Virus record (IMG/VR): IMGVR_UViG_3300031857_001124 | Coordinates: 1-27,059 of that record | Direction: 5' to 3' (one strand) | Length of the DNA: 27,059 nt | From: a virus | In this document: positions 1 through 27,059 of the stretch, in pieces | How positions within the stretch are numbered: the stretch's first letter is position 1 | Layout of the letters: every line of letters begins with the position of its first letter | The notes under the pieces: generated by a model | Told to the model about the DNA's origin: nothing | Seen by the model: only the letters and a program-made list of their open reading frames with translations | The model's database searches: none | Position numbers and translations under genes: made by a program

Positions 1-237
1 GTTAGCGTGAATACGGTTGTGACGGGCTCGGCAACGTACAGCCTGGAGTTCACTGCGGACGACCCGTTTGCATCGACCTTCACCCCGGCGTCGGCGAACT
101 GGAAATCGCATCCGTCAATGACCGGCGCGACCACGGGCGACATCGTGGAGTTCACTGCTCCCGTTCGGGCGGTGCGGATCAATCAGACGGTTGGCGCGGG
201 TAGCGTCCTGGCGACCGTCATTCAGATGGATGTCTAG
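1..237 (+). CDS. Small phage structural protein, C-terminal part (5' end outside window)
   Basis: The frame is open from the first base of the window, so the gene is probably truncated at its 5' end; a GTG at position 7 could also serve as a start. The visible 76-78 residues contain a YSLEFTADDPF stretch, then FTPASANW, then APVRAVRINQ near the end. This pattern recalls small beta-rich proteins encoded just after the major capsid gene in podovirus-like phages, usually unannotated or called head or decoration proteins. The stop TAG is one base before the fibre gene start, which supports co-transcription with the genes downstream. The structural role is inferred from family resemblance and position; no catalytic motif is visible. 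Confidence 0.6.
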   Translation, partial: VSVNTVVTGSATYSLEFTADDPFASTFTPASANWKSHPSMTGATTGDIVEFTAPVRAVRINQTVGAGSVLATVIQMDV

Positions 238-238
238 A

Positions 239-1369
239 ATGATGAAATACCTGCTTTTGCTTGTGGTCGCGGTAGCGGCCCGCGGTCAGTATGGCGCGGC
301 TACGTCGGTGGTAAGTGGCAACGGCGCTCCCATCGCCGCGCAATGCACGAACGCCAACAACGTAGGCCGGGTCTGGGCGCGGAAGGACGGCGGCGCGATA
401 AATAGCACGTTCTATGTGTGCTCCTCAACGGGGGGATCGTCGTTCGGGTGGGAGTTGGTGGGGAGTGGATCGACTCCGAGTGGCGGCGCAGTCGGCGGTG
501 CCTCCTCCGTCGCCTCCGGCCGGGTCCTCTACGGCACCGGGGCGGGGGTGGCGGGGAGTAACACGAACTTCCGATATTTCGTCGGCACCGGCAACCTCCT
601 CCTCGGCACCACCACCGACGACGGGACGAATCGGTTGCAGGTGGCGGGGAGCATTTTCGCAACTGGTAACGTGATCGGTGGAAACCTCTTCGATGTGCGC
701 TCCTCCAGCGGAGAGAGTTCTGACCTTCGGTTAACACAAGTCGGTATTGCGGAATACCGCATCAGGAATGTTGCGGCATCGGGAACGCTAGCGTTTATCA
801 ATTCAGCCGGAACTAACGTTGGCGAAGTGACTCAGGGCGGGGTTTGGCAGTTCTTCAACCAAACCCCCACCACCGGAGCCACCCAGCTCATCGTCCGCGC
901 CGGGGCGGGGCAGAGCTCGACGAATTTGACGACTTGGCAGAACGCGGCGGGGACGCAGGTTGCGGGGTTGACTACTGCCGCGAATGTACGATTTTCAATG
1001 GACAATGGCACAAGGTCAGCATCAATATCAGCTTTGCATTTTGTACTAAACAACCTTGGAATGGTGCAGTTCGGTAGCACAACGGACGGGATAAATCCAT
1101 CGGTCGACGCCGCTTTTGCCCGCAACACCGGCGGAGTCATCGAAGTGAACAACGGCACGGCGGGAAGCTTCCGCGATCTCTACCTGCGCGGCGTCCGTCC
1201 CGTCGGCTCCACCGTCGCCAACCTTCCTACGGCCTCCGGCAACACCGGCATGTTGGCGACCGTTACCGACGCCACCGTCACCACGATCGGCACCACCGTC
1301 GCCGGGGGCGGGGGGAATACGGTGCTTGTCTGGAGCAACGGCACCAACTGGCGAATCTACGCGAACTAG
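239..1369 (+). CDS. Fibre-like protein with N-terminal signal peptide
   Basis: 376 residues if translation starts at the first of two adjacent ATGs (239 or 242). The longer frame to 191 would add residues in front of an obvious signal sequence and is not favoured. Residues 1-17 (MMKYLLLLVVAVAARGQ) look like a secretion signal: Lys followed by a Leu/Val/Ala core. A Cys-containing module follows, with a C...VGRVWARKD segment, then FYVC, then WEL. The rest is Gly/Ser/Thr-rich with fibre-type segments (GTGAGVAGS, TNRLQVAGS) and a C-terminal TVLVWSNGTNWRIYAN end typical of phage fibre-like proteins. The gene follows a structural gene by one base. A signal peptide on a presumed virion fibre is odd: the protein may instead be exported to the host envelope, for example as a surface-altering factor. 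Base composition drops around 670-830 and 985-1095, suggesting module exchange. Confidence 0.62.
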   Translation: MMKYLLLLVVAVAARGQYGAATSVVSGNGAPIAAQCTNANNVGRVWARKDGGAINSTFYVCSSTGGSSFGWELVGSGSTPSGGAVGGASSVASGRVLYGTGAGVAGSNTNFRYFVGTGNLLLGTTTDDGTNRLQVAGSIFATGNVIGGNLFDVRSSSGESSDLRLTQVGIAEYRIRNVAASGTLAFINSAGTNVGEVTQGGVWQFFNQTPTTGATQLIVRAGAGQSSTNLTTWQNAAGTQVAGLTTAANVRFSMDNGTRSASISALHFVLNNLGMVQFGSTTDGINPSVDAAFARNTGGVIEVNNGTAGSFRDLYLRGVRPVGSTVANLPTASGNTGMLATVTDATVTTIGTTVAGGGGNTVLVWSNGTNWRIYAN

Positions 1370-1378
1370 AATAAGAGT

Positions 1379-1438
1379 ATGGACCCGATTATTATCATCA
1401 TCATTGAGTGGGCTGCCTACCTGGGCATCTCTCTCTAA
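1379..1438 (+). CDS. Possible 19-residue hydrophobic peptide
   Basis: An ATG ten bases after the fibre stop opens a complete short frame encoding MDPIIIIIIEWAAYLGISL, with six consecutive Ile residues. It could form a short membrane helix. The only ribosome-binding candidate is a weak AAGAG placed almost directly before the ATG, so translation is doubtful. It is listed because other very short membrane-type frames occur in this window with better support. It may be a chance frame. Confidence 0.15.
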   Translation: MDPIIIIIIEWAAYLGISL

Positions 1439-1448
1439 CAGAAACCAA

Positions 1449-1478
1449 GCCCCGGTCATCGCTCGTGTTGGCCGGGGC
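1449..1478. other. GC-rich hairpin in the intergenic gap
   Basis: GCCCCGG at 1449-1455 is a perfect inverted match to CCGGGGC at 1472-1478, with a 16-base loop that can pair further (TCA against TGG-side bases). It lies in the only sizeable gap of the late operon (1370-1526). No T-run follows on the + strand. On the - strand the bases after the stem are TTGGTTTCTG, only mildly T-rich. It may be an attenuator, an mRNA-stabilising or processing hairpin, or a weak terminator. Confidence 0.4.
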
Positions 1479-1526
1479 AAACTGCAATGCCTGAGAAAAA
1501 TCCTAGGCAGACGACACTAAGAGGGC

Positions 1527-1901
1527 ATGGACGTGAAACTGACCATCCAGCGCGGGAGCCTTCCCGCTTACGAAGTGACCATCCCGGCGGCGACCGTTAG
1601 CGTAGCCGACCACTACGCGCAGAGCATCGGCCTAGCAAACACCGAGCATCTCATGATGCGGATGCTGCTGGACAACCTGCTCGTGGGAGTCATCCTGCCT
1701 CGTGCGGAGTATGCTCCCGAAGTCGCCGCGCAGATCGCCGCGATGGAATCAGATATGGCCGCAAAGAAGAAGCAACTCGATGCCGCGAGGATCGCTCCAC
1801 TGATCCCGGCGCTGACCATAGGCGGCGAACCGACCACCCTCGCGGAGATCGAAGCTGCTCTTGCGGCCGCGAAGAATCCCGCCCCCGCGCCGGAGCCCTG
1901 A
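1527..1901 (+). CDS. Hypothetical phage protein, 124 residues
   Basis: Not a family I recognise. The N-terminal third is beta-like (VKLTIQRGSLPAYEVTIPAATV). The middle has a helical segment rich in Leu and Met (HLMMRMLLDNLLVGVILP). The C-terminal half is an Ala-rich helix with Lys-Lys-Lys (AAKKKQLDAARIAP) and a Pro/Ala tail. The start is uncertain: AAGAGGG at 1519-1525 lies almost against the ATG at 1527, while the GTG at 1533 has a normal spacing of seven bases and would remove two residues. The stop overlaps the next ATG (TGATG), implying translational coupling with the basic protein downstream. A minor structural or assembly role is possible by context only. Confidence 0.6.
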   Translation: MDVKLTIQRGSLPAYEVTIPAATVSVADHYAQSIGLANTEHLMMRMLLDNLLVGVILPRAEYAPEVAAQIAAMESDMAAKKKQLDAARIAPLIPALTIGGEPTTLAEIEAALAAAKNPAPAPEP

Positions 1902-2203
1902 TGTCCATCGAGTATCGTGGCCGCACCTTCCCTGGGTACAACAAGCCGATCAAATCGGACAACCCGGAGAAGAAAAAAATGGTCCTCGCCAAGGAAGGCG
2001 ATCAGGTCAAGCTGATCCACTTCGGCGATGCGAGCATGGGCCACAACTACAGCGCCGCAGCACGGAAGTCCTACCTCGCCCGCAGCGCGGGGATCAAGGG
2101 GAAGGACTCCAAGCTGTCGGCGAACTACTGGTCGCGCAAGGTCCTCTGGGCTGGCCCCGGAGGGTCAAAGAAGTCACCGCCAAGCGGTAAGGGGAAATAC
2201 TGA
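1901..2203 (+). CDS. Small basic conserved phage protein (HFGDASMGHNYS type)
   Basis: 100 residues, rich in Lys. A central block reads VKLIHFGDASMGHNYS, followed by ARKSYLARSAGIKGKD, LSANYWSRKVLW and PGGSKKSPP. I recognise this order (HFG..., Arg/Lys-rich SYLARS helix, NYW, LW, PGG-KK) as a recurrent small protein of podovirus-like phages and related mobile DNA, function unknown. The strong positive charge suggests contact with DNA or RNA. The start is fixed by the TGATG overlap with the previous gene. It is the first of three consecutive basic proteins, which suggests a shared role such as a virion or DNA-associated cluster; that is inference. Confidence 0.75.
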   Translation: MSIEYRGRTFPGYNKPIKSDNPEKKKMVLAKEGDQVKLIHFGDASMGHNYSAAARKSYLARSAGIKGKDSKLSANYWSRKVLWAGPGGSKKSPPSGKGKY

Positions 2204-2204
2204 C

Positions 2205-2354
2205 GTGAAGAAGGAAACGAAAGTCCGCAAGGTCATGCGCGAGTTCAAGGCGGGCAAGCTGAATTCCTCCTCCGGCGCGAAGGTCAAGAACCCCAAGCAG
2301 GCCATCGCCATCGCCCTGAGCGAGGCCGACCGGATGAAGAAGAAGTCGAGGTAG
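2205..2354 (+). CDS. DUF6496-like small basic protein
   Basis: A GTG start is chosen because AAGGGG lies about ten bases upstream and the previous stop is one base away. The 49-residue product contains KVRKVMREFKAGKL, then SSSGAKVKNPKQAIAIALSEA, which matches my memory of the DUF6496 pattern (VMREFK.GKL.S..G..V..rkQAIAIALSEA). Counting Lys and Arg against Asp and Glu gives about +12 net charge. The family is short, widespread in phage and bacterial genomes, and of unknown function; the AIAIALSEA part is likely a helix. The position between two other basic small proteins suggests a nucleic-acid-associated role, not shown. Confidence 0.85.
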   Translation: MKKETKVRKVMREFKAGKLNSSSGAKVKNPKQAIAIALSEADRMKKKSR

Positions 2355-2359
2355 TCGCC

Positions 2360-2734
2360 ATGGCGTACACGAACCCCTCCCTCCGCGAACGCATCAAGGA
2401 CGAAATCATGGCGTCCAGCAAGGGTGGCAAGCCGGGGCAGTGGAGCGCCCGCAAGGCGCAACTCGTGGCGCAGCGGTACCAGAACGCAGGCGGGGGATAT
2501 CGCGCCGGGAAAACCTCCGCGCAGAAGAGCCTCAGCAAGTGGACGAAGGAAGACTGGGGCACCAAGAGCGGCAAGCCATCCACGCAAGGCCCTGAGGCCA
2601 CCGGAGAGCGATACCTGCCGCGCCGCAAGCGCGAGGCCATGTCCGACAAGGAGTACGCCGCCACCACCCGCAAGAAGCGCGAGGATCTCGCCAAGGGGAA
2701 GCAGTTCTCGAAGCAGCCAGTCAAGAGGAAATAA
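2360..2734 (+). CDS. DUF5872-like basic protein
   Basis: 124 residues with the run of motifs I associate with DUF5872: SSKGGKPGQWSARKAQL, YQNAGGGYRAGK, SLSKWTKEDWGTKSGKPS, GPEATGERYLPRRK, and a C-terminal GKQFSKQPVKRK. It is very basic, with conserved Trp residues in QWSARK and in the KWTKEDW segment. The family occurs in phages and other viruses and has no established function that I know. A GAGG about nine bases before the ATG is the likely ribosome-binding site. It closes the basic-protein cluster and is followed within four bases by the adaptor gene, so expression with head-tail genes is likely. Confidence 0.85.
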   Translation: MAYTNPSLRERIKDEIMASSKGGKPGQWSARKAQLVAQRYQNAGGGYRAGKTSAQKSLSKWTKEDWGTKSGKPSTQGPEATGERYLPRRKREAMSDKEYAATTRKKREDLAKGKQFSKQPVKRK

Positions 2735-2737
2735 CCG

Positions 2738-3427
2738 ATGCCCACATCTGGAGTCACCAGCTACAACCCGTCCATCGCCGAGATCATCGACGAGGCCTAC
2801 GAACGCGCCGGCATCCAGACGATGACGGGCCACGAGTACATCACCGCCCGACGGAGCCTCAACCTACTCACGCTCGAGTGGGCGAACCGCGGCATCAACC
2901 TCTGGACGCTCGACGAGGAGACACTGCCGCTTACCGCTGGAGTGTCCTCGTATACCCTGCCGACCGACACTGTGGATGTCCTGAGTGGCGAACTGCGCCT
3001 CTTCGCCGGGAACCAGACGTTGCAGAGCGACTCCTCCATCGACCGGATCTCGTTCAACCAGTACGCCTCGCTGCCAAATAAGCTGGCCCCCGGCAGGCCC
3101 ACGCAGTTCATGATCCATCGAGGCGTCGCGCAGCCGACGATCTACTTCTGGCTGGTGCCGGATCAGAGCAGCACCTATACGTTCTACTACTGGCGCATGC
3201 GGCGTATCCAGGACCCCGGCAGCGCGGTGAATACGTCAGACGTGCCCTTCCGCTTCATCCCGGCGCTGATCTCCGGCCTTGCGTACCATCTTGCCGCCAA
3301 GCGCAAGGAGTCCATGGCGCTTGTCCCGGCGCTGAAGGAACGCTACGACCAGGACTGGGACCTCGCCTCCGATGAGGACCGCGACCGCTCGCCGCTGCGA
3401 ATCGTTCCGTACCGGAGCTACCGATGA
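2738..3427 (+). CDS. Head-tail adaptor (P22 gp4-like / tail tubular protein A-like)
   Basis: 229 residues. The start follows GAGGAAA by about eight bases. The N-terminus has the pattern of the adaptor that docks under the portal: IDEAYERAGIQ, then TARRSLNLLTLEWANRGINLWTLDE, then beta segments (LPLTAGVSSYTLP, RPTQFMIHR, PTIYFWLVPD, YTFYYWRMR). The C-terminal half is helical (FIPALISGLAYHLAAKR, LKERYDQDW). This is the expected layout of gp4-like or tubular-A-like proteins in short-tailed phages, which extend the portal and seal the packaged DNA. Length is normal for marine and soil podovirus homologues. The stop overlaps the zinc ribbon gene by ATGA. Confidence 0.82.
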   Translation: MPTSGVTSYNPSIAEIIDEAYERAGIQTMTGHEYITARRSLNLLTLEWANRGINLWTLDEETLPLTAGVSSYTLPTDTVDVLSGELRLFAGNQTLQSDSSIDRISFNQYASLPNKLAPGRPTQFMIHRGVAQPTIYFWLVPDQSSTYTFYYWRMRRIQDPGSAVNTSDVPFRFIPALISGLAYHLAAKRKESMALVPALKERYDQDWDLASDEDRDRSPLRIVPYRSYR

Positions 3428-3738
3428 GCGGATACTCCAGCGGCCAGAACTCCAATGCCTACTGCGATATCTGCGGGCGACCGATAAAGTATCGCGAACT
3501 CCGCGATCACATATATAATCAAAAAAGGGATGGCCTCAAGGTCTGCTCCCAGTGTGACGACGAGGATAACCCACAGCTCCAAGTCGGTCGCTTCTTCCGA
3601 GCAGAGCCACAGGCCCTCTGGCAACCAAGACCGGACACGCCAGAACTCGCAACGTCCCGCGCATTTGCCCGTTGGAATCCAATTATGAACCTAGTGATGG
3701 AAGTCACACTGGGCCAGGTAAATGCGAGGTTGACATGA
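3424..3738 (+). CDS. Zinc ribbon phage protein
   Basis: 104 residues. Two CxxC pairs (C14/C17 in CDICG and C41/C44 in CSQCD), separated by 23 residues, form a clear four-Cys zinc ribbon. The context YRELRDHI and GLKVCSQC is a common small phage structural pattern. The remainder is Trp/Pro-containing and unassigned. It overlaps the adaptor gene by ATGA at its start and the next gene at its end, so all three are coupled. Bases 3481-3540 contain 26 G/C of 60 (43%), well below the neighbouring genes, with rare-looking ATA and AAA codons, so the ribbon may have been exchanged with a lower-GC phage. Function beyond zinc binding is unknown; it may help head-tail assembly. Confidence 0.72.
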   Translation: MSGYSSGQNSNAYCDICGRPIKYRELRDHIYNQKRDGLKVCSQCDDEDNPQLQVGRFFRAEPQALWQPRPDTPELATSRAFARWNPIMNLVMEVTLGQVNARLT

Positions 3739-4232
3739 AGTTTCAAGGCAAAGTGGTCCGCAAGCAGCTTGGGGGCATGCTCCCCACCAACGCCGCTGCC
3801 GATAGCGCGGCTCGGATCATGGGCGGTGTTCGATTCCCGAACGCGCCGAGTCTGGCCGGTATCCCCGGCGTCCCGATGAATATGCCCGTCCCCGGCGTGT
3901 CGCAGAGCGCGGCGATCCCCGCTGCTCCTGCTACCGGAAGGCGCCGGCAATCGACACAGGATCTGCTCCAGTCTGCCGTGATGGGCGGACTCGCTGGACT
4001 CGGCGGCACTCCGGGGATTACCGCCGGTCTTGCGATGCAGATCATACCCATCTTGGCGGGCCTGATGAAAAAAGGGTCCGCGATTCCCAAGAAAAAAGGA
4101 GGTGGTCCAGTGAAAGGTCGCATGAAGAACGAGGCCGGGAAGAACGCAATGCCCAAGCCTGCGAAGAAGGTCGCCGCGGCGAAGAAAGGCTACGCCAAAG
4201 GCGGCATGATGAAGAAGGGCAAGGCGTGCTAG
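3735..4232 (+). CDS. Phage protein with hydrophobic middle and Lys-rich tail
   Basis: 165 residues from the ATG at 3735, chosen because it overlaps the previous stop (ATGA). The longer frame to 3672 would run inside the zinc ribbon gene. It begins MKFQGKVVRKQLG, then a Pro/Ala/Gly-rich region with GIPGVPMNMPVPGV. A Gly/Ala/Leu-rich helical stretch follows (about residues 80-112, ending in IIPILAGLMKKG). The C-terminal 50 residues are strongly basic (KKKGGGPVKGRM, KPAKKVAAAKKGYAKGGMMKKGKAC). The C-terminal block can be made separately from an internal start (see 4110). Family unknown to me. The (F/Y)A-x-GG motif in the tail recurs in the internal virion proteins downstream. Confidence 0.7.
   Translation: MKFQGKVVRKQLGGMLPTNAAADSAARIMGGVRFPNAPSLAGIPGVPMNMPVPGVSQSAAIPAAPATGRRRQSTQDLLQSAVMGGLAGLGGTPGITAGLAMQIIPILAGLMKKGSAIPKKKGGGPVKGRMKNEAGKNAMPKPAKKVAAAKKGYAKGGMMKKGKAC
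4096..4102 (+). promoter_or_regulatory. Perfect internal Shine-Dalgarno (AAGGAGG)
   Basis: AAGGAGG at 4096-4102 is one of the best matches to the anti-Shine-Dalgarno in the late operon and lies inside a coding frame. A GTG follows at 4110 with a seven-base spacer, in the same frame as the enclosing gene. It is the main evidence for a nested translation start. Confidence 0.55.
4110..4232 (+). CDS. Nested in-frame Lys-rich peptide, 40 residues
   Basis: Starting at the GTG after AAGGAGG, the frame encodes 40 residues with about fifteen Lys or Arg and one acidic residue (VKGRMKNEAG..., then KKVAAAKKGYAKGG, MMKKGKAC), ending at the same stop as the enclosing protein. Free-standing Lys/Gly-rich mini-proteins of this sort occur in other podovirus-like phages. 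This gene may therefore be a fusion that kept the original start, or a dual-product gene making both a long form and a basic short form. It is in-frame, so codon signals cannot separate the two. The role may be DNA binding or charge neutralisation in the head; that is inference. Confidence 0.4.
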   Translation: MKGRMKNEAGKNAMPKPAKKVAAAKKGYAKGGMMKKGKAC

Positions 4233-4233
4233 G

Positions 4234-4887
4234 GTGACTTACGCCACTCTTGTCCAGTTGATGCAGGACTACCTCGAGAACCAGGAGGCGTCCTTTGTCA
4301 GCAACATCCCGGACATCGTCAGACTGGCTGAGGAGCGGATCTATAACTCGGTTCGCACCCCAGACCAGCGGCAGAGCGTGGCGGGGACGACAGCAACGGC
4401 CACGATTACTACACCAGGCTCGTTCGTCGAGCCGCTGGGCCTCTATGTCAACTCCGTCCCGCTTCTGCCGAAAGCAGTCAGCTATATTCGCACAGCTTAT
4501 ACTGGAATCACCGGGCAACCCGAGGCATACGCGATGCTCAACGCTATCGCAGACTCGCCCAATGCGAATGCCCCGGCAACGATTCTGATCGGCCCAGCCC
4601 CCGATGCCACCTACTCCTACACCCTCGATTACGTTGGCGCTCCCACTTCGATCACCGTGGCTGCCACCCCATCGCGGACAACGTGGTTGTCGGCTAACTT
4701 CTCGTCGGTGCTTCTGTACGGGTGTCTGGTCGAGGGCTACATCTACAACAAAGGGCAGGCTGACATGATGGCCGAGTACAAGGCGCAATACGAGGCAGGA
4801 ATGAGGGAACTCAAGCGCAGCGCCGAGGGCCTGCTGCAACAGGACGAGTACCGGGATCGTCCGCTCGGCAGGGAGGTCACGCAGTAA
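4234..4887 (+). CDS. Second adaptor / tail completion protein (phiSU10 adaptor-like)
   Basis: 217 residues from a GTG placed one base after the previous stop. The N-terminus, TYATLVQLMQDYLENQEASF then IPDIVRLAEERIYNSV, is the helical start I associate with the SU10-type adaptor family of short-tailed phages. The middle is beta-rich (TATITTPGSFVEPLGLYVN, YSYTLDYVGAP). The C-terminal helix (CLVEGYIYNKGQADMMAEYKAQYEAGMRELKR) is typical of this family. Such proteins sit between portal and nozzle or complete the tail. Having this protein and the gp4-like one in the same operon indicates a two-layer connector. The stop overlaps the next ATG (TAATG). Confidence 0.75.
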   Translation: MTYATLVQLMQDYLENQEASFVSNIPDIVRLAEERIYNSVRTPDQRQSVAGTTATATITTPGSFVEPLGLYVNSVPLLPKAVSYIRTAYTGITGQPEAYAMLNAIADSPNANAPATILIGPAPDATYSYTLDYVGAPTSITVAATPSRTTWLSANFSSVLLYGCLVEGYIYNKGQADMMAEYKAQYEAGMRELKRSAEGLLQQDEYRDRPLGREVTQ

Positions 4888-5345
4888 TGCCATTCACCGG
4901 CTCCTACGTTTGCACGTCGTTCTATACGGACCTGCTGGGCGGCAAGATCAACTTCGGAAGCAATCAGATCAAGCTAGCCCTGTACACCAACGCGGCAACG
5001 CTGAACGCAGCGACCACCGGATACACCAGTTCTGGGGAAGTGGCCGCTGGCGGGGGATACAGCACGAAGGGCGTCGTCGTCACCGCTACCGTGACAACGG
5101 CCAACACAACGAATGGCCCGGTCGTCATCCTCGACTTCTCCGATGCGGTCTGGACAACGCCGACGTTCACGGCGCGGGGCGCCCTCCTCTACGATGAGAC
5201 TGCGGGCGGAGACCCCGCTATCGCTGTTATCGACTTCGGACTGGATATCACCGGAAACGGAGTCAACAACTTGACCGTGTCCTTCCCGCCGCCAACCGCG
5301 AACGCTGGGTACCTTGTAATTAAAACCGTCCTGAATAACCCATAA
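4887..5345 (+). CDS. Small virion structural protein
   Basis: 152 residues. The pattern IKLALYTNAATLNAATTGY, GEVAAGGGYSTKG, VILDFSDAVWTTPTFTARGALLYDE, and AVIDFGLDIT followed by a beta-rich end is common in phage minor structural proteins that sit near fibres or neck genes. The whole chain is predicted beta by eye, without Cys clusters or catalytic residues. It starts on the last base of the preceding stop and ends on the first base of the fibre ATG, so it is coupled on both sides. A decoration or fibre-base role is likely from position; the precise site in the virion cannot be told. Confidence 0.7.
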   Translation: MPFTGSYVCTSFYTDLLGGKINFGSNQIKLALYTNAATLNAATTGYTSSGEVAAGGGYSTKGVVVTATVTTANTTNGPVVILDFSDAVWTTPTFTARGALLYDETAGGDPAIAVIDFGLDITGNGVNNLTVSFPPPTANAGYLVIKTVLNNP

Positions 5346-6994
5346 TGCCGAGTACATATACCTCGAACAACGCCCTTACGCTCCAAGCGTTCAATGAAAA
5401 TCCCTCGACATGGGGAACAATCGCCAATGATGTATTCAGCCTGATCGACGCCTCTCTCGACGGAATCGAGGCTATCGATGTCTCTGGCTCGACAGCGACC
5501 GCCACGCTGACGATTGCGGACGGAGCGAGTGCCCCGGCGCGGGCGCGGGTGCTGAATTTCACCGGGGCCAGATCGGTCACCAACGTCACGGTCACCATCG
5601 GCCCGGATACGGCGAAGAAGATCTACTGGGCGAGGAACTCCACGACGGGCGGATTTAGCGTGATCCTTGCCCAGGGGAGTGGCAGCACGGTCACCATCGC
5701 TCCGGGCGCGTGGGTCCTTGTGTTTCTGAATGGGGCAGGGAGCGGGGCCAGCGTGACCGCCCTCAGCAACATATCCCTTGCCGGTTCATCTTCTGGCATG
5801 ACGACACTCCAGCCGTCCGCCGCCGCGTCTGGCACCCTCACCCTTCCCGCTGCTACCGATACGCTGGTGGGCAGGGCGACAACGGATACGCTCACGAACA
5901 AGACGCTCGATACCGCGGGCGCGGGCAACGTTCTTCGCATCAACGGAACCCAAGTGAGCGCCGTGACGGGGACTGGTTCGGCGGTGCTGGCGACCTCCCC
6001 GACGCTGGTTACTCCGATTCTGGGCACGCCGACTTCGGGGACTCTGACAAACTGTACGGGGCTGCCGGTTTCGACGGGGGTTTCCGGTCTGGCGGCGGGT
6101 GTTGCGGCGTTCCTGGCGACGCCGACATCGGCGAACCTGGCGGCGGCGCTGACGGACGAAACGGGTAGCGGCGCCAACGTGTTTGCGACCTCTCCGACGC
6201 TTACCACCCCGACGATTGTGACCAGTGCCGTGTGCCCGGTCGTGAACGGTGGTACCGCGGCATCGGGTACACTCACGCTTCAATCGACGACGGGGGCGGG
6301 GTTTACGGATGCGATTATTTTTCGGACGGGAACACAGGTCGAGCGGGCGCGGATTACGACATCTGGCAACGTCGGCATTGGCGCGACGAGTCCTGATTAT
6401 CAATTGCAAGTGAATGGAGAGAATCAAACCACCGCCGCTATCACAAATAGCGGCAATAAAGGTGGTTCGATCATGCTGTTTGACAGTGGTGCTGCCGGTG
6501 GGAATGGTGGCTCTGTTCTTTTCTCAGCAGCTAATAGTTCCGGTAATTTTGCATTTTCAGCCATTAAAGGACTACTCGTAAACGGAACTGGGCCTGTTGG
6601 AGATTTGGCTTTTAGCACTCGTGTTAACACCGGCGACACTGCGTTAACAGAGCACATGCGTATCGTCTCAGTCGGCAACGTCTGCATTGGCGGCAACGCA
6701 ACCAGAGCGACAACGGCGGGATCAAAGGTGCTGCATATTTTCGACGGCACCGCACCAGTCGGCACGCTGGCAAATGGCTGCTCGTTCTATTCGACATCCG
6801 GCGAGATGCGCGTGATGGACGCTGCGGGCAACGCAACGCTGCTCTCGCCGCACGACAAGACTACGAATGAATGGATTTATGACTCGGCACACACGCCGAC
6901 CGGCAAGCGGCTGAAGATCAACGTGGAGAAGCTATTGCGCTTCGTCAATGATCACTTTGGACTGGATTGCGTCCAGGACTTAATCGAGGAATAA
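5345..6994 (+). CDS. Tail fibre protein
   Basis: 549 residues. The N-terminal 140 residues (YTSNNALTLQAFNENPSTWG..., RARVLNFTGARSVTNVTVTI, KKIYWARNSTTGGFSVIL) match the virion-attachment module common to podovirus fibres. Next comes the widespread shaft element TTDTLTNKTL, then VLATSPTLVTPILGTPTSGTL, LPVSTGVSGLA, and ETGSGANVFATSPTLTTP. The distal part (about residues 330-470) is a variable receptor-binding candidate with MRIVSVGNVCIGG. The last 50 residues (GNATLLSPHDKTTNEW, LKINVEKLLRFVNDHFGLD) look like a small conserved cap with no peptidase S74 triad that I can see. Local GC falls from 43/60 at 6061-6120 to 27/60 at 6541-6600, so the distal module was probably exchanged. Adhesion to the host is the expected role. 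Confidence 0.88.
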   Translation: MPSTYTSNNALTLQAFNENPSTWGTIANDVFSLIDASLDGIEAIDVSGSTATATLTIADGASAPARARVLNFTGARSVTNVTVTIGPDTAKKIYWARNSTTGGFSVILAQGSGSTVTIAPGAWVLVFLNGAGSGASVTALSNISLAGSSSGMTTLQPSAAASGTLTLPAATDTLVGRATTDTLTNKTLDTAGAGNVLRINGTQVSAVTGTGSAVLATSPTLVTPILGTPTSGTLTNCTGLPVSTGVSGLAAGVAAFLATPTSANLAAALTDETGSGANVFATSPTLTTPTIVTSAVCPVVNGGTAASGTLTLQSTTGAGFTDAIIFRTGTQVERARITTSGNVGIGATSPDYQLQVNGENQTTAAITNSGNKGGSIMLFDSGAAGGNGGSVLFSAANSSGNFAFSAIKGLLVNGTGPVGDLAFSTRVNTGDTALTEHMRIVSVGNVCIGGNATRATTAGSKVLHIFDGTAPVGTLANGCSFYSTSGEMRVMDAAGNATLLSPHDKTTNEWIYDSAHTPTGKRLKINVEKLLRFVNDHFGLDCVQDLIEE

Positions 6995-7006
6995 CAGGAG
7001 ACCGAT

Positions 7007-7438
7007 ATGTTTCTAGAGGAAGTTAGAGCGAGTTTCATTGCCCAAGGCCATGCAATGGCGAATCACTTCAATGCAGAGAACGAGAAGCAGTTTCTCGGGG
7101 CCGCAAAGAACTGGGCGATTAACGGCGGCGGAGAGAACCCGCCGAAGCCAGCCGAAGCCGTTGAGGCGCAGTTCGATTTCGAGGGGCTGTGGAGCATGAC
7201 GCTTAAGCCCGCTGGACGCCCGGTGTCGACGCTGGACCCGAAGACGCTCCTGCCGTCCCACGGCACCGACGAGAACGCTATCGGCGGCCCGGTCGGTGGC
7301 CCGATTCCTGGGCAGCCGGGGCGCTTCTATGCCGCCTCGAATGCGACCCCCTGGCTGGGTCAGACCGTGACCATTGACGGGAGGCGGTACCTGTTTACCG
7401 CGATCACGCCATTCAATCGGGCGTGGGAGGTGCTGTGA
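7007..7438 (+). CDS. Hypothetical protein after the fibre gene, 143 residues
   Basis: AGGAG at about 6996-7000 precedes the ATG at good spacing, the clearest ribosome-binding site in this part of the operon. The product starts helical (FLEEVRASFIAQGHAMANHFNAENEKQFLGAAKNW), continues with a Pro-rich linker, and ends with a beta-like segment (LGQTVTIDGRRYLFTAITPFNRAWEVL). I do not recognise the family. There is no signal peptide or membrane helix. It lies between the fibre and the holin cluster and is coupled to the next gene by TGATG, so it could be a fibre chaperone or a lysis-associated protein; neither is shown. Confidence 0.6.
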   Translation: MFLEEVRASFIAQGHAMANHFNAENEKQFLGAAKNWAINGGGENPPKPAEAVEAQFDFEGLWSMTLKPAGRPVSTLDPKTLLPSHGTDENAIGGPVGGPIPGQPGRFYAASNATPWLGQTVTIDGRRYLFTAITPFNRAWEVL

Positions 7439-7752
7439 TGTGGGGCTGGTTAAAAAGAGTCGCAAGCCACGGCGTACCGATTGCTGTGCAACTGGTCCCC
7501 GGAGCATTCCGCCCGGTTGCTGACGTCGTGTACACCGGGGTGCGGAATGCCGAAATGGCAGGAGGCACGGGCCCAGAGAAGCTGTCGTGCGCCATGCGGT
7601 ATATCACCTTGATGATTCCCGCCATTTCGCTGCTGCTCCGGCGGATAACGGGCAAGGAGGTCGTGAACGAGCAGGCCCTGGTCGAGGCGCTCGCGCACCT
7701 CGCTGAGTTCTTTGTTCTGATCGAAAAGGCGGTCGGGGTAAAGCCGTCGTGA
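7438..7752 (+). CDS. Small protein before the holin, 104 residues
   Basis: The start is the ATG of the TGATG overlap, with GGGAGG about eight bases upstream; the track's earlier in-frame start would overlap the previous gene further. The N-terminus (MWGWLKRVASHGVPIAVQLVPGAF) is an amphipathic or hydrophobic segment. A second hydrophobic stretch (YITLMIPAISLLLRR) lies near residue 60, and the end is helical (ALVEALAHLAEFFVLIEKAV). One or two weak membrane-associated segments are possible. It is coupled by GTGA overlap to the holin gene, so a role in lysis timing, such as an antiholin, is a reasonable but unproven guess. Confidence 0.55.
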   Translation: MWGWLKRVASHGVPIAVQLVPGAFRPVADVVYTGVRNAEMAGGTGPEKLSCAMRYITLMIPAISLLLRRITGKEVVNEQALVEALAHLAEFFVLIEKAVGVKPS

Positions 7753-8126
7753 AGAAGGCAATTGCGGCCATTCCTGGCCTAATTCTGGGGGCAATCTATT
7801 CGATGCCGACGTTATTGTGGGGGCTGCTCGGCCTCCAGGTCGTCGATTTCGCAACCGGGTTTCTCGTTGCGTGGTCCACGGGCGCGGTGTCGTCCGATGT
7901 CAGCAGAAGGGGATTCGTAAAGAAGACAGTCGCACTCCTGCTGATTGTCGCTTTGGAGATCGCTGAATCAGTTCACCCGATGCCGTTTGAACTGTCGGCG
8001 TATGTGGCCGGCTGGTTCTGCCTGACCGAACTGATTTCCATCATGGAAAACTGCGGCAAGGCCGGCCTGCCCCTACCGCAAAAACTGACGAACGTACTGG
8101 CGCAACTCCAGGACGAAAAAAAGTGA
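7749..8126 (+). CDS. Phage holin, Phage_holin_4 (TcdE/Cph1-like) family
   Basis: 125 residues from a GTG that overlaps the previous stop. Three hydrophobic segments: about residues 20-44 (including LLWGLLGLQVVDFATGFLVAW), 59-75 (TVALLLIVALEIAES) and 84-101 (AYVAGWFCLTELISIMEN). The signature is that of the toxin-secretion/lysis holin family: DFATGFLVAW, then S...SRRGFVKK, then ELISIMENCGKAGLPLP and a C-terminal amphipathic helix. Holins form holes in the inner membrane at a set time and let the lytic enzyme out. No recognisable endolysin gene is next to it, which is unusual for the arrangement. Confidence 0.87.
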   Translation: MKKAIAAIPGLILGAIYSMPTLLWGLLGLQVVDFATGFLVAWSTGAVSSDVSRRGFVKKTVALLLIVALEIAESVHPMPFELSAYVAGWFCLTELISIMENCGKAGLPLPQKLTNVLAQLQDEKK

Positions 8127-8980
8127 ACTGGACGGTAACCCGCACCGATAAACAGTGCGTGGATATCGACTTCGACTGCTCCCAGAAGAAGATCGTATCG
8201 GCGTTGCTACTCGCCGATGAACACGCCGATAACGCCCACTCCGACCTTGCGCTGATCCGCAAGCACCACGCTGAGGCTGTGGCCTTGGGTGCCCCGATCC
8301 TCAAGTTCGGGGATACGTTCTGCGCCATGGAAGGCAAGTGGGACCGGAGGGCAAGTGAATCCGCCTTGCGACCAGAGATGCGAGGTGGAAACTACCTGGA
8401 TAAGCTGGTGTCGTTTCACACCGGTCTGTACCTGCCCTACGCGAAAAACATCGCCGTCCTCAGCGACGGAAACCACGAGACCTCCATTCTCAGGCACCAC
8501 CAGACAGACCTGCTTGAGCGGCTGACGCAGAATCTTCGCACGTTCGGGGGGCCTTGCGAACATATGCCATTCACCGGCTTTGTCCGGTTCAAGTTTGACC
8601 TCGGCAACCGGCATCGCGACTCAAGGACGTTGCACTACCACCACGGATACGGCGGCGGCGGGGAGATCACGCGAGGCCTGATCGACAACTCGCGCACGCG
8701 AGGACAGTACTCGGCGGATATCTACATCAGCGGCCACATCCACAGGCGCAACAGCGATGAGAACATCATGATCGGCGTCAATGGGAGGGGGCACGTTGTG
8801 CAGCAACCCCAGCTATTCCTCCGCGCCGGGACGTACAAGCGCGAAGAAATGGGAGGGTCTGGGTATCATACAGAGAGGGGCCGCTCGGCCAGGCCGATAG
8901 GCGGCTGGTGGCTGGACTTCGAGGTATCCAGAGACCGAAACAATACGTTCGTTGATGTTAACTACCGATCCGCAAAATGA
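8123..8980 (+). CDS. Calcineurin-like metallophosphoesterase
   Basis: 285 residues from a GTG overlapping the holin stop. The metal-binding motifs are in order: D32-x-H34 (LLLADEHADNAHSD), G63-D64 (LKFGDTF), G116-N117-H118-E119 (SDGNHE), H173-H174 (YHHGYGGGG) and G204-H205-x-H207 (SGHIHRR). This is the complete set for the calcineurin-like fold, which hydrolyses phosphomono- or diesters with two metals. In the second motif the usual downstream Asp (GDxxD) is Cys67, a small departure. Such genes are common in phages, with unknown substrates; DNA ends, cyclic nucleotides and host RNA are candidates. Its place inside a lysis-like group is unexpected. Confidence 0.88.
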   Translation: MNWTVTRTDKQCVDIDFDCSQKKIVSALLLADEHADNAHSDLALIRKHHAEAVALGAPILKFGDTFCAMEGKWDRRASESALRPEMRGGNYLDKLVSFHTGLYLPYAKNIAVLSDGNHETSILRHHQTDLLERLTQNLRTFGGPCEHMPFTGFVRFKFDLGNRHRDSRTLHYHHGYGGGGEITRGLIDNSRTRGQYSADIYISGHIHRRNSDENIMIGVNGRGHVVQQPQLFLRAGTYKREEMGGSGYHTERGRSARPIGGWWLDFEVSRDRNNTFVDVNYRSAK

Positions 8981-9237
8981 AAACTCTACTCTTTCTTGTT
9001 ATCGCCCTACCGCTTGTTGCTGAAGAGAAGCTCTCGAAGCAAGAACAGCTCGAGATCGAACTCGCCAGCGTGAAGCTGGAGAACATCGCTCTACGCTCGC
9101 AGATGATGCGGACGCAAGAGGCAGAACTCCAGAAGTCTATCCAGGCCATCTTCGAGGCTGTGTGCAAACGCGCCGGCCTTGAGATCGCTGCCTGCCAATA
9201 CGACCCCAAGACGCAAAGCGTAACCTCCAAAAAATAA
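8977..9237 (+). CDS. Secreted coiled-coil protein, possible spanin-like
   Basis: 86 residues, start overlapping the previous stop (ATGA). Residues 1-15 (MKTLLFLVIALPLVA) form a signal peptide with likely cleavage before or after EE. The remaining part is a helical coiled coil (KLSKQEQLEIELASVKLENIALRSQ... begins it, with Leu/Ile/Val heptads) followed by a tail with two Cys (VCKRAGLEIAACQYD). The position next to a holin, the export signal and the coiled coil suggest a periplasmic lysis accessory, for example spanin-like. There is no membrane anchor beyond the signal peptide and no lipobox, so this is uncertain. The signal sequence style resembles Acidobacteriota proteins, weakly. Confidence 0.6.
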   Translation: MKTLLFLVIALPLVAEEKLSKQEQLEIELASVKLENIALRSQMMRTQEAELQKSIQAIFEAVCKRAGLEIAACQYDPKTQSVTSKK

Positions 9238-11141
9238 TGCCCTTTAAGAAGATCCAGCTTCGCCCAGGAATCGTTCGGGACGTGACCAACTTCTCGAACG
9301 AGGGCGGCTGGTATGACTGCGACAATGTTCGCTTTCGCATGGGCATGCCGGAGTCGATTGGGGGGTGGATCGAACTTCTCAACGGTGGGTCAACTACGAA
9401 TGCGCTGGAAACAACCTACGGCGTCTGTCGATGCCTGCATCAGTGGACAACCCTTGCCGGTCAGCAGTTCACCGCAATCGGGACAGACAAGAAGCTGTTA
9501 CTGCTGAATCAGACCACGGTTTCCAACATCACCCCGGTAGGGCCTCCGATAACACTGCTGCCTAATCCGCTCAAGATGCTCCAGGCACCAGGAGTAGGGC
9601 CACCCACCTCGAACTCCCTGCGCGTTGAACACATCGGGCACGGAAGGGTCACCGGGGATTCCGTTATAATCTCCGGGGCCACCGCAGTTGGCGGCTTCTC
9701 CGCTGTCGATATCAACAAGGAATTCCAGATCGAGGTCATTGATGCCGATAGCTACAGAATTTCCATGGCGACTAGCGTTCCCTTTATCAGTACCAGTGGG
9801 GGAGGATCAGCGGTAGTTGCAACGTATGAGATACCTATCGGTTCGGCGAGTAACGCTTTCGTCTCCGGCGGCTGGGGCGTCGGAACATGGGGGCAGGGAA
9901 CATGGGGCACTCCCCGGAGTGGCCTGGAATCCGGCATTCGCATCTGGTCGATTGACAACTTCGGCGAAGACCTTGTCGCCGCCATAATCGGCGGGAAGAT
10001 CTACTACTGGGATGCGTCGGTTGGCGTGGGGGCGCGTGCGGTCGAACTCTCCAGTATCGCGGGGAGCAATCAGTGCCCAACCATCAACTCCGCCGGCATT
10101 GCCGTATCTGAAGGCGACCGCCATCTCCTCGTATTCGGCGCAAATGAGGTCGGGTCCGCTGCTGCCGATCCCCTTCTCATTCGCTGGGGAAACCAGGAGA
10201 GCCTGGTCGAGTGGGAACCGCGGCGCGATACCACGGCTGGAGGGCTGCGGGTTTCTGCTGGGTCGAGGATCATCGCGCAAACCAGAGGCCGGCAGGAAAC
10301 AGTCATCTGGACAGACATCGGCATCAACGCACTGACGTTCGTGGGGCCTCCGTATACGTTCGGGCTGAATACCACCGCGCAGAACGTCTCCATCGTGGGG
10401 CCGAATGCCGTCATCGAGGCACGGAATCAGTTGTACTGGATGGACCTGAACGCCTTCCGCTTCTACAACGGCAGCGTCAACTCTCTCCCCTGCACGGTGC
10501 AGTCCTACGTCTTTGACGATTTCAACTGGTTCCAGCGAGCGAAGGTCTGCGCCGGCCACAATAGCCGATTCAACGAGGTGTGGTGGTGGTACCCATCGGC
10601 AGACTCGATAGAGAACAACCGCTACGTCGCATACAACTACGTCGACAATTACTGGATCATTGGCTCCATGTCCAGAACGGCGTGGCTTGACTCCTCATTC
10701 AGCGGGTATCCCATCGCGTGGGGGACGGAAATCAACCGGTACCGATTGTTCCAGCACGAAACCGGAGTCAATCGGATACTGAGAACTGGATCTGGAAATC
10801 TCCAGGCGTATTCCCTCGCTTCACATGTCGAGGGGTCTGACCTCACGCTCCTGGACGGGGAGTCGTTCGCCTTCATCAGCCGGATCGCCCCCGACTTCAG
10901 TAAAACCGGGGTATCGACCAACGGGCCTGTGGTCTTCGAGATCAAGCAGCGTAATTTTCCGCAAAACGCCTCCGCGGCCGGATTCAGCGGGGCGCTCGTC
11001 TCCACCTCTAACCCGAAGGAACTTTTCGTCCGGGTTCGGACCAGGCAGTTCGCGCTTCGCGTGTCCTCGAATACGATTGATCTGGGCTGGCGCCTTGGCA
11101 CAACGCGCTTTGACATCCGCGAGGATGGGCGTAAACAGTGA
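9237..11141 (+). CDS. Tail nozzle / stabilisation protein (P22 gp10-like)
   Basis: 634 residues. It opens with KKIQLRPGIVRDVTNFSNEGGWYDCDNVRFRMG-type sequence, the typical start (xxPGI..D.T....G.W.D.dnvRFR.G.PE..GGW) of gp10/nozzle proteins in short-tailed phages. It ends with FALRVSSNTIDLGWRLGTTRFDIREDG, the usual C-terminal signature (RV.S...GWRLG.tR.DIR.DG). In between are beta-propeller-like repeats, with a Trp-Gly run GGWGVGTWGQGTWG at about residues 213-226 and WWWYP near 455. These proteins form the tail tube end, bind fibres and help retain packaged DNA. It starts on the last base of the preceding stop and is coupled by GTGA to the next small gene. Confidence 0.85.
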   Translation: MPFKKIQLRPGIVRDVTNFSNEGGWYDCDNVRFRMGMPESIGGWIELLNGGSTTNALETTYGVCRCLHQWTTLAGQQFTAIGTDKKLLLLNQTTVSNITPVGPPITLLPNPLKMLQAPGVGPPTSNSLRVEHIGHGRVTGDSVIISGATAVGGFSAVDINKEFQIEVIDADSYRISMATSVPFISTSGGGSAVVATYEIPIGSASNAFVSGGWGVGTWGQGTWGTPRSGLESGIRIWSIDNFGEDLVAAIIGGKIYYWDASVGVGARAVELSSIAGSNQCPTINSAGIAVSEGDRHLLVFGANEVGSAAADPLLIRWGNQESLVEWEPRRDTTAGGLRVSAGSRIIAQTRGRQETVIWTDIGINALTFVGPPYTFGLNTTAQNVSIVGPNAVIEARNQLYWMDLNAFRFYNGSVNSLPCTVQSYVFDDFNWFQRAKVCAGHNSRFNEVWWWYPSADSIENNRYVAYNYVDNYWIIGSMSRTAWLDSSFSGYPIAWGTEINRYRLFQHETGVNRILRTGSGNLQAYSLASHVEGSDLTLLDGESFAFISRIAPDFSKTGVSTNGPVVFEIKQRNFPQNASAAGFSGALVSTSNPKELFVRVRTRQFALRVSSNTIDLGWRLGTTRFDIREDGRKQ

Positions 11142-11434
11142 ACCGTCACTATCGAATCAAGCCGGTTGACATCCCGCCAAAGGATTGGTCCGACCAGGAC
11201 ATCTCGAAGGCATTTCAGATCGTCAACCAGCTTATAATTAATCTATACAACCCCGGCGACGTAGTCGCTGCATCCCTGCGGTTCATTGACGCCGCGGAAT
11301 CTGGATACGGACTTGACATTGGGCAGGTCTACGTCGATGCCAATGGGTTCCTGAAGGTCGTGCGCGAAGGAGAGGCGTTTGCTCCGTCCTTCTCCATGGT
11401 CGTCACGATGGGAACCGTGACCGTCACCAGTTAA
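11138..11434 (+). CDS. Small tail-associated protein downstream of the nozzle gene
   Basis: 98 residues, GTG start overlapping the nozzle stop. A helix near the start (WSDQDISKAFQIVNQLIINLY) is followed by beta segments (ASLRFIDAA, GYGLDIGQVYVDANGFLKVV). The latter resembles the short L.LTNLPTS..GLP.G.VY.D.G.LKIV unit that follows the nozzle gene or fibre genes in podovirus-like phages. It probably sits with the nozzle or a fibre. No enzymatic motif. A local AT-rich run (TTATAATTAATCTAT at about 11231) is codon use within the gene rather than a promoter I would defend. Confidence 0.6.
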   Translation: MNRHYRIKPVDIPPKDWSDQDISKAFQIVNQLIINLYNPGDVVAASLRFIDAAESGYGLDIGQVYVDANGFLKVVREGEAFAPSFSMVVTMGTVTVTS

Positions 11435-11444
11435 AGGGGAATCC

Positions 11445-12227
11445 ATGCCACTACCGTTCTTAGTTCCGCTCCTGACTACGCTTGCAGCATCGTTGGGGAC
11501 CAAGGTCATTTCCGATAAGATCTCCAGCGGCAAGAAAAAAGACTCCGACGTCCCAGCATCCGAGGCCCGTAAATACGTCGATGCCCTCTATGCTCGCCGC
11601 AGAAAGGAAGCCGACGAGCGCGGGTTCCCGATCATCAATCTTGAAAGCATGGCTCCGCCCCCGAATCTCCTGGGCGTCGAGCAGCAACAGTTCTCCCCCG
11701 TGGGCGTTGCCCCGATGGGAATAGGCGCACTCTCGCAGCGACTGGCCCAGGGCGGTATCCCCGGTATCCCCGGCATCCCTGGCATCCCCGGCCTTGAGCC
11801 CGAAGAGGACCAGCGGGATTCCGTCTTCTCAAACGCGCTTGACGCGCTACGCGGCGACAGCGACGACCCCCAGAAGGCGTTCAACGAGTTCATCCGCACT
11901 TACGGCGTCGAGGCGCTACGATCCCTCAGTGAGGACGCCGGCACGCCGGAAGCGCCGCTCCAGAAAATGCTGGGCGGCGGCAAGATCATGGGGCCTGGCG
12001 CCGGGATGGATGACATGATCACGGGTTCCATCGGCGGTAACCAGAAGGTCCTGCTTTCCGATGGCGAGTTCGTCGTCCCCGCCGACGTTGTCAGTGGCCT
12101 AGGCGACGGCAGCAGCGAGGCTGGATCGCGGGAACTCTACGCCATGATGGACCGGGTCCGCAAGCAGCGCACCGGCACCACGCAACAGCCGAAGAAATTG
12201 AAGAAGGGGGCGGCACTGCCGGCTTAA
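11445..12227 (+). CDS. Virion protein with LSDGEFVVPADVV motif
   Basis: 260 residues. AAAGGGG just before the ATG serves as ribosome-binding site. The N-terminus is hydrophobic (MPLPFLVPLLTTLAASLGTKVISDKI) and may insert in a membrane or be an exported segment. A collagen-like tract of four GIP units (GIPGIPGIPGIPG) lies near residues 104-116. The C-terminal third contains GPGAGMDDMITGSIGG, then VLLSDGEFVVPADVVSGLGDGSSEAG, then ELYAMMDRVRKQRTG. I recognise this SDGE-(F/Y)V(V/I)PADVV element as recurrent in podovirus internal proteins. It probably belongs to the internal virion set, with the three genes that follow. Confidence 0.68.
   Translation: MPLPFLVPLLTTLAASLGTKVISDKISSGKKKDSDVPASEARKYVDALYARRRKEADERGFPIINLESMAPPPNLLGVEQQQFSPVGVAPMGIGALSQRLAQGGIPGIPGIPGIPGLEPEEDQRDSVFSNALDALRGDSDDPQKAFNEFIRTYGVEALRSLSEDAGTPEAPLQKMLGGGKIMGPGAGMDDMITGSIGGNQKVLLSDGEFVVPADVVSGLGDGSSEAGSRELYAMMDRVRKQRTGTTQQPKKLKKGAALPA
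11754..11789 (+). repeat. Four tandem 9-base units coding Gly-Ile-Pro
   Basis: GGTATCCCC-type units follow one another four times with only third-position changes (GGT/GGC, CCC/CCT). They encode a short collagen-like run inside the virion protein. A likely flexible linker and a place where slippage can change length. Confidence 0.8.
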
Positions 12228-12228
12228 T

Positions 12229-15200
12229 ATGCCAGAACAGACCAGTCAGATCGTAATCAACGAGCCATCGCAGGACGTAAAGCCATACCTTGAACTGCTG
12301 CGAAACGCGGCATTCGGTCTGGTGTTTACCCCGGAGGCCATTCGGCGCTCGCAGCTTCCCGGTGCGGCAAACCTGTGGGGGAATATTGCGGCACCTGCAG
12401 CGAATACCGTCCAGGCGCCGGCATCGCTCCCGTCGACCGTCCAGGCCCCGATTGACGTGCCGTATAGCGTCATCGACCTTGACTCCGGCAGCGGAAGCCG
12501 CCTCGCGCAATCCGCGGCGGCGCTTGAGCGTGCGTTCAGGGACACGGTCGGACGGCCTGCGGGCGGGGCTGGGCGGTTCGCCGATGGCGGTCGCCTTTCG
12601 CAGTCGGCAAGCGACATCGAGCGCGGCATCGCACAGTTCCTCTCTGACGTGAATCTCGGCGCTGGCGGGTCTCCCATCGGCGGGATGTATCCGGCACTTC
12701 CTGTCTCGCCCCCTGCGCGGGTTCCCGTTCGCATTGGCACCGGAACGCAGGCCCCTCCTCCCCCGACTCCTCCCTCGGTAACGCCTCCCCCGACCTCGGT
12801 GGGCGGGGTGATTACGACCCCGCCGAGCGGTCCTCCGCTTGTCGTCACGAACCCGAACCCGGCGATGCAGCCCCCGCCCCAGCCTCAGCCCCGTCCCGGT
12901 CAGCCTCAACCGCAGCCCCAGCCCCCGCCCCAGCCTCAGCCCCGTCCCGGTCAGCCTCAACCGCAGCCCCAGCCGCAGCCCCAGCCGCAGCCCCAGCCGC
13001 AGCCTCAACCGCAGCCTCAGCCTAGTTTCGGTGGCGCGACCGCAGCCAACCAGAGCTTCCGCGACATGATGTTCACTCGCAACCAGCCAGAGAACTTCGC
13101 CGGGGCGGCCGCAGCGCAGGCCGCTGGATACAATCCAACCCAGTACGCTGACCGCAGCGTAGCCGATCAATTGGCAGCGAGGCTCGGCGGCGGCTTGATG
13201 TTCACGAATACAGGAGGGCCAATAAGCCCTCCGTCACAGGCCACGCTGGACTTCGGCGGCGGGGCACAGCTAAACGCCGGCCTGGTGGACGACAAGATCC
13301 GGCGCGGAGAGATCGAGGCGCTCAGGCAGGAGATCCGCATGCTCGGCGGCACTGTCAATTTCGCCAAGGGCGGCGCTGTGCGGGCGCAGCAAGGCCTCTT
13401 CACGCCAGCGAACAATCCGTTCAGCCGACCGGGCGCGCAGAGCATATTGACGGGCACGCCGTCCTCCTCCACGCAGCAGGGGCTATTCACTCCGGCGAAC
13501 AATCCATTCGCCCAGTCGGGAACACAGGGCCTGACGAGAGCCGTGCCGTCCAGCCCCACTCGACTATCGTCCCTCGGGCAGTCCGCAACGCCCACTTCTC
13601 AGCCCAGCCCAGAGCAGCTAATCCAGACCGGGGCGCAGCCCGCCACTGCAAATGTTCAAGGGCTGCCCCCTGGCACGAACACCTCGTTCGCCACCTTGAA
13701 TCCGTACCAGCGGTACGAACAGCAGCGGGTCCTCGGCATGGGAGGAAACTTCGGGCAGGTTGGCGCGGGGAACCAGATGCAGGTATCGGACCTCACCCGC
13801 GCCGGCCTGACTGGCCTCGGGCGGCTCCCCAGCTACTTCGACGAGTATGGTCAGGTTCAGGCCGGTCGAACCCCAACCGGGCAGGCGACCACCAACTTCG
13901 GTATCGCGAACGACGTCTTCGACGTGGCAGGAAATCAGGCTCTCTCGGCAGCCCAGAACGCCGACACGCTCTTCGGAAGGAACGACATCACCTCGACCTT
14001 CCAGGACACGATGCGGTACCTCCAGCAGAACCCGACGCAGTTTCAAGCGGGGGATATCACGCTGGGGCAACTTGAAGCACCGCAGCTGAATGCGCCCACC
14101 GGAATCTCTCCCTCACAGCTAACCAGCTACCAGATGGCGGGGCCTCGGTTGGTCGATACGTCCGCGTCCAACATCAACCCTCTCTCCGTCCAGGGCGAGA
14201 GCATCACCGGGCTGCCGCAGCTAACCAGCTACCAGATGGCGGGGCCGGAGAGAATCGCTACCTCGGATCTCTCGATCAATCCGATGGCGGTCACCGGACA
14301 GGCCATCCGCGATATCAACGCCTCCAACGCCGGCATGCAGGTACAGGGCGAGGGGTATCAGGCGAGCACGATGGGCGGCCCCAGCCGCTTCATCGACGCG
14401 AACAACCCGCAGTCGTACATGAGCCCATACCAGCAGGCCGTCATCGACACGCAACTTCAGCAGGCCCAGCGTGGATTCGAGGAGGATCGTGCCTCGCGCA
14501 ACGCCCGCGCCATCCAGGCTGGGGCGTTCGGTGGTTCCCGGCAGGCGGTGGCTGAATCTGCCGCGGCGCGGGACCTCGCGAATCAGCGCAACGCCATCGT
14601 CGCGAGTGGGATGCAGAGCGCCTTCGAGAACGCGCAACAGCAGTTCGAGCGGGATCGCGCCGCTCAGATGCAGGCACAGGCGCGGAACCAAGAGGCTATC
14701 AATCAGGCCTCTCAGTTCTCCGCTGCGAACCGGCAGGGCGCGGGACTCGCCAACCAAGCCAACGCCCAAGCCTTCGGTCTTGCCAATCTCCAGGCGCTGC
14801 TCCAGACACAGGAACTCGGAGCGCAACTCGGGCAACAGGCAAGCCTTGCCAACCAGCAGGCCATGCTGGAGGCCGGTCGAGCCAACCAGGGCGCAACACT
14901 GCAGGCCCGTCTCGCCAATCAGCAAGCCCAGCAGCAGGCGAACGAGCGTAACCTTGCCGCGGCGCTGGGCGTCCAGGAACTCGGAGCGGGTCAGCAGTTC
15001 AACGCAGCACAGTTGCGGGCGCAACTCGGGCAACAGGCAAACCTTGCGAATCAGCAGGCGTTCCTCGATGCCGCTCGGTCCAACCAGGGCGTCAACCTGC
15101 AATCGCAACTTGCGAACCAGCAGGCGCTCCAGCAAGCGAACGAGCGCAATCTTGCAGCTGCCCTTGGGGTCCAGGAACTCGGGGCGCAGCAGCAACTGGC

Positions 15201-15774
15201 CGCCCAACAGGCTAACCAGCAGGCAGGCCTCACGGCGGGCCAGTCGAACCTGCAAGCCGCCCTCGCCACCCAGCAACTCGGGCGCACGTCGGGGCTGTCG
15301 GCAGCGCAAGCGAACCAGCAGACCCGGCTCGCGCAGAACCAGGCGCTCCTCGACGCCATGGCGCGGGCCGATCAGTTGCAGCAGCAGGCCGCCCAAGGCA
15401 ACGTCGGGAATCGCCTCGCCGCCCTCGGCCAGCAGACGCAGTCCGCACTCGCCGCGAACCAGATCGGGCAGTCGCGGGCAGACCTGCAACGGCTGGCGCA
15501 AGCGATGGAACTCCAGAACCTTCAGGCGCTGCAAGCTGCTGGCGCAGGCGTCGATGCCAGAACCCAGCAGGCTCTCGACCTCGGCTACCAGGACTTCATC
15601 AACCAGCGCAACTTCCCGTATCAACAACTCAACTGGCTCACGGGCCTCGTCAACAACATGCCGCAGTCGTTCAATCAGGAGCAGGTCCTGTTCAACCGGA
15701 CGAACCCGCTCTCGCAGATCGCCGGCTTGGCAACGGCAGGACTCGGCGCTTTCAACGCATCGCGGCAGGGGTAA
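12229..15774 (+). CDS. Internal virion / ejection protein, Q/A/N-rich, 1181 residues
   Basis: A large protein between the nozzle and giant protein genes. N-terminal region (1-115) with FADGGRLSQ near 117, then a Pro-rich zone ending in a Pro-Gln tract (about 215-264). Mid part with FAKGGAVRAQQG (about 378-389) and two QQGLFTPANNPF copies. A 34-residue repeat with QLTSYQMAGP lies near 630-672. The C-terminal half is a long Ala/Gln/Asn/Leu-rich helical region with a duplicated 66-residue unit. The QANERNLAAALGVQELGA element is in both copies. Such low-complexity, helical proteins are typical internal or tail-channel proteins in podovirus-like phages, packaged and ejected with the DNA. No catalytic motif is visible. 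Large frames on the other strand here are composition shadows. Confidence 0.68.
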   Translation: MPEQTSQIVINEPSQDVKPYLELLRNAAFGLVFTPEAIRRSQLPGAANLWGNIAAPAANTVQAPASLPSTVQAPIDVPYSVIDLDSGSGSRLAQSAAALERAFRDTVGRPAGGAGRFADGGRLSQSASDIERGIAQFLSDVNLGAGGSPIGGMYPALPVSPPARVPVRIGTGTQAPPPPTPPSVTPPPTSVGGVITTPPSGPPLVVTNPNPAMQPPPQPQPRPGQPQPQPQPPPQPQPRPGQPQPQPQPQPQPQPQPQPQPQPQPSFGGATAANQSFRDMMFTRNQPENFAGAAAAQAAGYNPTQYADRSVADQLAARLGGGLMFTNTGGPISPPSQATLDFGGGAQLNAGLVDDKIRRGEIEALRQEIRMLGGTVNFAKGGAVRAQQGLFTPANNPFSRPGAQSILTGTPSSSTQQGLFTPANNPFAQSGTQGLTRAVPSSPTRLSSLGQSATPTSQPSPEQLIQTGAQPATANVQGLPPGTNTSFATLNPYQRYEQQRVLGMGGNFGQVGAGNQMQVSDLTRAGLTGLGRLPSYFDEYGQVQAGRTPTGQATTNFGIANDVFDVAGNQALSAAQNADTLFGRNDITSTFQDTMRYLQQNPTQFQAGDITLGQLEAPQLNAPTGISPSQLTSYQMAGPRLVDTSASNINPLSVQGESITGLPQLTSYQMAGPERIATSDLSINPMAVTGQAIRDINASNAGMQVQGEGYQASTMGGPSRFIDANNPQSYMSPYQQAVIDTQLQQAQRGFEEDRASRNARAIQAGAFGGSRQAVAESAAARDLANQRNAIVASGMQSAFENAQQQFERDRAAQMQAQARNQEAINQASQFSAANRQGAGLANQANAQAFGLANLQALLQTQELGAQLGQQASLANQQAMLEAGRANQGATLQARLANQQAQQQANERNLAAALGVQELGAGQQFNAAQLRAQLGQQANLANQQAFLDAARSNQGVNLQSQLANQQALQQANERNLAAALGVQELGAQQQLAAQQANQQAGLTAGQSNLQAALATQQLGRTSGLSAAQANQQTRLAQNQALLDAMARADQLQQQAAQGNVGNRLAALGQQTQSALAANQIGQSRADLQRLAQAMELQNLQALQAAGAGVDARTQQALDLGYQDFINQRNFPYQQLNWLTGLVNNMPQSFNQEQVLFNRTNPLSQIAGLATAGLGAFNASRQG
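12871..13020 (+). repeat. Nested tandem repeats coding a Pro-Gln tract
   Basis: Two identical 51-base units abut (12871-12921 and 12922-12972); each codes 17 residues of Pro/Gln with an RPG. The last 12 bases of the second unit start a further array of five 12-base units (12961-13020): three identical CCGCAGCCCCAG, then two variants with T changes. All are in frame. They probably arise by slippage and would vary in number among relatives. The encoded stretch is an extended, flexible spacer. Confidence 0.92.
14116..14246 (+). repeat. Direct repeat, 29 identical bases, 102 bases apart
   Basis: The same 29 bases (coding QLTSYQMAGP) occur at 14116-14144 and 14218-14246. The spacing is 34 codons. 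The following residues are also alike (INPLSVQGESI against INPMAVTGQAI), so this is an in-frame duplication of a 34-residue unit that has since diverged. Confidence 0.88.
14821..15216 (+). repeat. Tandem 66-codon duplication in the ejection protein
   Basis: Two consecutive units of 198 bases (14821-15018 and 15019-15216). By hand alignment 50 of 66 residues are identical, with ten in a row unchanged (NERNLAAALG). The unit is helical with Ala, Gln and Leu in a regular pattern. A more diverged third unit may follow. It suggests growth of a rod-like helical segment by duplication. Confidence 0.85.
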
Positions 15775-15777
15775 AAT

Positions 15778-17232
15778 ATGAATCTCATCGAGCAGGCCGA
15801 ACGACTCAAGACGCTACCGGATCAGGAACTGGTCCAAATGCAGCAACGACCAACGATGATCGCTCCGTTCCTCGTACTGGCCGAGATGCAGCGGCGGGAG
15901 ACGATGCGAAAGGCGGCCACCTCGGGCCAGGACCCCGTCCAGCAGACGACCGTCGCGCAGGAGATGTCCTCGCGGCTGGCCCAGATGCAGCAGCCGCAGC
16001 AGCCGCAGCAGACGCAGCAGATGCGAACGGGCGGGGCGGTGCGGGCGGCGAACGGGTTGCCGATGGAGATGCCACCGACCCTTGCGAGTGAGTCTCTCCC
16101 AGCGGGTTCCGACTTCGCCTCGCAGTTGGCGGGGATGCAGAACCTGCCGCGGCGTCCGCTGGTCACGAATCCGGGGATGATGCCGTTCATGACGAGGGCT
16201 GATATCGAACGAGAACAGGGGCCACCTCTAGATATCGCAGAGACCCTCACTCGTATCCGCAAAATCCGGGGCGAATCTCCGCTTGTCGCCCTCAGTGAAC
16301 AACTCAAGCAGCGCGAGGAGCAGGTCCGCGGCCAACGACAGAGCCTCGGGGAGACGTTGATGCGTCTAGGCCTCGGGATGGCGGCCTCGCGCCGTCCGGA
16401 CTTTCTCGGGGCGGTCGGCGAGGGCGGGCTATCTGCACTCCAGGGATACGTCCAGAATCGCGACTTCACACGCAAGGAAGCCGCCGATCTCCTCCGGCAG
16501 CGTATGGCGGTCGAGGCCCAGCGGCAGCAGAGCGATGACGTTCTCTTCCGCGAGGCGGGGCAACTTGCTAGCGCCGAGCAGTACGGCAGGGTTTCGGCGG
16601 GACAGGCGATTCAGTCAGGCCGGAATGCGTTACTGAACCAGATGAACGAGGACGTTCGGGCTCAGGAGAAACAGCGCAAGGACGAAGAGATCGCCAAGGA
16701 GAATCGCCGGTTCCAAATTGAACTGCAGAAGGCCAAGAGCCAGGACGAGGCGGCGCAGAAGTACCAGCAGCATCTCTTTAATTTGGATGAGATTAAGGCG
16801 CGGGCGCAGTACGGCGGCACGACCGGGGGCGGGGGCGCAGGTATTGGGATAGACGACCAGGTAAAGCTCCTGAACTCGGCTATCAGCCAGAACAACTCCA
16901 TGATCGACTCGCTCTCCAAGCGGCTACTAACAGCGCCTTCGGATCAACAAGAGGCAATCAGGAGTCGCATCGCCGAACTCGAAGCGAGGGGCAGGCAGCT
17001 TGACGAGAGCGCGGCATTCATCATGGAGGAAGCCGGAATGACAAAGCCAATCCAGTTTACCCGTCCTACGCCGTCGCCCAGGCCTACTCCCGCGCAGCCC
17101 CCTGCGCCGCAACCCGCGCGGGGCGAAACCGGCCTACAGAGATTCCTGAATAAATACTTCAGCGGACCTGGTCAAGCAGTGCCCCCCGATGACGGTATTG
17201 CCTTTGGTCCATTTATTCGTGGGGGTCAATAA
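15778..17232 (+). CDS. Internal virion protein, 484 residues
   Basis: The N-terminus (NLIEQAERLKTLPDQELVQMQQRPT, then FLVLAEMQRRETMRK) is a pattern I associate with internal proteins of podovirus-like phages: a short helical L..LSD.QL...M..P....P..LVL.E..RR. It is followed by QQPQQPQQTQQMRTGGAVRAANG, sharing GGAVRA with the preceding gene. The central part is a long charged helix (about 165-360, including REEQVRGQRQSLGETLMRLGLGMAASRRPD and a KQRKDEEIAKENRRFQIELQKAK coiled coil). The end is Pro-rich with a final RFLNKYFSGPG helix. It starts just after the large Q/A/N-rich gene and is immediately followed by the giant gene, so the set is likely co-packaged. No enzyme motif. Confidence 0.72.
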   Translation: MNLIEQAERLKTLPDQELVQMQQRPTMIAPFLVLAEMQRRETMRKAATSGQDPVQQTTVAQEMSSRLAQMQQPQQPQQTQQMRTGGAVRAANGLPMEMPPTLASESLPAGSDFASQLAGMQNLPRRPLVTNPGMMPFMTRADIEREQGPPLDIAETLTRIRKIRGESPLVALSEQLKQREEQVRGQRQSLGETLMRLGLGMAASRRPDFLGAVGEGGLSALQGYVQNRDFTRKEAADLLRQRMAVEAQRQQSDDVLFREAGQLASAEQYGRVSAGQAIQSGRNALLNQMNEDVRAQEKQRKDEEIAKENRRFQIELQKAKSQDEAAQKYQQHLFNLDEIKARAQYGGTTGGGGAGIGIDDQVKLLNSAISQNNSMIDSLSKRLLTAPSDQQEAIRSRIAELEARGRQLDESAAFIMEEAGMTKPIQFTRPTPSPRPTPAQPPAPQPARGETGLQRFLNKYFSGPGQAVPPDDGIAFGPFIRGGQ

Positions 17233-20200
17233 ATGGAGCCAACCTACAAGCAGTACATACGCGAACTCGGTGCAATTGTAACCTTTCCCGTCGGCGTCAC
17301 TGAGGAGGAAAAGCAGGAGTTTATCCAGCGAACGCTCGCCTCGCGCAATCCGGCGGCTGCTGCTCCCGCGACCCCCCCTCCCGCCTCGGGGATTCCGAAC
17401 CCCTTGCGGTTCGTTGCGGATGTCTTTTCTGGCATCCCGTCTGGCATAATTCAAGGCGTCTCCGCGGTCCCCGAGGGGATCGGCGGCATGACCGGAAACG
17501 AATTCCTGAAGGATCTTGGGCTCGCCATCCGCGACAATCAGCTATCGAACGTACTGACGAAGCGATTCGAGGGAGAGACCGCTGGCCGTGATATCGGCGA
17601 ACTCATCGGTAATCTTGGCACCCTGGTCGGGCCAGGAGTGTATGCTCGGGCGGCTGGCCTCGGGTCCACTGCTGCCCGCGCCGCCGGTCTTGGCATGGGA
17701 GTCTCCTCCGGTGCCGCCGAGCAGGTCCGCGAAGCCGCCGCGAATCGACAGGCCGGCATGGCCGTGAGTCCTGAGCAGGAGCAGCTTGCGGCCATGATGG
17801 GAGGCGCGACCGGGCTGGCCGACATAATTCCCGCCGAACGCCTCATCAGCCGATTTAGCCCTCTCCTGCGCGGAGCCAATGAACTCGCCCAGAAGACCGT
17901 AGGCCAGCGGCTGGGCATGGCACTGGGAACGGGTGCCCTCGAAGGAGGCACCGAACTCGGGCAACAGATCGCCCAGAACGTCATCGAGCAGCAGGTATAC
18001 AACCCACAGCAGGAAACATTCGAGGGCGCTCTGCCTGCCGCAGGCACCGGGGCTGCCGTAGGGACCGGTCTCGACTTCCTTCTGACGACACTTGGACAGC
18101 GCGTCGCCAGGAAGATGCAGCCGCGCATTGAGCAGGCACGGCAACGACAACAGGGCGCTGGCCCCGCTGTCCCCGCAGGACCAGAAGACGCCATCGGTAT
18201 CCGAAGAACGGAAGCGGGCGACCCGGAGATCACGGTGATTCCTCGAGCGGGAGCGCGGCCTGCCCCGACTCCGCCCACAGTTTCGCCCGCACTCCCCCCA
18301 GAAGATCTGGCCTTCGCGCAGGACCTCGCTGATCTCAATCGGCAACAGCAGCCACCCGCTGCACTCTTCCCCTCAACGCCTATGTCGGAGCAGGCGCTGG
18401 GTGAATTCCTTAACCCCCCGGAAGTCTTCCCCATCGCCAACCTCCCCATGGGAGATCTCGGAGGCGCAGGCGAGTTCACGCCGTCCGGTCGGTTCGTTCC
18501 CGCCGTTGATCCGCTTGCCCCCGGTCTATTCCGAGACAGGCCGCGGGAGATGCGGGGGACGGGGGCGCCACCTCAGCCCGTGGTCCCGATCACGCCCGTT
18601 GCGCCGACTCCACGGCAGGCTCCTCGCCCTCCGATCACGTCTATTCTCGACCTAATGATGGGAGGCGGAGCGGACATTCCCAGCCTCAGCCAGGACGAGA
18701 GACTTGTTCTGGACCTAATCGGACAACAGCGCCGCCCGTCTCAGCCCGTCCCTCCGATGCCGTATGCCGAGACGCTTGAACTCGGGCCGCAGCAGCCATA
18801 CCTCCAGGATGCGCTCGCACGGCAGCGAGCCGAATCCCAGCGGCTTGCCGAGAGTCAGTCGGTGGTCGATCAGTTGCTGGCAGCGCAACGCGCCCCGGTT
18901 CCTGAGCCAGCCCCTGCCCCCACATCGACAGCAGCCCAGCGGCCGCAAACCGTGGAGGACGAAATCTATGCCCTGCTTGATCAGATGCGGGCTCGCAATG
19001 AGCAACTGAGAGCCGCGTCCTCTCCTCCGGCGCAGCCATCCCTTGACCTAGCTGAACAACGCAGGCAGCGAGAGCAAGTTCTCGCCGAGCAGCGCAGTCA
19101 GTTTGAGCAGCCGACAGGGATGCGAGTGAGCACCGCCGAACAGCGCGATGCGAGTTTGCGAGAGACATTCAAGCGCGTCAATGCCGAGGAACTACGCCCT
19201 GTCGAACGCGCCCGCGCCGAGCGCCAACGCGCCGCCCGACGTACCCAAGCCCCCGTCGTCCCCGAGACGGGAGTCCCCAACGAGATCGCGCTTGACGCCC
19301 AACAGCGCCTCGCCCGCGAGGAGTTCAACCGGAACCTGACCGAACTCAACCCGGACGAACTCGCCATCGTGCAAGCGAAGCAGGAATCCGGCCTCGGCTC
19401 TGCCGTCCGACCGCAGGAACTCGCCGATGTCCGGGAGTTCGCCGACCTCCCGTTCACGCGGGATCAGTATCGGCAGGCCATTGAGATCGGGAAGACTACG
19501 GCGCCGATGGGAACCCGTGGCGTGGCTAACGCCACGAACATTGCCAGATCCCTCAATGTCTCGACCGAGACCGCGCAGTCCATCACCGACACCATGCTCC
19601 GCCGAGGTGACGCCACTCCAATCCCTCGGTCTCCCGGAACCGTTCGGATCAATCCTGAATCCACGGGCCCCCGCTTCAGCGTGGAGCCCCCAGCGACCGA
19701 GACCCCAACGCCGATCACCGTCGAAGCCTTCCGGCAACGTATCGCCCGCGGCGAGGTCCCGGAGGTGCCGCTCCAGATCCACGCAGAACTCAAGTCTCTC
19801 GGTGTCGACGACCTGGTCTCGGCGAGGCTCGTGGATTCCCTTGGAAGCCCGGATGTCGCCGGCCAGTACGCCAATCGCATCATCTCCCTTGCACTTGCCG
19901 GGAAGTCTCCTGACCAGCTTCGCTCGACCCTCAACCATGAGGTCGTACATTCCCTGGTCGAACTTGGGATTTTCAGTAAGGCTGAATGGAACCTACTTCA
20001 GAACACCTTGACCCCGAGCGCAGTCCTCAGCGACGACGAGCGGAAATTCTACGCCGATCTCTACAAGAACGACCCCGAGGCTCTCGCTGAAGAGGCGGTC
20101 GCCCGAGGGATACAGAAGTACATCGACGGGCGCATGGATCTGCCCCGGCAAGCCGCTGCCGCGGTCGAGAAGACCACGTCCGTATTCTCGAAGCTGGGGG

Positions 20201-23200
20201 ATCTCTTCCGGGAGCGTGGCCTGGAGACGCCCGAGCAGGTCATCGGCGCGTTCCGGGCTGGCGAGATTGGAAGACGGCAGTTGCCCGGAACGCGCACCGC
20301 GAGCACTCCATCGAATACGGCGGACTCCACGAACCTGCGCGACCTTGAGGACCTTCTGGGGAAGACGGATTCTGAGGGATATGCGATTCCGGAGGAGCGG
20401 GCCAGACTCAGTTACGTTGGGGAGCGGGCGTACTCAGAAGACCCGGCTGAATCCGCTCGCATCGCTTCATTCCGCGAATCGGCGATGAAGATGGAGCAGT
20501 CGGGCGAGGACCCGGAAAAGATCCGGCTCGCAACGGGATGGTTCCGAAACCCATATGACCAGATGCTGCGGTATGAGGTAGGGGACCAGGGAGCATCGCT
20601 GACCCAAGCATTCCGGGATCTTCCAGAGTCTGGCAGATATGCCGAACTAAAGGAAATCCCTCTTGAAGAAGCACTGGACCATCCGGATCTGTTTCGGGCG
20701 TATCCGGAGCTGAAGAAAGTAAGAGTTATCAAGCAACCAGGGTTTTTTGATATTTTTAGAGGGCTGCAAGGATACTTTGATCAGGAAAGAAATATCCTCA
20801 ACATCACCCCGTACGCCAAAGATCCAGGGGGCACTATGCTCCACGAGATCCAGCACTGGATTCAGACCAAGGAGGGGTTTGCCCCCGGAGGAAACGAGAA
20901 CCTTGCAGTAGAGCAAGCACCTAAGGATAAAATTGAGAAAATTATCCTCAGCGCGATGGATGAGAAACAAAAAGGACTAGACGAGAAGGCTCAAAAAGTT
21001 CTTGATCTAAAGTCATCTATGGCTAACCTGCGAGATCTGGAAAAGAAATATCCAGCTTTCGTGAAAGAATATAAGTTGGCGGAGCGGAAGAAAGAATTAG
21101 CACGAGAGGCGTACTACAATAAATCCGGCTCACTTGAAGACTACAATAATTCAATAGGGTTGTTAGCAGAGGCACTGAAAGATATAACAGATCGAATCAA
21201 AAAAGATCGTGGAGTATCTGAGCTAACTTTTCGAGAAAAAGTAAACATCCGGACAAAAACAAGAGAGGCTCTTGAATTTAAGCAAGACAAGCTGGATGAG
21301 GCAGAGTCCAAGTTCATGGCCGCTCAGGATGAACTCTCAAAGATCAGACGCGGCGATCCAGATACGATCAATCAGCTGGTCAAGGACAAGGGGTTTGAAC
21401 TATACAAGAACATCGCAGGAGAAATCGAGTCCCGCGACGTCCAAGCCCGCCAGTTCATGACTCCGGAGGAGAGACGGCAATCGCGCCCACTCTCCTCGGA
21501 GAATATCTCCCCCTCTGACGCCATCACCATCCGTCCCGGCGTCCCGGTCCCCCGCCTCTCCATCGAGCAGGAGCCGGTACCCAACCCGTTCTTCGCGCCG
21601 CCCGAACCAGGCAAATCCATCGCCCAGACCGCAGCTGAGAAGCTACAGTTGCGTCCCAGTTCGCTGAGTGAGACGCGAACGGCGGTCATCGACCGTCGCG
21701 CCCCCTTCGCCAAGTTAGCTCGCGCCGCAGGGACCATCGGCAAAGCCGAGATCTCCAGCGAAGAAGCCGTGCGCCGCCTCGACGTAGCCAACGATCAGGC
21801 CATCGCGAACCTGAAATTCGGGCCTCTGAAACTCGAAGGCAAGGCTGGCAACGGCTACTTCATCGCGAGCGAAGGGCCGCATCCGCTCGGCTCCGATGGC
21901 TACATGACCCGGATGGCCGAGGCTGGGAAGCTGGACAAGTTCTTCCACTATCTCGCTGGACTTCGCTCCACCGCCCTCGGTGAGCGCGAGAAGCAGCTTA
22001 CCCCGGCGCAGATCCGGCAGTACCTGAGCTACGGGAACGAGCCAGGAATCAAGCAGGCCGCCGCCGAGCACAAGCAATTCAACGATGGGATGATCGATGC
22101 GGTCGTCGCCTCCGGGCGATTCTCGAAGGAAGAGGGCGAACGACTGAAGCGCGACATGTATATCCCCTACCTGCGGATCAGTGAGACGCCCGAGGGCGAT
22201 GTTCGCTTCACTGCCGGCGGGGCGAGCCTCGCCTCTGCCCCCAAGCTGAAGGCGCTCAAGGGCGGCCTCGGGCAAGCAGCAGATCCCCTCGCTACCTACG
22301 TCGAGAACGTCCAGATGCTGACCACCATGGCGTTGAAGAATGAGGCCATGAACCGCGTCAGCCGCGACGGCATCCAGGCCGGCTACATGCGCCCTGCTCG
22401 CAAGGGAGACGAGAATACCGTCCAGGTATGGGTCAACGGCCAGAAGAAACGCATGGCCGTTCTCGACAAAGAACTCTACGAGAGCGTCACCTACGCCCCG
22501 CAGCCGCTCAGTGACATTATCAAGCTGCTGGCGATACCCGCCGATGCGCTCCGCGCCTCAGTAGTCTTCTCGCCCATCTATCCCATCCGCAACCTCATCC
22601 GCGACTCGCAGCAGGTCTTCGCCCAAGGCTATACCGACATGCCGATCATCTCGGCTCTCGACGGCGTCCGCAAGGCGCTCACCCGATCAGAGTCGTTCCG
22701 CGATCTCGAGCGGTTCGGCGTGGTGTCCAGCAACATCCGCGGCGAGGGCGGGGGCGAAGGCACGGCGCGGGAGGCCCGTGCGATGCTCGACTCTTCGCTC
22801 CTTGGCGCGGTGTCGAAGGGCATCCGCGCCTTCGAGGATTTCAACCAGCGATTCGAGGCCGCCAATCGCATCGTCGTCTACGAGAACCTCCTCAAGAAAG
22901 GCTACACGAAGGCGCAGGCGGCATCGGAGGCCCGCGAACTGGTGAACTTCAACAGGCATGGAGCGAACGTCATCATGCGGTCGCTGTCGGCGCTAATCCC
23001 CTTCCAGAACGCCCGCATCCAGGGCGCTGACGTGCTGTACCGTGGGGCTGCAACGAAAGACAACCCCACGATGCGCCGGCAACTCTACACCCGTGGCGCT
23101 ATGCTCGCTGCTCTGTCGATGACCTACGCGGCCGCCATCCAGAACAACCCGGCCTATCGGTCGGCGTCCGAGGAAGAGCAAGAAAACAATTGGTTCGTTC

Positions 23201-24036
23201 CTCTGCCGGATGGTGGGGCTATCCGTGTTCCGATCCCGTTTGAGCTGGGCTGGTTCGTCAAGGTGGTGCCGGAAAAGATGGCGCAATTCATGAACGGCAC
23301 CGCCGATGGCAAGGCGTTCTTTGATAGCTTCCTTCGCTTCATGGAATCGACGATGAAGTTCGACGTCGTCCCCCAAGCGGTGAAGCCGTTTGTGGAGGCC
23401 AAGATCACCAACTTCGACAGCTTCCGCGGCAAGAACGTCGAACCGAATTGGATGAAGCGACTCGAGATCGCCGACCGCTACGACGAGCGCACCACCGAAG
23501 TCGCCAAGGCGATCTCCGAGTACTCCAATGGCGTGCTGTCGCCGATTCAGGCGGATCATATGCTGCGCGGATACAGCGGCACGACCATGAACTACCTCTG
23601 GCAGACCCTGGATTTCGCCACTAACCCGCAGGCATCGCCTTCGCTCGAGAGCAGGCAGGCCGCCGAGATGCCCGTCGTGGGTACGTTGTTCGCGCGGCGG
23701 GACGGCGGGCGGAAGCTGGCGGAAGCCTACGAGATCCGCGACCTCGCCGATCAGGCCGCGGCATCACTCCGGCTTCGGCTGCGTGAGGGTACAGCGATGG
23801 AGGCCCCAGAGCGGGAGCGGTTGACCCGCGAGGCCGGATTCGATCAGGCCATCGAGCCGATCAATCAGGCGCTTACCGCGCTGAACCAACGGGAGCGGGC
23901 GCTGCGGCGCGATATTCGCATGGGTCGCGTTACCGGCACGCAGGCGAAGCCGGAACTCGACAATATCCGGGCGAGAAAGATCGAACTGTCCGAGCGAATC
24001 CTGGAGATTCGGAAGCGGTTGGTTCCGGGTGGGTGA
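17233..24036 (+). CDS. Giant polyvalent ejection protein with two zincin-like domains and LPD38-like region
   Basis: 2267 residues. Order: a Gly/Ala-rich, membrane-active-looking N-terminal part (about 55-330); a Pro/Gln-rich linker (330-720); a possible winged-helix (about 727-805, IARSLNVSTETAQSITDTML); a metalloprotease-like domain with H902-E-V-V-H906 and E953/E954 (PEALAEEAVARG); a second domain with TGWFRNPYDQMLRYEVGDQG, PYAKDPGGTMLHEIQHWIQ (H1204-E1205, H1208) and AGEIESRDVQAR (E1397); and a long C-terminal region (about 1480-2170) with YPIRNLIRDSQQ, ALIPFQNARIQG and IPFELGWFVKVVPEKM, matching LPD38-type polyvalent domains. A terminal coiled coil ends it. Such proteins are packaged and injected with phage DNA. 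The second zincin's body is interrupted by a low-GC coiled-coil insert. Protease activity is inferred from motifs only. Confidence 0.82.
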   Translation: MEPTYKQYIRELGAIVTFPVGVTEEEKQEFIQRTLASRNPAAAAPATPPPASGIPNPLRFVADVFSGIPSGIIQGVSAVPEGIGGMTGNEFLKDLGLAIRDNQLSNVLTKRFEGETAGRDIGELIGNLGTLVGPGVYARAAGLGSTAARAAGLGMGVSSGAAEQVREAAANRQAGMAVSPEQEQLAAMMGGATGLADIIPAERLISRFSPLLRGANELAQKTVGQRLGMALGTGALEGGTELGQQIAQNVIEQQVYNPQQETFEGALPAAGTGAAVGTGLDFLLTTLGQRVARKMQPRIEQARQRQQGAGPAVPAGPEDAIGIRRTEAGDPEITVIPRAGARPAPTPPTVSPALPPEDLAFAQDLADLNRQQQPPAALFPSTPMSEQALGEFLNPPEVFPIANLPMGDLGGAGEFTPSGRFVPAVDPLAPGLFRDRPREMRGTGAPPQPVVPITPVAPTPRQAPRPPITSILDLMMGGGADIPSLSQDERLVLDLIGQQRRPSQPVPPMPYAETLELGPQQPYLQDALARQRAESQRLAESQSVVDQLLAAQRAPVPEPAPAPTSTAAQRPQTVEDEIYALLDQMRARNEQLRAASSPPAQPSLDLAEQRRQREQVLAEQRSQFEQPTGMRVSTAEQRDASLRETFKRVNAEELRPVERARAERQRAARRTQAPVVPETGVPNEIALDAQQRLAREEFNRNLTELNPDELAIVQAKQESGLGSAVRPQELADVREFADLPFTRDQYRQAIEIGKTTAPMGTRGVANATNIARSLNVSTETAQSITDTMLRRGDATPIPRSPGTVRINPESTGPRFSVEPPATETPTPITVEAFRQRIARGEVPEVPLQIHAELKSLGVDDLVSARLVDSLGSPDVAGQYANRIISLALAGKSPDQLRSTLNHEVVHSLVELGIFSKAEWNLLQNTLTPSAVLSDDERKFYADLYKNDPEALAEEAVARGIQKYIDGRMDLPRQAAAAVEKTTSVFSKLGDLFRERGLETPEQVIGAFRAGEIGRRQLPGTRTASTPSNTADSTNLRDLEDLLGKTDSEGYAIPEERARLSYVGERAYSEDPAESARIASFRESAMKMEQSGEDPEKIRLATGWFRNPYDQMLRYEVGDQGASLTQAFRDLPESGRYAELKEIPLEEALDHPDLFRAYPELKKVRVIKQPGFFDIFRGLQGYFDQERNILNITPYAKDPGGTMLHEIQHWIQTKEGFAPGGNENLAVEQAPKDKIEKIILSAMDEKQKGLDEKAQKVLDLKSSMANLRDLEKKYPAFVKEYKLAERKKELAREAYYNKSGSLEDYNNSIGLLAEALKDITDRIKKDRGVSELTFREKVNIRTKTREALEFKQDKLDEAESKFMAAQDELSKIRRGDPDTINQLVKDKGFELYKNIAGEIESRDVQARQFMTPEERRQSRPLSSENISPSDAITIRPGVPVPRLSIEQEPVPNPFFAPPEPGKSIAQTAAEKLQLRPSSLSETRTAVIDRRAPFAKLARAAGTIGKAEISSEEAVRRLDVANDQAIANLKFGPLKLEGKAGNGYFIASEGPHPLGSDGYMTRMAEAGKLDKFFHYLAGLRSTALGEREKQLTPAQIRQYLSYGNEPGIKQAAAEHKQFNDGMIDAVVASGRFSKEEGERLKRDMYIPYLRISETPEGDVRFTAGGASLASAPKLKALKGGLGQAADPLATYVENVQMLTTMALKNEAMNRVSRDGIQAGYMRPARKGDENTVQVWVNGQKKRMAVLDKELYESVTYAPQPLSDIIKLLAIPADALRASVVFSPIYPIRNLIRDSQQVFAQGYTDMPIISALDGVRKALTRSESFRDLERFGVVSSNIRGEGGGEGTAREARAMLDSSLLGAVSKGIRAFEDFNQRFEAANRIVVYENLLKKGYTKAQAASEARELVNFNRHGANVIMRSLSALIPFQNARIQGADVLYRGAATKDNPTMRRQLYTRGAMLAALSMTYAAAIQNNPAYRSASEEEQENNWFVPLPDGGAIRVPIPFELGWFVKVVPEKMAQFMNGTADGKAFFDSFLRFMESTMKFDVVPQAVKPFVEAKITNFDSFRGKNVEPNWMKRLEIADRYDERTTEVAKAISEYSNGVLSPIQADHMLRGYSGTTMNYLWQTLDFATNPQASPSLESRQAAEMPVVGTLFARRDGGRKLAEAYEIRDLADQAAASLRLRLREGTAMEAPERERLTREAGFDQAIEPINQALTALNQRERALRRDIRMGRVTGTQAKPELDNIRARKIELSERILEIRKRLVPGG
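20700..21420 (+). other. Low-GC island inside the giant gene
   Basis: Base use changes sharply within the reading frame. Hand counts give 25/60 G/C at 20941-21000, 26/60 at 21061-21120, 24/60 at 21121-21180 and 20/60 at 21181-21240, against 38/60 at 22681-22740. Codons shift to AAA, ATA and GAA. It covers the HEIQH segment and the coiled-coil insert (about residues 1160-1396), up to the AGEIESR motif. The frame stays open, so this is a functional import rather than decay. Confidence 0.85.
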
Positions 24037-24041
24037 TTTGT

Positions 24042-24090
24042 GATACCATGAGGTATCTCCTCCAAGGCGGGGAGGTGCTCTTCCTCCCGC
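24042..24090 (+). other. Two hairpins after the late operon (structured 3' end)
   Basis: GATACC at 24042-24047 pairs with GGTATC at 24052-24057 around an ATGA loop. A second stem, GCGGgGAGG (one bulged G) against CCTCCCGC, lies at about 24067-24090 with a TGCTCTT loop. With the terminator downstream they form three stems in about 100 bases. They may stabilise the late mRNA 3' end, mark a small RNA, or be part of an attachment site next to the integrase gene. No tRNA cloverleaf can be drawn. Confidence 0.4.
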
Positions 24091-24107
24091 ATCTCCTTGT
24101 ACGTTAA
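24048..24107 (+). CDS. Possible 19-residue peptide before the terminator
   Basis: An ATG in the loop of the first hairpin opens a complete frame, MRYLLQGGEVLFLPHLLVR, whose stop TAA touches the first base of the terminator stem. The start codon sits between the two arms of a perfect inverted repeat, which would hide it. GGGTGG some fifteen bases upstream is a poor ribosome-binding site. Probably chance; listed because it fills the whole gap. Confidence 0.12.
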   Translation: MRYLLQGGEVLFLPHLLVR

Positions 24108-24142
24108 CCCCCGCGGCGACGCTCACGCCACGGGGGTTTTTT
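24107..24142 (+). terminator. Rho-independent terminator of the late operon
   Basis: ACCCCCG (24107-24113) pairs with CGGGGGT (24131-24137), and GGCG inside pairs with CGCC after one C/A mismatch, leaving a seven-base loop. Six T (24137-24142) follow. This is a textbook intrinsic terminator for + strand transcription and lies between the giant gene and the convergent integrase. On the other strand the stem is not followed by a T-run, so it acts in one direction. Confidence 0.9.
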
Positions 24143-24149
24143 CTGTGTG

Positions 24150-24950
24150 CTACTTCAGCAGCCCAGCCATCCGCTCAGTGGCATTCCGGGTGTAGTCCGG
24201 GTCGTACTTGACGTAGACCTTCTGCGTGATCGCTACGTTTGAGTGGCCGAGCATGCGGGACACCTCGATCAGCGGCACCCCGGACGATATCAGCGCCGTT
24301 GCCACCCCGTGCCGGATGCAGTGCGGCGTGGCCCCGACTACCCCCGCCACCTTGCATACCCGCCGCCACTCGGCGAGGTAGACGTGATACCGGACGCCGA
24401 TCACATGGTCACCGTTTCGCGGACACCGGGCGAGAACCTCCGAGATAGCGGGGATCACCGGAATCACCCCGCGCCGCTTCTGCCGCGGACCCGCCCCCAG
24501 CGTGAAGTCCACGATCCCGTTGCGGATCTGGTCCCAACGCAACGTCAGCACCGCGTCGATGCGCTGGCCGGAGGCCATCGCGAGCCGGGTTGCTGCATCG
24601 AACCACCACGGCGCCGGGACGGCGAGAATCGCCCGCATCTCCTCCGGTGACAGGAACCGGGAGCGCGGAGGCGGGGCAGCCGGAACCTCCCAGAGCGGGA
24701 CAGCCGGGAGGTGGCCGGCGCGGACGAGCCACGTCGCGAACACGCGCAGGCAGGCGAGGTCCCGGCGGATGGTTCCGGGGCTCAGGTCCAGCTTCTGCGT
24801 CACCCTGTCCGTCTCCTGGTGCGTCCACTTCGCGGGGGTGAGGCGCATTAGTGGTTCGTAGTGAGAGGCCGCCAGTTCGAATCGTTTCCAATCGAGGATC
24901 GGCCCCGCCCTCTCCGAGCGGAACCGGGTCCAGTGGTGGGCGAGGGTCAT
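24150..24950 (-). CDS. int: Tyrosine recombinase / integrase
   Basis: 266 residues. Residues about 1-95 form a helical core-binding domain (including SPGTIRRDLACLRVFATWLVRAG). The catalytic part has the full set: R130 (ASGQRIDAVLTLRW), K158 in the beta hairpin (PRQKRRGVIPV), H210 and R213 (TPHCIRHG), H236 (LGHSNVAITQ) and the nucleophile Y246 (KVYVKY). It integrates or excises phage DNA by site-specific recombination. The short N-terminus, with no obvious arm-binding domain, is at the small end for phage integrases. ATG start overlaps the stop of a 30-residue membrane peptide (TGATG). It converges with the late operon, so the attachment site may lie in 24037-24149. It is the main evidence for a temperate lifestyle. 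Confidence 0.93.
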   Translation of the reverse strand: MTLAHHWTRFRSERAGPILDWKRFELAASHYEPLMRLTPAKWTHQETDRVTQKLDLSPGTIRRDLACLRVFATWLVRAGHLPAVPLWEVPAAPPPRSRFLSPEEMRAILAVPAPWWFDAATRLAMASGQRIDAVLTLRWDQIRNGIVDFTLGAGPRQKRRGVIPVIPAISEVLARCPRNGDHVIGVRYHVYLAEWRRVCKVAGVVGATPHCIRHGVATALISSGVPLIEVSRMLGHSNVAITQKVYVKYDPDYTRNATERMAGLLK

Positions 24951-25042
24951 CAGTTTGGCCTCATGTGGGTCAGCAGGTACAGCAGGATCAGTAGTACCCC
25001 GACGATTGCGTCGGAGCCGTTGTTTCTCCGTCGCCGCCTCAT
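24950..25042 (-). CDS. 30-residue membrane peptide coupled to the integrase
   Basis: Too short for usual gene callers. The frame starts MRRRRRNNGSD with five Arg in a row, then a hydrophobic helix (AIVGVLLILLYLLTHM), then RPN. Arg-first then helix predicts a single-pass protein with its N-terminus in the cytoplasm. Its ATG overlaps the upstream stop (ATGA) and its stop overlaps the integrase ATG (TGATG), so both ends are coupled, which is good evidence that it is translated. Family not recognised. It could link membrane state to integrase expression, act as a small superinfection factor, or simply aid coupling; none is shown. Confidence 0.6.
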   Translation of the reverse strand: MRRRRRNNGSDAIVGVLLILLYLLTHMRPN

Positions 25043-25236
25043 CGAACCCCCCTCCCGGCGCGGTTCGCCTGGTTCACCTTCGCGTTGTGCAGCAGCTTCC
25101 GTTCAGTCGGCGTGAGCGCGGCGAGACGGGCCTCGAGGACCTGGGTTACGCCTTTGCTGATCTCCAGCGCCAGCATCCGCTGAACCTCCCGGTCAACGAT
25201 GCCGGCGAACATAGCAATCTCATGCTCCCGCGGCAC
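25039..25236 (-). CDS. Small helical protein, start uncertain
   Basis: The end of this frame looks coding: a helical, charged sequence (MFAGIVDREVQRMLALEISK, then VTQVLEARLAALTPTERKLLHNAK) finishing with the ATGA overlap to the 30-residue peptide. The real start is unclear. GTG at 25236 gives 65 residues but has no good ribosome-binding site. The residues just upstream (SFRQEIAACLTNLFGD) also look coding, yet no ATG or GTG is found before an ATG at 25521, deep inside the preceding gene in another frame. Either a non-canonical start, long overlap or frameshift is used. No family recognised. Confidence 0.5.
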   Translation of the reverse strand: MPREHEIAMFAGIVDREVQRMLALEISKGVTQVLEARLAALTPTERKLLHNAKVNQANRAGRGVR

Positions 25237-25253
25237 GTCGCCGAACAGATTCG

Positions 25254-25778
25254 TCAGGCAGGCCGCGATTTCTTGACGGAAGGACGTATACGCGGGTTGA
25301 GCACCGAGTACACCCGCTTGCCCTTGGCAAGCCGGCGCGTCTGCTCGAGGGTCGCTCGGGCGTCCTCCGCTCTCTGCCGCTCCTGGGCGAGGCGCTCCTG
25401 ATCCTCCTTCATGGCCCTGCGTTGCTCCCGCAGTTCCTGGAGCTCCTTCGATGCCTTCGCCCGTGCGCGGGCGTGGTCCTTCTGCTTGGCCGACAAAATC
25501 AAATTCGGATCGATATCCCATTCTCGTTTTCCTCCTGGTGGCAGGTGTTTCGTTTCGCAGCTATACCGTAGCTGCGCGGTGCGGATGAACCTCCGACACT
25601 TCTGGCAGACCGTCCACTGCTCCTCCTTCCCCCGGATCAGTACCTCCCGGCGCTCCAGCTCCCAGACAAGGAAGTCGGTATGGACATCGGATAAATCCGG
25701 GGGGATGGTGAAGTTATTCGCGAGGACGGGGTCGCTGAGTTTGGGCTCCGGGAGTCGGACCCGGTACCGAGGTCTCAT
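25254..25778 (-). CDS. Putative zinc-binding coiled-coil protein, 174 residues
   Basis: The start is in an ATGA overlap with the 31-residue peptide upstream. C58 and C61 (VCQKC) with C74 and H78 (YSCETKH) make a plausible CCCH zinc site. A long, highly charged helix follows (about 97-152, with KELQELREQRRAMKEDQERLAQERQR), and the tail is basic (IRPSVKKSRPA). This layout suits a nucleic-acid or partner-binding small regulator, but I do not recognise a family. Location two genes upstream of the integrase suggests a role in the lysogeny region. The following gene's N-terminal coding sequence overlaps its end in the -1 frame. Confidence 0.62.
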   Translation of the reverse strand: MRPRYRVRLPEPKLSDPVLANNFTIPPDLSDVHTDFLVWELERREVLIRGKEEQWTVCQKCRRFIRTAQLRYSCETKHLPPGGKREWDIDPNLILSAKQKDHARARAKASKELQELREQRRAMKEDQERLAQERQRAEDARATLEQTRRLAKGKRVYSVLNPRIRPSVKKSRPA

Positions 25779-25870
25779 CGCAACCCCAAGGCGAACAGCA
25801 CGCCGAGGAGGATGAGCGCGAAGAGCGCGGAGTCGATGAGGAATACGATGAGGGGGCGGTATTTATTCAT
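25775..25870 (-). CDS. 31-residue membrane peptide
   Basis: Starts MNKYRPLIVFLIDSALFA and continues as a hydrophobic run (ALILLGVLFALGLR), giving one membrane helix with an Asp at residue 13 in its middle. Positive residues precede the helix (K3, R5) and one Arg ends it. The ATG lies inside the last codons of the upstream gene (8-base overlap) and the stop overlaps the next ATG (ATGA). The neat coupling on both sides argues for real translation. No family recognised. A polar residue in the helix often marks oligomer formation; that is inference. Confidence 0.6.
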   Translation of the reverse strand: MNKYRPLIVFLIDSALFALILLGVLFALGLR

Positions 25871-26120
25871 GGCCCACCAGCACAAACGTATACCCGTCAC
25901 CGTTGTAGCCCACGGCGTGCTCCCCAACCGGACGGATTTTCCGCATCGCCTGCCAGTGGCTGCTGTCGTCCTTGTAGACCGCCCAGGCGGTTTCCTGCGC
26001 GGTCCAGGCCTTCACGCGGGCGGGCAGGTTCCGCGTGCGCGGGAAGTACCGCGTGTGGATGGCGTAGGCCGGCTTCTCATGCGCGGCGATGATGGCGCCG
26101 GCGAGTTCAAGTTCAGTCAT
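25863..26120 (-). CDS. Small phage protein, 85 residues
   Basis: AAGGAGA about seven bases before the ATG is a strong ribosome-binding site, lying in the end of the upstream gene. The sequence begins with a short helix (TELELAGAIIAAHEKPAYAI), then a beta-like basic part (RYFPRTRNLPARVKAW), and ends with KIRPVGEHAVGYNGDGYTFVLVG, whose GYNGDGY loop resembles a compact beta fold. No family assigned. The 8-base overlap with the 31-residue peptide and with the preceding gene indicates operon expression. Confidence 0.65.
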   Translation of the reverse strand: MTELELAGAIIAAHEKPAYAIHTRYFPRTRNLPARVKAWTAQETAWAVYKDDSSHWQAMRKIRPVGEHAVGYNGDGYTFVLVGHE

Positions 26121-26814
26121 TTTCGTTCTCCTTCATAGCGATGTCCAGATAAGCGGTCAAAATCCCGCCCCGCGTGCTCGCCCTCGCACGGATAAGCGTG
26201 GTGGTATCCGGCGGGTACATCCCCGGCGGAACGACGACGAAATGGGGGATGGAATACTTGCCTAACCACGCTAGCCTCCAGTACCCGTAGTGCGAGATAG
26301 ACTCCTTTTCAAGACTAATCTCGGAGTAATCCTCTCGCGGCGGCGTACCGTCGACTTCGTATCGGTACTGAGAACTTAGCGTATGATTCCAGAATCTCGG
26401 CTTACGCAGCGCATCCGCGACCTGAAGTAGGAACCTGTTCCCGTTGCGCCAGGTAGCCTCACTGGTTATAAGGGCCGCATAACCTGGGTTCCATCCATAG
26501 CCTACCTCCAGCGCCTCAGCTCCGTCTCGGTAAGCGAAGCTAAGCCGGCCTTCGGGGATCTTGGCGGCATGATTCCGCAGCCATAGTATGCCGAGGGCGC
26601 GAGCGGCGCGGGAGTATGCTGCCGGGTAACCTTTGGGCTTCTTGTTGTGCTGGTCCGCCTCAGCCAGCAGGCGTTCTACGTTGTCTAGAGACGCATCGGC
26701 TCTGATGGTCGCCCCCTCGAGTGCATGGATACCAGCCATTACGGCGTCATCATAATATTCGGAAACTCCGGGGAGTGTCGCCTTCAGGTACTCAACGATG
26801 TCAGGAATATTCAT
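26113..26814 (-). CDS. Hypothetical protein, 233 residues
   Basis: Start chosen at ATG 26814 because AAGGAGAG lies five to six bases upstream; the longer frame to 26880 would overlap the 49-residue membrane protein. The N-terminal half is helical (IPDIVEYLKATLPGVSEYYDDAV, LDNVERLLAEADQHNKKP, YSRAARALGILWLRNHA). The C-terminal half is beta-rich with many aromatic residues (GYGWNPGYAALI, SSQYRYEV, YGYWRLAWLGKYSIPHFVVVPPGMYPP). No catalytic motif is obvious and I do not recognise a family. GC is visibly lower than in the integrase. Likely an early or accessory gene of unknown use. Confidence 0.68.
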   Translation of the reverse strand: MNIPDIVEYLKATLPGVSEYYDDAVMAGIHALEGATIRADASLDNVERLLAEADQHNKKPKGYPAAYSRAARALGILWLRNHAAKIPEGRLSFAYRDGAEALEVGYGWNPGYAALITSEATWRNGNRFLLQVADALRKPRFWNHTLSSQYRYEVDGTPPREDYSEISLEKESISHYGYWRLAWLGKYSIPHFVVVPPGMYPPDTTTLIRARASTRGGILTAYLDIAMKENEND

Positions 26815-26822
26815 ATCTCTCC

Positions 26823-26972
26823 TTAGAAAATCACGATATACACCACCAGCATCACCACCCAGGCCGCAGCGAGCAGACACTCGTCCAGTGTCTGCCGCCG
26901 GTCAATCAGCCACACGGCGGCTTGGCCGGCGGCGTCGGAGAGCGCCCAGAGGGCGCGGATTAGGTGGGTCAT
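26823..26972 (-). CDS. 49-residue protein with C-terminal membrane helix
   Basis: Start at ATG 26972, with GGAGG about seven bases upstream and an ATGA overlap with the preceding stop; a longer frame lacks such support. Residues 1-22 form an amphipathic helix (MTHLIRALWALSDAAGQAAV), then WLIDRRQTLDEC, then a hydrophobic helix to the very end (LLAAAWVVMLVVYIVIF). It is tail-anchor-like: most of the chain would be in the cytoplasm. The stop is about 8 bases before the next gene's start and inside its ribosome-binding site. No family recognised. Confidence 0.6.
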   Translation of the reverse strand: MTHLIRALWALSDAAGQAAVWLIDRRQTLDECLLAAAWVVMLVVYIVIF

Positions 26973-27059
26973 GCCGCCACCTCCGGCAGCGGACACTCCG
27001 GCCAGCGGGCGCGGATGAGGCGGCACATGGTAGCGCTGGCAGCAGCGGCGGTGGCTTCA
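26969..27059 (-). CDS. C-terminal end of an upstream gene (partial)
   Basis: The frame is open to the window edge and ends ATMCRLIRARWPECPLPEVAA before a TGA that overlaps the next ATG (ATGA). About 29 residues are visible. An ATG at 27028 could start a 19-residue peptide, but continuation from outside is more likely. Two Cys and an Arg-rich helix are seen; nothing more can be said. Confidence 0.4.
   Translation of the reverse strand, partial: EATAAAASATMCRLIRARWPECPLPEVAA

Follow-up and report, generated by a model that had tools for sequence, protein, structure and literature searches.

Two predicted zincin domains in a giant LPD38-type phage protein: a conserved core domain and a probably accessory second domain linked to LPD23

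The closest described systems are the polyvalent proteins of Iyer et al. 2017 (PMC5512222), in which zincins are the commonest domains. One to five zincin domains occur in about 36% of these proteins, and about 8% of the zincin-bearing ones carry two or more, in many cases with other domains in between (PMC5512222). LPD38 was named in the same work as a phage-only domain. Both processing and host attack have already been proposed as roles of these zincins (PMC5512222), and their targets are so far predicted. The protein described here resembles this class in being a giant multidomain chain encoded in a late region, with zincin MPTases, LPD domains and more than one MPTase per chain.

Several characterized or named phages offer more specific parallels. 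LPD38 stands at the C-terminus of giant podovirus virion proteins, namely JC1 gp69 (Bcep22-like), phiARM81mr p69 and a protein of Escherichia phage Pondi, as it does in our protein, and 51 unique peptides of the 4515-aa JC1 gp69 were identified in virions purified on CsCl (PMC9144972). Both phiARM81mr and Pondi have a zincin some 700 aa before LPD38, which is the layout of our protein minus the cassette described below; these zincins, however, are of the HExxxH form, LPD23 is missing, and phiARM81mr has extra methyltransferase and ParB-like domains. Pseudomonas phages H66 (gp60), 8P and AF (AF_016) combine, within a single chain, an LPD23-type HExQH...GEVEAR zincin and a further HExxH domain, but in the reversed order, with HExQH first; AF_016 has no Pfam match to LPD38. 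The GenBank note of H66 gp60, an LPD23-zincin homologue, describes it as a virion protein verified by mass spectrometry, and in phage AF the homologous gene comes behind genes for internal virion proteins and a structural lysozyme. In physical terms N4 vRNAP (gp50) is the closest analogue; it consists of a membrane-binding N-terminal domain, a flexible linker, an HExxH domain and a large helical domain and is threaded through the tail (PMC12633501). Unlike our protein, N4 vRNAP has an RNA polymerase domain.

We analysed a window of 27,059 nucleotides (IMG/VR virus record IMGVR_UViG_3300031857_001124, positions 1 to 27,059). The gene under study occupies 17233..24036 on the plus strand, as do all features given below, starts with ATG and encodes 2267 aa. 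The open reading frame, the motifs HEVVH at residue 902 and HEIQH at residue 1204, and the putative ligands E953, E954 and E1397 were all found where the initial annotation had placed them. A composition-preserving shuffle gives an expectation of only 0.0025 HExxH motifs per protein, so the two motifs present are not a chance occurrence. The large chain contains LPD23, LPD38 and two zincin domains, all of them kinds of domain typical of the polyvalent class. Both of the enzymatic domains recognised in it are zincins, and no further recognisable enzymatic domain was found in the 2267-aa chain; EAD11 and 4HBT Pfam matches were weak, fell under the cut-off and were disregarded. Upstream of the gene lie members of PHROG virion structural and tail families, and the gene is the last before the integrase. 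This position in the late virion region supports its earlier description as a polyvalent or ejection-type protein. Virion presence is known for homologues, and by analogy with them we propose that the window protein is ejected.

The N-terminus had been described as membrane-active-looking. This description finds weak support in the Gly/Ala-rich composition of residues 60-300 (17410..18132; 16% G and 14% A), a possible membrane-interacting part, but hydropathy over 19-residue spans revealed no clear transmembrane helix in this region, the best value being 1.29. Residues 1-300 are conserved, at 53% in the nearest relative (L002) and at about 32% in two further homologues, L113 and L114. They are followed by a Pro/Ala/Gln/Arg-rich linker (residues 301-817, 18133..19683) that is poorly conserved and, judging by its composition and variable alignment, probably disordered. 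The C-terminal region comprises residues 1439-2267 (21547..24033). The LPD38-like region reported earlier is a match to Pfam LPD38 (PF18857) at residues 1973-2142, with an E-value of 1e-28 and a score of 101.2 bits against a curated cut-off of 27. Profiles of 5 and 28 sequences of the LPD38 region gave no convincing match to solved chains. Homology of this region to the C-terminal domain of N4 vRNAP is unsupported by sequence profiles, though the two may still share a fold.

Zincin 1 (residues 818-1055, 19684..20397; HEVVH at 902-906) is the core zincin of LPD38 proteins. Among 33 homologues the only invariant columns are H902, E903, H906, E953, E954 and A957. Since E953 and E954 are both invariant, the sequence cannot tell which of them binds the metal. 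The predicted structure has a mean pLDDT of 75, exceeding 90 in the core, and follows the layout described for zincins: a helix (27-38 in model numbering), three strands (46-50, 60-63 and 66-70), the HExxH helix (76-93) and a downstream glutamate helix (131-147). Structure comparison recovered mostly zincin metallopeptidases, namely lethal factor, PPEP-1/-3, IrrE/PprI, selecase and 3e11, with Z from 6 to 7.5. These scores are individually modest, and Foldseek gave no match below 0.001; the weight for the modelled fold is carried by the uniformity of the re-aligned list of zincins, not by any single score. Zincin 1 alone gave no hit in Pfam, nor in a tblastn search of 50,697 phage records, and its homologues were obtained only via profile and alignment work on LPD38 loci.

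The second zincin is preceded by an LPD23 domain (PF18838, residues 1074-1123, 20452..20601), matched by Pfam with an E-value of 1e-8 and 35.1 bits against a curated cut-off of 27. The HEIQH motif of zincin 2 (residues 1204-1208, 20842..20856) and the GEIESR motif (residues 1396-1401, 21418..21435), which contains the predicted third ligand E1397, are separated by a helical, coiled-coil-like insert (roughly residues 1224-1387, 20902..21393). Invariant columns among 41 homologues include H1204, E1205, Q1207, H1208, Q1211 and E1214 on one side of the insert and Y1391, G1396, E1397, E1399 and R1401 on the other. Because it is invariant in these 41 sequences, E1397 is well supported as the third ligand. 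The model of the module is confident (pLDDT 88) and also has the zincin layout, with the HEIQH helix at 143-159 and the GEIESR helix at 340-353 (model numbering); the insert of roughly 160 residues lies between these two helices. Foldseek and VIA matches were mostly to coiled-coil proteins, the search being dominated by the helical insert. The module also matches predicted viral "large polyvalent protein associated domain" proteins, one of them named for LPD38.

The presence of two distinct zincins in one chain, as claimed in the initial annotation, is thus supported by the invariant metal-site residues and by the predicted zincin layouts. Far from being unconserved among homologues, the HExxH motifs are invariant in the 33 and the 41 sequences. 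An hhalign comparison of zincin 1 with zincin 2 shows that they share only the active-site core (P 3.9e-6 over 36 columns). The profile comparison with LPD and metallopeptidase families proposed earlier was productive for the former, with LPD23 and LPD38, but neither zincin is covered by a Pfam or NCBIfam model at its curated cut-off. The annotation had overlooked both the LPD23 domain just before the second motif and the cassette around zincin 2.

For the C-terminal region, alignment-based searches of viral contigs yielded at least 582 homologues; for the LPD23-zincin the number was at least 488. At least one HExx(x)H motif was present in all 53 sampled full-length LPD38 proteins, against 2% in shuffles, and nine of the 53 have two. 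Of the 37 sampled LPD23-zincin phage proteins that are full-length and reach 1000 aa, 36 have two or more such motifs; the 37 were chosen on one HExQH, so that only the second motif is informative. L113 (2418 aa) and L114 (2377 aa), about 29-34% identical to the window protein, have its order of zincin 1, LPD23-zincin 2 and LPD38 and are collinear with it from end to end. The combination is therefore a recurring architecture and not a new one. Pairing of two zincins, which had been regarded as unusual, is a published property of the class (PMC5512222) and, in our sample, the norm for LPD23-zincin phage proteins of large size. The earlier interpretation is right in part, as regards the two zincins, LPD38 and the ejection-type protein. 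The two functions that it suggests, processing of virion proteins or cleavage of host proteins on entry, could each apply; they reasonably repeat what had already been hypothesised for the class (PMC5512222), and the novelty was overestimated.

The segment comprising LPD23 and zincin 2 (residues 1056-1438, 20398..21546) behaves as a unit. L002, the nearest relative, shares 93% identity with the window protein over residues 1439-2267 and about 90% over zincin 1, and lacks residues 1056-1438. The same residues are missing from a second relative, L109, with 84% downstream identity. The GC3 of the segment is 0.54, against a late-gene mean of 0.74, and is below that of all 632 other segments of the same size (minimum 0.616); the lowest value, 0.43, is reached at residues 1236-1385 of the helical insert. 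The GC3 island coincides exactly with the segment missing from the two nearest relatives, and the reading frame is kept across both junctions. In the tree, the window protein pairs with L002, with L109 outside, both relatives being free of the cassette. The simplest reading of these sequence comparisons is that the cassette was gained recently, as one unit, in the lineage of the window, although the tree by itself gives no formal decision between gain and repeated loss, because L113 and L114 share the architecture. A single gain across all LPD38 proteins finds no support in the tree, which needs at least four changes but in which several rows are long-branched.

With moderate confidence, we favour a reading in which the gene encodes an LPD38-type polyvalent virion protein that is ejected with the DNA and carries zincin 1 as a core domain and zincin 2 as an accessory peptidase acting after ejection. 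A tailed phage would carry the protein in its virion and eject it together with its DNA. The sequences show a conserved scaffold, made up of the Gly/Ala-rich N-terminal region, the long linker, zincin 1 and the LPD38 region, and a second module of LPD23 with zincin 2, which is placed behind zincin 1 and ahead of the C-terminal region and would have been acquired recently as one cassette. Both zincins are predicted to bind zinc. Zincin 1 would be part of the core of the ejection protein, as a peptidase or as a regulatory domain, a role assigned to it because of its universal presence in LPD38 proteins. Zincin 2 would act on host proteins or release a part of the polypeptide after ejection, and would not be obligatory for virion maturation; we read it as accessory because it is dispensable in near-identical relatives and appears to be recently acquired. 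The division into core and accessory zincins follows from the absence of the cassette in the two nearest relatives and from the GC3 island. The location of the second zincin in a seemingly mobile cassette together with LPD23 speaks against a single maturation pathway that needs both zincins. More tentatively, LPD23-zincin 2 might be a mobile effector cassette that phages add to and remove from an LPD38 ejection scaffold which is itself fixed, and it might have a host or defence target of its own, separate from that of zincin 1. The polymorphism of this cassette between near-identical phages adds to the known picture of polyvalent proteins. The window and its two near relatives constitute a natural pair, in which almost identical ejection proteins either have or lack a zincin cassette, which makes the question of processing or host attack directly testable.

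Alternatively, one or both zincins could cut their own polypeptide, in the head or after ejection, and release functional parts. Such autoprocessing was proposed for polyvalent proteins on the basis of phage P1 DdrB, a protein with a zincin at its C-terminus whose packaged form is a 76-kDa product (PMC5512222), and the long linker between the N-terminal region and the zincins is compatible with it. N4 vRNAP, however, has the same kind of HExxH domain and is packaged whole (PMC5512222), so that it is unsafe to assume constitutive self-cleavage, and recombinant N4 vRNAP showed its authors no evidence of degradation (PMC12633501). We also found no conserved short linker motif fit to be a cleavage site, and the nearest relatives lack zincin 2 while the rest of the protein is intact. 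We regard autoprocessing as possible but doubtful. That both zincins are injected as proteases against host defence or envelope proteins, one of the options proposed in PMC5512222, appears rather unlikely: the presence and absence of the cassette among close relatives fits accessory effectors, but zincin 1, found in 53 of 53 LPD38 proteins, is not accessory.

The uncleaved packaging of N4 vRNAP also implies that the zincins of proteins of this kind may have no protease function. Their role could be mainly structural or regulatory, helping the protein to fold or to be packaged and cleaving little, as may be the case for the C1 domain of N4 vRNAP; encapsidation in N4 needs the region in which the HExxH domain lies (PMC5512222), and the C-terminal domain inhibits the polymerase (PMC12633501). 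A purely structural role, however, needs no invariance of the catalytic glutamate and all ligands, which is what both sites display across divergent homologues, and we consider a structural or regulatory role unlikely. The foreign base composition of the cassette and its absence from the nearest relatives could also be produced by chimeric assembly of the metagenome contig. This explanation is highly improbable, as both junctions are in frame and L113 and L114 are collinear with the window protein over its whole length, with the same domain order.

Several minor observations concern motifs in related proteins. R[FLY]S motifs flanking the zincins of the window protein (PRFSVEPP, RARLSYVG and VPRLSIEQ) were considered as possible processing sites or module borders, an idea dropped because there was no border enrichment over 73 LPD23-zincin occurrences. 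LPD38-region relatives from named phages (L023-L027) have an HExxxH variant (HEVLAH, HEIVVH and similar) at the place of HEVVH. HEGRH recurs at varied positions in the LPD38 proteins L033, L040, L050, L056, L059 and L061, and also in L063, L066, L075 and L096; it may belong to another domain that is not a zincin. A viral protein of at least 5978 aa (L135) has five HExxH motifs, two of which belong to HEIQH/GExEAR zincins.

Elsewhere in the window, the gene at 12229-15774 encodes an 1181-aa late protein without a PHROG match or a convincing Pfam match; its residues 192-316 weakly match TonB models, probably by composition. A stand-alone gene of 100 aa at 1901-2203 matches positions 529-606 of the 1338-position PHROG 220, "minor head protein and DNA pilot", as well as part of a "DNA methyltransferase" PHROG, and its product is perhaps a solo form of a giant-phage-protein domain. 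Finally, L109 sits in a contig of a MAG labelled as Acidobacteriaceae, a possible hint at the host.

Follow-up and report, generated by a model that had tools for sequence, protein, structure and literature searches.

Gene content of the integrase locus

The window, by which we mean the whole 27,059-nucleotide stretch of viral DNA that was analysed, makes up all of its source record (IMGVR_UViG_3300031857_001124), with no genome beyond it, and carries at its right end a chain of minus-strand genes that reads t49, a 233-aa gene, an 85-aa gene, m31, zn, hx, m30, and an integrase gene. The product of t49 (26823-26972) is a 49-residue membrane protein with a C-terminal hydrophobic segment of the tail-anchor type, in agreement with an earlier, sequence-only reading of this DNA, which had placed such a protein further up the strand. 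Next come the 233-aa gene (26113-26814), which is variable cargo, and the 85-aa gene (25863-26120), which overlaps it; both have strong Shine-Dalgarno sequences (GGAG for the latter). The gene m31 (25775-25870) encodes a 31-residue single-pass membrane peptide; zn (25254-25778), a 174-residue putative zinc-binding and coiled-coil protein; hx (25039-25263, coordinates that begin two codons before a CTG at 25257), a helical protein of about 72 residues; and m30 (24950-25042), a 30-residue arginine-rich single-pass membrane peptide.

The last gene (24150-24950) encodes a 266-residue protein with a short N-terminal region, which is a tyrosine recombinase according to its profile matches (PF00589, 60.5 bits against a cut-off of 27.1; phrog_1 integrase, E 1.1e-39) and its catalytic residues, and is predicted to catalyse recombination between attP and attB. 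Residues R130, H210, R213, H236, and Y246, which we take to be the catalytic R, HxxR, H, and Y, are invariant in all three known copies. At low similarity, the protein also matches two likewise short tyrosine integrases of solved structure, the PDB entries 5vfz (Gp33, E 2.2e-07) and 5c6k (Integrase, E 1.6e-08), presumably the integrase of mycobacteriophage Brujita and a P2-like integrase, respectively. Brujita is a phage with integration-dependent immunity. No integrated copy of the locus with both ends was found.

The plus strand before the chain is occupied by late-type genes, including that of a 2267-residue protein (17233-24036; 1839 residues in the 58-kb relative described below), of which the stop codon at 24036 faces that of the integrase and the C-terminal part has matches in 138 phage records, at less than 60% identity. 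The convergent intergenic region (24037-24149, listed with the minus-strand features) contains a GC-rich hairpin (cccccg...cggggg) that is kept in the 58-kb relative and was not seen in the more distant copy; a terminator scan reported none by its T-run rule. This region is a candidate place for attP or a terminator. The late region also encodes a holin (7749-8126, plus strand; PF05105, E 1.1e-25), and after it a 285-residue protein (8123-8980, plus strand) that has no Pfam match and contains GDTF, GNHE, and GHIH-like motifs, which suggest what we presume to be a metallophosphoesterase.

Predicted features of the small proteins

The description of the small frames as membrane-type in the earlier reading holds. 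The m30 peptide has five N-terminal arginines and one hydrophobic segment, with a peak 15-residue hydropathy of 2.43 (2.68 in its distant counterpart). Membrane orientation is commonly predicted by the positive-inside rule, which suggests that the N-terminus of m30 lies in the cytoplasm: the arginine-rich end would be inside the cell, followed by one membrane helix and a short conserved tail (THxRP) outside. The zn protein has a C-x2-C-x12-C-x3-H motif (C58, C61, C74, H78) that is invariant in all three copies; its structural model contains a long helix or coiled coil at residues 91-160 that is confident over most of its length, the model as a whole (mean pLDDT 57) being too poor for a fold search, and a zn profile found no match in PDB. 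The hx model, of low confidence (pLDDT 71) and built from only two sequences, is a two-helix hairpin rather than a winged helix, and matched no PDB fold. In the libraries scanned, which received differing sets of peptides, none of m30, m31, hx, and zn had a convincing family match; m31 had one chance-level PHROG row (E 0.46), for a family of unknown function.

Gene junctions and translation start sites

The 85-aa gene and m31 overlap by 8 nt (ATGAATAA), m31 and zn by ATGA, hx and m30 by ATGA, and m30 and the integrase gene by TGATG. The earlier claim of a continuous series of overlapping small genes ending in the integrase is thus borne out at these junctions, and fails at zn/hx, where the window has no in-frame ATG or GTG for hx at the zn stop codon. 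The in-frame start candidates of hx are CTG at 25257 (overlapping the zn stop as CTGA), GTG at 25236, and ATG at 25212. From the zn stop to the ATG at 25212, the window and the 58-kb relative differ at five sites, each of them a third codon position of hx (the whole of 25263-25039 has 11 differences, distributed as 1, 0, and 10 on codon positions 1, 2, and 3), and in the distant copy hx begins with a GTG that shares GTGA with the zn stop, with similarity to the window hx from there on. These observations favour a start upstream of the ATG at 25212 as the likelier one, probably the CTG at 25257, which is an unusual start codon. The -1 position of the hx frame also raised the possibility of a frameshift that joins zn and hx; a classical slippery heptamer was not seen, however, and a substitution in the 58-kb relative alters the AAG AAA stretch.

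The sequence-only reading had remarked that the two smallest frames are flanked on both sides by overlaps. A scan of both strands of the window for hydrophobic ATG or GTG frames of 25-50 codons overlapped at both ends, by criteria chosen after m31 and m30 had been seen, returned exactly these two. Shine-Dalgarno sequences are strong before the 233-aa gene, the 85-aa gene, and m30 (GGGAGG in all three copies), and weak before m31, zn, hx, and the integrase gene, of which the site is only a GAGG inside the last codons of m30 in both the window and the distant copy. Translational coupling along the chain may be envisaged from this pattern. Ribosomes would load at the 85-aa gene and pass by coupled restarts through m31, zn, and hx, and would load again at the strong site of m30; because the integrase site is weak and embedded in m30, with its start codon in the TGATG, ribosomes finishing m30 would be expected to restart there on the integrase gene, so that the two products would be made together in a ratio set by the junction. 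The m30-integrase mRNA has no structure beyond chance to enforce coupling (z 0.13, -0.11, and 2.10).

Homologous loci in relatives

Three copies of the locus are known, including that of the window, and two of them are 91% alike. The closer relative is a contig of 58,002 bases (IMGVR_UViG_3300032322_001610), which matches the region over 4574 bases with 91% nucleotide identity. The other is a 6084-base contig in a MAG titled Acidobacteriaceae bacterium isolate M025S2SP1A36QC, the genome that also contains the only genome contig found to encode a relative (82%) of a 634-residue virion protein; from the MAG binning, the host is probably a member of the Acidobacteriaceae. The integrase of the MAG contig is 69-70% identical to that of the window, and zn 41%. 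Its gene order is a 29-residue t49-like peptide, a 144-aa gene, a 36-residue membrane peptide that starts in GTGA, zn, hx, a 29-residue counterpart of m30 that starts in ATGA and ends in TGATG with the integrase gene, and the integrase. The 3' end of the late protein gene faces the integrase from the other strand in all three copies, and both m31 and m30 are open in both relatives, so that the interruption of the short frames that would have spoken against them was looked for and not seen.

The slot between t49 and the small-gene chain varies. In the window it holds the 233-aa gene (26113-26814), which has no match in the 58-kb relative, where only a short repeat of an MTELELA stretch is present (extract positions 3759-3830); in the MAG copy it holds the 144-aa gene (264-698), located upstream of the m31 counterpart, which is unrelated to the 233-aa gene and in which the 85-aa gene is not recognised (P 0.146). 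The t49 protein is 78% identical in the 58-kb relative, and its 29-residue counterpart in the MAG copy has a similar C-terminal hydrophobic segment (shuffle P 0.004).

No fourth copy was found. Scans of viral contigs with the integrase, hx, zn, the late protein, and the 85-aa gene returned the 58-kb contig alone, as did three-row alignments of the integrase and hx, and zn was found in one of 30 records, again the 58-kb relative. With zn and integrase profiles, the MAG was the sole genome found, among 237 from the family to which it belongs and 399 from the class. Nothing was found by blastn of the cassette against phage records, or by tblastn of zn against phages and plasmids, of the MAG hx against phages, or of m30, its MAG counterpart, and m31 against phages at E 10. 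Literature searches on small membrane proteins, integrase coupling, exclusion, and Acidobacteria prophages did not turn up the cassette.

Selection on the short genes

Between the window and the 58-kb relative, m31 has nine substitutions of which two change amino acids (neutral mean 6.1, P 0.0026), indicating purifying selection; hx has 11 substitutions and three amino acid changes (P 0.0036), and the integrase gene 58 and 10. For m30 the same pair gives six substitutions and three amino acid changes (neutral mean 4.1, P 0.29), which is no signal. Between the window and the MAG copy, m30 has a pS of 0.56 and a pN of 0.24 (Fisher P 0.006, from rounded counts), compared with 0.54 and 0.22 for the integrase gene, 0.53 and 0.38 for hx, 0.59 and 0.44 for zn, and 0.61 and 0.54 for m31. 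Identity of the m30 peptides is 17 of 29 residues, against a mean of 12.3 when the 29 nucleotide changes were placed at random (P 0.011), which also created an internal stop in 46% of trials; the conserved residues form the patterns RRxRRN and YLLTHxRP. The m31 peptide is linked to its 36-residue MAG counterpart by position, size, hydrophobicity, and a weak alignment (shuffle P 0.002). Thus the bias toward synonymous substitutions that the earlier reading had proposed to look for is present for m31 in the close pair and for m30 in the distant pair, and absent for m30 in the close pair. The substitution patterns argue that m31 is a gene, on the strength of the close pair (against the MAG copy, hardly more than its position and hydrophobicity is kept), and that m30 is conserved at the protein level to about the degree of the integrase. 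The claim that the small frames are genes is upheld: the chain is real and conserved, and ordinary gene calling would probably overlook it.

Genome context and distribution of the cassette

The integrase gene of the 58-kb relative is the last in a minus-strand series with genes for a primase-polymerase, helicase, DNA methylases, processivity factor, YqaJ exonuclease, and RecT-like protein, and the late genes run the opposite way from terminase and portal. The contig has the genes of the YqaJ exonuclease and RecT-like protein at its opposite end; for the series to be unbroken, the genome would have to be circular or permuted, which we presume it to be. A helicase-like gene of this relative (46928-49669, minus strand) matches the intein/homing-endonuclease families PF05203 and PF05204. 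In the lambdoid left early operon, recombination genes are followed at the far end by xis-int and then attP. The present arrangement resembles it in that a long early-type operon closes with the integrase gene, opposite the late operon's end, and in the presence on the same strand of the YqaJ exonuclease and RecT-like annealing protein in the 58-kb relative. It differs in having no recognisable excisionase and a 30-residue membrane peptide directly before int, and an HTH_3 repressor was found in none of the three records searched, including the 58-kb relative, in a limited test. Aeromonas phage phiARM81mr has a related late protein (27% identity over 540 residues), and in its record int is first on the minus strand and the late genes are at the end on the plus strand; unlike the window, it has an annotated excisionase, which adjoins int, as well as a CI repressor and Cro.

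Among 50 virus records that encode a relative of the 634-residue virion protein (taken from 80 loci, the remainder being the 58-kb relative and, for the most part, short contigs), none had a PF00589 integrase, in a search in which the window and the 58-kb relative were positive; only four of the 50 records exceed 55 kb, and the others, including six close relatives, may be too short to show an integrase. On this evidence, the integrase cassette seems to belong to this lineage in particular. Phages and plasmids gave nine hits to more distant integrases, at about 24-32% identity; one was left out because its match equals that of another hit, and one for having no annotation, and in none of the remaining seven does a hydrophobic frame of 15-60 codons end near the annotated integrase start. 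It follows that the arrangement is no common trait of this class of integrases and that m30 is not their general partner, and we regard it as a lineage-specific micropeptide.

Possible functions of m30 and the associated genes

The chain may form the last part of an early operon that runs leftward in a podovirus-like phage and closes in the tyrosine integrase. Judging from its junctions and conservation, m30 probably both feeds the translation of the integrase and is itself a membrane protein, and might be active at the membrane early, when the integrase is too, either as a small effector directed at the host or as a partner of the integrase, instead of being a mere leader. As a whole, an early-operon end with m30 as a true membrane microprotein feeding integrase translation is the best explanation that we can offer, and we would give it an even chance of being correct.

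Much of the same evidence could be read as m30 being only a cis-acting leader, of which the translation sets integrase output and the peptide is inert: m30 has the strong site, the integrase gene the weak embedded one, and the two meet in TGATG. A leader of this kind would keep its frame and let its peptide drift freely, but the sequence of m30 is kept (RRxRRN and YLLTHxRP) with a pN/pS equal to that of the integrase, and only its last few codons overlap the integrase ribosome site, making this reading unlikely, if still worth consideration. If instead hx were an excisionase, m30 could be a by-product frame between xis and int. Excisionases are often located just upstream of the integrase, and hx fits in its small size and in ending 93 nt before the integrase start; however, its low-confidence model lacks a winged helix, the family and fold searches gave it no convincing match, and m30 is as conserved as the integrase, so that we consider the idea quite improbable. 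That the short frames are chance ORFs, for which only the lack of a selection signal for m30 in the close pair speaks, is already largely refuted by the retention of m30 with both of its junctions in the divergent MAG copy, and is the least credible possibility of all.

Exclusion proteins known so far are often small membrane proteins, and three genes of this size and type (m30, m31, and t49) beside an integrase gene might form a superinfection-exclusion or lysogeny-control set, as the earlier reading suggested. Against this, the limited search of the 58-kb relative found no HTH_3 repressor, the zn, 85-aa, 233-aa, and 144-aa genes, and hx, had no convincing match in a defence library (best E 0.016), a separate lysogenic promoter was not evident in a weak test, and m30 has a distal place in an apparent long early operon that runs leftward; such a role is improbable, a little more so than that of an inert leader. 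Small membrane peptides in a phage also bring to mind lysis accessories of the holin or antiholin type, but a PF05105 holin is already present in the late region (7749-8126), the peptides are encoded on the opposite strand with the integrase, and m30, m31, and t49 had no match, to holin families or others, in Pfam or, at 0.1, in PHROG, leaving a lysis function very improbable.

To return to m30 as a membrane microprotein co-translated with the integrase, a bolder and highly speculative extension, about as doubtful as an excisionase role for hx, is that m30 is a membrane partner that tethers the integrase or attP DNA through its arginine-rich end; integration would then be membrane-linked and timed by translation, and zn and hx would complete a set of recombination-control proteins that lacks a classical excisionase. 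What the locus presents is a gene of 29-30 codons, shorter than gene callers usually accept, on which the constraint matches that on the adjoining integrase gene. Should peptides like this one prove to work together with phage integrases, part of the control of integration would be going unseen in standard annotation, above all among phages whose soil hosts have received little study.
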